A stretch of DNA of 64,000 bases, from assembly GCA_015232395.1 (NCBI GenBank), contig JADFZT010000021.1:1-64000 (forward strand). The letters are read 5' to 3'. A program made the translations under genes and the position numbers. The notes below the pieces were generated by a model. That model was not told the DNA's origin. It did no database searches and worked only from the letters and a program-made list of their open reading frames with translations. This document shows, piece by piece, positions 1-64,000 of the stretch. The DNA is from Magnetococcales bacterium (GTDB taxonomy: Bacteria > Pseudomonadota > Magnetococcia > Magnetococcales > JADFZT01). Position 1 is the first letter of the stretch, and the number at the start of each line of letters is the position of its first letter.

Positions 1-45
1 CTCCGGAGCCAAAGGTCAGAGGTTCGAATCCTCTACCGCGCGCCA
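1..45 (+). tRNA. tRNA-Arg (CCG anticodon), 3' part
   Basis: The 3' half of a tRNA cut by the window edge. Bases 1-7 fit an anticodon loop C-T-CCG-G-A, so the anticodon at 3-5 is CCG (Arg). Then follow the 3' anticodon-stem strand (8-12), a five-base variable loop (13-17), a 5-bp T stem (18-22 with 30-34) around TTCGAAT, the acceptor strand, discriminator G and an encoded CCA ending at 45. The 5' half is outside the window. A short T-run follows directly and may end the transcript. Confidence 0.9.
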
Positions 46-175
46 GTTTTTCCTCTGCAGTTTCAAGACGTTGCTCCCTTGCCAGAAGCTTCATCCATCT
101 GAGTAAACCGCCTGAGCCAACCGCGCTTCTATCTGAAAAAAATGGGCCCGCTTTCCTGACTTGTCATCCACCGCA

Positions 176-1573
176 TTATTTGGCGTTAATCTTCAAGCTG
201 GAACCCTCGGGTTTAGCTACCCCCATGCGTTTCATCTTTTTCCACAACCCAACGCGCGAAATGCCCAACACCTTGGCAGCCTGACTCTGATTGTTTCCGG
301 TTTCGGCCAGGGCTGTCAGGATGAGTCGTTTTTCCAAGGCTGCCACTTGCCGGGAAAGATCCATGGAATGGGGCTCGGTGGATGGCTCGGGTAAGCCGGA
401 GTGAGCGAATTGCAGATCTTGGGCCTCAATGGTGATTATGGTTCCCACCCGTGGTGCTAATGCGGCCGCTGCGCGCAACAGGTTTTGCAACTCCCGGACA
501 TGGCCATGCCAGGGGCGCGCCATGAGCCAGCCCAAGGAGGCAGAGGAAAGGCGGAAAGTCTCTTTTTTGCCAGAGAGGCGATTGAGAAAGGCTTGAGCCA
601 GTGGCGGGATGTCTTCAATTCGTTCATTGAGACCCGGCGTTCGGACGATGACCCCCTTGATTCGATAATAGAGATCCTCCCGGAACGCTCCCGTTTGGAC
701 CATCGCCTCCAGATTCTGATGGGTGGCGCAAACCACCCGCACATCGGCTGATCGTTCGGTTTGCCCACCGACGGGACGAAAACATCCTTCTTGTAGAAAC
801 CGCAGTAACTTAACCTGCATGGGTGGACTCATCTCGCCGACCTCATCCAGAAACAGCGTCCCCGCCGCCGCAGCCTCAATAAGCCCCGCCCGATCCTGAT
901 TCGCACCCGTAAAGGCCCCTCTCACATGGCCGAACAGTTCATTTTCCAACAGCTCCGCAGGAATGGCTCCGCAATGGACCGCAATAAATGGACGGTCGCG
1001 GCGTGGACTGCCATCATGCAGGGCTCGGGCGGTCAACTCCTTTCCGGTTCCGCTGGGTCCGAGGATCAAGATGCTGATGTCGGTGGGGGCGATGCGGCGA
1101 ATCAACTCCCGTAAATTTTTGATCGCCTCGCTGTTGCCGATAATGCCCATCTCATCATCGCTGTGCGCGCGCTTTCGCAACTGCCGAACCTCCCGCTCCA
1201 AGGCGTTTTTTTCCAAGGCGCGACCAATGACGATACGGAGTAAATCCGGGTCCAGGGGCTTGCCGAGAAAATCCCATGCCCCATGCTCAACGGCCAGCAG
1301 GGCATTTTCCCGATCCGCGTGGCCGGTGGTCACGATCACCGGGACGCCCGAAAACCGGGGAATAAGCGCCATGCCCGCCGCCACCGAATGATCCGGCGGC
1401 ATCACCAGATCCAAGACCACCAGGTCTGGCAGCGCTGTTTGATGTTGGCCCAAAGCGGTCTCGGGGTCGCCTGCTTCCATCACTTCATGTCCCAAATCAC
1501 GCAGCCAGCTCGCGCACAGATTGCGAAAGGCTGAATCATCGTCCACCAATAAAATGCGTCCCTTGTCCGCCAT
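176..1573 (-). CDS. Sigma-54-dependent response regulator (NtrC family)
   Basis: Cytoplasmic activator of sigma-54 promoters, 465 residues from the chosen ATG. Receiver domain at about 1-120 with the acidic pocket DDD near residue 11, phosphoacceptor Asp55 and Lys105. AAA+ domain with Walker A GPSGTGKE (172-179) and the sigma-54 contact loop GAFTGA (219-224), so it should be an active ATPase. A Fis-type helix-turn-helix lies at the C-terminus. I chose the ATG at 1573 because GAGG sits 5-6 bases upstream; a GTG two codons earlier overlaps that site. It is 27 bp downstream of the kinase gene and must be co-transcribed with it. The pair resembles PrsK/PrsR-type systems that control exopolysaccharide or PEP-CTERM genes, but the target here is not visible. 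Confidence 0.92.
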   Translation of the reverse strand: MADKGRILLVDDDSAFRNLCASWLRDLGHEVMEAGDPETALGQHQTALPDLVVLDLVMPPDHSVAAGMALIPRFSGVPVIVTTGHADRENALLAVEHGAWDFLGKPLDPDLLRIVIGRALEKNALEREVRQLRKRAHSDDEMGIIGNSEAIKNLRELIRRIAPTDISILILGPSGTGKELTARALHDGSPRRDRPFIAVHCGAIPAELLENELFGHVRGAFTGANQDRAGLIEAAAAGTLFLDEVGEMSPPMQVKLLRFLQEGCFRPVGGQTERSADVRVVCATHQNLEAMVQTGAFREDLYYRIKGVIVRTPGLNERIEDIPPLAQAFLNRLSGKKETFRLSSASLGWLMARPWHGHVRELQNLLRAAAALAPRVGTIITIEAQDLQFAHSGLPEPSTEPHSMDLSRQVAALEKRLILTALAETGNNQSQAAKVLGISRVGLWKKMKRMGVAKPEGSSLKINAK

Positions 1574-1600
1574 GTTCACCTCTGCATCCCGGTATTCGTT

Positions 1601-3472
1601 TTAAGCCTCTGGAAAGGAGAGCTTGAAGCAGGTGTTCCATCCCGCCCGCTCCGTCAACTGAATGCGCCCACCATGGGCCTCCATGATGCGGGCCACGATG
1701 GCCAAGCCCAACCCGGTTCCACCTTCAAAACGGGAGACAAAAGGCGAAAAAATCCGCTCACGAATGTTGTCGGGGATGGGAGCGCCTTGATTACATAGAA
1801 ACAGGAGTCGCTCTCCTGCCCGCTCTTGTGCCTCAAGACGTATTCCGGGTTCGTGTCCTGGTTGTGCCTTGAGCGCAGCCGTGGCATTCGTGAGTAAATT
1901 GATCATGATTTGTCCAAATCGGCGCGGGTCGGCGTTCAGGGTCATCTCCGGGGGAATGGCACGCTCCACCATTAATCCCGGAAAGGCGGATAAGGCGTTG
2001 TCCAAAGCAGGGTTCAACTGGATGAGCCGGGGCGAAACTTGCCAGGATTTGGAATAATCCAACAGGTCGCCGATCAAAATATCCATACGGCCCAGTTGAC
2101 GTTGAATTTCCCCCTTGGTCGATTCAGGGGCTTGGGCTGCGGCCATGGCCACCACGTTCAAGGGGTTTCTCAACTCATGGGCCACGGTGGCGGCGAGGAG
2201 TCCCAGTTCAGTCAAGTGGGCCTCTCTTTCTCGCAACCGCGCCTCCTCAGCGGCTTGGCGCGTCCGTTCCATGTGCCCAACCGATTCGCTGACGATCCGT
2301 CCAAACAGCTCCGCTGCCATGCGGGGTCCGGGGGGCGCCTCCTGCCAACCGCTCAAAGTTGACCTCCAGGATTGTCCCTCGGGATGACAGACAATGGCTG
2401 GTGTGGTGGGGAGCGAGGCATCCTCACTTGTCGGCGATGGGCTCACAGCAACCATGACAGGCATGCGTAGATGGTTCGATAGGATGCGCTGCGCGGTCGC
2501 TTCCAATGATGGGCAGTCGGTGCATTCGGACAGTTCTGTCGTCCAGCGTTGGACTTGCCAATCATCCAGTTGTCCCCCCGGATAGATGATCCGGTTGGCG
2601 AGGCGGCGAATGGCGTCTATCAGGAAAAACGCCGCCGTCAGGGAGAGAAATTGAAAGATCCACGCCCGGGGGAGCAGGTCGTTTGTTCCGGCTCCGTTAT
2701 CCGAGGCGGCAAAAATGGCGAGCAGGGCCATTGTCGCAACCGTGAGGGGAACGCTCAGAAGCAACCATGCCACGGCGCGGCGCGCCCAGATGTTGACCTC
2801 CATCACCTGATAGCGCAGTAGACCAAAGGCCAAAAGAATGGGATATCCCGGTAGCAGCAGGACCGGATAGGGGAATAGATTCCAACCCACAGAGGTGAAC
2901 AATAAACCGGAAATGGCGAAAAATCCCCAGAGGGAGGCCATGATCACCGTTTGAATTTGTCGGCGTTGCCCGGGCGTTGCGTGATACCACACCCTGAACA
3001 GTCGGCCTTGCCCCAAGGCTGTCAAACCAATGGTAACCGCCACCATGAACCAACCTGACGAGGAAAGTTCCACTCCCCCTGGCAGCCCGGCCAAAACCAT
3101 GGGTTTTCCTACCCCCGCAGACCAACTCCACAGGGTTGTGAGCAATCCCGCCCCATAGCCTGCCCCCACAATGAGTTTTTCATTGGCGGCAGGGTTCCGG
3201 TTCGTGCAGTAGCGATAGGCAAAATGGTTGAACAGGGCTGCTACGAATGGCGACCCTCCCACCAGCAGAAGCCCCACATGCTGGCTTTTTTCTCCCGGAA
3301 TGGAGACCAGCCAAAAACCGCAAACGCCCACCAAAGTTCCCACTAAATAGCGCACAAGATGGGGAGCGCTTGGGGTTGATGCCGCTTTACGCCAAACAGC
3401 AAATGACAGCAGTGCACACAGCGCCACTGAGCCTGCCAATGCGCCATGGTATGCGACATTCAAAAAGGACAT
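1601..3472 (-). CDS. Multipass membrane histidine kinase, partner of the sigma-54 regulator
   Basis: 623 residues. About eight hydrophobic segments fill residues 1-290, followed by a region (310-400) that may be a degenerate GAF domain. Then come a HisKA helix with the phosphorylatable His432 in VAHELRNPLN, and a HATPase domain with an N box (NLLTNATAA) and G box (GTGLGLAI). The architecture is close to PrsK. The membrane part looks like a sensor buried in the bilayer rather than a periplasmic domain. It is the first gene of a two-gene minus-strand operon and diverges from the operon starting at 3653, so the 180 bp between them should hold both promoters. The signal is unknown. Confidence 0.88.
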   Translation of the reverse strand: MSFLNVAYHGALAGSVALCALLSFAVWRKAASTPSAPHLVRYLVGTLVGVCGFWLVSIPGEKSQHVGLLLVGGSPFVAALFNHFAYRYCTNRNPAANEKLIVGAGYGAGLLTTLWSWSAGVGKPMVLAGLPGGVELSSSGWFMVAVTIGLTALGQGRLFRVWYHATPGQRRQIQTVIMASLWGFFAISGLLFTSVGWNLFPYPVLLLPGYPILLAFGLLRYQVMEVNIWARRAVAWLLLSVPLTVATMALLAIFAASDNGAGTNDLLPRAWIFQFLSLTAAFFLIDAIRRLANRIIYPGGQLDDWQVQRWTTELSECTDCPSLEATAQRILSNHLRMPVMVAVSPSPTSEDASLPTTPAIVCHPEGQSWRSTLSGWQEAPPGPRMAAELFGRIVSESVGHMERTRQAAEEARLREREAHLTELGLLAATVAHELRNPLNVVAMAAAQAPESTKGEIQRQLGRMDILIGDLLDYSKSWQVSPRLIQLNPALDNALSAFPGLMVERAIPPEMTLNADPRRFGQIMINLLTNATAALKAQPGHEPGIRLEAQERAGERLLFLCNQGAPIPDNIRERIFSPFVSRFEGGTGLGLAIVARIMEAHGGRIQLTERAGWNTCFKLSFPEA

Positions 3473-3652
3473 GGGCAGAACCTTTGCAGGAGTTAACCCT
3501 GGTTAGCGAACTGGGATTGCAGCATGTTAACAAAGTTAGCCATTTATTGAAACAATGAAGAAAAAACACTGCGAACACAGTCTGTTATCGTTTGGTCTGC
3601 GGATTGCCATAATAGATGTCAATGGAAACCACCTTTGGCTGAAGGAGATCAC

Positions 3653-4057
3653 ATGAATGTCTGGACGTTTTTTCTGTTGCAGATGGCGATTTCGCTTTTT
3701 ATCAGTGGCGTTGTTGTTTTCGTTTTGTCTCCGGCGCTTCGACCGATTCTCGCCGATATATGTGGGGCGGATCACCGTGCCCGTTTTTGGGTGACCTATT
3801 CAAACGTCATGATGGTTTTGGTCCCGCTTCTCGTGGTCATTTTTATGGGTGAGCTTCAGTATAGTGAAGAGAGAACGCTTATTTTGCTCAAGCGGGCTCT
3901 GGGTGGAACAATCGCAGGATTGATTGTCACCCTGATTATCATGAGCCGACAGATTACCCGGTCAATCGCTCCCGATCAGCCAAACGAGCTTCCTGGCTTG
4001 TTGCCGCCCACGCCTGCCAAAACGAGCGAAAATACGAACTCGGGCATATCGTCATGA
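3653..4057 (+). CDS. Small multipass membrane protein of unknown function
   Basis: 134 residues with three predicted membrane segments: about 3-28, a middle pair of hydrophobic stretches around 45-70, and 85-108. A charged, Pro-rich tail follows. I recognise no family with certainty. The ATG at 3653 has a good AAGGAG about seven bases upstream; an in-frame TTG at 3635 lies upstream of that site and is unlikely. Its last four bases (ATGA) overlap the start of the next gene, which implies translational coupling and membership in the SDR-DoxX operon. Confidence 0.7.
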   Translation: MNVWTFFLLQMAISLFISGVVVFVLSPALRPILADICGADHRARFWVTYSNVMMVLVPLLVVIFMGELQYSEERTLILLKRALGGTIAGLIVTLIIMSRQITRSIAPDQPNELPGLLPPTPAKTSENTNSGISS

Positions 4058-5349
4058 AGGTGCTTATCGTCGGGGCGAGCGGCTTTATCGGTAGTCGATT
4101 GGTCAGAAAATTTGCCGCAAAGGGACATCCAGTGATCTGCTGCGGCCGCCATGTGGAGGGTCTGCATCGCCAGTTTCCCCAGTTGTTATCCATCCCGGTG
4201 GACTTTGGTCGGGATGGTCTGGATGACTGGCTCTCCCGTTTGGGCGGTGTGGATTTGGTGATCAATGCAGCGGGGGTGATCGGGGATGGTTCTGGCAATC
4301 CCATGGACGCTGTCCACACCACCGGCCCCCAGGCTCTGTTTGAAGCGTGTATGAAGGCTGGCGTCAAACAGGTGATCCAGATATCGGCGTTGGGGGCGGA
4401 TCCAGCCGGAGCCACTCGATATTACCGCTCCAAAGGAAGCGCTGACGCTTTTCTGGCTGGAGTTGACCCCCCCCGCAAGCAACTCAGGTGGACGATCATT
4501 CGTCCCTCTGTGGTGGTGGGACGGGGCGGTGGCAGTCATGGCCTTTTTGCTTCCATGGCGGCGTGGCCACTGATGCCGCGTTTGGGTCAAGGGCGCTGGC
4601 GGGTTCAACCCATTCATGTGCTCGATTTGGTGGAACTGGTTTATGCCATCGCCTTGGATAATGGCCCAATCCCTCCACAGATTGAAGCAGCGGGTGCCGA
4701 ACCGTTAACCACCGATGGCCTGACCGCCATTTTTCGGCAATGGCTTGGCCTGAAACCCGGACGGTTTATGACCATCCCGACGAAGTTCTTGATTTTTGCA
4801 GGATGGGTTGGTGACCGTCTGCCCTTGGGACCGCTCAACAGCGACGCCCTGGCCATGCTCATGGGCGACAATGTCCGCTCCACCTCAGAACCGGTAAATC
4901 CGGATGGCTGCCAACCGCGCTCCCTGGAGCTGGCCATGTTGGAGGAACCCGCCACCGAAGCAGATCTTTGGCAAGCGCGCCTGTTTCATCTGCGACCTTT
5001 GCTGCGCTGGGTGCTGGGGCTGTTTTGGATCGCTTCCGGCCTGATTCCCATTCTTATCCATAGTGCCCAATCAGAAGGATATGCCCTGCTTGAACGCCTT
5101 GACCTGACGGGAGGGTGGGCGGATGCAACCCTGTACGGAGCGGCGGCGTTGGATGTTCTCCTGGGAGGACTGCTGTTGGCCTCATTCAAAGTTCGTTTGG
5201 TTGGCGGTGTTCAGATTTTCGCTACCCTCTTTTTTTCCGCCATCATCATCGCTTCCATGCCGGAATTTTTATGGCATCCCTTTGGCTCCCTGACAAAAAA
5301 CATCCCCCTCATCGCAGCAACGGCGATCATGATGATTCTGGAGGAGTAG
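4054..5349 (+). CDS. SDR-type NAD(P)-binding protein fused to a DoxX-like membrane domain
   Basis: 431 residues. The first ~290 form an atypical/extended SDR Rossmann domain: nucleotide motif GASGFIG near residue 7 and a YYRSK segment near 130 in place of the usual catalytic YxxxK. From about residue 310 to the end there are four hydrophobic segments of the DoxX-like type, so the oxidoreductase is anchored in the inner membrane and faces the cytoplasm. Similar fusions are known in proteobacteria, usually annotated as SDR family oxidoreductase, with no established substrate. It overlaps the previous gene by 4 bp and is 4 bp from the DUF2269-like gene, so the three are likely made together. Confidence 0.82.
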   Translation: MKVLIVGASGFIGSRLVRKFAAKGHPVICCGRHVEGLHRQFPQLLSIPVDFGRDGLDDWLSRLGGVDLVINAAGVIGDGSGNPMDAVHTTGPQALFEACMKAGVKQVIQISALGADPAGATRYYRSKGSADAFLAGVDPPRKQLRWTIIRPSVVVGRGGGSHGLFASMAAWPLMPRLGQGRWRVQPIHVLDLVELVYAIALDNGPIPPQIEAAGAEPLTTDGLTAIFRQWLGLKPGRFMTIPTKFLIFAGWVGDRLPLGPLNSDALAMLMGDNVRSTSEPVNPDGCQPRSLELAMLEEPATEADLWQARLFHLRPLLRWVLGLFWIASGLIPILIHSAQSEGYALLERLDLTGGWADATLYGAAALDVLLGGLLLASFKVRLVGGVQIFATLFFSAIIIASMPEFLWHPFGSLTKNIPLIAATAIMMILEE

Positions 5350-5353
5350 GCCC

Positions 5354-5827
5354 ATGGATTATCTGGTTTTAAAATATATTCACATCATCAGCGCCACACT
5401 GCTCTTCGGCACGGGGTTGGGTACGGCCTTTCAGATGGTTCGGGCCTATTTCAGCCACGATGTCCGAGCCATTGCGGCGGTTTCACGGAGTGTGGTTCTG
5501 GCCGATTGGATTTTTACCGCCCCTGCGGTGGTTGTCCAACTGGTTACCGGTGGCTGGATGATGTGGCTGATGGACTATCCCCTGATGACTGGATGGCTGA
5601 TGGCTGCCTTGATTTTGTACGTGATTGTTGGGGTCTGTTGGCTGCCTGTGGTTTGGCTTCAGATCCGAATGGAACGCATGGCTGCCAAGGCGATGACTGC
5701 TGGCGAGGCGTTGCCGCCTCTTTACCATCGTTATTTTCGAATCTGGTTTGTTTTGGGATGGCCCGCTTTCCTGTCGGTGCTGGTTATCTTCTATCTGATG
5801 GTTTTCAAGCCGGAGATCTCTATTTAG
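5354..5827 (+). CDS. DUF2269-like integral membrane protein
   Basis: 157 residues with four membrane helices (about 5-25, 48-72, 78-103, 130-152). It has the conserved N-terminal His-rich helix typical of DUF2269 (KYIHIISATLLFGTGLG) and the Trp/Gly-rich second helix (VTGGWMMW). These proteins are small inner-membrane proteins with no proven activity; the conserved His suggests metal or haem binding, which is inference. GGAG precedes the ATG at a normal distance. Lies between two SDR genes in one operon, and the same neighbourhood (SDR-DoxX next to DUF2269) occurs in other bacteria. Confidence 0.8.
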   Translation: MDYLVLKYIHIISATLLFGTGLGTAFQMVRAYFSHDVRAIAAVSRSVVLADWIFTAPAVVVQLVTGGWMMWLMDYPLMTGWLMAALILYVIVGVCWLPVVWLQIRMERMAAKAMTAGEALPPLYHRYFRIWFVLGWPAFLSVLVIFYLMVFKPEISI

Positions 5828-5838
5828 GAGAATAGGCC

Positions 5839-6798
5839 ATGCGCATCCTCATGACGGGTGCTGGGGGCAACCTCGGTTCACTCCTTGCCCGGCATCTGCT
5901 CCATCATACCAACCACTCTCTCAACTTGATGGTTCACCGGAACCCTTTGCCAGCAGATTTGGCGAGCAACAACAGAGTTGGCGTCTTCAAATGTGATTTA
6001 TCCAAACCGAAGACCCTGGAGGCCTCCTGCCGAGGATGTGACGCCATCATTCATTTCGGCAGCGTGTTGTTTGCTCCCCGACCGGAACGACACTTTCCCC
6101 TCACCAACACCCAAAACAGTGTCAACATGATTGATGCTGCCATAAGGGCAGGCGTTGAAAGGTTCATCCTTGTCAGTTTTCCTCATGTGGAGGGGGCAAC
6201 CAGTCAGGATGATCCGTGTATCGGGCGTGTGGACCGAAGACCCGTCAGCATCCACGCAAAAACGCGATTGGAGGCTGAAAAATATCTGCTGCGCAAGGGA
6301 GAGGAAACCGGCTTGCGCGCCATCTCCCTACGTCCGGGCATGATCTATGGATCGGAGGTGCTGATGATCGAGTTTGCCCGCAAGTTGGCGCGCTTCGGCC
6401 TGCTTGGGGTCTGGAATAATGAGACGCCGGTGCATCTTCTCTCTCTGGCTGACTTTAACGCCTGCTGCCAGGCCGCACTGGAAAAACCGGAAGCTGTTGG
6501 CGTCTATCCATTGGGCGATGACGCCCCCACCACGTTACAGGCATTTATGGATGAGTCTTGCCGCCACCTGGGACTTCAAAAGCCTTGGCGACTCCCAGAA
6601 GCGGCTTTTTTTGCCGCTGCGTGGGCTTCTGAATCCATGGCAACCCTCTTTGGAACCAAAACGCCGTTGACCACTGATTTTATTCGTATTGGACAGGTGC
6701 CCTATTTTTGCGATACCTCCCGCATGCGACGGGACCTAATACCCGTTTTACGCCATGCCTCTTTTCGGGATGCTTTGTTTACTCTGGAGAAAAACTGA
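5839..6798 (+). CDS. NAD(P)-dependent epimerase/SDR-family protein
   Basis: 319 residues, extended SDR fold. The dinucleotide motif GAGGNLG is at residues 7-13 and the structural motif around IHFGS near 70. The segment that normally carries YxxxK reads SIHAK (about 137-141), so the catalytic Tyr appears to be missing and the protein may bind nucleotide or act in a non-standard way. Last gene of the 3653-6798 operon, 11 bp after the DUF2269-like gene, with GGAG upstream of its ATG. No terminator is obvious downstream. Confidence 0.8.
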   Translation: MRILMTGAGGNLGSLLARHLLHHTNHSLNLMVHRNPLPADLASNNRVGVFKCDLSKPKTLEASCRGCDAIIHFGSVLFAPRPERHFPLTNTQNSVNMIDAAIRAGVERFILVSFPHVEGATSQDDPCIGRVDRRPVSIHAKTRLEAEKYLLRKGEETGLRAISLRPGMIYGSEVLMIEFARKLARFGLLGVWNNETPVHLLSLADFNACCQAALEKPEAVGVYPLGDDAPTTLQAFMDESCRHLGLQKPWRLPEAAFFAAAWASESMATLFGTKTPLTTDFIRIGQVPYFCDTSRMRRDLIPVLRHASFRDALFTLEKN

Positions 6799-7101
6799 AC
6801 CATCCAGTCTAGCGTGGTGATGTTGGCGCTCTGGGTAAGGTGGGTGAATGCTGGGTGTGGCCGGTTCGAGGTGGGCCATAAAATATCAGGGGTGCTGGGG
6901 GATTATCTCCCAGCCGGGTGTGGGCAGCGCCCACGGTTGTGATCTTGAATTTGCTTTTCCCATCCGAATAATGTGGCATCCAATCCCCCATTTTTTCAAT
7001 TAAATCTTCCTTCTCTCCAAGCTGTTCCCAGTTGTCCTGGGTGATTGGTTATTGCATCCTCAGGCGCCATGGTAAGATGTGCGTCCCCTGTGGAGAAAGA
7101 G
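6799..7101. other. Intergenic region before formate dehydrogenase
   Basis: About 300 bp with no credible gene. Several C- and G-rich stretches occur, but I find no clear terminator hairpin with a T-run and no convincing sigma-70 or sigma-54 promoter. It must contain the formate dehydrogenase promoter unless that gene is read through from the SDR operon. Confidence 0.5.
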
Positions 7102-9819
7102 ATGCAAAAAAACCCCACCATAGCAACGACCATCGATGGCACCCCGGTTTCCTTCCCGGCAGGCACCCTTTTGCTTCAAGCAGCCAAGAGCCTGGGCCGG
7201 GAAATTCCGACCCTCTGCCACTCCGACCGATTGCAACCCTGCGGCAGCTGTCGGATCTGTCTGGTGGAGGAGGTGGGGGCGGGATATGTGCCTGCTTGCG
7301 CCACTGAGATCAGAGAGGGCGCCCGCTATGTGACCACATCGGTGGCGCTTGATCAGATTCGGCGCGGCATCCTGGGGATGATCCTGCGTCGCCATCCCCT
7401 CCACTGCCGGGGGTGCAGGGTGGATGGGCGCTGCCAGTTGCAAAGGGTGGCCATTCAGCTGGGCTTTTCTCCGGATGGTCAAGCTGGGGGAAGCTTGTCA
7501 GAAATCGATACCCGCCATCCCATGATTCACCGCCATCACGATCTATGCATCCAGTGCGGTGTGTGTGTGAGGGCCTGCCACGAAATTCAGGGGCAGGATG
7601 TCCTGGGTATGGCCGGGCGCGGGGAAGGGATGCGGGTGGTGGCGGGTGGGGATCTCTCCCTGGAGGAGGCCGGTTGTGTCTCCTGTGGGCAGTGTCTCTA
7701 TGAGTGCCCGACAGGGGCTTTGCAGGCAGGGGATCAAACTCGTCCTGGAAGTTTCGACCGGGAGGTGACCACCACCTGTGGCTACTGTGCGGTAGGGTGT
7801 CGGCTGCGGGTGCAGGTCAAGGAAAATCGGATTGTGGGAATGGAGCCGGATCTGGACGGTTCTGCCAACCGGGGACACGCTTGTGTGAAGGGGCGGTTTG
7901 GATTCCAGTTTGTCGAAGCCCCGGATCGCCTTCGCTTGCCTTTGATCCGTCAGCCGGATGGCACGTTTCGGGAGAGTGGCTGGGAGGAAGCCCTGGATCT
8001 GGTTGCCCGGCGTTTTATGGATATTCGGCAGCGGGAGGGGGGGCGTGCATTGGGGGTGGTGAGTTCGGCCCGCTGCACCAATGAAGAAAACTATCTTCTG
8101 CAAAAAATGGCTCGGGTGGTGTTTGGCACCAACAATATCGACAACTGCGCCCGGGTTTGCCACTCCCCATCCGCCTTTGCCTTGGGAGAAGCCTTGGGCA
8201 CGGGAGCGGGCACCAACAGCTTTGAGGATGTGGAACGCTCGGACGTATTGCTGCTTGTCGGGGCTAATCCGACCGAAGCGCACCCGGTGTTTGGAGCCCG
8301 CATTAAACAGGCGGTTCGCCAAGGGTGTCGGCTGATCGTCATCGATCCACGCAACACTGAACTGGCACGCCTGGCCGATATCCATATTCCCCTGCGACCA
8401 GGATCCAATGTGCCGGTGATCAACGCCATGCAGTCGGTATTGATCGAAGAGGAATTATTCGACGAAGCCTTTATCCGAAAGCATGCCGAGGGCTTTGAAG
8501 CGATTCAGGATGGATTGCAGGGGTGTACCCCGGAATGGGCAGGGGAACATGCGGGGGTTGATGGGGCGTTGATCACCCAAGCCGCCCGTCTTTACGCCTC
8601 GGGGAAAGCGTCGCAAATATTGTGGGGGTTGGGGATTACGGAGTCGTGTCAGGGCACGGTGGCCGCCTTTGGTTTGATCAATCTGGCCATCATGACCGGC
8701 AATCTGGGACGCCCCGGGACCGGGTCCAGCCCCATTCGGGGACAAAACAATGTCCAGGGTGCGTGCGATATGGGGGCGTTGCCCAATGTTTTCAGTGACT
8801 ATCAATCGGTCACGGATGGCGCCGCACGAAAACGTCATCAAGCCGTGTGGGGGGTGACACCTCCCGATCAGGTCGGGTTGAAAATGCCGGAAATGTTGGC
8901 CGCTGCCAGGGAGGGGGCTCTCAAGGGGCTCTATCTGGTGGCCCAGGATCCGGCCCAATCCGACCCGGACACCCAGCAGGTTTTGCAGGCCCTGGAGCAG
9001 CTGGAATTTTTGGTGGTTCAGGATCTCTTTTTGACCGAATCCGCCCGGTTTGCCGATGTGGTGCTGCCGGGTGCCGGTTTTTTGGAAAAATCCGGCACTT
9101 TCGTCAACAGCGACCGGCGGATTCAGCGCATCGTGCCAGCTGTTGAGCCCCCGGGCGAAGCGCTGCCGGACGGGGAAATCACCCACCGTTTGGCGGGGCG
9201 CATGGGCTATGATTTTGGCTTCACAGCTGAAAATGGATCGGGCATCGATCCTGAAAAGGTGATGGTGGAAATCGCCTCCCTCACCCCCAACTGGGGGGGT
9301 GTGACCTACCAGAGGCTGGATGCCTTGGGCTTTTTACAGTGGCCATGCCCCGATGTGGATCATCCGGGAACCGATATAGTCCACCGGGCGGGGCGTTTTA
9401 TTCGAGGCCGCGCCCGATTGACCCCCACCCCCTGGCGCGCTTTAACACAATCGGTGGATAGCCACTACCCCCTGATGCTGACCACCGGTCGCATTCTGTT
9501 TCACTATAATTCCGGCTCCATGACCCGCCGCACCCCCATCGCCGCTCTGGATGGGGCTGGGGAGGAGCGGGTCCGGATTCATCCCGTTGATGCCGCTCGG
9601 TTGAATATTGTGACCGGGGAGCGGGTTGCGGTGATCTCCCGTCAGGGGCGTGTGACGCTTTTGGCCCAGGTGAGTGACCAGAGCAATCCGGGGTTGCTGT
9701 TCATGGCCTTTCATTTTCCCCAAACCCGGACCAACCTGCTGATTGGCAACGCCGCCGACGAACAGACCCTCTGTCCGGAATACAAGGTAACACCGGTTCG
9801 GCTGGAAAAAGTGAGTTGA
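7102..9819 (+). CDS. Molybdenum formate dehydrogenase, catalytic (alpha) subunit, FdsA/FdhF type
   Basis: 905 residues. Oxidises formate to CO2, or the reverse, at a bis-molybdopterin centre. Domain order: N-terminal [2Fe-2S] ferredoxin (Cys in CGSCRIC), His/Cys-ligated [4Fe-4S] domain (HPLHCRGC), a two-cluster ferredoxin domain (CIQCGVC and CVSCGQC), the [4Fe-4S] motif CGYCAVGC of the molybdopterin domain, and a C-terminal dinucleotide-binding domain. The molybdenum ligand is cysteine, not selenocysteine (CARVCHSP). The ATG at 7102 has GGAG six bases upstream; an upstream in-frame GTG adds 19 residues that do not look like this family. The FdsB/FdsG-type NADH subunits are not next to it, so its electron partner is not visible. 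The FeoC-like gene follows directly. Confidence 0.93.
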   Translation: MQKNPTIATTIDGTPVSFPAGTLLLQAAKSLGREIPTLCHSDRLQPCGSCRICLVEEVGAGYVPACATEIREGARYVTTSVALDQIRRGILGMILRRHPLHCRGCRVDGRCQLQRVAIQLGFSPDGQAGGSLSEIDTRHPMIHRHHDLCIQCGVCVRACHEIQGQDVLGMAGRGEGMRVVAGGDLSLEEAGCVSCGQCLYECPTGALQAGDQTRPGSFDREVTTTCGYCAVGCRLRVQVKENRIVGMEPDLDGSANRGHACVKGRFGFQFVEAPDRLRLPLIRQPDGTFRESGWEEALDLVARRFMDIRQREGGRALGVVSSARCTNEENYLLQKMARVVFGTNNIDNCARVCHSPSAFALGEALGTGAGTNSFEDVERSDVLLLVGANPTEAHPVFGARIKQAVRQGCRLIVIDPRNTELARLADIHIPLRPGSNVPVINAMQSVLIEEELFDEAFIRKHAEGFEAIQDGLQGCTPEWAGEHAGVDGALITQAARLYASGKASQILWGLGITESCQGTVAAFGLINLAIMTGNLGRPGTGSSPIRGQNNVQGACDMGALPNVFSDYQSVTDGAARKRHQAVWGVTPPDQVGLKMPEMLAAAREGALKGLYLVAQDPAQSDPDTQQVLQALEQLEFLVVQDLFLTESARFADVVLPGAGFLEKSGTFVNSDRRIQRIVPAVEPPGEALPDGEITHRLAGRMGYDFGFTAENGSGIDPEKVMVEIASLTPNWGGVTYQRLDALGFLQWPCPDVDHPGTDIVHRAGRFIRGRARLTPTPWRALTQSVDSHYPLMLTTGRILFHYNSGSMTRRTPIAALDGAGEERVRIHPVDAARLNIVTGERVAVISRQGRVTLLAQVSDQSNPGLLFMAFHFPQTRTNLLIGNAADEQTLCPEYKVTPVRLEKVS

Positions 9820-9839
9820 CTGGGAGGGAGGATAGCAAG

Positions 9840-10082
9840 ATGGATGTTGTAAAGCATTCCGAAATGATGGCGGAGATCGAGACTATCTTGCGGAAAAAAA
9901 AGGAAATTCTCTTGGCTGATCTGGCGATTGAACTGATGCTGGCTCCGGAAGAGGTCCGTGGGATGGTGGCGCCGTTGATGGTGGATGGGCGGGTGGAGTG
10001 TCTTTGGCAACCCCGAAAAACCCTGGGTTGCAAGCTTTGTGGCTGTGATAACGAGGAATATTTGCGTTGGGTTGAAGCGTGA
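9840..10082 (+). CDS. FeoC-like winged-helix protein with a C-terminal cysteine cluster
   Basis: 80 residues. The first 55 fit a small winged helix-turn-helix and the end carries three close cysteines (GCKLCGC), the pattern seen in FeoC-like [Fe-S] regulators. The ATG at 9840 follows GGGAGGGAGGA with normal spacing; an upstream start overlapping the formate dehydrogenase stop is less likely. Tight coupling (20 bp) to formate dehydrogenase instead of to feoB is unusual and suggests a maturation or redox-sensing job for that enzyme, which is inference. Confidence 0.6.
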   Translation: MDVVKHSEMMAEIETILRKKKEILLADLAIELMLAPEEVRGMVAPLMVDGRVECLWQPRKTLGCKLCGCDNEEYLRWVEA

Positions 10083-10107
10083 CCGGGGTGTTTTAGGGGG
10101 GAAATGG

Positions 10108-10365
10108 TTACCGATACACTTCCCGCCGGTGGCCAGCTTTAAGGATAAGCACTACCAACTGGTCGTCCTCAATGGTGTAGAGAAGGCGATAGTTTCCGCT
10201 TCGAATGCGCCATCTGTCGATTTGCCCCTTCATCTTGAGGGCTCCTGGTGGTTTGGGATTGGTCTCCAGGCTGTCGATGACATTCCGAATGCGTTGCCAT
10301 TCTGGTTTGGGAAGGTTGGAAATCTGTTTTTCAACTTTGCTGGGAATAATGATTTTATAGACCAT
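10108..10365 (-). CDS. RelE/ParE-family toxin
   Basis: 85 residues, full length for RelE-type ribosome-dependent mRNA interferases. Visible family features: N-terminal beta strand (YKIIIPSKVEKQI), the Arg-rich core (IDRWRIRSGNYRLLY) and the end AGHRREVYR. Basic residues of the active face (Arg in WRIR, NYRLLY and HRREVY) are present. It overlaps the antitoxin gene upstream by 11 bp, so the two are translated together. It converges with the FeoC-like gene with only 25 bp between them. Confidence 0.85.
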   Translation of the reverse strand: MVYKIIIPSKVEKQISNLPKPEWQRIRNVIDSLETNPKPPGALKMKGQIDRWRIRSGNYRLLYTIEDDQLVVLILKAGHRREVYR

Positions 10366-10594
10366 GTTTCAGGTCCATATCTGCTTTGACCTGTTCCCAG
10401 GGAATTCCCGGTTCACCACTCTCCATATACTCCCGATAGAGCCGTTCCGACTCTTCAGCATCCTGCTGGTCTTCCCATTCGTGAAGGAAGCGGTCCAGGG
10501 CTTCGTGAATCAGCTCCTTGAGGGGACGCCCAGTCTCTTTGGCCAAAGTCTGGAACATCTCTTCCATATCCTGGCTCAGTTGGATGGTTTGCAT
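10355..10594 (-). CDS. RelB-like (ribbon-helix-helix) antitoxin
   Basis: 79 residues. An N-terminal ribbon-helix-helix (IQLSQDMEEMFQTLAKETGR and on) should dimerise and bind its own operator, and the acidic C-terminal half (DQQDAEESERLYREYMESG) should wrap the toxin. It is placed first in the operon, overlapping the toxin start, as expected for a type II pair. Autoregulation is expected, but I see no clear palindrome upstream. Confidence 0.82.
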   Translation of the reverse strand: MQTIQLSQDMEEMFQTLAKETGRPLKELIHEALDRFLHEWEDQQDAEESERLYREYMESGEPGIPWEQVKADMDLKHGL

Positions 10595-10793
10595 GTGGTT
10601 TTATCTCCGTTGGTGTGGGGCTCAGCCTATCAGGTGGATGCCTGCCTTCTGTATGGTGAGCCTCATCTCAATGATGGTTGAATTTATTCCAATCCAGGAC
10701 GCCATGTTATCATTTTTGGGAAGATTTTGGATTTTTTTTAACCTGGATCCGGCCATATTACCGGGCCTTGGTTTAAGCGCAGTGGAGGAACTG

Positions 10794-11030
10794 ATACGAA
10801 TTCTGGTTCAAACGATGAGCTTAAGGCCATCGTTTGAACTTCATCCAAAACCGAAAAATCTGCCACCCAGAACACAGAGGCCACAGAGGAAAAGCACAAA
10901 AAAACAGCTGAATATTCCATCCACTACCGGGCACGAGTTTGGCCCAATTTTGGTTTTTCTCTGTGTTCTCTTTGCCCTCTGTGGCTAAACGCTTTTTTGT
11001 TCGACTCACCTGTTGAACCAGAATTGGTAT
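10794..11030 (+). repeat. MITE-like repeat, copy 1 (237 bp)
   Basis: Bounded by near-perfect 18-base terminal inverted repeats: ATACGAATTCTGGTTCAA on the left and TTGAACCAGAATTGGTAT on the right. Inside are a second inverted pair built on CACAGAG/CTCTGTG words (about 10868-10890 and 10960-10985) and a core of roughly 60 bp. No coding capacity. A second copy in opposite orientation is at 55399-55642. It occupies most of the gap between the RelE-type locus and the CNNM gene. Confidence 0.85.
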
Positions 11031-11097
11031 GACAGAGATTTAATCAGGAGGCAGGGGGGATGGTTGGGGATTGATTCGGGCGTTTGTGTGGCTTTAG

Positions 11098-12324
11098 TCA
11101 GAGATGTTCGATGCGCACCTCGCGGATGGTGCGGGGGGTGGCTTGGGTGACGCAGACCGAGAGGCCGTCCAGCTCAAAACATTCATCGACTTTGGGGATG
11201 CGAGCGGTACGGTCAATGATCCACTGGTTGACCGAATCCGTCGGCTTGCCGGGCAGGTTTTTATCGAAATGATCTTCCACCACCCGCAGCTCTACACTGC
11301 CCAGCAACTGCAATCCGCCCCCTTCGGTGCTGGAAATTTCATCGGTGTCACGCTCCTGTTTATCCCGGATCTCCCCCACCAGCTCTTCCAAAATATCTTC
11401 GATGGTGAAGAGTCCCTGTAATACCCCGGCGGCATCCACCACCAAAATCAAGCGCCGCTTATCCTCCCGCAGGCGATCCAGGAGATAATCCACCGGTTGG
11501 TTGAGGGGGACGAAAATGGGATCATGGCCGCAGTCGAAGAGGGGTTTTTCCATGTTGCCCTGGGCCAGCTCCTCCAGTATCTCCCGGAGATAGACCACCT
11601 TGGTGATCTCCTCCTGATCGCCGCCGTGGAGAGGAACCCGGGAGTGGGGCTGTTTGAGCAGTTGGGGCAGGGCATCCTGCAGAGGGGTGTGGCCGTTCAT
11701 GGAGAACATGAGATTGCGGGGGATCATGATGTCGGCCGCCCGCAGGGTATCCAGGGCAAAGACCGATTGAATCATGCGCTCTTCGTCCGCTTCGATGCTT
11801 CCTTCCTGGGCGCCGTGTCGGGCGAGGCTGATCAGCTCTGATTCGGTGACCGTGGGATCGGCCTTGGCGCTGGAGAGGGATTGCAGCCAGCCGGTCAACT
11901 GTTCCAAAATCCACACCAGTGGAAAGACGATGTTGGCAAACAGCTCCATTACCGGAGCAGCTATCAGGGCCATGGGGGCGGCATAGCGGGCGGCAAAGGT
12001 TTTGGGGGTGATTTCGCCAAAGATCAGGATAAACAGGGTCAGTGCGCCCACTGCCAGACCCGGACCCAGTTCGCCGAAATGTTCGGTAGCCAGCACCGTG
12101 GCCATGGCAGAGGCACCGATGTTGACCAGATTGTTGCCGATCAAAATGGCGATGAGCATTCGGTCGGTGTTGCTTTTCAGGCGCAGGAGGGAGGCGGATC
12201 CCCGTTTGTTTTGTTGGACCAGGGACTCCACCCGGGCCATGGTGATGCTTGTCATGGCGGTTTCCGAGCCGGAAAAAAAGCCGGAGAGGATCAGCATGAC
12301 GAAGAGGATGAGCAAGGATTCCAT
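11098..12324 (-). CDS. CNNM/CorC (HlyC)-family membrane protein
   Basis: 408 residues. The N-terminal DUF21/CNNM membrane domain (three to four helices within residues 1-150, beginning LLILFVMLILSGFFSGSE with the conserved SGSET) is followed by two CBS domains (about 190-310) and a CorC_HlyC domain at the end. The family contains Mg/Co efflux or Na-coupled Mg transporters (YfjD-, MpfA- and CorC-like); the exact ion cannot be read from sequence. Single gene with a weak ribosome site. Its end lies 68 bp from MITE copy 1. Confidence 0.9.
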   Translation of the reverse strand: MESLLILFVMLILSGFFSGSETAMTSITMARVESLVQQNKRGSASLLRLKSNTDRMLIAILIGNNLVNIGASAMATVLATEHFGELGPGLAVGALTLFILIFGEITPKTFAARYAAPMALIAAPVMELFANIVFPLVWILEQLTGWLQSLSSAKADPTVTESELISLARHGAQEGSIEADEERMIQSVFALDTLRAADIMIPRNLMFSMNGHTPLQDALPQLLKQPHSRVPLHGGDQEEITKVVYLREILEELAQGNMEKPLFDCGHDPIFVPLNQPVDYLLDRLREDKRRLILVVDAAGVLQGLFTIEDILEELVGEIRDKQERDTDEISSTEGGGLQLLGSVELRVVEDHFDKNLPGKPTDSVNQWIIDRTARIPKVDECFELDGLSVCVTQATPRTIREVRIEHL

Positions 12325-12582
12325 AAGATGGCAGGATACCTGAGGTTGAACCGAACGAAAAGGGCGTGAATAGCAAAAAAAAACGATAAAAAACCCGCCG
12401 TTCCAGGCTTATGGTAAAGGGGGTTGGTTTTTATCTGATTGAACTGTTCGATTTAAAATAAACGGGCTGGTTCCTTGATGTCTCCAACGAGAGTCGGTAA
12501 GCCCCTGGGAAGTGTTTGCAGCCAGGGCAAAAAGACGAAAAACAGCCCGTCCTGGATTTGAAAAAATGGAAGGAAGCACCGT

Positions 12583-13350
12583 ATGGTAACGGATACCAAA
12601 CCGATCATTCACCAGGTGGGACTCATCCTCATCGGCGATGAACTCCTGAGCGGTCGTCGAGAGGATCGCCACCTCAGCCAAACGTTGGCCACCCTGGAAG
12701 GCTCCGGGATTGCCATCGCCTGGGTACAGATGGTGGGGGATGAGCGGCAACGCCTGGCCCGTTTTTTGGCGTTTTCCCGGGAGGGGAAAGAACCGGTTTT
12801 TTGCTTCGGTGGCATCGGAGCTACCCCGGATGATCACACCCGCCAGGCTGCTGGTATTGCCTGGAACAAGCCCCTGGTACGCCATCCGGTAGCCGCCCAA
12901 ACCCTGGTGGACAAGTTTGGTGAGGAAGCCTTCCCCCACCGCATCCGCATGGGGGAATTTCCACAAGGTGCGGGACTCATTCCCAATCCCATCAACGATA
13001 TCTCCGGTTTTTATCTGGACGATCATCACTTTTTGCCGGGGTTTCCCGACATGGCCCAGCCCATGTTGAGCTGGGTGATCGGGCACCGTTATCAACAGCC
13101 AAACAGCTCGGAAGTGGTTCGGGGGCTCACGGTAAAAAAGGCCCGGGAGGGGGATATGATTCCCATTCTGGCGGAGATCGAAGAGCGCTTCCCCGGGGTG
13201 ATCAGCTTCAGCCTGCCGGGGGGGCAGGGTAGCCATCGCATTGAGATGGGGGTCAAGGGGCGGGAGGTTTTGCAGGTGGAGAGTGCTTTTCAAATGCTCC
13301 AGGAGCGGCTCAGGGAGGTTGGTTTGACGGAGATGGTTCTGGAGCCATGA
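12583..13350 (+). CDS. CinA N-terminal-like molybdopterin-binding protein
   Basis: 255 residues, made of the MoaB/MogA-like (COG1058) domain only. It starts with the typical VGLILIGDELLSGRR strand-turn, has the GGIGATPDD loop near residue 80, and the PGFPDM motif near 150. Full-length CinA also carries a nicotinamide deamidase domain, which is absent here. Such single-domain proteins are common in proteobacteria with no fixed role. Preceded by GGAAGGA. It converges with the glutamate-synthase-like gene across a strong terminator. Confidence 0.85.
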   Translation: MVTDTKPIIHQVGLILIGDELLSGRREDRHLSQTLATLEGSGIAIAWVQMVGDERQRLARFLAFSREGKEPVFCFGGIGATPDDHTRQAAGIAWNKPLVRHPVAAQTLVDKFGEEAFPHRIRMGEFPQGAGLIPNPINDISGFYLDDHHFLPGFPDMAQPMLSWVIGHRYQQPNSSEVVRGLTVKKAREGDMIPILAEIEERFPGVISFSLPGGQGSHRIEMGVKGREVLQVESAFQMLQERLREVGLTEMVLEP

Positions 13351-13389
13351 GATAAACCAAATAGAGGAAAATAGGGCCGGGTTGGGAAA

Positions 13390-13428
13390 GGGTGAGGGAG
13401 GGAGCATCCTCTGCTCTCTCCCTCACCC
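13390..13428. terminator. Bidirectional terminator between convergent genes
   Basis: A perfect 11-bp stem (GGGTGAGGGAG at 13390-13400 with CTCCCTCACCC at 13418-13428) and a 17-base loop, followed on the plus strand by a T-rich stretch. It serves the CinA-like gene and probably also the minus-strand rubredoxin-flavoprotein gene that ends at 13459. Confidence 0.8.
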
Positions 13429-13458
13429 GCCTTTATTTTTCCTCAATCCTGCTCTTTC

Positions 13459-15222
13459 TCAACCCCCAGCCAGCCCACAAAACGAAAGTCCCGTCCCTTG
13501 GGCAAGCTCCAGGGTCAGGGAAGCAAGATCCTCCACAGCCAGATCTGCCACCCGCCGTTTGCCACAGATCCGGACATAATCTTCCACTTCATGGCTATAG
13601 ACCTGAAACAGGGAGGTGAGCATGGCCGCTGATTTTTCCACGTCGAAGCGGCTACGCAGATCGGGATTTTGAGTGGCGATTCCCACCGGACAGCTGCCCC
13701 GGTGACAGATGCGATATTGCTGGCAGCCGATGCCGATCAGAGCGGCGGTGGCAAGCCCCACGGCGTCGGCTCCCATGGCCAGGCATTTGGCAATATCGGC
13801 AGAGGTGCGCACGCCACCTGCCACCAGCAGGGAAACTTCCTCTCTTTTGCCTGAGCGATCCAAAAACTGGCGCGTCCGGGCGAGGGCATAGGGGAGGGGG
13901 ATGCAGACGTTATCCTTGATGTGATCCGGTGCCGCTCCGGTGGAGCCCCCCCGGGCATCCAGGGTGATAAAATCCACCCCCGCAGCCAGAGCCACTTCCA
14001 GATCTCTTTCGATCCAGCCGGTGGATATTTTGACCCCTACCGGCGTGCCTTCCCCCTTCTCTTTGAGCCAGGCCACCTTTTGTGCCAGCTCCCGGGGAGT
14101 GGTGATATCCTCATGACGGGCGGGGGAGATGATATCCTGGCCCGGCTTCACCCCACGGGCAGCAACGATTTCGTCGGTCACCTTGGCGGCCAGGAGGTGC
14201 CCACCCAGCCCCGCTTTGGCGGCTTGGCCGATTTTGATCTGAATGGCGTGGGATTTTTTCAGATTTTCATCGGTGACCCCAAAGCGGCCTGTGGAATATT
14301 CAAAGACATAAAATCGGGCCGCTTGATACTCCTCTTCCAGGAGTCCCCCCTCTCCCCCAAAAATAGCCGTACCGGTGGCAGCGGAACCCTTGGCAAGGGC
14401 TATTTTGGCTTCCTTGGAAATGGAGCCAAAGCTCATGTCGGACACATAAAAAGGTAGCCCAATGGTCAGGGGTTTTTTGGCAGCCGGGCCGATGGTGACC
14501 GACAGATCCGGGGTGGCCTCCCGATAGTCCAGGGGGCTTCTGGCCAGTTGTGCCGGCAGGAAGACGACATCCTCCAATAAATTTTGCCACCGGGAGGGGC
14601 GCATGGCCGAAACCGACTCCTCTCCCGAGAGCGCCTTGGCCAGAATGGTTCTGAACTCCGGCTCCCGCTCATCGAGTTTGCGCTCCCACTGGGAAAGATA
14701 AAACCCGGTGGATGGTGCCGGCTTGGCAGGGGTCGCCTCGACTGGTGCCGATTTGGCTTGGGTTGAAGCGGTATTCGAAAAGTTGGCCGGAGCAAAATCA
14801 GCCGGGGGAGGAACTTGGCTGAACTCTTCCTGATCGGCCCCACACACCGGACAGACCCAACCGCTGGGCAGATCATGCCATGGGGTGCCGGGGGGAATGT
14901 CGTTTTCCGGATCTCCCCGGGTGGCATCATAGAGCCATTCACACAGCCCACACTCATAGAGCGCGGCGGCTTCCTTGGGTGTGGCGTTGGCTGCAGCGGT
15001 GGGGGGGGTGAGGGATTCGGGAACTTTCAGGAACTCCTCTTTATCGGCACCGCACACCGGACAGACCCAGTCATGGGGCAGATCTTCCCACCGGGTTCCG
15101 GCTGGAATGCCGTTGTCGGGGTCTCCCAAAGCTTCATCGTAGACCCATTCACAGAGGTCGCATTCGTATTGGTTGGTGGCGTTGGCCATGTGGGCATTCC
15201 AGAGCGTTTGCCCCATCCCCAT
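13459..15222 (-). CDS. Double-rubredoxin / FMN glutamate-synthase-like fusion protein
   Basis: 587 residues. Two rubredoxin domains in tandem (about 19-65 and 88-135), each with a pair of CxxC knuckles (CDLC...CPVC and CGLC...CPVC), are joined by an Ala/Pro-rich linker (140-175) to the FMN-binding central domain of glutamate synthase (about 190-570). That domain keeps the [3Fe-4S] cysteines ([12 protein letters not shown]) but the glutaminase and large GltB domains are absent. Archaeal-type GltB-like proteins have this core; the rubredoxins probably feed it electrons. The start at 15222 has GGAG nine bases upstream; MANATN at 15189 lacks a site. 51 bp downstream of rubrerythrin in the same operon, so a redox or oxidative-stress role is likely. 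The true substrate is unknown. Confidence 0.88.
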
Positions 15223-15273
15223 CGGATAAGTCTCCGAAGGGGATGAGGGGGGGAGTGAGGGAGGTGTCGTCGA

Positions 15274-15774
15274 TCAGGTGATTTTCAGATATTTTTCTTT
15301 CTTCACATTGCAGATGGGGCAGCGGTCGGGGGCCTCGCCGATTTCGGTGTGGCCACACACCGGACAGACATAAATTTCAAGGCTCTCCAGATCTTTGCCG
15401 TCCGCCACCGCTGCCAGGGCCTGCTGGAAGAGATCGTGATGGATTTTTTCCACTTCCATGGCGTTGGTCATGGAGTTGACCGCTTTTTTCTGGCCTTCTT
15501 CCTGGGCGGTTTTGACAAACTCCGGATACATGGCGCTGAATTCATGTTTTTCCCCGGCGATGGCTTCCTTGAGGTTGTCCCCCGTGCTTTGAACGCCGTC
15601 CAACGCCCGCAGGTGGGCATGGGCGTGGATGGTTTCCGCCTCGGCGACCGCGCGAAACAGCTTGGCAACCTGGCCAAAGCCTTCTTTTTCAGCTTTTTGG
15701 GCAAAGGCCAGATATTTGCGGTTGGCCTGGCTCTCGCCAGCAAAGGCATCTTGAAGGTTTTGGGTGGTTTTCAT
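15274..15774 (-). CDS. Rubrerythrin
   Basis: 166 residues. An N-terminal diiron four-helix bundle with the ligand Glu/His pattern (AGESQANRKY, EAETIHAHAH, and a later EVEKIHHDLF) is followed by a C-terminal rubredoxin-like zinc-ribbon (CPVCGH...CPICNV). Rubrerythrins reduce hydrogen peroxide to water using electrons from rubredoxin. The next gene in the operon supplies two rubredoxin domains, a sensible donor. A good GGAG-type site lies before the start. First gene of the operon. Confidence 0.94.
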   Translation of the reverse strand: MKTTQNLQDAFAGESQANRKYLAFAQKAEKEGFGQVAKLFRAVAEAETIHAHAHLRALDGVQSTGDNLKEAIAGEKHEFSAMYPEFVKTAQEEGQKKAVNSMTNAMEVEKIHHDLFQQALAAVADGKDLESLEIYVCPVCGHTEIGEAPDRCPICNVKKEKYLKIT

Positions 15775-16288
15775 GTATTTCTCCTGAGCAAATGGGTGGT
15801 GATCTATTGGGTGTGAGCGGGTGGATCGGGTGGCCGCTGGGGCGGGCGGTTGGACAGGCCTGGATTGGGACTTTAAAGAAACTCAAGGCGTGACGATCCT
15901 CCCAGCACCAGTTCAGTATATTTTTTCTTGGAGGATGAAACAATAGCCCAACGGGCCTTTTTCCCGATGGCCCGTTGGGGCTTGATTGTGGGCAGTTGGG
16001 GCTTGATCATGGCGTGCCAACCATGGCGGTTCCGTGGTGGGGTGGATGTGTGGTTTGGCTCCCGGGAAGAGACGATCGGGTTCCCTGTTGGATAAGTTTT
16101 CAAAAGAGCGCCGAGCCTATTTGACACCACCTCTATGTGAATGGTATCCAATAAGTCATACACGTTCATAAGGGGCCTGTTGAAAGGCTTGGTGCCGACA
16201 ACATCGGGTAGCCATCATCAAGACCAGGTGTGGTCGGTGGACGCATCTCGCACGATCAGCGTAACTCTTGCGTGATTAAGGAAAAAGA
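15775..16288. other. Divergent intergenic region upstream of the DAB cluster
   Basis: About 510 bp with no credible gene. It holds a perfect 11-bp inverted repeat (CCCAACGGGCC at 15947-15957, GGCCCGTTGGG at 15969-15979) that could be a hairpin or operator, and a candidate sigma-70 promoter: TTGACA at 16121-16126 and a weak -10 (TATCCA) at 16145-16150. A GGCCTGTTGAAAGGC sequence near 16173 may be a remnant of an insertion-sequence end. The promoters of rubrerythrin (minus) and of the DAB cluster (plus) must lie here. Confidence 0.5.
16121..16150 (+). promoter_or_regulatory. Candidate promoter of the DAB cluster
   Basis: TTGACA (16121-16126), 18-bp spacer, TATCCA (16145-16150). The -35 is perfect and the -10 poor. 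It faces the first NuoM-like gene, whose TTG start at 16289 is about 130 bases beyond the expected transcription start, leaving room for a leader. No search for CcmR/CbbR-type sites was possible. Confidence 0.3.
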
Positions 16289-17755
16289 TTGCTTTATTTA
16301 ACGCTCCTTCTGGCCATTCCTCTGTTTGGTGCGGCCACCCTCTTTTTTGTTCCCTATCAGTACCGACACCTGATTCGTCCCCTGGCAGTGGCCTTTGCCT
16401 CGGTCACCCTGGCTTTGGCGGTGGGGTTGTTGGCCCTTTATGATACCGGGGCCAGTGGCTTGCAGCTGGTGGAAAGTTTTCACTGGAATCCCCGTCTGGG
16501 CACCTACTATGCCTTGGGGCTGGACGGCTTTTCCCTGCCCATGGTGCTGTTGACCGCACTGCTCTGCCTGATCGCCATTCTGGCCTCCGGGGGGATCCGC
16601 AATCGCATCAAAGCCTATTACATGCTGATGCTGGTGCTGGAGACCGCCATCCTGGGGGTGTTTATGGCTCAGGATTGGGCGCTTTTCTATCTCTTCTGGG
16701 AGATGACCCTGATTCCGCTCTTTTTCCTGATTGATCGTTGGGGGGGGAGCGGACGCCATGGGGCGGCGATGAACTTTGTCCTCTACACCCTGGGGGGGTC
16801 GGTCTTTATCCTGATCTCCCTGCTGACCCTCTTCGATGCTTCCCCGGATGGCTCTTTCCAGATGGCTTCCATCGCCGCTGGGGCCATGGCGTTGAGCGAA
16901 CAGCAGCAGTTGTTGGTTTTTTTGGGGCTTTTGATCGGCTTTGGCGTAAAAATGCCGATCTTTCCCATCCACGGTTGGTTGCCCCTGGCCCACGTAGAGG
17001 CCCCGGCCCCGGTGAGTATTCTGCTCTCGGGTATTCTGCTTAAAATGGGCGCCTATGGGCTGATTCGGGCGGCGGAAATGTTGCCGGGGGTGGTGGTGAC
17101 TCTACAACCCTGGCTCATGGCTCTGGCCTTTGTCAGCCTGATTCACGGTGGGCTTCTCGCCTGGTGGCAGCGGGATCTCAAGCGCATGATCGCCTACTCC
17201 TCGGTGAGTCACATGGGGGTGGTGCTGTTGGGGATCGCCGCCTGCAACGTGGCGGGTCTGATGGGGGCGGTGATGCAGATGATCGCCCACGGCCTGGTGG
17301 CGGGGCTGCTGTTTCTTTTGATCGGCCTGCTCTATGAGCGCACCCGCACCCGGGATATCGATGATTACAGCTCTTTGGTGAGAGTGATGCCCCGATTTGC
17401 CTTTTTTGCCGTGTTGGCCTTTGTCGCCGCCATAGGCTTGCCGGGGACGGCGGGCTTTATTGCCGAACTCCACACCCTGATTGGCGGTTTTGAGCGTTGG
17501 GGCTGGGGAGTGGTGCCCCTGACTTTTGGCGTTTTGATCAGCGCCACCTATGCCATTCGCACCATCGGTCGTCTTTTCACCGGTCCCCTGCGTCCGGCCA
17601 TGCAAAATATCGAGGATCTCAAGAGCCATGAATTTATCGCCGCCGGAGCGCTCGCGGTCAGCATTATCTTCATCGGTCTCTTCCCAGCTCCGGTGCTCAA
17701 TCTCATCTCCGCATCGGTCAATCAGTTCGGCACCCTGTTTGCGGATCGGTTTTAA
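16289..17755 (+). CDS. NuoM-like proton-channel subunit, first gene of the DAB cluster
   Basis: 488 residues, 13-14 hydrophobic helices, close to the normal NuoM length. It keeps the key Glu in LFYLFWEMTLIPLFFL (about residue 135-140) and the Lys of the broken-helix channel (GVKMPIFPIHGWLP), so it should still move protons. The start is a TTG with AAGGA six bases upstream; no ATG gives a sensible alternative. It ends 3 bp before dabA, so coupling is tight. Complex I genes other than the antiporter-like ones are absent, which argues that it serves the DAB pump rather than respiration. Confidence 0.85.
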   Translation: MLYLTLLLAIPLFGAATLFFVPYQYRHLIRPLAVAFASVTLALAVGLLALYDTGASGLQLVESFHWNPRLGTYYALGLDGFSLPMVLLTALLCLIAILASGGIRNRIKAYYMLMLVLETAILGVFMAQDWALFYLFWEMTLIPLFFLIDRWGGSGRHGAAMNFVLYTLGGSVFILISLLTLFDASPDGSFQMASIAAGAMALSEQQQLLVFLGLLIGFGVKMPIFPIHGWLPLAHVEAPAPVSILLSGILLKMGAYGLIRAAEMLPGVVVTLQPWLMALAFVSLIHGGLLAWWQRDLKRMIAYSSVSHMGVVLLGIAACNVAGLMGAVMQMIAHGLVAGLLFLLIGLLYERTRTRDIDDYSSLVRVMPRFAFFAVLAFVAAIGLPGTAGFIAELHTLIGGFERWGWGVVPLTFGVLISATYAIRTIGRLFTGPLRPAMQNIEDLKSHEFIAAGALAVSIIFIGLFPAPVLNLISASVNQFGTLFADRF

Positions 17756-17758
17756 AAG

Positions 17759-20700
17759 ATGACCACCGAGGACGATACCCCCCAAGCTGCCCCTTTGAGC
17801 CCCCGTGAACGGGTGCAAAAGGCGATCGATCATTTTGACCATATCCTGCCCGGGCAAGCCCCGCTCAAGGATTTTGTCCACCACAACACGCTCCACGGCT
17901 ATGAGACCCAAACCTTCTATGAGGCTGTGGAGGCTGCGGAAAAAAAGACCGGTATCTACGGTTTTTTACCCAAGGAAAAATTTCGGGCGTTTTTCAATGA
18001 AGGTCGTATCACCACGGAGGATCTAAGCCGGGTATTGGATGGAGATCCCGAGCTGGAAGCCTCGGAAGAGGTGGTGAGCACGGAGCAGGGGGTACTGGCC
18101 AAACGGGATGTCTATCTGTGTGGTCTGCGGCATGATTTTGATCCGCTCACCCCCAGCCAGCTCGGCTGGCAGGTGGAGGAGATGGGCGCGCTGGAGCGGT
18201 TTCAGCCCGACCTGCCCCCGGAGGTGCGGGGGCGTCTTCTGCGGGGGGCCGGGGCAAAACCCGAAGCGGAAATTCTCTCGGAACTCTGGTCCGCCTCCCT
18301 CAATGCCCTGGGGCTCAAACACTATATTCTCCACCCCGAGGAGCTGTTGGATCTCTCCCCGGATCAGGCCCAGACCATCAACACCGCCATCACCGGTGAT
18401 GGCGATACCGGGGAAAATGAAGGGCTCAACCGCTGGATCCGCCACGAAGCGGAACGCCTGCTCAAACAGCTCTTAAGCCAAATCGGCAGCCACTACACCG
18501 TACGGGGATTGCTCAAAAGCCTGACGGGGATCGATATTCTGGAGGAGATCCGTCCCCACCTGATTCGTCAACTCTCCAGCCATCTGGATCTGGGGGTGGC
18601 CGCCTGGCACAACCCCAAGCGCAAGGAGGGGTTTTATGCCAGCTGGCGGGCCAACGCCGCTCAGGATCTTGCCTGGATGTTTGACGACATGCTGGATTGG
18701 CACGATCAGCTGACCCTCTTGCCCGATGATCCCCTGGATGCGGTGATCTCAGAGTTGCACCTGCTGGGGGTGCCTGAAGAGAGCTGGACCGACTATCTGG
18801 ACACCTTGGCCCTGGAGCTTCCCGGCTGGGCCGGGCAGTTTCAGTGGCGGGCTGGCAATCCCGGTTACAGCCATCTCGATATCAATCTGGATATGGCGGG
18901 TTTTTTGGCGGTGCGTTTGATCCTGGAGCGACTGTTTGCCCATCGCCTCTGCCGTCGCACCTTTAATGTCACCCCGGATCTGGATCTGCTGCGCTGGTAT
19001 TTTCGCAACAACCGCCACGAATTTTTGGTGCGCTACAGCCTGTTCCATTTTCGCCTGCCCGAATATGCCCTCCATCGCGCCCAACGTCTGGTCTCCATGG
19101 TGGCCTCCCGCACGCCCCCCACCTCAGAGGAGTGGCAGCAGGCGGCCCATCTGATCTGGACCTGGCGTCACAGCCCCATGGCCGACAGCAACAAGCGGGT
19201 GACGGTCTATCATCACGGCTGGCGGCTGTTTCGTCTGGTGCAGCTGTTGGGGTTGGATGCTGAAACCGTGGCGGGGCTCTCCTTGAAACAGGTGGAAACC
19301 CTCTTCGGCTGTATTGATCGCCTGACCCCCATGAAGAGCGGTTTTCTCTGGTTGCAGGCCTACGAAAACCACTACCGGGATGAAGTGTTCAATGCAGTCG
19401 TGCAAAATCATGGCCGGGGCCGCTGGAATAATCGGGAGAAACGCCCCGAAGCCCAGATTGTTTTTTGCATGGATGATCGGGAGGAGTCGATCCGGCGGCA
19501 GTTGGAGGAGCTCAATCCCCGCATCGAAACCCTGGGAGCGGCTGGATTTTTTGGTGTCGCCATCAACTGGCAGGCCCTGGACGATGAGGAGCCCACCGCC
19601 CTCTGTCCGGTGGTGGTCTCTCCTGCCCATAAGGTGACCGAAACCGTCAGTCCCGAGCATCGTCCCCTGAAAGAGCAGCATCAAAGGGGGCGTAAGCTAC
19701 GCCTGGCCCTGACTGATTTTCTCCTTAACGGCAGCCGCCACCATCTGCTCTCCACGGCTTTTGTCACCGCTCTGGCCGCCCCAGCCGCCCTGGTGGCTCT
19801 GACGAGCCGAATATTGGCTCCCGATCGAAGCAAGCAGATGATCCGCCGCCTCCTGGAAAAATGGGAGCCTAAGGTGCCTACGGGCCTGGCCCTCACTGCT
19901 GAGGAGGATGGCTCGGAAGCGACCCCCCTTCACAATCGCCTGGGATTTACCGATACCGAACAGGCTGACCGGGTGATGGGTTTTCTCAAGACCGTCGGTT
20001 TGACCAGCGGTTTTGCCCCTCTGTTCGTGGTGATGGGACACGGCTCCATCAGTGAAAACAACCCCCTGTTGGCCGCCTACGATTGTGGGGCCTGCTCCGG
20101 TCGTCACGGCGGCCCCAACGCCCGGGTTTTTGCCGCCATGGCCAATCGTCCCCGGGTGCGGGATATCCTGCGCCAGCGGGGCATCGACATTCCTGACGAT
20201 ACCTGGTTCGTCGGCGCCAAGCACAACACCTGTAACGACGGCTTCAGCTGGTACGATATTTCCCTGATGCCGGAATCTTTTACGGCTCCCCTGAAACAAC
20301 TGGAAGAGGAGCTTGTCACCGCTGCCCGTGGCTCTGCCCACGAGCGTTGTCGCCGGTTTGAGGCCATCTCCCCGGATCTCTCCCCCCAAAGTGCTGCCGG
20401 GCATGTGCGGGACCGGGGACACGATATCAGCCAGGCCCGGCCCGAGTTCAATCACGCCACCAACGCCGTGGCCTTTATTGGCCGCCGCGCCATCAGCCAG
20501 GGGGCCTTTTTTGATCGGCGGGTGTTTCTCATCTCCTACGATCCCACCATCGATGCCGATGGCAAGATTGTCGAAAACATTCTGCTCAACGCGGGGCCTG
20601 TGGGAGCGGGAATCAACCTGGAATATTATTTTTCCACCGTGAGCCCGGATGAGCACGGCTGTAGCTCCAAAATCACCCACAATGTGGCGGGGCATTTTGG

Positions 20701-21058
20701 CATCATGGATGGCAGTGAATCCGATCTGCGTACCGGTTTGCCCATCCAGACCACGGAAATCCACGAACCCATGCGCCTACAGGTGTTGGTGGAGGCCACC
20801 ATGGACATTCTCACCGAGATCTATATGCGTCAACCTCCCCTTCAGGAGCTGGTGGGTAACGGCTGGCTGCTGCTTTCAGCCAAGGATCCCCAAACCGACG
20901 CCATCCACCTGTTCGACCCCAAAAAAGGTTGGGTTCCCTGGCAGGAGTTGCCTCGTCCATTGCCCACTGTGGAACGCTCCAAAGATTGGTACCAGACCAG
21001 TCGAACCTTCCTCTCCCCCGTTTTGATCCGGCAACCCGAGGAGATGGGCCATGGTTGA
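17759..21058 (+). CDS. dabA: DabA (DUF2309), inorganic-carbon pump zinc subunit
   Basis: 1099 residues. DabA is a cytoplasmic, beta-carbonic-anhydrase-like zinc protein that, with DabB, couples membrane ion flow to one-way hydration of CO2 to bicarbonate. Predicted zinc and catalytic residues are all present: Cys570 and Asp572 in FCMDDRE, His761 in MGHGS and Cys776 in YDCGACSGRHGG. The His-to-Cys distance (15) equals that of the studied Halothiobacillus protein (known-family comparison from memory). Length is typical of the long DabA group, well above the ~830-residue form. It starts just after the NuoM-like stop and overlaps dabB by 8 bp. Confidence 0.95.
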   Translation: MTTEDDTPQAAPLSPRERVQKAIDHFDHILPGQAPLKDFVHHNTLHGYETQTFYEAVEAAEKKTGIYGFLPKEKFRAFFNEGRITTEDLSRVLDGDPELEASEEVVSTEQGVLAKRDVYLCGLRHDFDPLTPSQLGWQVEEMGALERFQPDLPPEVRGRLLRGAGAKPEAEILSELWSASLNALGLKHYILHPEELLDLSPDQAQTINTAITGDGDTGENEGLNRWIRHEAERLLKQLLSQIGSHYTVRGLLKSLTGIDILEEIRPHLIRQLSSHLDLGVAAWHNPKRKEGFYASWRANAAQDLAWMFDDMLDWHDQLTLLPDDPLDAVISELHLLGVPEESWTDYLDTLALELPGWAGQFQWRAGNPGYSHLDINLDMAGFLAVRLILERLFAHRLCRRTFNVTPDLDLLRWYFRNNRHEFLVRYSLFHFRLPEYALHRAQRLVSMVASRTPPTSEEWQQAAHLIWTWRHSPMADSNKRVTVYHHGWRLFRLVQLLGLDAETVAGLSLKQVETLFGCIDRLTPMKSGFLWLQAYENHYRDEVFNAVVQNHGRGRWNNREKRPEAQIVFCMDDREESIRRQLEELNPRIETLGAAGFFGVAINWQALDDEEPTALCPVVVSPAHKVTETVSPEHRPLKEQHQRGRKLRLALTDFLLNGSRHHLLSTAFVTALAAPAALVALTSRILAPDRSKQMIRRLLEKWEPKVPTGLALTAEEDGSEATPLHNRLGFTDTEQADRVMGFLKTVGLTSGFAPLFVVMGHGSISENNPLLAAYDCGACSGRHGGPNARVFAAMANRPRVRDILRQRGIDIPDDTWFVGAKHNTCNDGFSWYDISLMPESFTAPLKQLEEELVTAARGSAHERCRRFEAISPDLSPQSAAGHVRDRGHDISQARPEFNHATNAVAFIGRRAISQGAFFDRRVFLISYDPTIDADGKIVENILLNAGPVGAGINLEYYFSTVSPDEHGCSSKITHNVAGHFGIMDGSESDLRTGLPIQTTEIHEPMRLQVLVEATMDILTEIYMRQPPLQELVGNGWLLLSAKDPQTDAIHLFDPKKGWVPWQELPRPLPTVERSKDWYQTSRTFLSPVLIRQPEEMGHG

Positions 21059-22616
21059 TCCCAGAGTCATTGCAGTGGTTCCCTTGTTGCCGTGGGTGGC
21101 TGCCGTTTCCATCGGTGTGGGCCAGATCTTGCGCAGACCCCGGGGGATGGATGTGCCTTCGGAGCGTCCCACCCTGCAAGTCAGCCTGGCGGCCAACGGC
21201 ATCTCCCTGTTGATCATGCTCCTGGTGGCTGTTGAGGCGCTGTTTGCCGGTGCTCCGGGGGGGGTGCGGCTGGGAGAGTGGTTTGGCAGTGGCGGCTATG
21301 GTGTCGATGTCAGCTTTACACTGGATACCCTGGGGCTCGCCATGGGCCTCATGGTCACCTTTGTCCTTTTTCTCACGGTGCGTTTTTCCATGAACTATAT
21401 GCACCGGGAGAGCGGTTTTCAGCGCTATTTTTTGGTACTGAATCTTTTCGCCGGGGCGATGTCCTTGTTGGTGCTGGCGGGCAATGGGGTGCTTACCTTC
21501 GTCGGGTGGGAGCTGGCAGGGGTCAGCTCATATCTGCTGATCGGCTATATGGTGGAGCGGGAGATTGCGACCCGAAATGCCAACCAGGCCTTGATCACCA
21601 ATCGCTTTGGGGATGCGGCCTTTTTGCTGGCTATTTTTCTGACCTTCAACTACTTCGGGTCGAGCGAGTGGGCCATCTTCAGCAGTGCGGCTCTTTCACC
21701 CACCACCCCTGGGATCAACCTCATCGCCATGGCCTTTCTCATCGCGGCTCTGGCCAAATCAGCCCAGATTCCCTTCTCTCCCTGGATCGCCAGAGCCTTG
21801 GATGGACCGACGCCATCGAGCGCGGTTTTCTATGGCTCCCTGATGGTCCATGCCGGGGTCTATCTGACCATCCGCCTGGAGCCTCTGCTCCAGAACACCC
21901 CGGGGGTGATGATGGTGATCTCGGTGCTGGGGCTGTTGACCGCCCTGTATGGTTGGGTCTGCGGATTGGTGGTGAGCGATGTGAAAAGCTCCCTGATGTT
22001 TTCCACGACGGCTCAGGTGGGGTTGATGTTTTTTTGGTGTGGCCAGGGGCTCTTTGATTTGGCTGCCTGGCATCTGGCCCTCCATGCCTTCTGGCGGGCC
22101 TGGCAGTTTTTCCATGCCCCGGCGTTGATTTTTATGGTGAGTCGTCCCGCCAAACCCGCTCCGGAATGGATCATCAATCAGAGCTGGCTGCACACGGCGG
22201 CCCTGCAACGTTTTTGGTTGGAGCAGATCGGACATATCCTGATCTCACGCCCCACAGCCAGACTGGCCGCAGATGTGGACGCCTTCGAAAAAAATACCGT
22301 CAACCCCACCATGGGCATGCCCGGACAGGTGAACGCCATCTCCTCGGTGGTGCAGTGGGAAGAGCGCAAAACCGCCCAGGGAAATCTGACCGAAGATGGC
22401 GTGAGTCACGGGAAGGGGATCTTCAGCCAGATGATCCACCTCTTGGCCATGCTGCTAAAAAGATTCGAGGAAAAAATCGTCCTCCGAGGGGGGGGGGAGG
22501 GGCTCACCCATACCTTGCGTCGCATCGGTGATCGACTGATTCGTATTGACCAACTGTTGAGCGAGCCCCGTTATCTGCTGCTCCTCATCGCCATCACCTT
22601 CGTGATTATCCTCTAG
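21051..22616 (+). CDS. dabB: DabB, NuoL-like membrane subunit of the inorganic-carbon pump
   Basis: 521 residues with about 13-14 membrane helices. The NuoL-type core is clear: the Glu of VGWELAGVSSYLLIGY (about residue 155), the Lys in AKSAQIPFSPW and the PTPSSAVFYGSLMVHAGVY stretch. It forms the proton (or sodium) path that drives DabA. It begins 8 bp inside dabA with GAGGAG upstream. A hydrophilic stretch (about 370-485) separates the last helix from the rest, a feature of DabB-like NuoL proteins. Function as partner of DabA follows from established work on DAB systems; here it is inferred from gene order. Confidence 0.9.
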   Translation: MVDPRVIAVVPLLPWVAAVSIGVGQILRRPRGMDVPSERPTLQVSLAANGISLLIMLLVAVEALFAGAPGGVRLGEWFGSGGYGVDVSFTLDTLGLAMGLMVTFVLFLTVRFSMNYMHRESGFQRYFLVLNLFAGAMSLLVLAGNGVLTFVGWELAGVSSYLLIGYMVEREIATRNANQALITNRFGDAAFLLAIFLTFNYFGSSEWAIFSSAALSPTTPGINLIAMAFLIAALAKSAQIPFSPWIARALDGPTPSSAVFYGSLMVHAGVYLTIRLEPLLQNTPGVMMVISVLGLLTALYGWVCGLVVSDVKSSLMFSTTAQVGLMFFWCGQGLFDLAAWHLALHAFWRAWQFFHAPALIFMVSRPAKPAPEWIINQSWLHTAALQRFWLEQIGHILISRPTARLAADVDAFEKNTVNPTMGMPGQVNAISSVVQWEERKTAQGNLTEDGVSHGKGIFSQMIHLLAMLLKRFEEKIVLRGGGEGLTHTLRRIGDRLIRIDQLLSEPRYLLLLIAITFVIIL

Positions 22617-22626
22617 GAGTCGGACC

Positions 22627-24141
22627 ATGCATTATTCTGAAATACATTGGTCGGCCCAAGGGGGAATCCCGATACTGGCCCTGCTGCAGTTTTTGCCCCT
22701 GCTCCTCGCGGCTTGGATGGCCTACCGCCAGAATAAAGGCGGGGTGATGGGGGTGGGTGTGGTGGGCTCCTTCGGCCTTTTTTTGGGTAGCCTCTGGCTT
22801 TATGCCCACTTTGATCAACAGAGTGGGGCGATGCAGTTTGCCGAGCGGGTGCAAATCCTCGGGGCCTTTCAATATCATGCCGCTGTGGATGGGGTGTCGG
22901 TACTCTTTACCATGCTGACGGCCTTTCTTACCTGGCTGATCGTGCTCTATGGCCGGGTGCGCCCGTTGGAGCCCAACTGGCTGTTCCTGATGCTGGTCTT
23001 TGTGGTGGAATCGGCCGTCATCAGCCAGTTTGTCACCCTGGATCTTTTGTGGTTTGCCCTGATATCCACCCTGCAGATGGGGGTGTTGGGATATGTGCTC
23101 TGGGTTTGGGCCACCTCTGCGGGCAGTGGTGGGGCGATTGGTCGCTATCTGCAATTCATGGGGGTGGGGGCGGTGCTGTTTTTCGCCGGAGTGGTGATCC
23201 TGGGATGGAACCACTATACCGCGAGCCACGGTCGCTGGAGCTTTGACCTGATTGATCTGGCGGCCACACCGATTCAGCCGGGCTATCAGTCGGTCATTTT
23301 TTTCCTGCTTTTCTATGGTCTTGCCGTTCGCATTCCCCTCTTTCCCTTTCATGGCTGGCTGCCAGCTGTCGCTGAACACGGCATGGTCGCGGTGGCACCG
23401 ACCTTTTTGCTGGGGCTTAAGACGGGGGTTTTCGGGCTTTTGCGGTTTGTCTTTCCCTTGTTGAGCGAGGCGGTTTGGCAGTGGCACGGGTATATCGTCG
23501 CCTTTGCGGTGGCCGGGGTCTTCTATGCGGCGATTTTGGCACTGCGCCAGGATAACCTCCGACGCTTGCTGGCTTTCGCGGTGGTGAGCCATACGGGGAT
23601 TTTGATCATCGGTCTGTTCAGTCTGGGCCATGCCGCCTTTGAAGGGGGGGTGCTGCTGTCGGTCAACTTTGGTCTGGCCACGGCGGGACTGCTCTTTATG
23701 AGCGGCATCATCCACAGCCGCACCGGCACCATGTTGCTCCCCCAGCTGGGGGGGTTGTTTGATCATTTTCCCCTGGTAGGCACCGCCTTTTTGGTGGCTG
23801 GGCTCTCCATCATCGGCATGCCGGGCACTCCGGGTTTTGATGCGGTCCATCTGGCGTTGGAAGCCGCTATCAATCGCTTTGGTGCGGTGGTGACGGTGAC
23901 GACAGCTCTGGGTAACGTGATGGCGGCGGGTTTCCTGCTCTTCGCTTTTCAGCGTGCGTTTCTTGCTCAAAACCGCAAGGGGAGTCAGCTGGAGCTGCCA
24001 CCGGTACTGTTTTTGGAGCGATTTTTGGCGGTGGTGATCATCGGTGTATTGATCTATACCGGATTTTATACCGAGCCCTGGCTGGAGTTGATCGAACGCT
24101 CCCTGGAAGGGGTGAGTTCCCTCTATGGCCACCACGCTTGA
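22627..24141 (+). CDS. NuoM/NuoN-like membrane subunit with altered channel residues
   Basis: 504 residues, about 14 helices. Overall antiporter-like fold is evident (RIPLFPFHGWLP, LGLKTGVFGLLRF), but two channel positions differ from the other copies: the conserved Glu of the FWE motif is replaced (LLWFALISTLQ) and the Lys before PLFPFHGW is Arg. It may therefore be structural or carry another ion. It follows dabB by 10 bp and is preceded by a GGAG-type site, so it belongs to the same transcript. Confidence 0.8.
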   Translation: MHYSEIHWSAQGGIPILALLQFLPLLLAAWMAYRQNKGGVMGVGVVGSFGLFLGSLWLYAHFDQQSGAMQFAERVQILGAFQYHAAVDGVSVLFTMLTAFLTWLIVLYGRVRPLEPNWLFLMLVFVVESAVISQFVTLDLLWFALISTLQMGVLGYVLWVWATSAGSGGAIGRYLQFMGVGAVLFFAGVVILGWNHYTASHGRWSFDLIDLAATPIQPGYQSVIFFLLFYGLAVRIPLFPFHGWLPAVAEHGMVAVAPTFLLGLKTGVFGLLRFVFPLLSEAVWQWHGYIVAFAVAGVFYAAILALRQDNLRRLLAFAVVSHTGILIIGLFSLGHAAFEGGVLLSVNFGLATAGLLFMSGIIHSRTGTMLLPQLGGLFDHFPLVGTAFLVAGLSIIGMPGTPGFDAVHLALEAAINRFGAVVTVTTALGNVMAAGFLLFAFQRAFLAQNRKGSQLELPPVLFLERFLAVVIIGVLIYTGFYTEPWLELIERSLEGVSSLYGHHA

Positions 24142-24248
24142 CGCTTGCCTTAAGCGTGAGGGCGGGGCAGAGGTGTGGTTGGTGGATGTGATCGGTGGAT
24201 CGGGATGGTTGGTGTGGATCGGGATAAAATGGAAAGGTTGAGACTAAC

Positions 24249-25748
24249 GTGGTGAACAATCCGCCCCTTTTGAGTGCGCTACTGTTGATTCCTCCCTTGG
24301 GAGCGCTCCTGATCTGGCTGGTCCGGGATCCTGCCAAGGCCCGCATGGTGGCCCTTTTTACCGGTATCTTGAACCTGGCCATCGCTTTGCGGGTTTTGGT
24401 GCTGTTCGATGGGTCGATCAGTGGCTTCCAATTTGTCGAGCGCACCTCCTGGATTCCCACCCTGCATGTGGACTATCACCTGGGGGTGGATGGCATCTCG
24501 ATCCTCTTTTTGCCCCTGGCAGCACTGCTCTTCGTGGGGGTGATTTTGGCTTCCTGGACCCGGGTCAGGAACATGCCCCGGCTCTTTTTCACCCTGCTGC
24601 TGTTTTTGGAGAGCCTGACCCTCGGGGTGTTTTGCGCCATCGATGTGATTCTTTTCTATCTCTTTTGGGAATTGACCCTCATTCCCATCTATTTTCTCAT
24701 CAGCCTCTGGGGAATCGGCCCCTATCGCCGCCATGCGGCCACCAAATATATTCTTTTCATGCTGGTGGGGGGGGTGCCCCTGCTGGTGGCTTTCGTCTAT
24801 CTGGCCATCCATCAGGCTGAGGCCGCCAGTGGTGTGGCCCAAGGGTTGACCTTCAGTTATCCGGCGCTTTTTGCCAACCCCATTGCCTCAGAGCTTCAGA
24901 CCGCGCTGTTTTTTTTGCTGCTGTTGGGTTTTGCTGCCAAAACCCCACTCTTTCCCCTGCACACCTGGCTGCCTACCCTCACCATGGAAGGACACACTTC
25001 CCTGGCCACCCTGATGGTAGGGCTCAAAATCGGTGCTTACGGGCTGATGCGCTATCTTCTGCCCCTGGCTCCGGATGCCGCCCGTGAGTATCACTGGCTC
25101 TTGGCGGGACTGGGCATCATCGGGCTTTTGTATGGGGCGTTGGCGGCACTCGCCCAGACCAATATACGGCGCATGCTGGCCTACGGCTCCATGAGCCATG
25201 TGGGATTGGTGGTGCTGGGGCTGGCCTCGCTGGATCAGGCTGGGGTTCAGGGGGCGCTTTTTCAACTGCTCAACTTTACCGTGGTGGCGGGGGGACTGTT
25301 TTTGCTCACCGGCTTTTTGCGCCATCGTACCGGCTCTACCGATCTTTTAAGCCTGGGGGGTGGAGTCAAGACCATGCCGCTGTTGGTGGCCTTCTTTTTT
25401 TGGATGGGGATTGCCAGCCTGGGCGTGCCCGGGACCAGTGGTTTTCCGGCTGAATTTTTGATTTTGGTGAGCGCCCTGGGCAGTCACACCGGTGCGGGCT
25501 TGGCAGCGCTTGCCGCCATGGTCCTGGGGGCTGCCTATTTTCTCAGCTTTTTCCAGAAAAGTTTTCTGGGGCCGGTCAAGTCAAGCCTGGTGGCCCAAGC
25601 GGTGGACCTGCGCCCGAGGGAGCTGGTTGTAGCTGTAACCTTGGGGGGGGTGATTTTGCTTTTCGGACTCTTCCCAAGCCTGGTATTGGATCTCACCCGG
25701 GAATCCACCGCCCTTTGGGTCTCCCATATCGGAGCGGTCACCCCCTGA
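24249..25748 (+). CDS. NuoM-like proton-channel subunit, last gene of the DAB cluster
   Basis: 499 residues, about 14 helices. The Glu of FYLFWELTLIP and the Lys of AKTPLFPLHTWLP are both kept, so an active channel is likely. The start is one of two consecutive GTG codons (24249 or 24252) with GGAAAGG upstream. A 107-bp gap separates it from the previous gene and holds a small 7-bp inverted repeat (24133-24139 with 24152-24158) overlapping the previous stop, perhaps an attenuator. The last antiporter-like gene before the PEGA/FGE protein. Confidence 0.82.
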   Translation: MVNNPPLLSALLLIPPLGALLIWLVRDPAKARMVALFTGILNLAIALRVLVLFDGSISGFQFVERTSWIPTLHVDYHLGVDGISILFLPLAALLFVGVILASWTRVRNMPRLFFTLLLFLESLTLGVFCAIDVILFYLFWELTLIPIYFLISLWGIGPYRRHAATKYILFMLVGGVPLLVAFVYLAIHQAEAASGVAQGLTFSYPALFANPIASELQTALFFLLLLGFAAKTPLFPLHTWLPTLTMEGHTSLATLMVGLKIGAYGLMRYLLPLAPDAAREYHWLLAGLGIIGLLYGALAALAQTNIRRMLAYGSMSHVGLVVLGLASLDQAGVQGALFQLLNFTVVAGGLFLLTGFLRHRTGSTDLLSLGGGVKTMPLLVAFFFWMGIASLGVPGTSGFPAEFLILVSALGSHTGAGLAALAAMVLGAAYFLSFFQKSFLGPVKSSLVAQAVDLRPRELVVAVTLGGVILLFGLFPSLVLDLTRESTALWVSHIGAVTP

Positions 25749-25954
25749 CGGAATGGGGTTTGATTCAAGCCGTCAGCGCTTTTCAGGTTTTGGCGAGCCT
25801 CCCGGAAATGATCCCGGATCCGGGCGAGCCTGTTTTTTTCAGGAGGCCTGGTCAGAAGCGATGGGGATTGAAGGTTGGGAGGTACATCGCGTCATTGGGG
25901 GCTTGACAGGGATCGGCAGGTCTCTTCCACATCTTAACCTGATGGGAGGCCACT

Positions 25955-27748
25955 GTGGCGCGACCGGCAAAAGAGAGTCTCATGATTGGCTTGGCAGTGG
26001 TGGTGCTTCTGCCGCTCTTTTTGCTCAACAGCCGGGCCTTCCAAGAGCCGGAGGTGCGGGTATTGACCAGGCTGGCCGAGGGGCTCCGGGTGGTGGGTGG
26101 TGAGCGAATCGCTGTCAGACCCGCATTTGTCGACTGTCCAGAGAGTTTATTCAATCGCTTCAAGCCTTTCCTGGAATCCTTTCGGGAGGGGCTTTTTTAT
26201 TTCGACAAAACCCTGCTGCAAACAGCTCCCGCCCTTCTGGATGCTCTCTACACCCCTGCTGGGGATTCAGCCCTGCTGGATCGATTGATCACGCCGTCAG
26301 CTGGAAGCCATCTGCTTTTGGGACGCTGCACGGGAGGGGATCTCCAGCTCACCCTTTTTTCCAATAAAAAACCTTATCTGACGGCACGAACCCTCTTTAC
26401 CTGGCTTGAAACCCCTGATGATGCCGGGGTGGTTCAGCTGGCCAGCCGTCCCAGCGGTGCCCAGCTTCGGCTGGATGGGAAGCCGGTAGGAGAGACGCCG
26501 TTTTTTTTGAATGATCTCAAAGCTGGCAGCTATTGGATTCGAGCCTCAAAGCTGGGTTTTTTTGAGGAGATTTTTTCAATCTCCATAGGGGATGGGGTGA
26601 TGAAAAGCGTACGCCTGCAGCTGAAACCAGGTTTGGGGGATCTCATGGTGGATTCCACCCCCGAGGGGGCAAAGGTGACGCTGAACGGTCGGCTGGAGCC
26701 GGGCATTACCCCCCTGGTCATTCCCCGGGTCAAGAGCGGCTTGCACACCCTCAAACTGGAACAACCTTCCCTCAAGCCCTTGGAGATTCCGGTGGAGCTG
26801 CCTGCGGGAAAATCCATTCGCGTCTCAGGGATTTTTCCCGATGCCCCAGCCAATCCCCATCCAGCCACCTGGCAGGAGCCCATCACCGGGATGAGCTTCA
26901 CCCGTGTGGCTGGGGGGTGCTATGTGATGGGGTGTGGTGATTGGACCAACTATTGTGACCCGGACGAACACCCCCATCCGGTCTGTGTGGATGATTTTTA
27001 TATGGGCCGTTATGAAGTCACCCAGGGGGAGTGGCAGCGGCTCATGGGAGAAAATCCCGCTACCGGCCAGCTGGGAGAGCGTCGCCCGGTCAATCAGATC
27101 TCCTGGTTCAAGGCCCAGCGTTTTATCGACCGGTTGAATGGCGCCAGCAGCGGTGGCTTTCGACTGCCCACCGAAGCGGAGTGGGAGTATGCCTGCCGCA
27201 GTGGGGGAGAGGCTGAAAAATTTCCCGGGGGGACGCTGGCCGAGGAGCAGGGGCAGGGGGCCGAATATCCCCACCGATTTGGCTGGTTGGGGCGGGACTA
27301 TCGGGATGGGCCATTTCCGGTGGGTGAAAAGCAGGCCAACGGTTTGGGTCTCTACGATATGGGGGGGAACGTCTGGGAGTGGGTGTGGGATGCCTTTGTG
27401 ATCAACAGCTATCACTTTCACGGTGGCCGCAATCCCCTGATCGCCTCCGATCAGACCCTTTGGCGGGGGGTGCGGGGTGGTTCTTACACCAACTATAAAC
27501 GCCTCTCCCGCTGCTCACACCGCTACCGCTTTCAAGCGGGGTTTGACAATGAGGATGTCGGGCTGCGTCTGGTGAGAGAGTTGGATCCCGCTGGAATGCA
27601 GGCCAAATTTTCTGAGGAGGGTTTTCGCATGGCGGCCACCCCAGAGGAGGCTTCGGCCAATAGAAGCGGAGAGCCCGTCGTTCAGGAAGCCTTCACCCCG
27701 GATGTGCCGGATGACTATTGCTCCTGGGCCAGCTTTACCTGCCCGTGA
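25955..27748 (+). CDS. Membrane-anchored PEGA-domain protein with FGE-sulfatase-like domain
   Basis: 597 residues. One N-terminal membrane anchor (about 9-25), a region of unknown function (30-155), two PEGA-type surface domains (about 160-225 and 229-290) and a C-terminal FGE/SUMF1-like fold (about 305-560, with GGNVWEWVWD and GLRLVRE). The active-site Cys pair of true formylglycine-generating enzymes is not there; only one Cys is seen in SRCSHRYRF. It is therefore probably a ligand-binding or structural relative (EgtB/PvdO-like superfamily) rather than a sulfatase activator. GTG start with GGGAGG seven bases upstream. Placed 206 bp after the DAB cluster; a link is not shown. Confidence 0.75.
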   Translation: MARPAKESLMIGLAVVVLLPLFLLNSRAFQEPEVRVLTRLAEGLRVVGGERIAVRPAFVDCPESLFNRFKPFLESFREGLFYFDKTLLQTAPALLDALYTPAGDSALLDRLITPSAGSHLLLGRCTGGDLQLTLFSNKKPYLTARTLFTWLETPDDAGVVQLASRPSGAQLRLDGKPVGETPFFLNDLKAGSYWIRASKLGFFEEIFSISIGDGVMKSVRLQLKPGLGDLMVDSTPEGAKVTLNGRLEPGITPLVIPRVKSGLHTLKLEQPSLKPLEIPVELPAGKSIRVSGIFPDAPANPHPATWQEPITGMSFTRVAGGCYVMGCGDWTNYCDPDEHPHPVCVDDFYMGRYEVTQGEWQRLMGENPATGQLGERRPVNQISWFKAQRFIDRLNGASSGGFRLPTEAEWEYACRSGGEAEKFPGGTLAEEQGQGAEYPHRFGWLGRDYRDGPFPVGEKQANGLGLYDMGGNVWEWVWDAFVINSYHFHGGRNPLIASDQTLWRGVRGGSYTNYKRLSRCSHRYRFQAGFDNEDVGLRLVRELDPAGMQAKFSEEGFRMAATPEEASANRSGEPVVQEAFTPDVPDDYCSWASFTCP

Positions 27749-27820
27749 GGTGATCGGCAAGTTGGTTGGGATGGGGGAGGGAGAGTGATCTGATCAGTGT
27801 GGGTAGAATGTTTTTTCGGA

Positions 27821-28066
27821 TTATTCGAAAATTTCTTCCAGGGAACGGGCATCCAGCAGGCGTCTGGCGTAGATTTTGATCTCATTCAGGCTTGCACTTT
27901 TCAGCTTTTGACTGACCCAAAAGGGAAGAGTGGGGCCAAATTTTTGTTCTAACTGAAGGGACACAATATTAACCCCTCCTTCCTGCCGCCCTTCCTGCCG
28001 CCCTTCTTCACGCCACTGTTTGGTCCACTCCTGAACGGATTCCGCCAACATGTTGTTTGGCTCCAA
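27821..28066 (-). pseudogene. Truncated copy of the C-terminus of the Rpn-type nuclease gene
   Basis: 81 residues that repeat the last third of the protein at 28113-29096: shared NNMLAESVQEWTKQWREEGR, a shorter EGRQ repeat, and the same ending (YARRLLDARSLEEIF here, YTDRLLDARSLKEVF there). The nuclease part is absent, so this is a decayed or partial duplicate. It lies immediately downstream in the same orientation, as expected for a tandem duplication followed by deletion. Confidence 0.8.
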
Positions 28067-28112
28067 TCTGAATCGACATGGCCGGGAATGTCTATCCTGA
28101 CCAGGAAACGGA

Positions 28113-29096
28113 TTATTTGAAAACCTCTTTCAGGGAACGGGCATCCAGCAGGCGGTCCGTATAGAGTGCGATTCTCTCCAGACTTGCTTCTTCCAGCTTT
28201 GAATCCACCCAGGAAGGCAGAGGTGTTCCGAATTTGCGTTTCAGAAGGCGTGTGACGAGAGAGATCCCTTCTTCCTGCCGTCCTTCCTGAACACCTTCTT
28301 GCCGCCCTTCTTGCCGCCCTTCCTGCCGCCCTTCTTCACGCCACTGTTTGGTCCATTCCTGAACGGATTCTGCCAACATGTTGTTTACCTCCTGCAGATC
28401 TGACATTTCCGGCAGTGTCTGGCCGGGGAGTCGTCGGGGGAGCAGCACTCGGGCGAGCCAGACGGTGAATGCCCGCCTGAGGCTGGTCTGTTCCGGGGAT
28501 TGCAGCCAGTCGATCAACAGTGCCAGGACTGCCCGGATATCTTCTATGCCACGACTTTTTTCCAGCCGAAAGAGTGCTGCCGCCAGATTTTTTGCACCGA
28601 TCAGCTCTCCCTCACTATAGCGGATTTCATCAATCAGGAGGTAGCGCATTTTAGGTTGGAAGGGAGCAAGTCCTTTGGGTGGGGAATGAATCAGTTCACC
28701 GATATCCTGCTTGGCCTTCCAGGCTGGCTTGCCGTTATAGAGCACCACCGGCAGCACCGGGGGGAGTTGGGTGTTTTTGATTTGACCGCTTTTGATTAAA
28801 TCCTGATAGAGAAGCGCCACATATGCGGTCATCCGCACCCCCATGAAGGGGTCTGCCGAGGATTGAAATTCCATCAGAATATAAAGATAGATCCACGCCT
28901 CCCCCCACCGGACCCGCCAGATGATATCGTCGTGGCGATTTCGCAGATCATCGGTGACATAACTGCCGCTGACCTTTTCCAGGGTGGAAAAATTGGCTTG
29001 AGCGACCCAATCTTCCTTCACAAATCCTTGGAAGAGATCCCGAATCATCTCCGGGTGGCTGAAAATCTGTTTATAACCGCTATCGTGGTTGTTCAT
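28113..29096 (-). CDS. Rpn-family (recombination-promoting) PD-(D/E)XK nuclease / transposase-like protein
   Basis: 327 residues. The N-terminal PD-(D/E)XK nuclease core is visible: HDDIIWRVRW (Asp), then YLYILMEFQS (Glu and Gln) at about residues 55-80. A helical middle follows, then a strongly repeated EGRQ segment (about 250-280, five to six tetrads), probably a charged helix, and a C-terminal DUF4351-like end. Rpn proteins are RecA-independent DNA-nicking enzymes linked to horizontal transfer and phage defence; the function here is inferred. Single gene. Confidence 0.88.
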   Translation of the reverse strand: MNNHDSGYKQIFSHPEMIRDLFQGFVKEDWVAQANFSTLEKVSGSYVTDDLRNRHDDIIWRVRWGEAWIYLYILMEFQSSADPFMGVRMTAYVALLYQDLIKSGQIKNTQLPPVLPVVLYNGKPAWKAKQDIGELIHSPPKGLAPFQPKMRYLLIDEIRYSEGELIGAKNLAAALFRLEKSRGIEDIRAVLALLIDWLQSPEQTSLRRAFTVWLARVLLPRRLPGQTLPEMSDLQEVNNMLAESVQEWTKQWREEGRQEGRQEGRQEGVQEGRQEEGISLVTRLLKRKFGTPLPSWVDSKLEEASLERIALYTDRLLDARSLKEVFK

Positions 29097-29385
29097 AAAA
29101 ATGGTGCCGGATGATTGTCAGCGGGAAAGATGGATGCCATGCCCCAGCTTGGCTGGCTCTTGCCAGGGAATGTCCAGAATGGCTTTTTCGGTAGGCTTGT
29201 TCCAGGGTTTGTTATAAAAAAAAACAAGTCATTTCCAATGGATGTCTTGTCTCTGGAGGTTATTGGGAGATGATCTTCCGGGTGTGGAGTGGGGATATCT
29301 CAGCTGGTCATCAAAAAACATGATAACCTATCCAACGAAAGCTGCTGGGGAGTGGGTGGAGCGATCATCAGGAGGGAGGTTTGGA

Positions 29386-29496
29386 ATGAGGGGGCTATCC
29401 AAAAGAGTGGCTTGGATTTTTGTCGGGATCATTTCAATGGGCCTGGGTGAGGCGCAAGCTTTCACTGATGTCACCAGTGATCGCTGGCTCAACTGA
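29386..29496 (+). CDS. Short ORF encoding mainly a signal peptide
   Basis: 36 codons: MRGLSKRVAWIFVGIISMGL then GEAQAFTDV..., a complete signal peptide with an AQA cleavage site followed by about twelve residues and a stop. GGAGGGAGG lies six bases upstream, a better ribosome site than that of most genes here. Its signal resembles that of the next gene (KRVAWFLLAGVWLMATTAQA), so it may be the remnant of a duplicated secretion gene, or a leader peptide. A longer reading from 29242 is unlikely. Confidence 0.4.
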   Translation: MRGLSKRVAWIFVGIISMGLGEAQAFTDVTSDRWLN

Positions 29497-29521
29497 ACAA
29501 GCGTAAACGGAGCGGGAGGGG

Positions 29522-30580
29522 ATGATGGGGATGACCCAGTGGATTAAAAAGAGGGTGGCGTGGTTTTTATTGGCGGGGGTCTGGCTGATGGCAACGACGG
29601 CACAAGCGGAATTGATCGTCCTGGCTGCGCCCCTCAGTGACGACCCCTACTATGCAGAGGTGCGGGAGGGGATTTTTGATTTTCATGTCGCCTTCGCCAA
29701 TGGGATCGGGGCGGGGGATTCGGTGTTGGTGCTGACCGATGGGGCGAGCTATGAAAAGTATGCCCGGGTTTTAGGGGCTGAGCGGGTCGCCATCGCCCCC
29801 ATGCCGGACATCTGGATGCGGGATTTCAGTGATGCCAACCCCACCCATCCGGTGATGTTTCGCTATACCGCAGCGGGGCAGGGCGGGGGGCGAGTGGGGC
29901 AGCGGGAGGCAGATCAAGTGCAGGATGTTTTGTTTGCTCTGACCCAAAAAGCCCGGCTTGATTTTCAGGAGAGCGATTTATTGAATGATGGCGGCAACTG
30001 GGTGACGGATGGTTTTGGCCAGGTGGTGGTGAGTCGAAAATTTTTGCGGGATAACGCTCTCACAGAAGCGGCTGCACGTAAGCGGCTTCGAAAGCTCCCG
30101 GGGGTGAATCACATCGCCTTCATCGAAGCGGACGAGCAGGGGGGCTTGGAACATGCGGATGGGGTGGTGAACTTTGTGGGGGAGAATATTTTGATGGTTA
30201 ACAGCTACCCCGATGATCCAGATTATGCCAGAGAGCTGGAAGCGGATCTCAAACGCGGCCTGCCCGGCGTCCAAATCCACCCCATCACCACCCCCTACGA
30301 CGGCAGCCAGGTCTACGATGAACGATTTGGCTCCGCCTGCGGCCTCTACACCAACGCCCTGACCACCCCGAATTACATCTATCTTCCGCAGTTCGGCATC
30401 CCCCAAGACCAGATCGCCATCAAACAAATCAAAGCCCTCACCAACAAACAAATCATCCCCATCCCCACCGAGCAAGTGTGTTTCATGGGCGGCGGAGTGC
30501 GCTGTATGTCGTGGCAGTTGCGGGGAGGGAATGCTTCAAGGCTGCTGGATTATTTCAGGAAAGGTGATGTTGGTAGGTAA
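29522..30580 (+). CDS. Secreted agmatine-deiminase-family protein
   Basis: 352 residues from the first ATG; the true start may be 29525 or 29531. The N-terminus is a signal peptide ending in TAQA. The pentein (amidinotransferase) fold is clear: substrate motif PDIWMRDFS, GGNWVTD, His-Ala-Asp (HADG) and the catalytic Cys in GGGVRCMSWQ near the end. Agmatine and peptidyl-arginine deiminases hydrolyse guanidino groups. Export to the periplasm is unusual for agmatine deiminase and points to a peptidyl-arginine-deiminase-like role, which is inference. No AguB-like partner is near. Confidence 0.82.
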   Translation: MMGMTQWIKKRVAWFLLAGVWLMATTAQAELIVLAAPLSDDPYYAEVREGIFDFHVAFANGIGAGDSVLVLTDGASYEKYARVLGAERVAIAPMPDIWMRDFSDANPTHPVMFRYTAAGQGGGRVGQREADQVQDVLFALTQKARLDFQESDLLNDGGNWVTDGFGQVVVSRKFLRDNALTEAAARKRLRKLPGVNHIAFIEADEQGGLEHADGVVNFVGENILMVNSYPDDPDYARELEADLKRGLPGVQIHPITTPYDGSQVYDERFGSACGLYTNALTTPNYIYLPQFGIPQDQIAIKQIKALTNKQIIPIPTEQVCFMGGGVRCMSWQLRGGNASRLLDYFRKGDVGR

Positions 30581-30613
30581 GTTGCTGAATGGTGGTGGAT
30601 TTTTCGAGTGGTT

Positions 30614-30863
30614 TTATCCAGAATTCCCCAATGTCACAGCTTCTCGATTCCGTAAGCTGATGTCGGAAGGTTCAAAACTCCCATCATCTCTGGGCATGGT
30701 GAGGAGGTGGTCATTGAACTTGGAAGGGCGCACGGTCTGAAGCCGCTGGTATTCCTCTACAGATATGACGACCACAACCGGTACACCCTGATTGGTGATG
30801 GTCTGCGGGATGCCTTTGCAGGCGGCTTTTCGCTGCATGGAGGGGGTATAGTAGTTTGGGCAT
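30614..30863 (-). pseudogene. Broken Phd/YefM-type antitoxin
   Basis: The C-terminal two thirds of a Phd/YefM antitoxin are intact (ACKGIPQTITNQGVPVVVVI, then SVEEYQRL). The normal N-terminal helix is seen only in another frame (MPKLLYPLHAAKSRL from 30863), followed by a frameshift and a deletion of the usual FSEVV segment. No toxin gene follows. The gene has therefore decayed; the DNA-binding part is lost. Confidence 0.7.
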
Positions 30864-31043
30864 GATAGAAATATTTTGTGGCTCAGAGATTCAGATGTCA
30901 AAAAAAACATGAATAGATGGTTAGAGGTGGTCAGTCAACCTTGATATACCATGGTCTACGTGGATATAAAAGAAGAGGATAGGTGTCGCAGGAATGTCTG
31001 AATAGTAGGCTGTCCCCGGAGTTTCCAGAAAAAAAGGCTGAAC

Positions 31044-31547
31044 ATGAGTACCTACGAGATATTTATCTCCCTAACACAAGTCATGTTATTGGTGTTGATT
31101 GTCGTGCAGATATTTGTTGCAGTCCAGGCAGTGAAGGCTAATCATGAACGAAAAAGAAAGCAAAGCACAATAGAATATTTGGGTAAGGTATGGAGAGAGT
31201 CAAGATTAGAGCTGGAGTCATGCTATGGAACAGATCCTTTGACTAAGGACAAAATTGCTGAATTAGAGGCAGATAATAAAAGAAAGGCAGAGATTGTCAA
31301 CTTGCTTGGTTCTTTAGAGCATATTGCAGCTGGAGTAAATTGCGGGGTTTATGATAAGGATATTTTATATATTATGTCAGCCACATCAATTAGCAGTATT
31401 TATTACAGGTTTAAAGTGTTTATTGACCATCAAAGAGTTACCGCTAATAGTAGTGCATATATTCAGCTTGAAAAACTATCCAATGACTTTCTTGATAGAA
31501 AAAGAGGCTCTATGGAAAGTTATCCTGTGAGAGATAGTGTGGTGTAA
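31044..31547 (+). CDS. DUF4760-like membrane-anchored protein, AT-rich
   Basis: 167 residues. One N-terminal membrane helix (about 7-30, ISLTQVMLLVLIVVQIFVAV) and a cytoplasmic helical domain containing VNLLGSLEHIAAGVNCGVYD, the pattern of DUF4760 proteins. Codon use is clearly AT-rich (AAA, ATA, TTA common) compared with the flanking genes, which points to recent transfer. DUF4760 genes often sit in defence or phage-related islands, but no partner genes are seen here. Confidence 0.6.
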   Translation: MSTYEIFISLTQVMLLVLIVVQIFVAVQAVKANHERKRKQSTIEYLGKVWRESRLELESCYGTDPLTKDKIAELEADNKRKAEIVNLLGSLEHIAAGVNCGVYDKDILYIMSATSISSIYYRFKVFIDHQRVTANSSAYIQLEKLSNDFLDRKRGSMESYPVRDSVV

Positions 31548-31570
31548 GTTTAGGAAATGGGATTAGTCCA

Positions 31571-31816
31571 CGTAGGATGCGGTGAGCTTGCGAACCGCAT
31601 CAATCGCATCGTTCCGCACTGTTTGTTCCTATATTCAGCTTGCATAACCACTCTGCCGGATAGATGCTTTTTGGTTCTTGGACGCTTTTTGCCAGGAGAC
31701 CGCACGCCCCCCCGCCTTGATCAAAGCCCATTGGGTTTTGTAGTCCGCACCATTTGGCCAGCAGTGTCCAGATACAGTCTCGAACGATGCGGTTCGCAAG
31801 CTCACTGTATCCTACG
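31571..31816. repeat. Palindromic repeat element (about 246 bp) of the TAGGATG family
   Basis: Ends are imperfect inverted repeats of about 30 bases: TAGGATGCGGTGAGCTTGCG (from 31573) with CGAACCGCATC, and the reverse complement at 31782-31816. The middle has no gene. Relatives with the same ends are at 39868-40021 and (half) at 40104-40133. It fills the gap between the DUF4760-like gene and a small ORF. Confidence 0.75.
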
Positions 31817-31895
31817 CGAGTTGAAATAAATGACAATAATAGTGTGGAATGACAAGAAGTTGCGTTATTTCCTGGCAAAAATGGGAGATTTGGGA

Positions 31896-32138
31896 ATGAC
31901 CTCCCATACCTTTGAAGCTGTCGCCAGTGCTGAACTGCCGTCCGAATGGGCCAAGCAGCTTGGTACCCAGTCGGACGACAGGTTTTCGGTGACTCTTCAG
32001 AGTGAAGAAGATCGGCAGGTCCAGGTGCAAATGATCCGGAAAGTGATGGATCAATTGGCTGAAGAAGCTGAGCGCAATGGCATGACTCCCGAGGATCTGG
32101 AAGAAATATTGGGGGAGGATGTTCGGCCTGTTTTGTAA
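31896..32138 (+). CDS. Small antitoxin-like protein, family not recognised
   Basis: 80 residues from the ATG at 31896, which has GGAG eight bases upstream; two earlier in-frame ATGs lack sites. The pattern (N-terminal strand with LPSEWAKQL, then DRFSVTLQSEEDR, then an acidic helix LAEEAERNGMTPEDLEEILG) resembles AbrB-type or RHH-like small antitoxins seen next to PIN or RelE toxins. No toxin follows within 80 bp; the next gene is on the other strand. Function is therefore not established. Confidence 0.5.
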   Translation: MTSHTFEAVASAELPSEWAKQLGTQSDDRFSVTLQSEEDRQVQVQMIRKVMDQLAEEAERNGMTPEDLEEILGEDVRPVL

Positions 32139-32220
32139 CCATTCCGCCAAGCCGTTGAAGCTCCCAAAAACATCACACCCTCAATATTCCTTCTCCTGGA
32201 TCCCGTTCCTTCTTCTCTGA

Positions 32221-33483
32221 TTAAAACCGCTTGGACCAGCTGATCTCGATCTCGTTTTGGTTCATCTCCAGATAGCCGGTCTGGAAGGGGGTGTTGGGGT
32301 TGGTGCCGTGGATCTCCTCTTCGAAGGCGTGCATGTAGGCAAAGTTGAGCTGGCTGTCGTCGCTCAAACGAGCCGTAAAGCCGAAGGTGAGGTGCTCGGT
32401 GACCGTAGCCGGGGCTAGAATGTTGAAGAGGGCCTGGCCGGAAGGAAGTACATCGTCAGCGGTGCTGAAGCCCAAGCGCAGCTCCCAATCTTCATTCACC
32501 TTCCAGTCCACCCCAATCTTATAAACCGTCATATCCACCCAACCAAAGCCCAAGCCATCATCGCCACCCAGAGCGCCGGCGGTGAGAACCATGTTGTTGC
32601 TGTTGGAGAGGGAATCCACTTCGCCGAACAGAATCTCCTGAACATCAAAAAGAATGGTCAGATTATCCAGGGGCTTGATGGCGATGCCCGCTTGAATGAT
32701 CGGCGGAATGTCGAACCCACCCTCTTCGGCGAGAAGTCCTTCATATTTATCAAACTTGCTCATCCACAGGCGGCTCTGATAGGAAGCACCCACCGAAAAC
32801 CAGTCGGTAAACTCCCCCAACCAGCCAACCCGCACACCACCACCGAAGGAATAGTCATAATCCTTGTTGGTGACATTATCCGGATGGATGGAGAGGGCCT
32901 CAAACGGCTCCAGACCTTCCACCTTGAGCCATTGCATGGCACCGATGGGCGCAATTCCCAGGGTTTGGCCGGGGAAAATCTCGCGGGCATAGTTGAGGCC
33001 GACAAACATTTGGGCCAGATCGATCCCGGTGGGGGAGGAGGTCGTTCCGGTGGAAAAGTTGGCAAAGACGGCGGAATCATATTCGGTGTTCATGCCGCCG
33101 TTGCCACCTATGCTGAGGCCGAGAGAGGATTTGGCATCCAGCATGCGGTTGTAGCCGATGTGGGGAATGAAAAAATAGTCGTTATCGCTTTCGTAGGTGC
33201 CCGGCGGAATGAAAGGAGCGGCGGTGGAGCTGGGTGTGTTGGCCGTAAAACCCCGGTCCGGGCTCATCACAGCCAAACCCAGATCCAGACGACTGCCCAC
33301 ATGGGCCATCAGGGCTGGATTGATGGCGGTGCCCATGGCATCCGAGGGAAAGGCCACGCCCGCTCCGGCAAGCCCCTTGTTGGCGGTGCCGAATCCATGG
33401 GAAAAATAGCCGTTGCTGGCGTGGGCCGACAAGGGCAGCAGAAGTGGCAGGGCCAGTAACATCGCAGTGCGTTGTTTTAACAT
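32221..33483 (-). CDS. FadL/OmpP1/TodX-family outer-membrane transport protein
   Basis: 420 residues. Signal peptide (MLKQRTAMLLALPLLLPLSA, cut after HAS), the NGYFSHGFGTANKGLAGAG hatch start typical of OMPP1/FadL, and an aromatic C-terminus ending in SKRF, the beta-barrel end signal. FadL-type porins take up long-chain fatty acids or other hydrophobic molecules. I chose the ATG at 33483 (GAGAGG six bases upstream) over the track start at 33507. Single gene; its promoter lies in the 360-bp region to 33844. Confidence 0.9.
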   Translation of the reverse strand: MLKQRTAMLLALPLLLPLSAHASNGYFSHGFGTANKGLAGAGVAFPSDAMGTAINPALMAHVGSRLDLGLAVMSPDRGFTANTPSSTAAPFIPPGTYESDNDYFFIPHIGYNRMLDAKSSLGLSIGGNGGMNTEYDSAVFANFSTGTTSSPTGIDLAQMFVGLNYAREIFPGQTLGIAPIGAMQWLKVEGLEPFEALSIHPDNVTNKDYDYSFGGGVRVGWLGEFTDWFSVGASYQSRLWMSKFDKYEGLLAEEGGFDIPPIIQAGIAIKPLDNLTILFDVQEILFGEVDSLSNSNNMVLTAGALGGDDGLGFGWVDMTVYKIGVDWKVNEDWELRLGFSTADDVLPSGQALFNILAPATVTEHLTFGFTARLSDDSQLNFAYMHAFEEEIHGTNPNTPFQTGYLEMNQNEIEISWSKRF

Positions 33484-33844
33484 GATAATCCTCTCATTTT
33501 TTTGCAATCGAACGACCGTTTGTCACCATTTTCTAAAAACGGTTGATTCCTGACGGATACCTGAGTCTATAGCGTGTTCAACCCACCACTTTGTAGCGTT
33601 GGTCAATGTATCGGTATCGTCAGAAACAGGGGGAAACTTTAGGATTGCCTGGAAGAATCCACCGTCCACACTATACGCGCTTGCTTGGTTTTGTTGGAGT
33701 CCGATGTTATTTTTTTATCTTATTGCCCCTTTTTGCCTGATTCCATAGGCCGTTCCAGTTGAAAAAATGATTGAATTTCAAATGATTTCAAAAAATTTAT
33801 CTCCCGATTCTTTTTGAGCTGTTTTCCGTGGAAGGCCATCCCCC
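33484..33844. other. Divergent intergenic region, FadL-type porin and NarL-type kinase
   Basis: About 360 bp, moderately AT-rich, no gene. Must hold promoters for both divergent genes. I see no clear -35/-10 pair, palindrome or sigma-54 site, so no regulatory claim is made. Confidence 0.45.
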
Positions 33845-35203
33845 GTGAAATCGATGATCGGCATTCCAAACACATTTCCCACCAAAAGCGACGAAATCAA
33901 GCGCCTGATTCTTCTCGGGCTGATCATGACGGTGGTCTCCCTGATCGTGGGCTCCTCCACCATCGGTATTCTCTATGATGCCGCCTTTGATGAGCAGCAG
34001 AGCCGCCTGGAAGATACCGTTCATGGCCAGAGGCATCTGATGGAGGCGGTGGCCAAATTCGACCAGACCTACAACCAGAATTATCCTGAAGGGGCCAAAT
34101 CTGCCACTTTTGCCCAGATTATCGAGGCCCAAAAGCTGTTTAAAGGATTTGGCCGGACCGGAGAGTTAACCGTTGCCCATCGGGAGGGGGAGCGGATCGT
34201 GTTTATATCAGAAAGCCGCCACCAAGGGGCGAGGGTGCCTGAATCGTTGCCGGTGGGAGACAAACTGGCCATGCCCATGCAACGGGCGCTCAATGGCGAA
34301 GCGGGCTCGATGATCGGTCTGGATTATCGGGGAGAAATGGTCCTGGCGGCCTATCAACCGGTGTCGATTTTGGAAATCGGTATTGTTGTCAAAATCGATC
34401 TTTCCGAAATCCGTGAGCCCTTCATTCGAGCCATTTCCCTGGCATTGGGGATCGCCCTGGTGGTGATCTTGGCCGGAACGGCTCTATTCTATGCTGTCAG
34501 CAACCCCATCATCCGTCAGATCAAGGGGAGTGAACAGCGCCTGCGCAGCCTCACGGTGCATCTGCAAACCGTGCGGGAAGCGGAACAAAAACGCATCGCC
34601 AGTGAACTCCACGACGAGCTTGGCAGCCTGTTGACCCAAATCCGTATGACCCTGGCGGCAGGCCGGGAGAGTCTCGGCCAGGGTGCTGAAGCCTCTCGAA
34701 ACCATATGGAAAAGGCTTCTTCTCTGACCAAACAGGTGATGGTGGCCATCCGTCGCATCATGGCCTCCCTGCGGCCAAAAATTTTGGATCAACTGGGGGT
34801 GCTGGCCGCCCTGGAGTGGCAGGCCCAACAGATTGCAGACTCAAGCGGGATCCACTATGAAATCGATCCAGCTTCCCAAAATTTGCGCCTGGGAGAAGAG
34901 CGGGAGACCATCGTTTTTAGGATTGGTCAGGAGGCCCTCACCAACGTGGTCAAACATGCCGATGCGGGTTTGGTCAAAATCTCCCTCACCATGGATGAGC
35001 ACGATGTTATTCTTGAAATCACCGATGACGGCAAGGGGTTTCCCATGGAACCGATGATCCGAAACGGCCATATGGGGGTACAGAGCATGATGGAGCGGGC
35101 CAGGCAGGTGGGGGGAAAAATCAATCTGGTAACTCCCTTGAATGGGGGAGCTTCGGTGATTGCCCGCTTGCCGAGAATGGCGGAAGACAGGATCGAAGAA
35201 TGA
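33845..35203 (+). CDS. NarX/DesK-type sensor histidine kinase (HisKA_3)
   Basis: 452 residues. Two membrane helices (about 20-43 and 190-215) enclose a periplasmic Cache-like domain (45-190). A HAMP-type link follows, then HisKA_3 with the phosphorylatable His in KRIASELHDELGSLLTQ and a HATPase with N box (QEALTNVVKHA) and G box (DDGKGF). GTG start at 33845 or ATG at 33854. Overlaps the regulator gene by ATGA, so the two form one unit. The signal is unknown; the upstream FadL-type gene is divergent and could be a target. Confidence 0.9.
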   Translation: MKSMIGIPNTFPTKSDEIKRLILLGLIMTVVSLIVGSSTIGILYDAAFDEQQSRLEDTVHGQRHLMEAVAKFDQTYNQNYPEGAKSATFAQIIEAQKLFKGFGRTGELTVAHREGERIVFISESRHQGARVPESLPVGDKLAMPMQRALNGEAGSMIGLDYRGEMVLAAYQPVSILEIGIVVKIDLSEIREPFIRAISLALGIALVVILAGTALFYAVSNPIIRQIKGSEQRLRSLTVHLQTVREAEQKRIASELHDELGSLLTQIRMTLAAGRESLGQGAEASRNHMEKASSLTKQVMVAIRRIMASLRPKILDQLGVLAALEWQAQQIADSSGIHYEIDPASQNLRLGEERETIVFRIGQEALTNVVKHADAGLVKISLTMDEHDVILEITDDGKGFPMEPMIRNGHMGVQSMMERARQVGGKINLVTPLNGGASVIARLPRMAEDRIEE

Positions 35204-35835
35204 CCATCAAAATTTTCATTGCCGACGATCATTTTACCGTGCGGGAGGGGTTGAAAACCTACCTCCACACCCAAGGGGATTTTGTGGTGGCCGGGGAAGC
35301 CGCCGATGGCAAACAAGCGCAAAAATTGATCCTCAGTGGAGAGTGGGATTTGGTGCTGTTGGATATCACCTTGCCGGGTCGGGATGGCCTGGAGGTGTTG
35401 AAGCGGATTCGTCAATCAAAGCCCAAGCTGCCGGTGATCATCTTCACCATGCACGATGAAGAGGCGATGGCTTTGCGCTGTTTAAAATCAGGTGCAGATG
35501 GGTTTGTCTCCAAGGATAGCGACCCTGAAGAGCTGGTGGCCGCCATTCGCACGGTACTGTCCGGTAAAAAACATATCACCCCCAACCTGGCCAATCAGCT
35601 TCTCTTGGAGTGGGGAAGGGATCCCGACACCCCCCTGCACGAGCAACTCTCCGAGCGGGAATTTACCGTCATGCGGATGATGGCTTCAGGAGAGACCGTG
35701 AGCGGTGTTGCTGAAAAGCTGGCCCTCTCCATTCGTACTGTCAGCACCCACAAGTCCAAAGTGCTGCAAAAACTAAACCTCAGGAACAACTCTGAAATGA
35801 TCGCTTACGCCATCAAGCACAAGCTGGTGACGTGA
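35200..35835 (+). CDS. NarL/LuxR-family response regulator
   Basis: 211 residues. Receiver domain with acidic pair DD (near residue 8), phosphoacceptor Asp in LVLLDITLPG and Lys in FVSKDSD. C-terminal LuxR-type HTH (LSEREFTVMRMMASGETVSG and on). Overlaps its kinase by 4 bp. A weak terminator-like sequence (short GGTGA/TCACC stem and T-run) follows at about 35826-35860. Confidence 0.93.
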   Translation: MTIKIFIADDHFTVREGLKTYLHTQGDFVVAGEAADGKQAQKLILSGEWDLVLLDITLPGRDGLEVLKRIRQSKPKLPVIIFTMHDEEAMALRCLKSGADGFVSKDSDPEELVAAIRTVLSGKKHITPNLANQLLLEWGRDPDTPLHEQLSEREFTVMRMMASGETVSGVAEKLALSIRTVSTHKSKVLQKLNLRNNSEMIAYAIKHKLVT

Positions 35836-36477
35836 GCTGCTTTCACCTCTTTTTTTCTCACCCTTTGCCGAGACAATATCCGCTGATTCCTTGAGCTAAC
35901 GGTCTGTTTCTGGCTTCTCTTCCTGACCGGCTTTCTCTTTCCGCCTAGTACAATCGGCAATGCCCAGGTAAAAAAACGGCATGGTTGAAATGGCCATTTT
36001 TGAGCCTGCATAACTTCCTCCCCTCTGATGTTTATCTTCCTTTCCTAAAGCTACTCTGGATATTGTCCCGACACCCCACCTGAGTTTGGTTGGGGCAGGG
36101 ACACGTCAAGCTCCAAGGCATCCTCTTGAAAATATTGACGTTTCAATCAAATCCATAATCGGAGTCAAGAGAGGCCAAAATGCAAAGTGATAACACCTGG
36201 AAGCCATCGGCGATCAAATCACGCAACCTCTGGCCCCACAAGGATTTACCCTATCTGACAGCCTCGGAATGTCTCAGCGGCATAGCTTAGAACCGATGGA
36301 TTTCCAGGCTTCTTCCGCTGACTTTGACGAGTCCCTGTTGGTTGGGGTCACCTGGGGCTTACTCCTGGAGATCGATTTTGCAGCCCAGGATGGAAAGTGA
36401 AAAGGGAGCTGTCAACTTCCTGCCTGGGGTGGTTTTTAATCGCCAACGGCCGGATTTGGGATAAAGGGAGCGCCTTG
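35836..36477. other. Long intergenic region with one doubtful short ORF
   Basis: 640 bp without a convincing gene. A 36-codon ORF (36180-36290) starts with an ATG behind AGAGAGG, but its product (MQSDNTWKPSAIKSRN...) matches nothing I know and the codon use is unremarkable. No large palindrome or repeat seen. I would not annotate a gene without further evidence. Confidence 0.4.
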
Positions 36478-36666
36478 ATGACCAAGTGGAAATTGACCCG
36501 GATCATGGGGATGGGAATCGCTGGGGCTGGAGGGTTTTTGCTGATGCATGTTCCCCAATATGAGGAGGCGATGTTCCTGGCCAATTCAAGCCTGGGGATG
36601 ATTGCTCTGGGCTTGATCGCCGTCACGCTCTCTTTCCTGCTCAATCAGGCGGGTGGGGAGGATTGA
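36478..36666 (+). CDS. Small two-helix membrane protein of unknown function
   Basis: 62 residues from the ATG at 36478, which has GGGAG eight bases upstream. Two hydrophobic helices (about 8-26 and 38-56) with a short Glu-containing loop. Ends in QAGGED. No family recognised. The next gene is 188 bp downstream, so joint transcription is possible but not required. Confidence 0.5.
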   Translation: MTKWKLTRIMGMGIAGAGGFLLMHVPQYEEAMFLANSSLGMIALGLIAVTLSFLLNQAGGED

Positions 36667-36854
36667 TCTTTGGAGAGAATAAAGGTGGGGCGTGAAGAGG
36701 GCCTCGCTGGCGTCATGATGGATGCGTTCATGTCAGGTGTAGCATGTCTGGATGTTGGAGTTGTTCACATGAAACAGGGTCGGGCTTGGAAAAGAGGCCA
36801 ACCAGGCAGGAGTGGAGGGGGTGCACCCATGATGGGCCGTTTGGGAGAAGAAAC

Positions 36855-37163
36855 ATGACCGTAAACAATACCTTTATGGCATCCACCGCCTTACCCTCAA
36901 AAATCGTTAAATATGAGGGTAAGGCGGAACTCTATATCATTGAGGATCTCAATGGTCAGCATTTGGGCTATACCGGTCAAAGTGAGACGGCACGTCTCTA
37001 CTATGCCGCGCCTGGCATGCTGGAGGTGATCGAAAGAATGGCTTTTTTGTGCCAGCGTATTTCAGAGTCGGCTGTGGAGAGTGCCATTCGTCAGGAAGCG
37101 GTGGAGATCTTGGTGGAGGCCAATACAGTGCTCACTGCCGCCAGTAAAGCCAAAATTGAGTAA
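36855..37163 (+). CDS. Unknown 102-residue protein with an embedded hairpin near the start
   Basis: Starts at the ATG at 36855 (GGGAG upstream). The protein is soluble, has YIIEDLNGQHLGYTGQ and then a long helical part (VIERMAFLCQRISESAVESA and on). No family recognised. A perfect 14-bp inverted repeat lies in codons 11-24, described separately. It sits 51 bp before the Cache-CheD lipoprotein and may share its operon. Confidence 0.5.
   Translation: MTVNNTFMASTALPSKIVKYEGKAELYIIEDLNGQHLGYTGQSETARLYYAAPGMLEVIERMAFLCQRISESAVESAIRQEAVEILVEANTVLTAASKAKIE
36886..36927 (+). other. Strong hairpin within the coding start of the 102-residue protein
   Basis: CCGCCTTACCCTCA (36886-36899) and TGAGGGTAAGGCGG (36914-36927) are perfect inverted arms of 14 bp with a 14-base loop. 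No T-run follows, so it is not a terminator. Its place about 30 bases after the ATG would influence initiation or mRNA stability, or could be a protein-binding site. Inference only. Confidence 0.7.
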
Positions 37164-37214
37164 GTATCCCAATTAAATGACATCATTATTGATTCGTTTG
37201 CCCAATCAATTGGA

Positions 37215-38744
37215 GTGGTGGAAACAGTGCGTTTTATTTCTATTTTGGCTGCGGGCCTGCTTTTTTTCGGATGGCTTCTTTCAGGGTGTGTCAGTACCAC
37301 GGAAGTGGATATCCATCAAATCACTTTCGAGCGATTGGAAAAAATTCGCTCGGACAAAAAAGCCGCCATTCTTTTTGAGCTGGTGCGGTTGAGAAAGAAG
37401 GCGGATCAGGCCCCTCGGGATCCCACCCTGATGGATGAATTTTTCCGGTTGAGGGATCAAACGCCTGCCAATCATTCCCAACGTTCCAAGGCGTTGGCTG
37501 CCATCACTGCTCTGGATCAGCACTTTGTGGCAGAGTATGGAGTGTTTTACGATCTTTTGTTTATCCGCAAGGATGGCTTTGTTTTTCATTCCATCCGCAT
37601 GGAGTCGGACTTTCGCTCCAATCTGTTTCATGGGCCTCTCTCAGCGACCCATCTGGCCCGAGCCCTTCGGAAATCCCCACAACCCCGGTTTGTGGATTAT
37701 GATTATTATGGGCCTTCTGCCGAAGCAGCTGCTTTTTTTCTCAACCCCGTCCTCCACCAAAACCAGGTGGTTGGCTGGATGGCCTTGCAGCTGGATATTC
37801 ACCCCATCAATCGGATCATGACCGACTATGGGGAGCTTGGCCAAACGGGAGAGAGCTATCTGGCCAACGACCAAAACTGGATGCTCACCCAATCCCGTTT
37901 TTATCCCCATGAAACCAGCTTGCAGCAACGCATTGAAACCCGGGTGACCGAGGTGGCCCCCCAACAAAACAGCGGCCAGATGGTGATTGAAGATTATCGC
38001 CGGGTTCGGGTGTTGAGCGTGTTTGAAAAGGTGGTGTTCGAGGGGGTTTCGTGGGTTTTGATCGTTGAGATGGATGAAGATGAAATCCTCGCCGAGCAGT
38101 TTTTACAGAACCCCGATTTTTACCTGAGTAAAATTCTGGAAAAACCGGACCCTGGAGAGCCTTTGGCCGATGGGCGATTATCGGTGGGAAAGTCGCCTGT
38201 TCGGGTGGATGTCAATGAATTTGCCCGGGGCAAGCCTGGCAGGCATCTTTTGACCCGAGGGGTGGCTACCTGCACCGGGGTGGTGATCACCTATCCCGAT
38301 CAGTTCAGTTATCTGGGGCATATCTACCCCCTGGATACGGCCTACCATTCCCCTTGGAAATTACTGGTGACGGAGATGGGGCTTTGGTGGCGGGGGGTGG
38401 CGCAGCCGGGAAATACCAACGATCTTTTGGGGCTGATTTTACATCGCATCACCCAATTTGAAATTCCCAAGTCAAAAATCAGGGATCTCAAAGTGGTCTT
38501 GGTAGCGGTGCATACCGAAAGCTTCAAGGGGATTGTTCAGAGGCTTCTTGCTGAAGGGATTTATCTCTCCCAAATCACCATCCTCCACGCCCCAAAGATG
38601 CGTCACGCCAATATTGTCGTGGAGTCAGCCAACCCGGTGATTGCCGTGGAGTGGGAAGGGGAGGAGGAGGGGGCTTTGTCACGAAGCAACCGATCCAGGA
38701 ATTTGGGGGAGATGGTGACGCCATTCCTATCCCGTGGGGTATGA
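37215..38744 (+). CDS. Lipoprotein: Cache sensor domain fused to a CheD-like deamidase domain
   Basis: 509 residues from the first GTG (37227 is an alternative). A lipobox LLSGC near residue 23 predicts a lipoprotein with the rest outside the cytoplasm. Residues about 90-290 look like a dCache ligand-binding domain: RKDGFVFHS, then TGESYLANDQNWMLTQSRF, as in chemoreceptors. Residues about 330-490 resemble CheD: Thr347, Cys353 (TRGVATCTGVV) and His369 (GHIYPL), which match in order and spacing the Thr/Cys/His triad of T. maritima CheD, and the late strand NIVVESANPVIAVEWEG. CheD normally works in the cytoplasm on chemoreceptors, so a secreted version is unexpected. No chemotaxis genes are near. 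Confidence 0.6.
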   Translation: MVETVRFISILAAGLLFFGWLLSGCVSTTEVDIHQITFERLEKIRSDKKAAILFELVRLRKKADQAPRDPTLMDEFFRLRDQTPANHSQRSKALAAITALDQHFVAEYGVFYDLLFIRKDGFVFHSIRMESDFRSNLFHGPLSATHLARALRKSPQPRFVDYDYYGPSAEAAAFFLNPVLHQNQVVGWMALQLDIHPINRIMTDYGELGQTGESYLANDQNWMLTQSRFYPHETSLQQRIETRVTEVAPQQNSGQMVIEDYRRVRVLSVFEKVVFEGVSWVLIVEMDEDEILAEQFLQNPDFYLSKILEKPDPGEPLADGRLSVGKSPVRVDVNEFARGKPGRHLLTRGVATCTGVVITYPDQFSYLGHIYPLDTAYHSPWKLLVTEMGLWWRGVAQPGNTNDLLGLILHRITQFEIPKSKIRDLKVVLVAVHTESFKGIVQRLLAEGIYLSQITILHAPKMRHANIVVESANPVIAVEWEGEEEGALSRSNRSRNLGEMVTPFLSRGV

Positions 38745-38750
38745 CTCTTA

Positions 38751-38917
38751 AACCTAAATCCGGCAGTTGGGCGTGTGTGGCTGGTGCAGAATATTGGTTC
38801 GCATAGTGAATTGGGAGAAATCGCCGTCACCTTATTGGTCACAAGACTTTCTCCCGATTTGCTTGGTGGATCAAGAGGCTGGGGCATGTACGTACGCCCA
38901 ACTGCCGGATTTAGGTT
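38751..38917. repeat. Miniature element with perfect 24-bp terminal inverted repeats
   Basis: Left end AACCTAAATCCGGCAGTTGG plus GCGT at 38751-38774, right end its exact reverse complement at 38894-38917; 119 bases between. No gene inside. It begins 6 bp after the stop codon of the Cache-CheD gene. The size and ends fit a non-autonomous transposon (MITE). No second copy seen in this window. Confidence 0.8.
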
Positions 38918-38968
38918 AAAGGGCTGTCTGTTTTGGCGAAAGAGGTCCCAGAGGGTGGGTAGGGATCT

Positions 38969-39637
38969 CTACTTATAGGGGTTGGCTTCAGGCTGGTCCC
39001 CATCCAGATAGGCTTTGCGAATGGATTGGCGGATTTTGTCCCGTCTTTTTTGCCAGGTGTCGAAATCGATTAATTTTGCCTGGGTGGTTTTATCCTTACC
39101 CTGAAGACTCTTTTTTCCTCCTGAGCAGATCCAGGCATTGGCAGGCCTCTTTTTAAACATGTGTTCCATGTTTAGAGCCGCCTTCATCACGGCGGTTTTG
39201 GTTTCCAGGGGCAGGTTGATGAAAAATTTGTTGATTTTTTCAAATTGCGGTTCGGTATTTTTGATGTGGCTGGCGGCGGCTGTTTTATTCTGACATCGCG
39301 CGCCATCGGTACGCATCAAAAGACGGCCATAGATCCACATGAAGCCAGCGGTATCCTGTAATTTTGGATGCTGAAACAGCAAGTGGGAATAGATCAGGGC
39401 GTAGCGGGATTCGGCTCCCTCGAAAACCCGTTTTTTCAGCCAATCCAGCGTTTGGGTATATTCATCCTGGGATTTGGGAGAAGAGATGCGTTTGAAGAGT
39501 GCCTGTTTATCTGGGTCGCCTTCGAGTTTTTCCAGCTCTTTGATGAACGGGGAGATGGATGGCTCGGCTTGGGCTTGGGGGGTGGGGCCCGTTAACAGGA
39601 GAGCTGCGAGTAGGCTGATCCATAAATAACGTACCAT
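38969..39637 (-). CDS. Secreted protein of unknown function
   Basis: 222 residues from MVRYLW (AAGGA five bases upstream). Signal peptide ending in QAQA. The mature part is mostly helical and polar, with two Cys (in GARCQNK and WICSGG) that could form a disulfide. No known domain. It is transcribed toward the miniature element and the Cache-CheD gene but on the opposite strand. Confidence 0.65.
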   Translation of the reverse strand: MVRYLWISLLAALLLTGPTPQAQAEPSISPFIKELEKLEGDPDKQALFKRISSPKSQDEYTQTLDWLKKRVFEGAESRYALIYSHLLFQHPKLQDTAGFMWIYGRLLMRTDGARCQNKTAAASHIKNTEPQFEKINKFFINLPLETKTAVMKAALNMEHMFKKRPANAWICSGGKKSLQGKDKTTQAKLIDFDTWQKRRDKIRQSIRKAYLDGDQPEANPYK

Positions 39638-39867
39638 GACCATCCTTACATCTGAACGGCGACTGCCGTGATGGATTGTTTGAAATAATGGCTGAAGAGG
39701 ATAGCAGGTTTGATCGTATCGGGAAAACGGTCATGAGTTCAACAGGCACACGTTGGGATATCCCCTATGGATCGCTTCCCGATGGCGCTGTGAGCTGAAC
39801 TGAATGTATGGGGAGGTTTTTTCACCTGGAGGAAGGCTGGCTCGCATAACCCATTGTAGATGTAACC

Positions 39868-40021
39868 CTTAGGATGGGGTGAGCGAAGTGAACCGCATCG
39901 ATTAAAACCACCTCACACAAAGCCAAATCATTCCTTTTCTTAAATCACATCGGGTTCACATGCCCCATCCCAAGGGATGAACTTGAATGATGCGGTTCGC
40001 TTCGCTCACCAGATCCTACGC
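39868..40021. repeat. Palindromic TAGGATG-family element, about 154 bp
   Basis: Left end TTAGGATGGGGTGAGCGAAG followed by TGAACCGCATC; right end is its near-perfect reverse complement (GATGCGGTTCGCTTCGCTCA and CCAGATCCTACG, ending 40020). Same end sequences as the element at 31571-31816. A half copy follows at 40104-40133 (TTAGGATGGGGTGAGCCAAC and CGCATC). Together these show an expanding family. Confidence 0.8.
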
Positions 40022-40103
40022 ATATTTTAATGTTTTTTTGTTTCAACCTATTCCGAGTCAGGCCTTCTTTTGAATGGTCAAGGGAGAGGTAACCCGTGTA
40101 ACC

Positions 40104-40133
40104 TTTAGGATGGGGTGAGCCAACCGCATCGAT
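40104..40133 (+). repeat. Half copy of the TAGGATG-family element
   Basis: TTAGGATGGGGTGAGC, a shortened linker, AACCGCATC. It matches only the left end of the neighbour element at 39868-40021 and lacks the opposite end. Confidence 0.65.
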
Positions 40134-40179
40134 CAAAAGCATCAATCAAAACGGCTCTGTTCAGCCTTGGAAAGCCACA

Positions 40180-42219
40180 TCAGACATTCCCAAACCAATC
40201 GTAGAGCAGAATCTTCAAACGTAGAATGAGATAAGCCTCACCCATCCGATTATCGACAACCTCCTGGCTGGCCAGATCCAGATCCTGCTGGAGATGCAGG
40301 CGGGTATCCCGGAGGATGGAGGAGCAAGGGCCTGTCCAGCCTTTAAAATAACATCCTTCTTCTGATTGACAATTTTCAACACACTCACCAAGAAAATCAT
40401 AAATATCAATCAGTTGCTTCTGAACGTTGCCACTTTCCCGGCCCAGCATGCACTGTTCGGTTGTTTGCAGGCTTTGCCAAAGTTGGGTATCAATGATCTC
40501 TGGGTTATCCGTCAACTGACTAAACCAGATAAACCACTCAGGCAGGGTGTGGGCTTGGGGGGCGTTCAGCTGTCGGATGGCGATGCGGTTAAAATAGCTT
40601 TGCAACAGCGGGTCGTGGAGATTGGGGTTTTCACACGCCTTGAGCAACACCAGGGCGCGGTCGATCTCCCCTAAATGAAAGAGGGAAACACCCTGTTCGA
40701 ATGGCTTCTTTACCTGGGCTTTCCATTCCCGTAACGCTTCCTGATCGTTGTCAAACACTTCAAAAACAAAGGCTGGCACCCGTTTGCCTTTGGGCCTCAC
40801 CAAGTCGGCAAAGCGGATGGAAAAACGCTCCGGGGTGTGCATTCCCAGCAGGGTATAGTGGGTGATCAAGAGGGGGGAGCTGCAACTCTTGGTCATGGAC
40901 TCGATACGAAAGGCCAGGTTGACGCTATCGCCGATAGCGGTATTTTCCATCCTTTCGTGGCCACCGATGGTGCCCAGCATCAGGTTGCCGGTATTGATCC
41001 CAAAACCACAGCGAATTGCAGGCAGATTTTTAGCTTGGCGCTCCAGATTATGCGCCGCCAAATCCCAGAGCATTTCCACCGCCGCCTCAACTGCAAACAT
41101 CGGATCTTCAGGAAAGAGGGCCATCACCGCATCACCGATATATTTATCGATGATTCCCCCGTGGGCGCTGATGATGGGCTCCAGGCGCTGGAGGTAGGCG
41201 TTGATAAATTTGAACACCTGATCCGGGGAGGTCTGCTCGGAAAAGGAGGTGAAATCCCGAATGTCGGAGACCAACACCGTCATGCGTTTTTTGGTGCTGT
41301 CCCCCAAGGCCACATCGGAAATTTCCTTGTGCCCCAAAATGGTGATGAACTCCTTGGGGACGAAACGCTCCATGGCCTGATTCAACAGGAGCAGGGCTTC
41401 CTCAGCTTGATGGCGGGCGGTGACATCTTGAACAATCAGGGTCAAAAAACGCAAACCCCGGACATCCACTTCCCCGGCAAACACCTCCAATATCAGCTCG
41501 TTGCCGTCAGGCCCTGTCAAACGGGTGGCAACCCCATCAAAATCGTCATTTTTTTTGCCATTGCCGAAAAACAGGCGTTTGTACTTGTCGTAATCCTCAA
41601 AGACAAGTTCAGGCAGATAGTGATGGATGAGGGCACCGGTGATTTTGTCGGCATCGACTCCAAAAAGATGGCAGGCGGCTGGGTTGGCGGATTCGATGAT
41701 CCCTTTGGGATTGACAGTCAGAATACCGTTGTTGACCCCCTCCAGGATGGCCTTCAGCCGGGATTCGCTCTGTTCGAGTTGTCGTGCTTCAGAAATAATT
41801 TTATCGGTGGAGGTTTTCAGCCAATCGGAAAAAATGTGCAGCATGTTGATGGCGACCTGGGAAAATTTGGCCAGCATTTCCCAAAAGGCCTTCTCATTGA
41901 CTTCGATCACCTGGGCCGGGCCATCACTGACCACAAAGGCGGTGGGGGGGGCGTTGCGCAACAGGCCTATTTCACCAACGGATTGGCCCGGCTCCATGCG
42001 CCGCACCGGCGGGCTGGTAATTTCTCCAAAGTGAATGGTCAAATAGCCATCCAGCAGCAGATACATTATGTTGGCTTGGTGCTGGTCGGGGGAGAGGAGA
42101 ATGGTGCCGGCTGGTACTTCCAAGGTGGGCAGGTTGGCCAAAAAGGCCAACAGCGGTGTGGGAGAGACCCCTTTGAAAAAGGCCACCTGGCTTAAAAAAT
42201 CCTTTTGGATTGCCCCCAT
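40180..42219 (-). CDS. Class III adenylate cyclase with cNMP-binding and PAS domains
   Basis: 679 residues from the ATG at 42219 (GGGGAG upstream). Domain order: cyclic-nucleotide-binding-like domain (about 5-125), PAS (about 150-270), class III cyclase (about 305-480), then a helical C-terminal region with some Cys. The catalytic set looks complete: metal Asp in VLVSDIRDFTSF and in IGDAVMALF, Lys of DKYIGDAV and Asp of AIGDSVNLAFR (adenine-selecting pair), and the Asn/Arg of NLAFRIES. So it should make cAMP. The attached nucleotide-binding domain suggests feedback by cAMP or another ligand. Confidence 0.88.
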   Translation of the reverse strand: MGAIQKDFLSQVAFFKGVSPTPLLAFLANLPTLEVPAGTILLSPDQHQANIMYLLLDGYLTIHFGEITSPPVRRMEPGQSVGEIGLLRNAPPTAFVVSDGPAQVIEVNEKAFWEMLAKFSQVAINMLHIFSDWLKTSTDKIISEARQLEQSESRLKAILEGVNNGILTVNPKGIIESANPAACHLFGVDADKITGALIHHYLPELVFEDYDKYKRLFFGNGKKNDDFDGVATRLTGPDGNELILEVFAGEVDVRGLRFLTLIVQDVTARHQAEEALLLLNQAMERFVPKEFITILGHKEISDVALGDSTKKRMTVLVSDIRDFTSFSEQTSPDQVFKFINAYLQRLEPIISAHGGIIDKYIGDAVMALFPEDPMFAVEAAVEMLWDLAAHNLERQAKNLPAIRCGFGINTGNLMLGTIGGHERMENTAIGDSVNLAFRIESMTKSCSSPLLITHYTLLGMHTPERFSIRFADLVRPKGKRVPAFVFEVFDNDQEALREWKAQVKKPFEQGVSLFHLGEIDRALVLLKACENPNLHDPLLQSYFNRIAIRQLNAPQAHTLPEWFIWFSQLTDNPEIIDTQLWQSLQTTEQCMLGRESGNVQKQLIDIYDFLGECVENCQSEEGCYFKGWTGPCSSILRDTRLHLQQDLDLASQEVVDNRMGEAYLILRLKILLYDWFGNV

Positions 42220-43081
42220 ACCGACTCCCCTGCCTCTACCGGAATACCGTAAAGGGTGCATAATCTGTTGCAATGTGTGTGGTGGAAAATAAAATCACGT
42301 GTGTTTCTTTAAGTTACATTCATTACCTGAATGTGGTGGATAAGGGAAGTAAAATTTGTGCAGGTCATGGGGATGCAGGTTGACTGCTTTGGGATCTTGT
42401 TTGTAGTAAAGCTTGTTGATTTTGTTGTTGATTTTTGTTTGGCAGTCGGGTGGCGTCAAAATAAATCCGTCAGAGTGATGATTATTTCGACGCCATGCTG
42501 CCAAAGGTCAATTTTTGGTGTTTGTCCAGGCATGCTGTTTTGAAATATCCTGATACTTCTGCTGAGTCTGTATTTTGTTTGCTTAAAGTCGTTTTGTTTT
42601 TGTCTTCAGGAAGAAAAACAGCCCTGTTGTGATAACTTTTAAAAACCTTTTGAACTTGGGATAAGGTTCGCTTTATGGAGGAATAGCTCCGATTCAGTCG
42701 TGCCAGAATTCCCAGGTTCTGATCGCCATTATACTGGATTCTAGCAATTTACGTTCCTATCCATCCAAATAGCCGGATGGCAACGTCCATCAATGCGCAA
42801 TCAGGTCATCACCGACCCTTAACACCGTCTCAGTCATGTTTTTTTTGCTCTTTCCCCCCCCCTTTTTTGGCCAGGGAATGAATATAGACTGATGCAACTT
42901 CCTCAGATAGAGGCTCTCTGGAGAGGAAACAGGCCTGATGGTTCAAAATATTTGACGCAGGTCTTGGTTCTTGGTCTAAATACAAGCGTTATGGGGGGAA
43001 AGTGCATTCAACAAAGGAGGGCTTTCCCAGAGTATAACTGACAGGGTTGATGCTCAACTCCAAAGAGGCTTTTGTTAAATC
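42220..43081. other. Long AT-rich intergenic region
   Basis: About 860 bp without a convincing ORF. The base composition is AT-richer than the flanking genes. Contains the candidate promoter for the CDP-glucose dehydratase gene at 42952-42980. Nothing else recognised. Confidence 0.5.
42952..42980 (+). promoter_or_regulatory. Candidate sigma-70 promoter of the CDP-glucose dehydratase gene
   Basis: TTGACG (42952-42957), 17-bp spacer, TCTAAA (42975-42980). Expected start near 42988, giving a leader of about 90 bases before the ATG at 43082. Consensus match is moderate and no experimental support exists. Confidence 0.35.
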
Positions 43082-44167
43082 ATGGTGCGTGATGAGGATG
43101 GTTCATTCTGGCAGGGTCGTTCGGTAACGATCACCGGCCACACCGGATTCAAGGGGGGGTGGCTGGCGCTGTGGCTCCATCGGTTGGGGGCTCAGGTCCA
43201 TGGCTATGCCTTGTCTCCCCCCACCGATCCCAACCTCTTTTCAGCTGCTCGGATTCCTTCCCTGCTGGCTTCGGATCAGCGCGCTGATGTGGCGGATGCC
43301 GACTGTTTGAAATCGGCTCTCCGGGAAGCCCAGCCGGAGGTGGTGTTTCACCTGGCTGCCCAGCCCCTGGTACGGGAAAGCTATCGGGATCCCGCTGGCA
43401 CTTTGGCTACCAACGTGATGGGCACGACCCACCTGCTGGAGGCGGTTCGTGAGACGGAGTCGGTGCGGGCTGTGGTGCTCATCACCACTGACAAGGTGTA
43501 TGAAAACAGGGAGTGGGTTCATCCCTACCGGGAGGTGGATCGACTGGGTGGACGGGATCCCTACAGCGCCAGTAAAGCGGCGGCTGAGTTGGTTGCAGCC
43601 AGCTATCGCCAGAGCTTTTTTGATGAAAAGCAGGGGAGTCAGGTTCGGTTGGCCACAGCCAGGGCTGGTAATGTGATCGGTGGGGGGGATTGGGCCCGGG
43701 ATCGTCTGGTACCGGACTGCTTGAGGGCCTTTGCCAAAGGGGAGCCGGTGGCTTTGCGTTTTCCCGGGGCGGTGCGACCCTGGCAACACGTTTTGGAACC
43801 GTTATCGGGCTATCTGCAACTGGCCCGGCAGCTGGTGGAGCCGGAGGGGGGCGCATGGGCCAAAGCGTGGAATTTTGGACCCGATGTGGGGGGGGATGCC
43901 CCGGTGGGAGAGGTGGCGGAAAGTTTGGCTCGACTATGGGGGGAGGATGCCCGGGTGAGCTTGGATCCCGCCACTGAAAACCCCCATGAAGCCCACCTGT
44001 TGCGCCTGGATCACACCCTGGCTCGCCAGGCGTTGGGCTGGCAACCCCGCTGGTCCTTGCACCAAGCCTTGACCCAAACGGTGGCGTGGCAAAAGGCGTG
44101 GTTGGACAACGCCGACATGACCGCTTTCAGTTTGGCCCAGATTGAGGCGTTTGGAAAACCGGATTGA
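43082..44167 (+). CDS. rfbG: CDP-glucose 4,6-dehydratase
   Basis: 361 residues, typical length. NAD-binding TGHTGFKGGWL at the N-terminus (a hallmark of RfbG), dehydratase catalytic TTDKVYEN and Tyr/Lys in YSASK. Converts CDP-glucose to CDP-4-keto-6-deoxyglucose for 3,6-dideoxyhexose or related sugars. The usual partners RfbF (glucose-1-phosphate cytidylyltransferase) and RfbH are not in the window. Only a weak ribosome site lies before the ATG. First of the surface-glycan genes. Confidence 0.92.
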   Translation: MVRDEDGSFWQGRSVTITGHTGFKGGWLALWLHRLGAQVHGYALSPPTDPNLFSAARIPSLLASDQRADVADADCLKSALREAQPEVVFHLAAQPLVRESYRDPAGTLATNVMGTTHLLEAVRETESVRAVVLITTDKVYENREWVHPYREVDRLGGRDPYSASKAAAELVAASYRQSFFDEKQGSQVRLATARAGNVIGGGDWARDRLVPDCLRAFAKGEPVALRFPGAVRPWQHVLEPLSGYLQLARQLVEPEGGAWAKAWNFGPDVGGDAPVGEVAESLARLWGEDARVSLDPATENPHEAHLLRLDHTLARQALGWQPRWSLHQALTQTVAWQKAWLDNADMTAFSLAQIEAFGKPD

Positions 44168-44240
44168 GGCGTTGTAAGAAGAGTTGGCGAAGAGGGGCTG
44201 GTTTGGTTTTGAGGGGAGGTGGATGGCCTGGCTGGCAAAA

Positions 44241-45251
44241 TCACTGTTTGGAGCAGATAGCCAGTATGGAGCCGCCATTGGGGTGGATCCGCCAGCTCTG
44301 TTTTTTGAATTTCAATGTACGGGAGCCAACTCTGGCTCCATGGGACAATTTTTCTCTGAATTTTTTAAGTTTGGTGATGCCGAACATTTCCGGGATGGGG
44401 GAGTTTGTCTCCAGAAGGTGAATCTTCAGACCACATTTTTCCACCAGTTTTTTCAAGGCGCGTATGCTGAAAAACAGGAGATGGGGCTCATGGTTCATCT
44501 CCAAAAATCCAGCATGCTTTTTAAAGCTGACATTGGGTACCTCAAGAGATAACACCCCCCTCGGTTTGAGGATCCGCTTGATCTCCCCCATCACCTCCAG
44601 GGCTTCATCCGCTTCCAGATGTTCCAGGGATTGGGAAGAAAAAACCATCTCTACCGAGGCGGTTTGGATCTTTTTCAGATCGATTCGCCGGGCACCGATA
44701 TGGTTGAGATAAGGGGCCATTGTTTCGTCAGGTTCGTGGGCCAACAGGTTGATATCCGGCCAAAAAAAAGTTTTTGCCAAATAGAGGCAGTTACCAAACC
44801 CGGTGCCGATATCCAGAAGGGTGGTGGGGGGGGGGTCATGTAGTTGCCGGAAGGTGGCGGCAGCCAGGCAGAGGTGGCGCATCTGCCGGTGAGGCTTGTG
44901 CATGTGGTCAAAAGAGTGGGCATATTCAGGCTCTTTGGTTTCAATGAGCCACTTGAGCCAATCCCTGGCAGGGTCTGGGGGGAGATCAATCTTCGGAAAA
45001 TAGCCGGAGGGGGGCGGTTTTTGGCTTCTTCCGGCAAAGAGAGGATATTCGCGGCTGTAATATTCAACCAGCCTTTCATGGCCGATCTTGTTGACAACCC
45101 AGCCAAAATCGCACCCGACACAGTGGGCTGCTTCAAGGGAGATAAAAAGCTCGGACTGGCTCTCCTTCGGATAAGCAAAGGTGGTGCTCTTTGGCTTTCC
45201 ACAGAGAATGCACGCGCTGATCATGGCCTTGCTATCCACCAAAACGGTCAT
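44241..45251 (-). CDS. SAM-dependent methyltransferase with N-terminal zinc-ribbon
   Basis: 336 residues from the ATG at 45251 (AAGGAG five bases upstream; the longer start at 45317 is rejected). An N-terminal region carries a Cys pattern (ACILCGKP ... HCVGCDFG) like zinc-binding sugar methyltransferases. The SAM domain shows LLDIGTGFGNCLYLAK and the late SQSLEHL motif. Similar proteins methylate nucleotide sugars in dideoxy-sugar pathways. Convergent to rfbG and probably part of the same pathway. Confidence 0.82.
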   Translation of the reverse strand: MTVLVDSKAMISACILCGKPKSTTFAYPKESQSELFISLEAAHCVGCDFGWVVNKIGHERLVEYYSREYPLFAGRSQKPPPSGYFPKIDLPPDPARDWLKWLIETKEPEYAHSFDHMHKPHRQMRHLCLAAATFRQLHDPPPTTLLDIGTGFGNCLYLAKTFFWPDINLLAHEPDETMAPYLNHIGARRIDLKKIQTASVEMVFSSQSLEHLEADEALEVMGEIKRILKPRGVLSLEVPNVSFKKHAGFLEMNHEPHLLFFSIRALKKLVEKCGLKIHLLETNSPIPEMFGITKLKKFREKLSHGARVGSRTLKFKKQSWRIHPNGGSILAICSKQ

Positions 45252-45357
45252 CGCTGCTCCTTGGAGTCCTGGCACGCTACTATCCCGACAAGGATCGTGG
45301 CGTACCTGCTTTTTCATCTGCCCTGTTCAGAGTGAGGGGGGGCTCTGGCTCTCCCAG

Positions 45358-46185
45358 CTACAGGCTCTCCAGCCACCCATCTCCCAGGCAATGGCGCAGC
45401 TGGGCTTCGTTGATATAGCCCAGGGGAAGTTCCCGCAGCTCAAAATAGTGCACATCCCCCTCTTCATCGTGATAATAGTCCCATTCCCGCTGAAAGTTGG
45501 CCCATAAAAAACGGGCGTTGGCGGTTCGACCATCCACCACAATCAGGGTGCCTGGCAGAAAAAAATGTTCCATGGCCAATAGATCCGAGGCCATGGGCAG
45601 GCGATCCCTGGTGCGGGTGGAGATGCCGTTTATCTCACCCACCACTGAAAACTGGCCCGGTCCATCGAGATAGATAAAATCGGGGCAAATGTTGGGCAGG
45701 CGTTCATATTCGGTGCAGATGCGGCCATTGAAACGGGTCATGGCCACCTGGGCGTGATGAAAATGAACGTGTTTGGCCAGCTGCTCAGGGATGCGTTCCC
45801 GGGTGAGCTGGATATAGCTCTCTTCATCGTCCACTGCGTGGAGTTCGTGGGGATTGTTGCGGCGGAGATTGGCTTCGACGAAGGCCCCGTGACGTCGTTG
45901 ATTTTCAGCCAGGGCGTGGGCCATCACCAGGGTGGAATAGCCGCAGCCAAACTCCAAAATGGTGGTCACCTTCCGGGTCAAAACCAAAGAGTGAAGGCGA
46001 ACAAGGTCCGGCCAGTCGGGATAAAAGGGCTGGTTGTAGTTCGGATCCACCGAGTCGTTGGGGCTCATGTCGCTGGGTTCGCCACTCCAGGGGACCACTT
46101 TTTTCAGATCATATTGTTCAATATAGGCCGCTATTTCCTGCTCGCTCAGTATGTTGGGCTGTTCGTCTACCAGGGGAGTGTTCAT
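45358..46185 (-). CDS. SAM-dependent methyltransferase-like protein of the glycan region
   Basis: 275 residues from MNTPLVDEQ (46185). The Rossmann motif ILEFGCGYSTLVMAHAL and the DFIYLDGPG strand support a class I methyltransferase fold. None of the starts has a strong site; 46233 and 46323 are alternatives. It lies 106 bp upstream of the other methyltransferase on the same strand. Substrate unknown, glycan decoration likely. Confidence 0.75.
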   Translation of the reverse strand: MNTPLVDEQPNILSEQEIAAYIEQYDLKKVVPWSGEPSDMSPNDSVDPNYNQPFYPDWPDLVRLHSLVLTRKVTTILEFGCGYSTLVMAHALAENQRRHGAFVEANLRRNNPHELHAVDDEESYIQLTRERIPEQLAKHVHFHHAQVAMTRFNGRICTEYERLPNICPDFIYLDGPGQFSVVGEINGISTRTRDRLPMASDLLAMEHFFLPGTLIVVDGRTANARFLWANFQREWDYYHDEEGDVHYFELRELPLGYINEAQLRHCLGDGWLESL

Positions 46186-46746
46186 GTTTTCAGTCACACC
46201 TGTGTGGGGGGATTTGTGGAAGGCTTGGGGCATGGTCGGTTCGGCTGGGTGGGGTGGTGTCCCAATGATCTGCACCCCTTTTTTCACCAAAATCAGGATC
46301 CGGCAATTCCAGTGCAGCGTCAATTGTTTTTCGGCGGTTGTTGGGGGCGGTTTTTTTTCGAACAGATCGTCAGGTTGATGGCGATATCGGGCTTTGCTTC
46401 GGTGCTTTTATGAGCCTGTTGCAACAGGTCGATGATACTCTTCAGGTCAGGCTTGCCGTTTTTGTAATCATGGCCTGATTCAAGCTGTGTGAGGCTTGCT
46501 GAAAGCGGTGTAACGTTGCATCAAGGCCAAACGGCTATGGCAACAGGCTTTCGGAGTGGCATCAAATCCCAACCATTATTAACCAGGCAGGGAAATAATG
46601 GCGTATGGTATAGTCATGCCCCGGGCATGGGCCAAAATGGATCTGCCCGGGTAGCAGCAGGAAGGCTCTTCAGTCATTGAATGTTATCTTGGAAAATCAG
46701 GCCTTTCAGAACACCTTAAGCGGGCTGTAAATGGTCGATTGCCCGC
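46186..46746. other. Intergenic region with remnant repeats
   Basis: About 560 bp without a convincing gene. Holds the palindrome GAGCCTGTTGCAACAGG (46412-46428), also seen with one change at 56781-56797, and CATGCCCCGGGCATG near 46616. The first may be a relic of an IS5-type end. Promoters for the divergent genes must lie here. Confidence 0.45.
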
Positions 46747-48117
46747 TTGATAAATGGTCGACTGAAAGCAATCCCGACGAGAGAAACGCCAGCAAGAGAG
46801 GATTGGGTGGGAGAGATTCAAGATCGCCACTATGTGTTTTGGGCCAGACATTTCAATGATATCGATCACATGGTGCCCATCATTCATGGATTGCTGAAAT
46901 ATGGCGTGCCCGTGGAGCGCATACGCTATGTGATGTCCAACCCCCTGCCTCCGGTTTATCCCAAGAGAGATCAACGACTATCTTTTTTAACTTCCCGGGG
47001 AGTCACCCTGGAAACCCCACATTTAAGTAGCGTCAGCTTTTTTTTATACCATTTTTTGCGACAACTGGGTGAGACCAGCCGTCTGTTCAGTGTGCTGTTC
47101 AGTCGGATGGAGCGTCTCTACAGCCACTATTTTGTGCCCCACCATTTCCAGCGTTTTCCCAACTGGCGTCACGCCCTCAAAGTAGTGGAAGCAACCCCGC
47201 CGGGATCCCTGTTTATCTTTGACCACTCCCCTTCCAAAATGTATCGGGCTTTGGTCAAAAAAGGGCATGAAAAGGGCATTGCCAGCGTTGCAGTCCCCCA
47301 CGGCCTTTTGACCTTTTGGGAACATCCCAATCCAGACAGCGACACCCCTCTTTATGGCAAGGAGTGTGATTTTTTTGATAAAAAGGTCATGACCGATGCT
47401 TTTTTTGCCTCCCAACGCTCCCCGGGACTCTCTCCGGGAAAGGCGGTTACCCTGGGCTCGGCCCGTTTTTGTCCTGAATGGATGGCTGTGATCGAGAAGA
47501 TCTATGATTCGTCGCTGCCACGGCGTGAAAACCGTCTGCATGTTTTGTTTTTGATGGAAAAAGCCAAAGCCGGAACCAGTGATGTCTATGATATTTCCAT
47601 GGAGGAACAGTTTGCCCTGGTCTCTCTCTTGGATGAAGATCCGGGTGTGGAGCTTTTCATTAAACGCAATACCCGGGGCATCTCTCCACAACAGTCGCGG
47701 TTTTTGGCGGCCAGGCAGAGCCGACAATTTGGCGATGAAGTGACCACCCACGAATTGGTCTCCTGGGCCGATGTGGTGGTGGGCAGCCACTCCAGTGTTA
47801 TCCTGGACCCCATGATGCGGGGAAAAGTGGTGTTGTTACCTGTCTATATGAGCCGATTTCCCTTTATCTTTGACGAATATAAATTAAGCTGGCTCAGTCA
47901 CTCCCGGAAAGAATTTGCTGAACAGATGGATGCTTTGAAGAAAAAAATACCGGAAGATCCCTATGGGGATCCGAATTCCAGAAAATTTTTAACCGATTTG
48001 ATCTTCGCTGGTAACCCGAAGGCCGATATCTTGCATGATTATTTTTTGTTTCTCAGTGGATCTGCCATAGAGCCACAGAGGGTGGAACACCGTTCAGAGC
48101 AACAGAAATCCACATGA
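46747..48117 (+). CDS. GT-B-like capsule/glycan transferase of unknown specificity
   Basis: Up to 456 residues. The N-terminal fold starts VFWARHFNDIDHMVPIIHGL, and the body has HGLLTFWEH and a late VVGSHSSVILDPMMRGK, as in the capsule or CDP-glycerol transferase / GT-B superfamily. The start is not certain: the TTG at 46747 has no site, and GTG at 46807 (AGAGAGGA upstream) is better. First gene of a plus-strand run to 53736. Confidence 0.65.
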   Translation: MINGRLKAIPTRETPAREDWVGEIQDRHYVFWARHFNDIDHMVPIIHGLLKYGVPVERIRYVMSNPLPPVYPKRDQRLSFLTSRGVTLETPHLSSVSFFLYHFLRQLGETSRLFSVLFSRMERLYSHYFVPHHFQRFPNWRHALKVVEATPPGSLFIFDHSPSKMYRALVKKGHEKGIASVAVPHGLLTFWEHPNPDSDTPLYGKECDFFDKKVMTDAFFASQRSPGLSPGKAVTLGSARFCPEWMAVIEKIYDSSLPRRENRLHVLFLMEKAKAGTSDVYDISMEEQFALVSLLDEDPGVELFIKRNTRGISPQQSRFLAARQSRQFGDEVTTHELVSWADVVVGSHSSVILDPMMRGKVVLLPVYMSRFPFIFDEYKLSWLSHSRKEFAEQMDALKKKIPEDPYGDPNSRKFLTDLIFAGNPKADILHDYFLFLSGSAIEPQRVEHRSEQQKST

Positions 48118-48157
48118 ACAGAAGAAAAAACGCACTCACCATCACAGGGAATGACCT

Positions 48158-49045
48158 ATGACCAATTTCGATTTTGCTCTGAACCGTATGGATGCCTCCT
48201 CCGTTCAGCTGGCACGTCACATCTATGTGATTGGAGAGATCGGCATCAATCACAACGGGGATCTCAAGCTTGCCAAAAAGTTGATTGATCTGGCGAAAGT
48301 GGCCGGGTGTGATGCGGTTAAATTTCAAAAGCGCACCCTGGATATTGTCTATACCCAAGAGCTGTTGGACAGCCCCCGGGAGAGCCCCTGGGGAACCACC
48401 CAGCGGGAGCAGAAGGAAGGGTTGGAGTTTGGTCGGGCCGACTATGATGAAATCCACGACTACTGCCAACAGGTGGGTATCGATTGGTTCGCCTCGGCTT
48501 GGGATATCCCCAGCCAGGAATTTTTGCGCCCCTACGATTTAAAGTTCAACAAAATCGCTTCGGCCATGACCACCCATCTGGAGTTTGTCGAGGTTGTCGC
48601 AGCGGAAGGCAAGCCGACTTTTCTTTCCACCGGCATGTGCACCCTGGAAGAGATCGAAGCGGCGGTGGCCTTGTTCAAAAAACACAACTGCCCCTTTGTT
48701 TTGATGCATACGGTTTCGGAATATCCCTCCCCCGAAGAGACCCTCAACCTGAAATTGATCCCCGAATTGCAAAATCGTTTTGACTGCCCGGTGGGGTATA
48801 GCGGCCATGAATCTTCGGTTTCTCCCTCCCTGATGGCCGCCATGATGGGCATCGTCGCCCTGGAGCGGCATATCACCCTGGATCGAGCCATGTATGGCAG
48901 CGATCAGGCGGCCTCTTTGGAAGCTGCGGGATTGATCACCCTGGTGGCGCAACTGCGCAAAATTCCGGTGGTGATGGGGGATGGGGTCAAAAAAAGCACC
49001 CCTGTGGAAGATAAGGTCGCCGGGAAACTACGCTACTGGCTTTGA
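48158..49045 (+). CDS. NeuB-family nonulosonate synthase lacking the SAF domain
   Basis: 295 residues. The TIM-barrel synthase core is complete: IGEIGINHNGDLKLAKKLID near the start, KFQKR, SAWD, KIASAM, STGM near 150, and GYSGHE near 218. These condense phosphoenolpyruvate with a 6-carbon sugar to make sialic, legionaminic or pseudaminic acids. The usual C-terminal SAF (antifreeze-like) domain is missing, so the protein is about 50 residues short; this could affect oligomer or substrate choice. No NeuC or PseB-like gene is nearby, so the substrate is open. GGGA upstream of the ATG. Confidence 0.88.
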   Translation: MTNFDFALNRMDASSVQLARHIYVIGEIGINHNGDLKLAKKLIDLAKVAGCDAVKFQKRTLDIVYTQELLDSPRESPWGTTQREQKEGLEFGRADYDEIHDYCQQVGIDWFASAWDIPSQEFLRPYDLKFNKIASAMTTHLEFVEVVAAEGKPTFLSTGMCTLEEIEAAVALFKKHNCPFVLMHTVSEYPSPEETLNLKLIPELQNRFDCPVGYSGHESSVSPSLMAAMMGIVALERHITLDRAMYGSDQAASLEAAGLITLVAQLRKIPVVMGDGVKKSTPVEDKVAGKLRYWL

Positions 49046-49058
49046 TGGGGCTCTTGAG

Positions 49059-49820
49059 ATGCGCTCAGAGGGGAGAGCTGCCCATCAGCGGGTTGTGCTG
49101 ATCATTCAAGCGCGCATGGGCTCCACCCGCTTGCCGGGAAAATCGATGATGCCCCTGGCTGGAGAGCCACTGATCGGACGGCTCCTGGAGCGGGTCAAAG
49201 GGTGCCAAGAGGTGGATCAAATCGTCCTGGCTATTCCGGATACCCCTGAAAATGAGGTGTTGGCCGGTGTTGGCCTGGAGTGGGGGGTGGCGGTCTATTC
49301 CGGCTCGGAAGGGGATCTGGTGGATCGGTATTACCAGGCCGCCCAAAAATTCAGCGCCGATGTGGTGGTGCGCCTGCCGGGTGACAATCCGGTTCCCGAG
49401 CCTGGAGAGATCGATCGGATCATCGCCCACCACCTCAGGGGGCGTGCCGCCTTTTCGACCAATATCACCCAGCTTTTGGGTAACGGCTATCCCGATGGTA
49501 TTGGTGCGGAAGTGTTTGATTTTAAAAGCCTGGAAGAGGTTTGGCGGCGACAGGACGATCCCCTGAAGCGGGAGCATCTGCATCTTAATTTTTTTGACTA
49601 TGCCACCGGGCAGGTGGTGGATTCTGAGCAATATCCGGTGGCAACGGTAAGCTGTCCGGCTGGTTTTTCCCGCCCGGATCTGGTGTTGGATGTGAACACG
49701 CCTGCCGAATACGCCTATCTCAAAGCCCTCTACAGCGCGCTCTACCCCAAAAATCCCCAGTTCCACATCACGGACATCATCGCCTGGCACGACGGCATTG
49801 ACGGCAAAGTTCCCCTTTAG
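49059..49820 (+). CDS. SpsF-like / CMP-sugar cytidylyltransferase-type glycosyl nucleotidyltransferase
   Basis: 253 residues from MRSEGRAAHQR. Nucleotidyltransferase core: IIQARMGSTRLPGKSM (nucleotide loop), Asp-rich VRLPGDNPVPEP. The protein fits the SpsF/NeuA family that activates nonulosonates with CTP. It lies 13 bp after the NeuB-like gene, which supports this. A longer reading that starts at 48981 would overlap NeuB and is rejected. Confidence 0.85.
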   Translation: MRSEGRAAHQRVVLIIQARMGSTRLPGKSMMPLAGEPLIGRLLERVKGCQEVDQIVLAIPDTPENEVLAGVGLEWGVAVYSGSEGDLVDRYYQAAQKFSADVVVRLPGDNPVPEPGEIDRIIAHHLRGRAAFSTNITQLLGNGYPDGIGAEVFDFKSLEEVWRRQDDPLKREHLHLNFFDYATGQVVDSEQYPVATVSCPAGFSRPDLVLDVNTPAEYAYLKALYSALYPKNPQFHITDIIAWHDGIDGKVPL

Positions 49821-49826
49821 AGGTTC

Positions 49827-51254
49827 ATGATGGCGACCTACTGTTTTGATATCGACGGCACCATTTGCACCAATACCGAAGGGGCCTATGAGGATGCCCA
49901 GCCCTTTGGGGATGTGGTTGAGGAGATCCAGCGGCTTTATGCCGAAGGGCACAAAATATTGCTCCATACCGCCAGAGGTGCCACCACCGGTATCGATTGG
50001 CGGGAGGTGACCGAGGGGCAGATGCAGCGTTGGGGGGTGCCTTTCCATGAGCTCTATCTGGGCAAACCCACGGCAGATATTTATGTAGATGACAAAACAA
50101 TCAATGCAGTAGCGTGGCGGGGGCGGGGATTCAAGTGGTCACTGCCCGAGGCCCAGGCTCAGATTCAGGCCCAGGCCCAGCCACAGATTCAAGCCCAGGC
50201 TCGGACTCAGGACGAAAAGCCAGAACAGAATCCAGGTTCAGACGCGGCTGGAAGTGGCCGGGTGGTTTGCTTCAACGGCGCTTTTGTTCCGGAAAGCCAG
50301 GCGCGACTTTCCATCTATGATTCCGCTTTGATGTTTGGGGATATGGTCTTTGAGATGACCCGCTCCTTCAATCAAAAGCAGTTTAAATTGCGTGAGCACA
50401 TCGATCGTCTATACGCCGGTCTCAAAATTTTGCGCATTCCCCTGGCGCTCTCCCCTGAAGAGATGGAAAAAGCGGTTTATGAAACCATGGAAGCCAATGC
50501 CGGGGCTTTTGCAGCGGATGACGAACATCGAATATTGATCGATGTTTCCCGGGGGATGTTGGGGATCTATCAGGGGGTGGTGGGCTCTCACCAGGGGCCC
50601 AACTATATCATCGCCGATTTTCCCCTGCGCTGGACCGTGGCGGGGATGGGTGGGTTGTTTAAAACCGGCATCAATGCGGTGATTCCCTCCCAGCGGGCAA
50701 TTCCCGCCAGCTTTTTAGAGCCCAAAATCAAAAATCGCAGCCGTTTGCACCTGCAAATGGCCAATATTGAGGTTTCCGGCTACAGCGGCGACAACAACTG
50801 GGCACTGCTTCTGGACGATGCCGGCTATATCGCTGAAGGGACCGGGGATAATTTTTTTATCGTCAAGGATGGGGTGATTTTGACCCCGGAAGGGCGCAAC
50901 ATTTTGCGGGGTATCAGCCGCCAATATATCCTGGAAGAGCTGGCTCCCCAGCTGGGAATGCGGGTGGTGGAAACCAATATCGAACCCTACGACGTCTACA
51001 CCGCCGACGAAGCCTTCATGACCGGCACCCCCTTTTGCATGTTGCCGGTCACCTCTCTGATGGGGGTCAAGATTGGTGATGGCCGGGTGGGTGGGATTTT
51101 CAGCCGCCTGCTCTCCCAATGGAGCGACAATGTGGGGGTGGATATCCCCAGCCAGATTCAAAGGTGGAATGCCCAGGATGCCGCCTCCCAGCCCACAGCC
51201 CCCACTCCTTATGCCTTTACTCCACCCCCTTCCGAAAACGACCCAACTTCCTGA
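49827..51254 (+). CDS. HAD phosphatase fused by a Gln/Ala repeat to a class IV aminotransferase
   Basis: 475 residues (49827 or 49830). Residues 1-110 are a short HAD phosphatase-like domain (CFDIDGTIC with the nucleophile Asp, HTARG, YVDDKTINA). Residues about 111-130 form a QAQIQAQAQPQIQAQAR linker from a tandem DNA repeat. Residues about 145-440 are a PLP-dependent class IV aminotransferase (BCAT/DAAT fold) with catalytic Lys302 (PKIKNRS) and AEGTGDNFFIV. Phosphatase and aminotransferase steps both fit an amino-sugar acid pathway. The order in the NeuB cluster suggests a role in the nonulosonate. Confidence 0.8.
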   Translation: MMATYCFDIDGTICTNTEGAYEDAQPFGDVVEEIQRLYAEGHKILLHTARGATTGIDWREVTEGQMQRWGVPFHELYLGKPTADIYVDDKTINAVAWRGRGFKWSLPEAQAQIQAQAQPQIQAQARTQDEKPEQNPGSDAAGSGRVVCFNGAFVPESQARLSIYDSALMFGDMVFEMTRSFNQKQFKLREHIDRLYAGLKILRIPLALSPEEMEKAVYETMEANAGAFAADDEHRILIDVSRGMLGIYQGVVGSHQGPNYIIADFPLRWTVAGMGGLFKTGINAVIPSQRAIPASFLEPKIKNRSRLHLQMANIEVSGYSGDNNWALLLDDAGYIAEGTGDNFFIVKDGVILTPEGRNILRGISRQYILEELAPQLGMRVVETNIEPYDVYTADEAFMTGTPFCMLPVTSLMGVKIGDGRVGGIFSRLLSQWSDNVGVDIPSQIQRWNAQDAASQPTAPTPYAFTPPPSENDPTS

Positions 51255-51260
51255 GGTGTG

Positions 51261-52094
51261 ATGAGCAACAACATCGGATTCATGCAGGGGCGTCTTTCTC
51301 CCCTGGTAGACGGAAAAATTCAAGCCTTCCCAAAGGATCATTGGCAGGCAGAGTTTCCCCTGGCGGAAAAAATCGGACTTTCCCTCATGGAGTGGACCCT
51401 GGATCAGGAGGGTCTGCGGCAAAATCCCCTTTTGACCCCTGACGGACGCCGGGAGATCCAGGGGCTCTGCCAGGCCCATGGGGTGTCCATTGAAACCCTG
51501 ACGGCGGATTGTTTTATGCAGGCCCCGTTTTTCAAGGTAGCGGGAGAGGAGCGGCAAGCTTTGCTGGATGATCTGCGGGCGGTTTTGCAGGGGGCTGGGG
51601 AGGTGGGGGTGCGCCTGGTGGTGCTGCCTTTGGTGGACAATGGTGCCTTGAAGAGACTGGTTGAGGAAAAGGCGCTGCGGGATGGTTTGCTGGCGCTGAT
51701 TCCGCTGCTGGAGCAAACCGGAGTTCGGATCATCTTCGAATCCGACTTTCCTCCCCCCTGGCTGAGCACTTTCATCGCCACCTTTCCCAAAGACCATTTC
51801 GGCATCAACTATGACATCGGCAACAGCGCGGCGTTGGGGTTTGACCCGGAGGAGGAGATGGCAGCGTATGGTTCGCGGATTTGGAACGTCCACGTCAAAG
51901 ATCGCCTGTTGGGTGGCACAACGGTTCCTCTGGGGCAGGGCAGCGCCGACTTTCCCCGCGTTTTCAGCCTTTTGAAAAAATCAGGTTATGGGGGGCGCTA
52001 TATTTTGCAAACCGCCAGAGCCAAAGAGGAAGCCCATTGGGAGCTGCTCCAGGGGTATGCCGATCAGGTGAGCCACTGGTTGAAGGAAGGGTAG
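51261..52094 (+). CDS. Sugar phosphate isomerase/epimerase (xylose-isomerase-like TIM barrel)
   Basis: 277 residues from the ATG at 51261 (the stop of the upstream gene supplies the GAGG site). The AP-endonuclease-2/xylose isomerase fold is supported by IGFMQGRLSP at the start, FESDFPP, NYDIGNSAALGFD and HVKD. It would isomerise a sugar or sugar acid. It follows the HAD/aminotransferase gene by 6 bp. Confidence 0.82.
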   Translation: MSNNIGFMQGRLSPLVDGKIQAFPKDHWQAEFPLAEKIGLSLMEWTLDQEGLRQNPLLTPDGRREIQGLCQAHGVSIETLTADCFMQAPFFKVAGEERQALLDDLRAVLQGAGEVGVRLVVLPLVDNGALKRLVEEKALRDGLLALIPLLEQTGVRIIFESDFPPPWLSTFIATFPKDHFGINYDIGNSAALGFDPEEEMAAYGSRIWNVHVKDRLLGGTTVPLGQGSADFPRVFSLLKKSGYGGRYILQTARAKEEAHWELLQGYADQVSHWLKEG

Positions 52095-52096
52095 CC

Positions 52097-52852
52097 ATGG
52101 ATCTGGGGCTTGCAGGCAAAACCGCTTTGGTGACGGGTGCCAGCCGGGGTATCGGCTTGGCCATCGCCACCGCCCTCCATCGAGAAGGGTGTCGGGTGGC
52201 TTTGAATGGCCGAACGGTTGAGCCCCTGCAACAGGCTGTGGCCGCTTTGGGGGAGGGTGCCAGTTATCATCCAGGGGATGTGACGGATCCGAAGGCGTGC
52301 GCCAACCTGATCTCTTCGGTGGGGGCGCGTTGGGGTGGATTGGATGTGCTGGTGTGTAATGTCGGCAGTGGCGCATCGGTTCCTCCTGGGCAGGAGACCC
52401 CCCCGGAGTGGCAGCGGGTGCTGGAGATGAATTTATATGGCGCAACGCACATGGTGGCGGCTGCCAGAAAATCTTTGGGGGAGAGCCGGGGCGTGGTGTT
52501 GTGCCTCTCTTCCATCTGCGGATTGGCCGCTTTGGGGGCACCGATCACTTATAGTGCTGCGAAAGCTGCCTTGAATGCCTATGTGCGGGGCATGGCGCGA
52601 CCATTGGGCCAGGAGGGGGTGCGGATCAATGCCCTGGCCCCTGGCAATGTCTGGTTTGAAGGGGGCACCTGGGAGCGCAAGCTTGGGGAAGATCGGGCGG
52701 GCGTTCAGGAAATGTTGCAGCGGGAAGTGGCCCTGGGGCGTTTGGGCGAGCTGGATGAGATTGCCGATTTTGCGGTATTTCTCACTTCGGCCCGGGCCTC
52801 TTTTGCGACGGGGGCGGTTTTTGTGTTGGATGGCGGGCAACTGCGAGGCTAA
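52097..52852 (+). CDS. SDR-family oxidoreductase
   Basis: 251 residues from MDLGLAGKTALVTGASRG at 52097, with GGAAGGG upstream, and directly after the isomerase stop. Classical SDR: TGASRGIG nucleotide motif, catalytic Ser (LSSICG), Tyr/Lys (YSAAK). A longer ORF that begins upstream is out of place. Substrate unknown; may oxidise or reduce the product of the isomerase. Confidence 0.9.
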   Translation: MDLGLAGKTALVTGASRGIGLAIATALHREGCRVALNGRTVEPLQQAVAALGEGASYHPGDVTDPKACANLISSVGARWGGLDVLVCNVGSGASVPPGQETPPEWQRVLEMNLYGATHMVAAARKSLGESRGVVLCLSSICGLAALGAPITYSAAKAALNAYVRGMARPLGQEGVRINALAPGNVWFEGGTWERKLGEDRAGVQEMLQREVALGRLGELDEIADFAVFLTSARASFATGAVFVLDGGQLRG

Positions 52853-52860
52853 AGACACTC

Positions 52861-53736
52861 ATGAGCAAATCCGTATCCACTCCCGGCGATCCATCCAACC
52901 CCACCCATTCCGTGCGCCAAGCCCTGGATCTTTCCGGGCGGGTGGCGGTGATTACCGGGGGAGGGGGGCTGTTGGGGGTCCAGCATGGGGAAGCCATCGC
53001 CGAAATGGGGGGGATCCCGGTGGTGTTGGACCTGGATGGTGAGAGTGCCAGGGGGTGTGCGGAAAATTTGGCAAAATCTTTTGATGTGCCTGCCATGGGC
53101 ATGGCCTGCGATATCACCCGATCCGAAGAGGTGGAGGGGGCTCTGGTTCGGGTTTTGGAGCGCTATGGCCGGGTGGATATATTGATCAACAATGCCGCCA
53201 ACAATCCCAAGGTGGAGGATGATGCCTTTGGTCGGCATGGCTCCAGATTGGAAGAGTTTTCCCTGGATACCTGGAATCAGGACTTGAACGTGGGGCTGAC
53301 CGGGGCCTTTTTGTGCTCCCGGGTGTTCGGTGCTGAAATGGCGCGTCGGGGCAAAGGGGTGATTCTCAACATGGCCTCGGACTTGGCCATCATCGCCCCG
53401 GACCAGCGGATTTATCAGCAGGCCGGCAAATCACCGGAGTCCCAGCCGGTCAAGCCGGTGACCTATTCGGTGGTGAAGGCGGGCTTGTTGGGGTTGACCC
53501 GATATTTGGCCACTTATTGGGCCGACCAGGGGGTGCGGAGCAACGCTTTGCTGCCGGGTGGGGTTTTTGCGGAGCAGGATCAGGCCTTTTTGGAAAAACT
53601 GACCCGACTGATTCCCATGGGCCGCATGGCTGAAAAACAGGAATATAAAGCGGCGGTGGTCTTTTTGGTTTCAGACGCTTCCTCCTACATGAACGGCGCA
53701 ACCCTCTCCATGGATGGCGGGCGCACCTGCTGGTAA
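52861..53736 (+). CDS. SDR-family oxidoreductase
   Basis: 291 residues. SDR nucleotide motif TGGGGLLG, NNAANNPK, catalytic Ser in MASDLA and Tyr/Lys in YSVVK. Its Gly-rich loop and N-terminal tail differ from the previous SDR, so the two probably do different steps. 8 bp after the previous gene; last gene of the run. Confidence 0.88.
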   Translation: MSKSVSTPGDPSNPTHSVRQALDLSGRVAVITGGGGLLGVQHGEAIAEMGGIPVVLDLDGESARGCAENLAKSFDVPAMGMACDITRSEEVEGALVRVLERYGRVDILINNAANNPKVEDDAFGRHGSRLEEFSLDTWNQDLNVGLTGAFLCSRVFGAEMARRGKGVILNMASDLAIIAPDQRIYQQAGKSPESQPVKPVTYSVVKAGLLGLTRYLATYWADQGVRSNALLPGGVFAEQDQAFLEKLTRLIPMGRMAEKQEYKAAVVFLVSDASSYMNGATLSMDGGRTCW

Positions 53737-53780
53737 TCCCTGCTCTCCACGCCCTCATCTTTCACGAAAAATGGCTTCAA

Positions 53781-53803
53781 TTGTAGTCTTGACAGGACTA
53801 CAA
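53781..53803. promoter_or_regulatory. Operator/promoter of the RelB-like locus
   Basis: A perfect palindrome with 8-bp arms, TTGTAGTC (53781-53788) and GACTACAA (53796-53803), surrounds the -35 hexamer TTGACA (53789-53794). Repressor binding here would block transcription of the antitoxin-toxin pair, as expected for autoregulation by a RelB-like protein. The -10 is poor. Confidence 0.65.
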
Positions 53804-53842
53804 TGGGGGGGTGTTTTTAAATCCATCAGGGAGAGTTCCATC

Positions 53843-54103
53843 ATGGCCAACACCGAGACCTACGTCCGGGCAAGAGTGGACAAAGCCTTGAAAGAGCGCG
53901 CATCTGTCGTTTTGGCCTCTATGGGCTTGAATATGTCGGATGCCATACGGCTGATGTTGATGCGGGTTATCGATGAAGAGCGACTGCCCTTTGAGATAAA
54001 ATCCCCCAATGTGCTGACGACCAAAGCCATTGAGGAGTTGGAGCAGGGAAAGGGTAAAAAGCTGGACTCCAAAGAGGATCTGTTTGAAGATTTGGGGATC
54101 TGA
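53843..54103 (+). CDS. RelB/DinJ-family antitoxin
   Basis: 86 residues from the ATG at 53843 (GGGAGAG upstream). N-terminal ribbon-helix-helix: TYVRARVDKALKERASVVLA then MGLNMSDAIRLMLMR, typical RelB/DinJ. The acidic C-terminus (KLDSKEDLFEDLGI) covers the toxin. The operator lies 40 bp upstream. It precedes the damaged YafQ-like toxin by 3 bp. As the toxin is broken, the antitoxin may now act only as a regulator. Confidence 0.88.
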   Translation: MANTETYVRARVDKALKERASVVLASMGLNMSDAIRLMLMRVIDEERLPFEIKSPNVLTTKAIEELEQGKGKKLDSKEDLFEDLGI

Positions 54104-54106
54104 TGG

Positions 54107-54361
54107 ATGCGGCAACCCATTCGTTCCAGCCAATTCAAACGGGATGTCAAAAAAGCCATCAAGCGTGGCAAAGAGATGCAAAAGTTGCGGACCTTGATCT
54201 CTCTTTTGATGGATGGCGAGACGTTACCGGCGGAATATCTGGATCATCCATTAAAATGTAACTGGCAAGGCTATCGAGACGCCCACATTGAGCCGGATTG
54301 GCTACTGATCTATTACATTTTAATGGTTGGTTTGTATTGGCTTATTAATAGCAAAATGTAA
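54107..54361 (+). pseudogene. Truncated YafQ-like toxin
   Basis: 84 codons. The first ~70 follow YafQ (FKRDVKKAIKRG, LKCNWQGYRDAHIEPDWLLI). After WLLIYYI the sequence departs into LMVGLYWLINSKM, so the segment with the catalytic His (normally RTGSHSDLF) is lost. Two near copies of AAAATGTAACT (about 54252 and 54353) and an inverted TTACATTTTAATGG (about 54314) surround the break, pointing to a small rearrangement. Probably inactive. Confidence 0.8.
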
Positions 54362-54485
54362 CTTGACAGATTTTCAGGGCGCCAGTCTTGGAGTTAAATT
54401 GTGCCAATTTTTGAGCTGACCCCCAAGAAGAGCCTCTCAAGAGACTGTTCGGTGGATTTTGACCCCGTTTTTGTCTGTTCAATCA

Positions 54486-55322
54486 TCAGTCGATTTTGGA
54501 AAGCAAATCGGGATTGACCACCAATTGACGTACACCGTGGGCGTGGTCCTCCATGAATGCATTTTTGGCGCACCACTGACTGAGGCTATTGATGTCCAGC
54601 TTGGCGCAGTTGGGGCGGACGCTCCAAGAGACCTGCATGGGTGAGCAGCTCTGTTCACTGTAAGCAGGCCCTGTTGTGGAGCCCAAAAATTCCACAGGAG
54701 CACCCGTATTGTCAGGAATTGATTTGGCTTGATGTAAACCGTTGGCTTTGTGGCCGTCGTAGTTCATATCGTTAAAATTTAAAGCGGAAGCATCGTTCAC
54801 CACGGTAAAAACCTGAGTCTCCACACGCAGATTCGGATTGGCACAGCTTTGAGAGAGGCACGATCCAAGGCCTTTGCCCGGAGTGATGTCACAGGAGGAG
54901 TGGACCCAATGGACTTCGATGGTGTCTCCAGCCTGAACACCGGCACAGTTGTTGTTTTGGAGGGGGGTCAACTCCGATGGCGTGAGGGATTTGCTGGCCA
55001 CACATTGATATCCCCCACCGTGCCCATGATCTCCGGCACCGGCAAAAATGGAAAAATCCTTGGCCTTGTGTTCGGCATTGACGTGAAAATGAATGTTGCA
55101 CAAATTCAATGCCGTAAAATGGGGGGCCAAGGAAAAGGAACGCCTGTTTTTACCGGTTTTTTGATCTATATCTCTCGGTGTCTGGGGGCCATACCCTGTG
55201 CAAGCCACAGGAGTGACTGAGGCTGGTTGATCATCCTGGTGCTTTTCCCCTGCCAAGCCAGCCGTTGGGAGGTAGGCCAGGATGGAGAGTAAGGCTGAAA
55301 TGTTTATTTTTTTTGATTTCAC
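54486..55322 (-). CDS. Secreted delta-class carbonic anhydrase
   Basis: 278 residues from the GTG at 55322 (AGAAGG eight bases upstream); a longer start at 55406 would lie in MITE copy 2 and is rejected. Signal peptide (KKINISALLSILAYLP, cut near AG). The mature protein contains CNIHFHVNAEHKA with the two His ligands and several Cys. The delta class is best known from marine algae but also occurs in bacteria. It would speed CO2/bicarbonate exchange in the periplasm, supplying the DAB pump. Single gene. Confidence 0.85.
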   Translation of the reverse strand: MKSKKINISALLSILAYLPTAGLAGEKHQDDQPASVTPVACTGYGPQTPRDIDQKTGKNRRSFSLAPHFTALNLCNIHFHVNAEHKAKDFSIFAGAGDHGHGGGYQCVASKSLTPSELTPLQNNNCAGVQAGDTIEVHWVHSSCDITPGKGLGSCLSQSCANPNLRVETQVFTVVNDASALNFNDMNYDGHKANGLHQAKSIPDNTGAPVEFLGSTTGPAYSEQSCSPMQVSWSVRPNCAKLDINSLSQWCAKNAFMEDHAHGVRQLVVNPDLLSKID

Positions 55323-55398
55323 GATCTTTGCCTTCTCAGTCTGAAATTTATGGGAAAAAGGGGTAGGTGCCCACTGAAACGGTGTTTTTTTCAAAGAG

Positions 55399-55642
55399 AT
55401 ACCCATTCCGGTTCAGCAGGTGAGTCGAACAATAAACGTTTAGCCACAGAAGGGTACACAGAACACAGAGAAAACCAAAGTCGAGCCAAACTCATGCCCG
55501 GTAGTGGTCAGAGTCTTCAGCTGTTTTTCTTGCTTTTCCTCTGCGACCTCTGTGTTTTCTGTGTTCTCTGTGGCCGATTTTTCGGTTTTGAATGAAGTTT
55601 AAACGATGGCCTTAAGCGCATCGCTTGAACCAGAATTCGTAT
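55399..55642 (-). repeat. MITE-like repeat, copy 2 (244 bp), opposite orientation
   Basis: Right end TTGAACCAGAATTCGTAT (55625-55642) is the exact reverse complement of the left end of copy 1, apart from none of its 18 bases. The left end (ATACCCATTCCGGTTCAG) is more diverged. Same internal CACAGAG pair and core as copy 1. It lies 77 bp upstream of the delta carbonic anhydrase start, so it may carry or disturb its promoter. Confidence 0.85.
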
Positions 55643-55920
55643 GGTTGTCCGGCTTTGGTCAGCAGGGGAAAGCTTTTTCCGGTATCGCTGGCTTCTTCAT
55701 GGGAAAGGCTGAAATGAGGTGCTGCAAATCTGGTTTCGGAGTTTGTGCCGTCGTTTTGGACTCTTCCGATATTGATCCAAAAAAAATAGCGCCAAACCAT
55801 GCTCTTTTCCAGCTTCGCCATGTTTGGGGCGGCATTTCAAGGGGAAGCTTTTCAGTAGAGGGTTTGAGGAAGGCTGGCGTTGGGTGGGGGTAGGGAGAGT
55901 GGGGTGGTGGGAGGACAAAA
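55643..55920. other. Intergenic region between MITE copy 2 and the terminator
   Basis: About 280 bp without a convincing gene. No repeat or promoter recognised. Confidence 0.4.
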
Positions 55921-55950
55921 AAAACCGCCCCTTTCGGGACGGCTTTTTTT
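55921..55950. terminator. Bidirectional terminator after the cold-shock gene
   Basis: A 7-bp G/C stem (CCGTCCC with GGGGCGG on the minus strand, one G-U pair) and a GAAA tetraloop, flanked by A-runs and T-runs on both strands. Ends the cold-shock transcript and would also stop plus-strand reading. Confidence 0.85.
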
Positions 55951-55976
55951 TTAAACGACAGGCTTGACGGGTCAGC

Positions 55977-56189
55977 TTAGAGCGCGACCACGTTTTCGCA
56001 TGCGGCGCCTTTTTGACCGGCTACGACGGTGAACTCAACCGCTTGCCCTTCTTGCAAGGATTTGAAGCCCTCGCCGGAGATGGCTGAATGGTGAACAAAA
56101 GCATCGCCTTTGCCGCCATTACGCTCGATGAAGCCGAAGCCTTTGCTGTCGTTGAACCATTTGACGGTACCAGTTTCACGTTCTGACAT
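55977..56189 (-). CDS. Cold-shock protein (CspA family)
   Basis: 70 residues. RNP1 (KGFGFIE) and RNP2 (DAFVHHSAI) motifs and [14 protein letters not shown] at the start identify a CspA-type RNA/ssDNA-binding protein. Normal length. Preceded by a site with GGAG. A 5' leader likely exists but its structure is not readable here. Terminated by the stem at 55921-55950. Confidence 0.95.
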
Positions 56190-57097
56190 GATCTAAAACT
56201 CCTTCACGGTAAAAAGATGGGATTTGGCGTAATGTTGAGACAGAACCACGAGGGAGCCATGAATACAATGCATTTTGGATTTGTGAGTCCTGTCTTGGAT
56301 ACCGTTAAGGGGTCCTGGGGACAGCGACTACCAATTGAGGATTGCACGAAGATGGTGACCACGTAGGAGGCTATGTTTTCGATTACTGCCAGACTAAACA
56401 CAATTTCCCCAACCCTAACATTGCCAACTCATGGCTGTCAATCACCAAATGCATAGGCCTGAAAAAGAGGAGGGGGGCGATGGATGGTCTTTTTTGGGGG
56501 AAGCAAAATCAGTCCGTTCCGGCCTCAAAAACTCCAGACACCTGATTGTTTTTATGGAACTTCTTTAGTCTGTTGATATCATCTGTCTTTATTCCCACAC
56601 ACCTTGAAAGATCAGATGACCGATGCCAACCAGGCCCCCTCAATCTTTTTAAATCGAGAAAGAACGATGAGATAGGACCGGGTTGGTTTAGCCAAACCCA
56701 ATTGGATCGGCTGAGAGTCGATATGGGGCTGCACCATGGTCATCCTCTTTTTCGGTTAAGGGCAAGATCCAAACCATGCGGAGCCTGTTGCAATAGGCCG
56801 TTTTTGGTTTTGTTGTAGGGTGATGCAGCTTTCCATGAGTATCGCAACTGATTGGATATGAAGATGTTTTAAAAAAAATTCAGGCTTTCTCTGAAGGCCA
56901 AAATCGATGGATTGCAGCAAGCTCTCTGGTCGATGATGTCACCTGGAAAGTGAAATTCGTGATAGGGTGCGGGGGGAGTTTATGATAAAATTTGCCAGCT
57001 ATGCGGGTTCGAGTTCCAAATTCGCAATGCCCTGATGTTTGAACTGCAAAACAAGCTTGATATTGTTGGAATTATTTTGCCATGAGAGGGTCATGTG
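56190..57097. other. Long intergenic region with remnant palindrome
   Basis: About 900 bp without a convincing ORF (open frames are short and have poor sites). Holds GAGCCTGTTGCAATAGG (56781-56797), a one-change copy of the palindrome at 46412. Must contain the promoter and leader of the cold-shock gene and the promoter of the solute-binding protein. Confidence 0.45.
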
Positions 57098-57925
57098 ATG
57101 CCTATAAAACATCAAAAACATGTGCTGATGGGGCTCTTTTTTCTGTCTGCACTCGTTCTGTTTCAAAATATGGCTGCAGCTTGTACGTTGACGATGGGAT
57201 ACCGCACAAACGAACGGCTGCCACTGATCGGTAAACATCCAGATGCCTCGGGTCTCTACTCAGATCTGTATCGTAAGGCCGCCGAAAAGGTGGGTTGCAG
57301 TCTGGAGGTGGTGCGGCAGCCAAAAAAAGTGGTCCTTAAAATGTTGAAGGATGGCCGGATCGATTTTTACCCCGGCTTTAACTTTACCGAAAAGCGTGCT
57401 GTTTATACTTTTTATATCGAAAATGGCCTGCCAGGGGGGGATATCGGTGTGTCACACGCCGACTTGGCCGAAGTGACCGACCTGTCTCAGTTGCAAGGCA
57501 AAACAATGATCAGCGCCCTGGGAGCGCCAGACTTTCTTCAGGGAGTGACAGGGGTCAGGCTTAAGCAGCTTCCTGAGCTGACGACCAAAAAGGCGCTGTT
57601 CCTGTTGCAAAAAAAACGGGGTGATTTTTACATCTATAATCGGTCCAGCATTCATTATCTGTTGAAAACAGAACAGTTTTCCGGTCTGAAAACCCACCCA
57701 AACTGCTGTGGCGGGCAAAAGCCCCTCTACCTCGGATTTTCCAAAAATTCCCCCCACTTTGCCGGGAGTGCCAATCCGGATTTTGACCCGACACAAGCGA
57801 TGACTGCGGTTAATTATCCTGTCATCCTGGAGAAAGAGAGCCTTGCTTATCAATTTCAGCAAGCATTGAAAGAGATGGCTCTGAGCGGTTGGACAGAACA
57901 GCTTTATGCTCAATACTATCAATAG
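57098..57925 (+). CDS. Periplasmic solute-binding protein (SBP_bac_3 family)
   Basis: 275 residues from the ATG at 57098 (GAGAGG upstream; a GTG at 57095 is equally placed). Signal peptide (HVLMGLFFLSALVLFQN, cleavage near AAA). Polar amino-acid-type binding fold: TMGYRTNERLPLI, GRIDFYPGFNFTEKRA, and RGDFYIYNRSS. No permease genes nearby. It is 60 bp before the hybrid kinase gene and probably its periplasmic partner. Confidence 0.85.
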   Translation: MPIKHQKHVLMGLFFLSALVLFQNMAAACTLTMGYRTNERLPLIGKHPDASGLYSDLYRKAAEKVGCSLEVVRQPKKVVLKMLKDGRIDFYPGFNFTEKRAVYTFYIENGLPGGDIGVSHADLAEVTDLSQLQGKTMISALGAPDFLQGVTGVRLKQLPELTTKKALFLLQKKRGDFYIYNRSSIHYLLKTEQFSGLKTHPNCCGGQKPLYLGFSKNSPHFAGSANPDFDPTQAMTAVNYPVILEKESLAYQFQQALKEMALSGWTEQLYAQYYQ

Positions 57926-57985
57926 ACCAGATGAAAGTCAGTTGATATCAGTTACACCACATTTTTTGAAAAAGCAGGGAACATT

Positions 57986-60943
57986 TTGAGCTACAAAAAC
58001 AGAATGATCGTCGGTTTTGTTCTACTTATCACCCTGGTTCAGGCATTCATCATCGTGGTGGATACCAGCAGGGCCATCAATCTGCGCACTCAATTTCTCT
58101 ATCAACAGGGCAGGCTTTTAACCCAAAGTCTTGCCACCTCTTTGAGTGTTGCGGTGTGGAGTCTTGATGAAGAGAGTATCACCACTATTCTTGACGCCAT
58201 TGTCGAGGATCCAAATGTTCTCTCATCAGAGGTGACATTTGCTATGGAGTACTCCCCTGTCAGCGCCGGATCCACGAAAACCGCCCCTGAAAGTTTTACC
58301 GTTACAGCCGTCATTAAAACACCGAAATCCCTCGACCCGAACGAAGAGATCATCGGTCAGATTTCTATTGAAATCTCAAAGTCCTCCATTGAGGAGTATT
58401 ATCAAAAGCGTCTCCTCGAAGGCGCTTTTGAGCTGCTTCTGCTGCTATTTGTCAACGCCTTTCTGATCGTAAATATGATGCGTTGGATGATGCGGCCCAT
58501 GCTGCGACTTTCAGACGCCATGGAGCAGCTGGCCAAAAAAAATTATCGGGTTGAAATTCCCGAGCTTGGCAGAAAAGACGAAATTGGCAAAGTGGCGCGA
58601 GCTGTTCATATTTTCAAGAATAACGGCATTGAGCTGAAAAGCCTGCAAGAGTCCATGGCGGCGAAGATTGAGGCCCAAACCAAGGACATTACCATTGCCA
58701 AGGAGGAGGCGGAGGAGGCCAACCGCGCCAAAAGCGATTTTTTGGCCAACATGAGCCACGAAATTCGCACGCCGATGAACGCCATTATCGGTATGAGCTA
58801 TCTGGCGTTGCAGACCGGTTTGGACCCCAAGCAGAAGGATTATATCGACAAGATCCACACGGCCGCGAATGCCCTGTTGGGCATTATCAACGACATTCTG
58901 GATTTTTCAAAAATCGAGGCGGGAAAATTGGATATGGAGGCGATCCCCTTCCGCCTCAATGAAGTGTTGGACAATCTGGCCAACTTGATCAATGTGAAGG
59001 TCTGTGAGAAGGGGTTGGAACTCCTCATGGCGATTGATCCAAAAATTTCCAATGGACTCAAGGGCGATCCTCTGCGCTTGGGGCAGATTCTCACTAATCT
59101 GGTCAACAATGCTGTTAAGTTTACTGAGCGGGGGGAGATCGTTGTGCGTGTGGCCCAGCTGACCTCTGACGGGGAGCAGGTCACGTTGCAATTTTCGGTC
59201 ACAGACAGCGGCATCGGCATGAATGAGCAGCAGGTTGGAAAACTGTTTCAATCTTTCAGCCAGGCGGATGCTTCAACGACGCGCAAGTATGGCGGTACGG
59301 GGCTGGGGCTTACCATCAGCAAAAAATTGACCGAGATGATGGGTGGGAAAATTTGGGTGGAGAGTACCCCTGGTGAAGGCAGCTCTTTCCACTTTACCGC
59401 CATTTTTGGTGTATCGGCCGAGATCGCATCTGATAGTCAGGTTTCAGAAGTGGACCTGCGTGGCTTACGTGTGTTGGTGGTCGATGACAGTGTGACAGCT
59501 CGGGAAATTTTGGAGCAACTGGCAGAAAGCCTCTCTTTTCAGGTGGGCTCAGCCGCCAGTGGTGGGGAGGCTTTGGAGCTGATCCGTCAGGCCGATCACT
59601 CTGGAGAGCCTTTCAAACTGGTATTTATGGATTGGAAAATGCCGGGCCTGGATGGCGTTGAAACCTGCCAAAAATTGCAGTCGGATACCAGCCTGAAAGC
59701 GCCGCCGAAAGTGGTTATGGTGACAGCCTATGACCGAGATGAAATGTTGCGAAGCGCTCAAGATCAAGAGTTGGGCGGATACCTCTCAAAACCGGTAACG
59801 GCCTCCACCCTGCTGGATTCGGCCATGGTGGCGTTGGATTATGACAAACAGCAGAGCATGGCTGGTCCAACAGGGGATTTGGGGCTTGAAGCTGTCCAGG
59901 TCATCCGAGGCGCACGGGTTTTGTTGGTTGAGGATAATGAAGTGAACCAGCAGGTGGCTACTGAACTGTTGGAGCTGGCTCAACTGATCGTCACTGTCGC
60001 TGAAAATGGTCGAATTGGTGTGGAAAAAGTCAGGGCGGAGGCCTTTGACGTGGTGTTGATGGATATGCAAATGCCGGTAATGGATGGTTATGCCGCCACC
60101 CGGGAAATTCGTCAGGATCCCGCCTTTGCCGATCTGCCTATTATCGCCATGACTGCCAACGCCATGGCTGGAGACCGGGAAAAATGTTTGGCGGCTGGCA
60201 TGAATGATCATGTGGCCAAACCCATTGATCCCAAGGAGATGTATGGTTCCTTGGCCAAGTGGGTGAAGCCGGGGAAGCGGGAAGTGTCTTTGGAGCTGCA
60301 GCAACGTTTGGCGGAATCGGCGGCAGAGGCGAAGAGCGATCAACCACCACTGAACTTACCGGGTTTTGATGTCAAAAAGGCCTTGGAGCGTATGGGGGGC
60401 AACACCAAAGCTTTTCGTAAGACCCTGGGCAAGGTTGTGGAGGCGGAAAGTGATGCCATGGAGCGGATTCTACAGAGTTTGGATGCGGGAGACCGTGAAG
60501 GCGCTGTTCGTGGTGCCCATACGCTGAAAGGGGTTGCTGGCAATATCGGCGCAACCGCCCTGCAAGCTGTTGCAGGGGAGTTGGAGGCTGTGCTCAAAAA
60601 TGATCCTGGCTCACCTCCCGAGGGGTTGATGGTGCTGACGGGTCAACGCCTCGGGGAGGCCATGAGTACAATCCAGGCGACTTTACAGTCGGGTGGGGCG
60701 GTGTCGAAAAAATCGGCTACTGTCGATCGCGCAGCCGTTCAATCCCTGTTGGCAACGCTCCAGGAACAGATAGACAATTTTGATTCCGCTGCTGGAGAAA
60801 CCTGCGACAACCTGGCTGATCAGCTTCAAGGATCGCCTCTTCTGCGCCATGCCACGGACCTGGGAAAAGCGCTGAATGGTTACGAGTTCGATCAGGCTCA
60901 GGAGTTGGTTGGGGAAATGTTGGCCAAGCTTGAAGGGGGATGA
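57986..60943 (+). CDS. Hybrid histidine kinase with two receivers and an HPt domain
   Basis: 985 residues, TTG start with AGGGA six bases upstream. Order: membrane helix (7-27), periplasmic domain (28-150), second helix (about 153-172), HAMP (172-225), HisKA with His258 ([10 protein letters not shown]), HATPase, receiver 1 with Asp549 (FMDWKMPG), receiver 2 with Asp693 (LMDMQMPV), HPt with His845 (GAHTLKG). This is a full phosphorelay in one protein (BarA/TorS-like). The adjacent binding protein probably delivers the signal. The output regulator is elsewhere. Confidence 0.93.
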
Positions 60944-61045
60944 GCAGGGATCATTTTTTCGGGTTGAGCCAAAGTAGGTCATCTTGAAGTCGGAGATCGC
61001 TTTTTGGGCGTTTCAGCGACCAATCCATCAGAAAAGGAAGTCAAT

Positions 61046-62056
61046 ATGCGGGCAGTCGGGTATTCAAAGAGTTTGCCCATCGACGATGTTAAATCTTTGC
61101 AGGAGATCACGCTCCCTGATCCGCAACCAGGAACGCGTGATCTCTTGGTCGAGGTCAAAGCTGTTTCCATGAATCCGGTTGACACCAAGGTGCGTAAGCG
61201 GGCAGAGCCCAAGGAAGGTTACCGAATTCTAGGGTTTGATGCTTCCGGCATCGTGCGGGCAACGGGCTCTGAGGTGACGCTGTTTCAACCGGGTGACGAA
61301 GTTTTTTATGCGGGAGATCTCAATCGGCCTGGCACCAATGCTGAGCTGCATGTGGTCGATGAGCGGATTGTGGGGAAAAAACCCTCCTCCCTCTCTTTTG
61401 CCGATGCTGCGGCGCTGCCTCTTACGGCCATTACCGCTTGGGAGCTGCTGTTTGATAGCTTTGGTCTGGCTGAAAAGGGTGGCCAGGGGGATAGTCTGTT
61501 GGTGATCGGCGGTGCGGGCGGTGTGGGTTCGATGCTGACACAGCTGGCCAAACAGCTGACCGGTTTAAAGGTGATTGTGACGGCTTCCCGGGAAGAGACC
61601 AAAAAATGGTGCCTTCAAATGGGGGCGGATGGGGTGATTGATCATAGACAACCCCTGGGCCCTCAACTGGAAAAGATGGGTATCGTTCCCCGCTATGTGG
61701 CCAGTTTGACGGCAACGGATCAGCATTTTAAAGCGATCACGGAAATTCTCAAACCCCGGGGCGCAATTGCCATGATCGATGATCCGGACCCTTCTGCAAT
61801 CAATGTGATGGATCTCAAACCCAAGTCGCTGTCGCTACACCTGGAACTGATGTTTACCCGCTCGATTTTCGAAACGGAGGACATGATTGCCCAGCATGAG
61901 CTGCTCAATCGCGTGTCAGCCTTGGTTGATGAAAATCGCTTGCGTACGACCTGTAACCATCATGGTGGTGTTATCAATGCAGAAAATCTACGCCAAGCAC
62001 ATCGTCAGCAGGAAAGTGGCCGATCCATTGGCAAGACGGTTTTGGAGGGGTTCTGA
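61046..62056 (+). CDS. Zinc-type alcohol dehydrogenase-like / quinone-oxidoreductase-family protein
   Basis: 336 residues from [14 protein letters not shown] (AAGGA upstream). The MDR fold is clear: GroES-like part ([15 protein letters not shown]), then [17 protein letters not shown] as the NADP-binding loop. No structural zinc Cys cluster, so it belongs to the zinc-free quinone-reductase-like branch (YogA/ZADH-like). Substrate unknown. Single gene after the hybrid kinase. Confidence 0.88.
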
Positions 62057-62116
62057 CTGTGGTTCCAAAATGGTCCATTATGGTCTACTTTGGCTTTAAC
62101 CGAAGGAGAAGCCAAA

Positions 62117-62326
62117 ATGCCGGTCAACGTCAAAATATCGGATGAACTGGTTGCGGAGGCCAAACGGTTTGGCCGGGTCTATCACCGCTCCCTGCCCAAA
62201 CAGATTGAATATTGGTCCCGCATCGGCAAGATCGCTGAGGAAAACCCGGATCTGCCCTTTACGCTGATCAAGGATATTCTTCTGGCCCGTGAGGAAGAAG
62301 AGCATGAGGTGTATGAGTTTGGCTGA
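62117..62326 (+). CDS. ParD-like antitoxin
   Basis: 69 residues. ParD_like family pattern: MPVNVKISDELVAEAKRFGR then HRSLPKQIEYWSRIG, and an acidic end. GAAGGAG lies upstream. Two copies of ATGGTC(C/T)A (62072 and 62082 region) just upstream may be its operator. Shares one base with the RelE-type toxin. Confidence 0.85.
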   Translation: MPVNVKISDELVAEAKRFGRVYHRSLPKQIEYWSRIGKIAEENPDLPFTLIKDILLAREEEEHEVYEFG

Positions 62327-62598
62327 TGCGCATTCTTCAAAGCCGAATTTTCAAGATGTCCGTCAAGCGACTGCACCCCAACCAAAAAAAAGATCTGGAT
62401 GGCGCGGTGAAGACTATTGCGGACAATCCCCAATCCGGGGAAGCCAAGGTGGGGGATCTGGCGGGCGTTCGCGTGCACAAGTTTAAAATGGCCAAACAGT
62501 TGGCCCTATTGGCGTATGAGTGGAACGAACCGGAAGATGCCATCATTCTCCTGGCCCTCGGGGGTCATGAAAATTTTTATCGGGATTTAAAAAAGTAG
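62326..62598 (+). CDS. RelE-family toxin of the ParD-like pair
   Basis: 90 residues. RelE/StbE pattern: KMSVKRLHPNQKKDL, VGDLAGVRVHKFKMAKQ, LLALGGHENFYRDLKK, with the late His and Tyr/Arg of the active face. Overlaps the antitoxin stop, as expected for a type II module. No sign of damage. Confidence 0.86.
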   Translation: MRILQSRIFKMSVKRLHPNQKKDLDGAVKTIADNPQSGEAKVGDLAGVRVHKFKMAKQLALLAYEWNEPEDAIILLALGGHENFYRDLKK

Positions 62599-63016
62599 CG
62601 TCAATCTGGCTACAAGCCATGAAGAAATCAGATATCCACCGCCGAAATCACGACCACGATGGGTGGTTCCATGGTTGGGCGTGGAGTACCCGCCCTTCCC
62701 GCAGGGCGCGAGCGACCACGATGTTGCCAGCTGGGTGATGTGGTGGGGGATTCCTGGAACAACGATGTGTGCGATTCTGACTATGAGGGATTATAAACTA
62801 TTCTATGGTAGGGCAAAGAAAATAGGTAAGGTGTCCCCCGATTCCCCGATTCCCCCCGATTCCCCCGATTCCCCGATTCAAAGAAAATAGGTAAGGTGTC
62901 CCCCGATTCCCCGATTCCAAAATAGGTAAGGTGTCCCCCGATTCCCCCGATTCCTGGGTTGGCACCCCAAATTGGGCGGCCATACGAGATTTTCAGGAGG
63001 GACAGGAGGGGCAGGA
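62599..63016. other. Intergenic region holding the tandem repeat
   Basis: About 420 bp. The part to 62813 may hold the decayed end of a gene (a frame reading GDVVGDSWNNDVCDSDYEGL) but is not annotatable. The rest is the tandem repeat at 62814-62955. Confidence 0.45.
62814..62955 (+). repeat. Tandem AAATAGGTAAGGTGTCCCCCGATTCC repeat
   Basis: Three units of about 36-65 bases. Each starts AAAATAGGTAAGGTGTCCCC and continues CGATTCCCC(CGATTCC) in variable number. Starts near 62817, 62883 and 62919. The second unit is closest to the third, so copying by slippage or local duplication is likely. No spacers, so it is not a CRISPR array. The low-complexity frames here are not genes. Confidence 0.85.
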
Positions 63017-64000
63017 TCACTCGCAATAGTATTTACAGAGGGTCTTCCAAAGGGAATCCCGTAATTCCGGCTGACTGTCGGCCAGATTGTTATGCTCCAG
63101 GGGATCCTCATTGATGTCAAAAAGCTTGAAGGTCCCCTCCTCGACATAGTTGATCAGATGCATGCCGTTTTTGTAGATGGAGATCTTCGTTCCCTCCAGT
63201 TCGGTGGAGGAAATGATGGGGCGTTCATCATAATTTACCCTCTCTCCCCGCAGTATCGGCATCAGGGAGCGTGCATCCAGCTCGGAAGTGTCGATCTCAA
63301 CCCCCAGATAATCGAGCAGTGTCGGTAACAGGTCCATGGTGCGCACCATGGGTTCGATCACCTGCTGGGAGGTTTGGTGGGGGAACTTAATCATGAACGG
63401 TACGGAGAGCTCGGCGTTGTAGAGGTGATCGCCGTGGGAAAAGGCCGAGGCATCCGCCTGTTCGGTCATCAGCTCGCCATGATCGGCCAGTATCACGATC
63501 ATGGATTTATCATAGACTCCCAGCTTCTTCAGGTGGTTCATCAATTTACCCACTTGAGAATCCGCATAGCGGATTTCAGCATCGTAGGCCGCGATATAGA
63601 TGCCATCCTCCTGATAGGCGGCCGCTTTGTTGTTGGGTGCGTCAAACTTCCATCGGATGTTGGGCGGGATATCGGTATAGGTCAGCCGTCCCACCGGGGT
63701 CAGATCGATGAGGCTTAAGAGGGTGGGGTCATGGTTTAGATAGGTGTCATCGCTCAGATAGTCGGCAAAATGATTGGTCTCGTTTAGGGACCAGTTATAG
63801 GGCCAATGGGGATTGAGCAAGGCCAGAAACATGAAAAAATTTTCGTTATCACGCCAATCGGCGATCCAGTCGATGGCTTCGTCAACGGCGCTGGCGTCGG
63901 AGTGGGTGGAGTCGGGATCCAGATTGGTGTGGTAGATCTTTTCCCTGAAATCCCCTACCAGATATTTGGTGATATAGTTTCTGAGCAGCGCAAGCGTGTG
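63017..64000 (-). CDS. Sulfatase/alkaline-phosphatase-superfamily hydrolase, C-terminal part
   Basis: The frame stays open from 63832 to the window end, so this is the C-terminal part of a longer gene. Visible: NPHWPYNW, DSQVGKLMNHLKKLG, VILADHGELM with the metal Asp/His, and SHGDHLYNAELSVPFMIKFP. The catalytic CxPxR cysteine lies beyond the edge, so whether it is a true sulfatase or a phosphoglycerol transferase-type enzyme cannot be told. Ends close to the tandem repeat. Confidence 0.85.
   Translation of the reverse strand, partial: HTLALLRNYITKYLVGDFREKIYHTNLDPDSTHSDASAVDEAIDWIADWRDNENFFMFLALLNPHWPYNWSLNETNHFADYLSDDTYLNHDPTLLSLIDLTPVGRLTYTDIPPNIRWKFDAPNNKAAAYQEDGIYIAAYDAEIRYADSQVGKLMNHLKKLGVYDKSMIVILADHGELMTEQADASAFSHGDHLYNAELSVPFMIKFPHQTSQQVIEPMVRTMDLLPTLLDYLGVEIDTSELDARSLMPILRGERVNYDERPIISSTELEGTKISIYKNGMHLINYVEEGTFKLFDINEDPLEHNNLADSQPELRDSLWKTLCKYYCE

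Follow-up and report, generated by a model that had tools for sequence, protein, structure and literature searches.

The locus examined here raises the question of whether a carbonic-anhydrase-like protein of the DabA type, its NuoL-like partner DabB, and three further NuoM-like proteins encoded beside them form a single inorganic-carbon system, or whether the additional genes serve another purpose next to an ordinary two-subunit DAB. We refer to the whole 64,000-nucleotide stretch of Magnetococcales DNA that was analysed as the window. A first-pass annotation had described a five-gene run of dabA, dabB, and three NuoM-like genes, and this description stands: the five are same-strand open reading frames at the positions given below, and the Pfam and NCBIfam assignments agree with it.

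16289..17755, + strand: M1, a NuoM-like antiporter-type subunit of 488 aa (Pfam PF00361, TIGR01972)
17759..21058, + strand: DabA, a carbonic-anhydrase-like zinc subunit of 1099 aa (PF10070)
21051..22616, + strand: DabB, a NuoL-like subunit of 521 aa (PF00662 and PF00361)
22627..24141, + strand: M2, a diverged NuoM-like subunit of 504 aa (PF00361)
24249..25748, + strand: M3, a NuoM-like subunit of 499 aa (PF00361)

The spacing between consecutive genes is +3, -8, +10, and +107 bp; the tight and partly overlapping arrangement noted initially therefore holds for the first three junctions, which include an 8-bp overlap of DabA and DabB, and not for that between M2 and M3. DabA matches PF10070 across the entire profile (positions 1-747 of 747; 775.7 bits), and the four membrane proteins match PF00361 with 242, 120, 116, and 193 bits (M1, DabB, M2, and M3, respectively). 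TIGR01972 (NuoM) is the best NCBIfam model for M1 (489 bits), M2 (267 bits), and M3 (453 bits), while the best class for DabB is NuoL. Genes on both sides of the cassette are unrelated to it according to Pfam and NCBIfam (SUMF1/PEGA, rubrerythrin, and glutamate-synthase-like). The glutamate-synthase-like protein (window positions 13459-15222) carries two N-terminal rubredoxin domains and adjoins the rubrerythrin gene (15274-15774); on the other side, a Transposase_31 (Rpn/YhgA-like) gene with REEGRQEG repeats (27821-29096) lies beside an apparent partial duplicate of its 3' end.

Membership in a known respiratory or antiporter complex was considered and rejected in both cases. Hydrogenase-like, NADH, and quinone modules are absent beside the cassette, and the seven PF00361 genes of the host genome comprise the four cassette genes and those for NuoL, NuoM, and NuoN of an ordinary complex I, located on contig C2; this trio, the only one in the host, adjoins NuoD/F/G within a full complex I set. 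The Mrp small subunits B, C, E, F, and G are likewise absent around the cassette. These results agree with the initial reading of the locus as an expanded DAB and not a complex I or Mrp cluster, and the DabA of the window is the only PF10070 protein in the genome. Judging from sequence, we consider it probable that all five genes encode parts of a single inorganic-carbon system: a vectorial carbonic anhydrase that belongs to the DabA/DAC superfamily and has four antiporter-type membrane subunits.

A search of gene order around DabA, of the kind that the first-pass annotation had proposed, recovered the M1-DabA-DabB-M2-M3 set in 56 distinct loci, mostly in identical order; such recurrence shows that the genes did not come together by chance. 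The 56 loci remained after duplicates were removed from 61 in which DabA is preceded by one antiporter-type gene and followed by three, and which were drawn from a scan of genome contigs carrying DabA and from an order-level genome search. The loci belong to Pseudomonadota, Nitrospirota, Myxococcota, Acidobacteriota, and Actinomycetota; carriers include Magnetococcales, Methylomonas, Methylobacter, Methyloglobulus, Methylococcus capsulatus, Ca. Venteria, and animal symbionts, together with a Rhodocyclaceae MAG, a Nitrospirota MAG (Ca. Magnetocorallium), Polyangium isolates, and Acidobacteriota and Rubrobacteraceae MAGs. A few of the MAG loci could be binning errors; isolate genomes are the source of several Polyangium and Methylomonas loci. 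A Methylococcaceae MAG carries tandem DAB systems (L053:3169-17850), a DabA-DabB pair followed immediately by a full five-gene set.

We then evaluated how consistently the additional genes are retained with DabA. At E ≤ 0.001 an M2 profile matches all NuoM proteins and so does not separate presence from absence; M2 was therefore called by the gap between true M2 proteins (at least 608 bits) and other NuoM proteins (at most 342 bits), with the single copy in genome G044 split by a frame break into matches of 397 and 289 bits. Among 30 Magnetococcales genomes that are at least 90% complete, M2 is present in 23/23 DabA-positive and 0/7 DabA-negative genomes (Fisher p about 5e-7 if relatedness is ignored), and only 3 of 367 other Pseudomonadota genomes encode it, all three DabA-positive. 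The distance matrices of the five proteins are also congruent (pairwise r = 0.90-0.94), although each single statistic of co-occurrence or co-evolution is weakened by the kinship of the genomes. In a quick tree of antiporter-type subunits, with SH-aLRT support only, M1, M2, five-gene DabB, and canonical DabB form one clade each; M1, M2, and M3 group with NuoM, M2 branches inside the M3 lineage, and five-gene DabB groups with NuoL and not with canonical DabB.

The genes beside these loci point toward inorganic carbon. A SulP permease adjoins 26 of the 56 five-gene loci (neighboring genes, Pfam); in eight Magnetococcales loci it precedes the set by 25-313 bp on the same strand, and in seven methanotroph (Methylomonas-type) loci a β-carbonic anhydrase gene follows M3 by 86-153 bp and is itself followed by SulP. 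The flanking SulP and β-carbonic anhydrase genes support an inorganic-carbon role and, together with conserved order, co-occurrence, and congruent divergence, indicate that the extra genes belong with DabA. The host genome has no match to β- or α-carbonic anhydrase models, and RuBisCO was found in none of the 48 Magnetococcales genomes searched, host included. ATP-citrate-lyase-like genes (L189, L190) are located next to complex I in the host (G000:C2:108000-127000), in agreement with published carbon fixation by the rTCA cycle in Magnetococcales (PMC6783814); several related genomes have ATP-citrate-lyase-like and complex I genes on one contig, roughly 10-20 kb apart. As RuBisCO is absent and ATP-citrate-lyase-like genes are present, the cassette would not be part of a carboxysome-type concentrating mechanism. 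The host probably fixes CO2, and its rTCA cycle and other carboxylation reactions are the likely consumers of bicarbonate or CO2.

The catalytic subunit retains its zinc site, and it departs from DAB2 of Halothiobacillus neapolitanus, whose ligands and Asp-Arg dyad have been defined (PMC13144422), at other positions. The relevant features of the window DabA are as follows.

19466..19480, + strand: Cys570-x-Asp572-x-Arg574, zinc Cys and Asp-Arg dyad, equivalent to DabA2 C351, D353, and R355
19652..19816, + strand: finger hairpin, residues 632-686, two predicted helices; Ala at the DabA2 Glu444 position
20039..20041, + strand: His761, zinc ligand, equivalent to DabA2 H524
20084..20086, + strand: Cys776, zinc ligand, equivalent to DabA2 C539
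20453..20455, + strand: His899 at the DabA2 Leu658 position, the transition-state position of β-carbonic anhydrases

The zinc residues were initially described as intact, and indeed the C/D/R/H/C set (C570, D572, R574, H761, C776) is invariant in 68/68 five-gene DabAs. The window protein matches the DAB2 PDB entry by sequence (E = 3.7e-67); a Foldseek search with the DabA model gave no useful match, the DAB2 entry being probably newer than the fold library. The model retains the finger hairpin (helices 632-658 and 663-686; pLDDT 84.8). The Glu444 position of this finger, however, is never Glu among the five-gene DabAs (0/68, with Asp in 12/68), whereas 24 of 26 S/L-type DabAs have Glu there and the other two have Asp. 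Since substitution of Glu444 abolishes DAB2 activity (PMC13144422), its absence means that DAB2-type coupling cannot simply be transferred to the cassette. A tight tie between loss of this residue and the four-subunit arrangement was considered and is weakened by the "other E/H" DabA clade, which also lacks the finger Glu yet is accompanied by only one or two antiporter domains. All 68 five-gene DabAs further replace DabA2 S356 by Glu and L658 by His. Leu658 is reported as strictly conserved across 150 homologs, and β-carbonic anhydrases have Gln or His at the equivalent position; as L658 variants of DAB2 remain active (PMC13144422), His899 is suggestive only. An Actinomycetota contig (L078:3-4682) encodes a DabA with Asp at the finger position and, immediately downstream of it, a NuoM (TIGR01972, 611 bits).

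The channel residues had also been called intact, and this proved accurate for two of the membrane subunits. M1 has E144, K234, K265, H322, H348, and E407 (E. coli NuoM numbers) in 60/60 homologs, and M3 keeps all tested residues except H348 (E144, K234, K265, H322, and E407 in 55/55). M2 has lost two carboxylates: the TM5 Glu at the E144 position is found in 0/56 homologs and the TM12 E407 in just 2/56, while the TM7 K234 has become Arg in 54/56 and the TM8 K265 is kept in 56/56. M2 homologs instead conserve residues of their own (D405, H408, E412), and this pattern suggests that M2 is specialised and not merely decayed; ion conduction by this subunit may be absent.

DabB presents a different kind of departure, and the claim of intact residues fails here, as it does for the DabA finger. 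The window protein corresponds to the TM1-11 part of NuoL joined to a NuoL-like C-terminal segment, with NuoL TM12-15 missing; after residue 365 there is a single hydrophobic helix, compared with three or four in canonical DabB. It keeps the E144, R175, D178, and K229 ion-pair set and has H254 changed to Tyr and K342 to Arg (E. coli NuoL numbers). The first member of this set is encoded as follows.

21510..21512, + strand: DabB Glu154, the TM5 ion-pair Glu, equivalent to NuoL E144 and DabB2 Ile151

This Glu is present in 60/60 five-gene DabBs and in 0/20 canonical DabBs, the latter counted after removal of L051, L066, L075, L146, and L147, which are M1 genes of truncated five-gene loci. The loss of TM12-15 with retention of the C-terminal segment characterizes DabBs of a Proteobacteria/Nitrospirota group, while those of Acidobacteriota, Rubrobacteraceae, Polyangium, and one Gallionellaceae copy keep TM12-15 and lack K399/D400. 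In complex I, E/R/D/K ion pairs connect adjacent antiporter subunits (PMC9271201), and a DabB with this ion pair and no distal half would suit a place between the NuoM-like subunits and DabA.

A model consistent with these features can be outlined. DabA would bind zinc and convert CO2 to bicarbonate in the cytoplasm, and the membrane arm would comprise the NuoL-like DabB together with M1, M2, and M3, four subunits instead of one. Ions, probably protons, would flow inward through this arm, and their flow would be coupled to catalysis via the DabA finger hairpin. Since the exit-half helices (NuoL TM12-15) are missing from DabB and the finger Glu from DabA, the ion path would probably run sideways, entering via the intact M1 and/or M3, with M2 as a diverged linker, and reaching DabA through DabB. 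One complex I model offers a precedent, in which proton transfer to a distal residue opens the ion pair of the next antiporter subunit (PMC9271201). Physical assembly, ion identity, direction, and stoichiometry are inferred, and a CO2-hydrating complex with a complex-I-style arm that admits ions via NuoM-like subunits and couples them laterally to the carbonic anhydrase, by a mechanism unlike that of DAB2, is put forward tentatively. The suggestion that each additional gene contributes one more channel is too simple, because M2, DabB, and DabA have each lost key features (the M2 carboxylates, the DabB exit-half helices, and the DabA coupling Glu). It would also be energetically excessive: an inward flow of 3-4 protons per CO2 would be a driving force far above the need of CO2 accumulation at normal proton-motive force, and if three intact entry sites were all coupled, the attainable carbon gradient would likewise lie far beyond need. 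This excess would imply a low-force niche, opposed ion directions among the subunits, or coupling of only some of them.

One may postulate alternative scenarios in which the five genes do not act together. The cassette could combine an ordinary DabA-DabB DAB with a separate, merely co-regulated Mrp-like exchanger of M1, M2, and M3 that sets the ion gradient; the NuoM-like genes do resemble antiporter subunits, and DabA sometimes lies on a different contig from the four membrane genes. In these genomes, however, the relocated DabA leaves DabB behind with M1-M3 (an intact M1-M3-DabB-M2 quartet in G003 and G014, and M1-DabB-M2-M3 in G379). DabB is also interleaved in the gene order, its E/R/D/K residues face neighboring subunits in complex I, the cluster is devoid of Mrp small subunits, and a DabB that lacks TM12-15 would probably not make a complete channel on its own; we therefore regard two separate modules as unlikely. 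A scenario in which M1-M3 are NuoM duplicates idle in carbon uptake, carried along with a two-subunit DAB, would accommodate their homology to NuoM and the canonical residues lost in M2, but it is already largely contradicted by perfect co-occurrence and an order kept across several phyla, and by the conservation of M1 and M3 channel residues and novel M2 residues, which indicates purifying selection. We give this scenario hardly any credence.

It is also conceivable that the system runs in the opposite direction, with ions pumped outward via several channels and the pumping powered by DabA chemistry, whether CO2 hydration or bicarbonate turnover. For YbcC operons, the COGNAT study proposed an exergonic reaction with ion export, and more ions with more subunits (PMC5700660). 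A His at a catalytic position where DAB2 has Leu could be read in the same way. The free energy released by CO2 hydration, however, is too small for the export of several protons against a normal gradient. Moreover, studied relatives consume a gradient, with DAB2 uptake sensitive to uncouplers (PMC13144422), and the host is a probable CO2 fixer in which α- and β-carbonic anhydrases were not detected; outward pumping thus appears quite improbable.

If the five proteins do form one complex, it would be a carbonic anhydrase powered by a multi-subunit complex-I-like arm without redox chemistry. Antiporter-type subunits would then be separated from quinone reactions, making lateral coupling directly testable, and the NuoL-like subunit without TM12-15 would allow the model in which all protons leave through NuoL to be tested. 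The finger Glu, considered essential from DAB2, would not be general to DabA enzymes. The cassette is experimentally accessible in cultured Methylomonas, Methylococcus, and Polyangium strains, and it points to a way in which rTCA magnetotactic bacteria and methanotrophs may be supplied with carbon.

The caution about novelty expressed in the first-pass annotation was justified, and the idea of an expanded DAB was partly anticipated. In 2017 the COGNAT study described "clade C" YbcC operons with DUF2309 upstream of nuoL and with NuoM (COG1008) and SulP (COG0659) genes, and held that the number of membrane subunits sets the number of ions; its main text gives no NuoM count, gene order, residues, M2 divergence, or DabB truncation (PMC5700660). 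In the openly licensed literature we found no paper that describes the five-gene set, the residues that mark it, or the organisms in which it occurs. The new elements are the definition of the cassette, the finding that its genes are retained together, and the departures at positions regarded as essential.

Compared with DAB2 (DabA2-DabB2, cryo-EM 9rd0; PMC13144422), the cassette shares the zinc ligands and Asp-Arg dyad, a PF10070 DabA with a predicted finger hairpin, and a NuoL-like DabB, and it differs in having four antiporter-type subunits instead of one, in placing DabA upstream of DabB, and in the DabA changes (finger Glu444 absent, S356 to Glu, L658 to His). DabB2 has Ile151, an "open" state, and 15 TM helices, in contrast to the TM5 Glu and missing NuoL TM12-15 of the cassette DabB. 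The full-length PF10070 match, the zinc site with its dyad, and the adjoining NuoL-type partner thus place the cassette in the DabA/DAC superfamily, and it lies outside the DAB2-type subfamily, which is marked by finger Glu444, Leu658, and a 15-TM DabB free of the TM5 Glu. MpsAB of Staphylococcus aureus likewise pairs a DabA-type with a NuoL-type protein and supplies dissolved inorganic carbon, but it has two subunits; PMC13144422 cites the argument that it uses sodium. Other arrangements occur as well: in Planctomycetota NIOZ-UU7 (L079:8515-20670) one run comprises SulP, DabA, MrpE, MrpF, MrpG, MbhD/E, MnhB, a NuoK/MrpC-type gene, MrpD, NuoL, and NuoM, such that DabA heads a whole Mrp/complex-I-type membrane module, and in a Myxococcota locus (L074:11619-14693) and a deltaproteobacterial MAG (L087:13020-16040) DabA is followed by a single protein of ~1,000 aa that carries two antiporter domains and thus represents fused subunits. 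The membrane arm of complex I (NuoL/M/N) similarly has adjoining NuoL-like and NuoM-like subunits with conserved ion pairs and central lysines, whereas the cassette is without quinone and NADH modules and without NuoN, has a truncated NuoL-like subunit, and contains two intact and one diverged NuoM-like subunit. Cyanobacterial NDH-1MS is driven by ferredoxin oxidation, and its hydration subunits are unrelated to PF10070. It nevertheless provides a comparison in terms of how the cassette may work, as there too a complex-I-type arm is tied to CO2 hydration (PMC13144422).

What the first reader, a model, noticed from the sequence alone, without database searches (positions are those of the whole stretch)
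37215..38744. Exported lipoprotein fusing a Cache sensor to a CheD-like domain
A lipobox, a dCache-like domain and a C-terminal Thr/Cys/His set (347/353/369) in the order and spacing of CheD. CheD deamidates chemoreceptors in the cytoplasm; a secreted version tied to a ligand sensor suggests deamidation of periplasmic or surface proteins on ligand binding. I know of no described example.
Basis: partly seen in the sequence, partly recalled or inferred. Interest (0 to 1): 0.7.

Follow-up and report, generated by a model that had tools for sequence, protein, structure and literature searches.

The report
Exported Cache-sensor lipoprotein with CheD-like domain
A Magnetococcales bacterium encodes a predicted exported lipoprotein in which a small-molecule sensor is joined to a domain that appears to share fold and active-site residues with protein deamidases such as CheD, a combination on the outer side of the membrane that I found described nowhere; its activity, ligand and target are untested.

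Summary
The ORF at 37215-38744 (more likely start GTG 37227) has a lipobox (LLSGC), an extracytoplasmic dCache domain like those of chemoreceptors in the same order, and a C-terminal domain with T347-x5-C353-x15-H369. Two full-length relatives (47% and 35% identity), both Magnetococcales, keep T, C and H; this Cys is the only one in each mature protein apart from the lipobox Cys. One relative lacks the lipobox but keeps an N-terminal hydrophobic segment. A low-confidence AlphaFold model of the domain, built from family members only, has as its three best PDB matches CheD (E 3.6e-4, probability 1.00), NTAN1 and CNF1: three Cys-His hydrolases of the CNF1/YfiH-like fold. By sequence the domain is not CheD: no Pfam match, profile scores at shuffled level, no CheD GG motif, no chemotaxis neighbours, wrong compartment. 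The genome also has two ordinary CheD genes. Best reading: an outer-membrane or periplasmic Cys amidohydrolase (deamidase-like) of the CNF1/YfiH-like class, tied to a Cache sensor. Fold and triad are fairly well supported; export is predicted; deamidation, gating and substrate are inferred. Novelty: new variant (architecture and compartment) of a known enzyme class. The label should become 'CheD/NTAN1/CNF1-like'.

The parts
37212..37229 (+).
   Evidence: sequence
37227..37289 (+). lipoprotein signal peptide, lipobox L22-S23-G24-C25; residue +2 is Val
   Evidence: sequence; lipobox kept in L010/L039 (LTGC), absent in L011/L040
37302..37538 (+). N-terminal helices before the sensor (residues 30-108)
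   Evidence: model helices 30-68, 70-80, 87-108
37491..38066 (+). dCache-type sensor domain (residues 93-284)
   Evidence: Pfam dCache_1 E 4.7e-5, best member 2.6e-13; Foldseek to dCache structures E ~1e-7; about 25-40% identical to sensor regions in the same order, some seen to be chemoreceptors
38193..38660 (+). CheD/NTAN1/CNF1-like Cys-hydrolase domain (residues 327-482)
   Evidence: AlphaFold model from three family members; best PDB hit 2f9z_C CheD E 3.6e-4 prob 1.00, then NTAN1 and CNF1
38253..38255 (+). Thr347, equivalent of CheD Thr21 / NTAN1 Ser69
   Evidence: invariant in family; triad in PMC7022378
38271..38273 (+). Cys353, predicted nucleophile, only Cys of the mature protein besides the lipidated one
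38319..38321 (+). His369, predicted general base, on the strand next to Cys353
   Evidence: invariant; strands 353-359 and 366-372
38511..38513 (+). His433, second invariant His, by topology where CheD has GG (by-eye alignment)
   Evidence: alignment by eye

Best explanation
The gene makes an exported, lipid-anchored protein (probably periplasm-facing, in the outer membrane) with two working parts: a dCache sensor of the kind that chemoreceptors of this order use, and a C-terminal cysteine hydrolase of the CNF1/YfiH-like fold (CheD, NTAN1, CNF1). Cys353 would attack a side-chain or N-terminal amide (Gln or Asn) of a periplasmic or surface protein, His369 would activate it, Thr347 would orient the His. 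Ligand binding to the Cache domain would alter access to or activity of this site. Shown: the ORF, the motif, its conservation, and the domain order. Predicted: export, lipidation, fold. Inferred: amide hydrolysis, ligand control, and the substrate, which is unknown.
For: Lipobox and export signal; no consistent later transmembrane segment. dCache by Pfam and Foldseek. Triad invariant, densest conservation of the domain, single free Cys. Model of the domain built without any CheD sequence: top three of 350,542 PDB chains are CheD, NTAN1 and CNF1; in the viral library the second hit is annotated CheD. Strand/helix order fits the CheD/NTAN1 pattern, with Cys and His on neighbouring strands. A possible remote relative with a signal peptide and the same T-x5-C...H-x2-P-x-D signature (L124) would extend the exported lineage beyond Magnetococcales.
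Against: Model confidence is low (mean pLDDT 55.6, only three sequences) and its match to CheD is TM 0.53/0.61 at rmsd 5.4. No sequence-level homology to CheD or NTAN1 is detectable. Only three full-length members, no conserved gene neighbourhood, so no context hint to substrate. L124 has an E-value expected about once by chance over the genomes searched. One full-length member lacks the lipobox. No evidence at all on ligand gating beyond the domain pairing.
Confidence: 0.55

Rival explanations
1. Same fold and an active cysteine hydrolase, but not a side-chain deamidase: for example an N-terminal Asn amidohydrolase, an esterase, a transglutaminase-like enzyme, or an enzyme acting on small molecules or envelope components.
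For: NTAN1 is the second PDB match; family chemistry is diverse (CheD, NTAN1, CNF1, BLF1, YfiH). The CheD GG motif is missing and an invariant His433 appears to stand there.
Against: The characterised members with this Cys-His-Thr/Ser set named act on Gln/Asn amides.
Confidence: 0.2
2. The fold is right but the domain is a binding module, with the Cys structural or regulatory (for example redox sensing).
For: A lone exported Cys could be a redox switch; CheD itself has a binding partner, CheC (2f9z complex).
Against: Thr, Cys and His are all invariant and lie in the most conserved block of the domain; a pure binding role needs no such triad.
Confidence: 0.13
3. The fold assignment is wrong and the motif is coincidental; the C-terminal domain is an unrelated, lineage-specific module.
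For: pLDDT 55.6; profile-profile score within the shuffled range (10.7 against 13.7 +/- 2.6).
Against: The three best of 350,542 PDB chains are all of one fold class, and the viral library, searched with the same model, returns a CheD-annotated protein as second hit; the motif spacing agrees.
Confidence: 0.12

Closest known systems
CheD, chemoreceptor glutamine deamidase (PF03975; Thermotoga maritima 2f9z_C)
   Same: best fold match; Thr-x5-Cys-x15/16-His; same order of strands and helices; both tied to chemoreceptor-type modules
   Different: no sequence similarity above shuffled controls; no GG or VGG..R motifs; exported rather than cytoplasmic; fused to a Cache sensor; no che genes nearby; two ordinary CheDs exist in the same genome
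NTAN1, N-terminal asparagine amidohydrolase (PF14736)
   Same: second fold match; Ser69/Cys75/His92 spacing nearly identical to Thr347/Cys353/His369
   Different: no PF14736 match at this locus; [quoted passage not shown]
CNF1 catalytic domain
   Same: third fold match, weakly (probability 0.25)
   Different: a toxin domain with a backbone carbonyl as the third catalytic element; no sequence similarity found
dCache_1 chemoreceptors of Magnetococcales
   Same: sensor region about 25-40% identical
   Different: chemoreceptors carry transmembrane, HAMP and signalling domains instead of an exported enzyme-like domain
Giant-virus proteins A0A5B8IFF4 (ChoanoV1) and A0A2P1EL59 (Moumouvirus, annotated CheD)
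   Same: fold-level match to the domain (E 2e-4 and 7e-3)
   Different: function unknown; not compared by sequence here

Membership tests
CheD (PF03975) | match to the Pfam/HMM profile | tested here: not met
   no hit at E<=10; PF03975 search of own genome finds two other CheDs but not this gene; CheD HMM with filters off gives nothing
CheD (PF03975) | profile-profile similarity above shuffled controls | tested here: not met
   hhalign score 10.7; shuffled 13.7 +/- 2.6; with possible remote relatives added 16.2 against 12.6 +/- 2.4, maximum 20.3
CheD (PF03975) | Thr/Cys/His triad with CheD spacing (Thr21/Cys27/His44) | tested here: met
   T347/C353/H369, spacing 6 and 16 (CheD 6 and 17), invariant
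CheD (PF03975) | CheD fold | tested here: met
   Foldseek E 3.6e-4, prob 1.00, TM 0.53/0.61, from a low-confidence model
CheD (PF03975) | KxFGG and VGG..R motifs seen in the CheDs of this order | tested here: not met
   absent from all three members
CheD (PF03975) | cytoplasmic location, chemotaxis context | tested here: not met
   signal peptide/lipobox; neighbours unrelated
[quoted passage not shown]
[quoted passage not shown]
   best three PDB hits are in this class but model pLDDT is 55.6
[quoted passage not shown]
   needs biochemistry
NTAN1 (PF14736) | profile match | tested here: not met
   no hit at this locus
dCache_1 (PF02743) | profile match and fold | tested here: met
   E 4.7e-5 (below Pfam's own cut-off), best member 2.6e-13; dCache structures are best fold matches of the full model
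bacterial lipoprotein | signal peptide with lipobox Cys | tested here: met
   LLSGC; kept in one homologue, absent in the other
bacterial lipoprotein | lipidation and membrane location | not testable with these tools
   needs labelling and fractionation

The most novel reading that the evidence does not exclude
A ligand-gated, surface or periplasmic protein deamidase that edits extracytoplasmic proteins, perhaps the sensor domains of the chemoreceptors whose Cache domains its own sensor resembles: post-translational editing of receptors from outside, parallel to CheD from inside.
Probability: 0.1. Interest if true: 0.85.

Novelty: new variant of a known kind. Interest (0 to 1): 0.58.

Why it matters
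The characterised deamidases of this fold that I know of act in the cytoplasm (CheD, NTAN1) or inside host cells (CNF1, BLF1). A version fused to a Cache sensor and kept on the outer face would mean direct sensor-to-enzyme signalling in the periplasm with no kinase and no membrane crossing. It is small and intact in three genomes, so it can be tested with purified protein.

Tried and rejected
Pfam, NCBIfam and PDB sequence searches with the protein or its C-terminal profile gave only the Cache domain or noise. HMM and profile-profile comparison with 32 Magnetococcales CheDs was negative. PF14736 (NTAN1) did not hit the locus. Phage, plasmid and viral-contig searches were empty or noise. One scan of 84,980 species for the two most conserved motifs found only the two known homologues. 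Loose hits within the order were read and rejected, nearly all being reading frames opposite or beside other genes. In other Pseudomonadota most weak hits were chance; four candidates (L124, L129, L135, L136) carry the Cys motif but their E-values are not safe over the number of genomes searched. Operon-based inference of function was dropped because neighbours are not conserved.

Full report
What is there. The ORF at 37215-38744 (+) is real and intact; GTG 37227, 11 nt after a GGAG, is a better start than GTG 37215 and leaves a compact lipoprotein signal, MRFISILAAGLLFFGWLLSG-C. T347, C353 and H369 are at the stated positions.

Relatives. A search of 60 related genomes with the whole protein returned two full-length homologues, 47% and 35% identical, with many Cache-only hits. 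A scan of 84,980 species genomes found the same two, both Magnetococcales metagenome-assembled genomes (JADFYX010000050, JADGBX010000001). A search of 299 genomes of the phylum with the C-terminal profile found only these three. The domain pair is therefore rare and scattered: three families of one order. Two members have a lipobox; the third has an N-terminal hydrophobic segment without the Cys. All three are predicted to be exported. The genes stand in unrelated neighbourhoods.

Sensor half. Pfam reports dCache_1 (E 4.7e-5, below the curated cut-off; best member 2.6e-13), and the full-length model matches dCache chemoreceptor and kinase sensor structures at E ~1e-7. In sequence it is nearest to sensor regions of proteins of the same order; those read here in full (L012, L013, L016) are chemoreceptors with the usual signalling domain.

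Catalytic half. In the three members the block 345-377 holds 16 of the 36 invariant columns of residues 320-500 (P 3e-5), including T347, T352, C353, H369 and P372; apart from the lipobox Cys, C353 is the only Cys in each protein. An AlphaFold model of the domain, made from these three sequences only so that no CheD could bias the alignment, has low confidence (pLDDT 55.6) but gives as its three best PDB matches CheD (E 3.6e-4, probability 1.00), NTAN1 (probability 0.93) and CNF1 (E 0.33, probability 0.25). These are the CNF1/YfiH-like cysteine hydrolases, in which Cys and His are strictly conserved and the third residue is Ser, Thr or a backbone carbonyl; the CheD triad is Cys27/His44/Thr21 and that of NTAN1 is Cys75/His92/Ser69 (PMC7022378; see also PMC8960835). 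Here it is C353/H369/T347, with Cys and His on two neighbouring strands. The viral structure library gives a giant-virus protein annotated CheD as its second hit. I could not read the model's coordinates, so the distance between Cys and His was not measured.

Limits. Sequence methods see no CheD: Pfam, a CheD HMM with filters off, and profile-profile alignment with shuffled controls were all negative, and the CheD GG and VGG..R motifs are missing. With three sequences the profile is thin, so this failure counts against membership in CheD more than against the shared fold. The genome has two standard CheDs elsewhere, so this gene is not the cell's CheD.

Possible wider family. Looser searches brought up L124, from a 1.4-Mb genome of another class: a protein with a signal-peptide-like N-terminus and T-K-G-x3-C-x14-H-I-S-P-L-D; and L129, L135 and L136, with partial motifs, L135 also carrying a CheD-like KIFGG. 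Their E-values are about what chance gives over the genomes searched, so they are leads only.

Mechanism. Best reading: a lipid-anchored periplasmic or surface cysteine amidohydrolase whose activity or access is set by a small molecule bound to the Cache domain. Shown: the sequence, motif, conservation and domain order. Predicted: export and fold. Inferred: chemistry, gating and substrate.

Verdict. The family label should be widened from CheD to the CheD/NTAN1/CNF1 fold class. Novelty: a new variant of a known kind of enzyme, in a new architecture and compartment.

Noticed in passing
window 38747-38921: A ~175-bp palindromic element directly after the stop codon. The genome search gave 76 matches, many of them the same element on the other strand, so roughly 40 copies; inverted terminal repeats; one long hairpin (-102.9 kcal/mol): MITE- or REP-like.
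   Followed up: partly
L135 (G845:C7), L129 (G078:C13), L136 (G756:C37): Proteins of other Pseudomonadota, without a convincing Pfam family, with a T/C motif like that of the finding; L135 also has a CheD-like KIFGG. Possible uncatalogued relatives of the CheD/NTAN1 fold.
   Followed up: partly
L124:1171-2115: A 304-314 aa protein with a signal-peptide-like N-terminus, the T-x5-C-x14-H-x2-P-x-D signature and a serine-rich tail, in a 1.4-Mb genome, no convincing Pfam family.
   Followed up: partly
BFVD A0A5B8IFF4, A0A2P1EL59, A0A6N1NPS2: Giant-virus proteins (ChoanoV1, Moumouvirus, Tupanvirus) are the top viral fold matches; one is annotated CheD, which is odd for a virus of eukaryotes.
   Followed up: no
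window 36744-37163: Small ORF (139 aa, no Pfam family) ending 51 bases upstream on the same strand, possibly co-transcribed; whether relatives have it was not searched.
   Followed up: no
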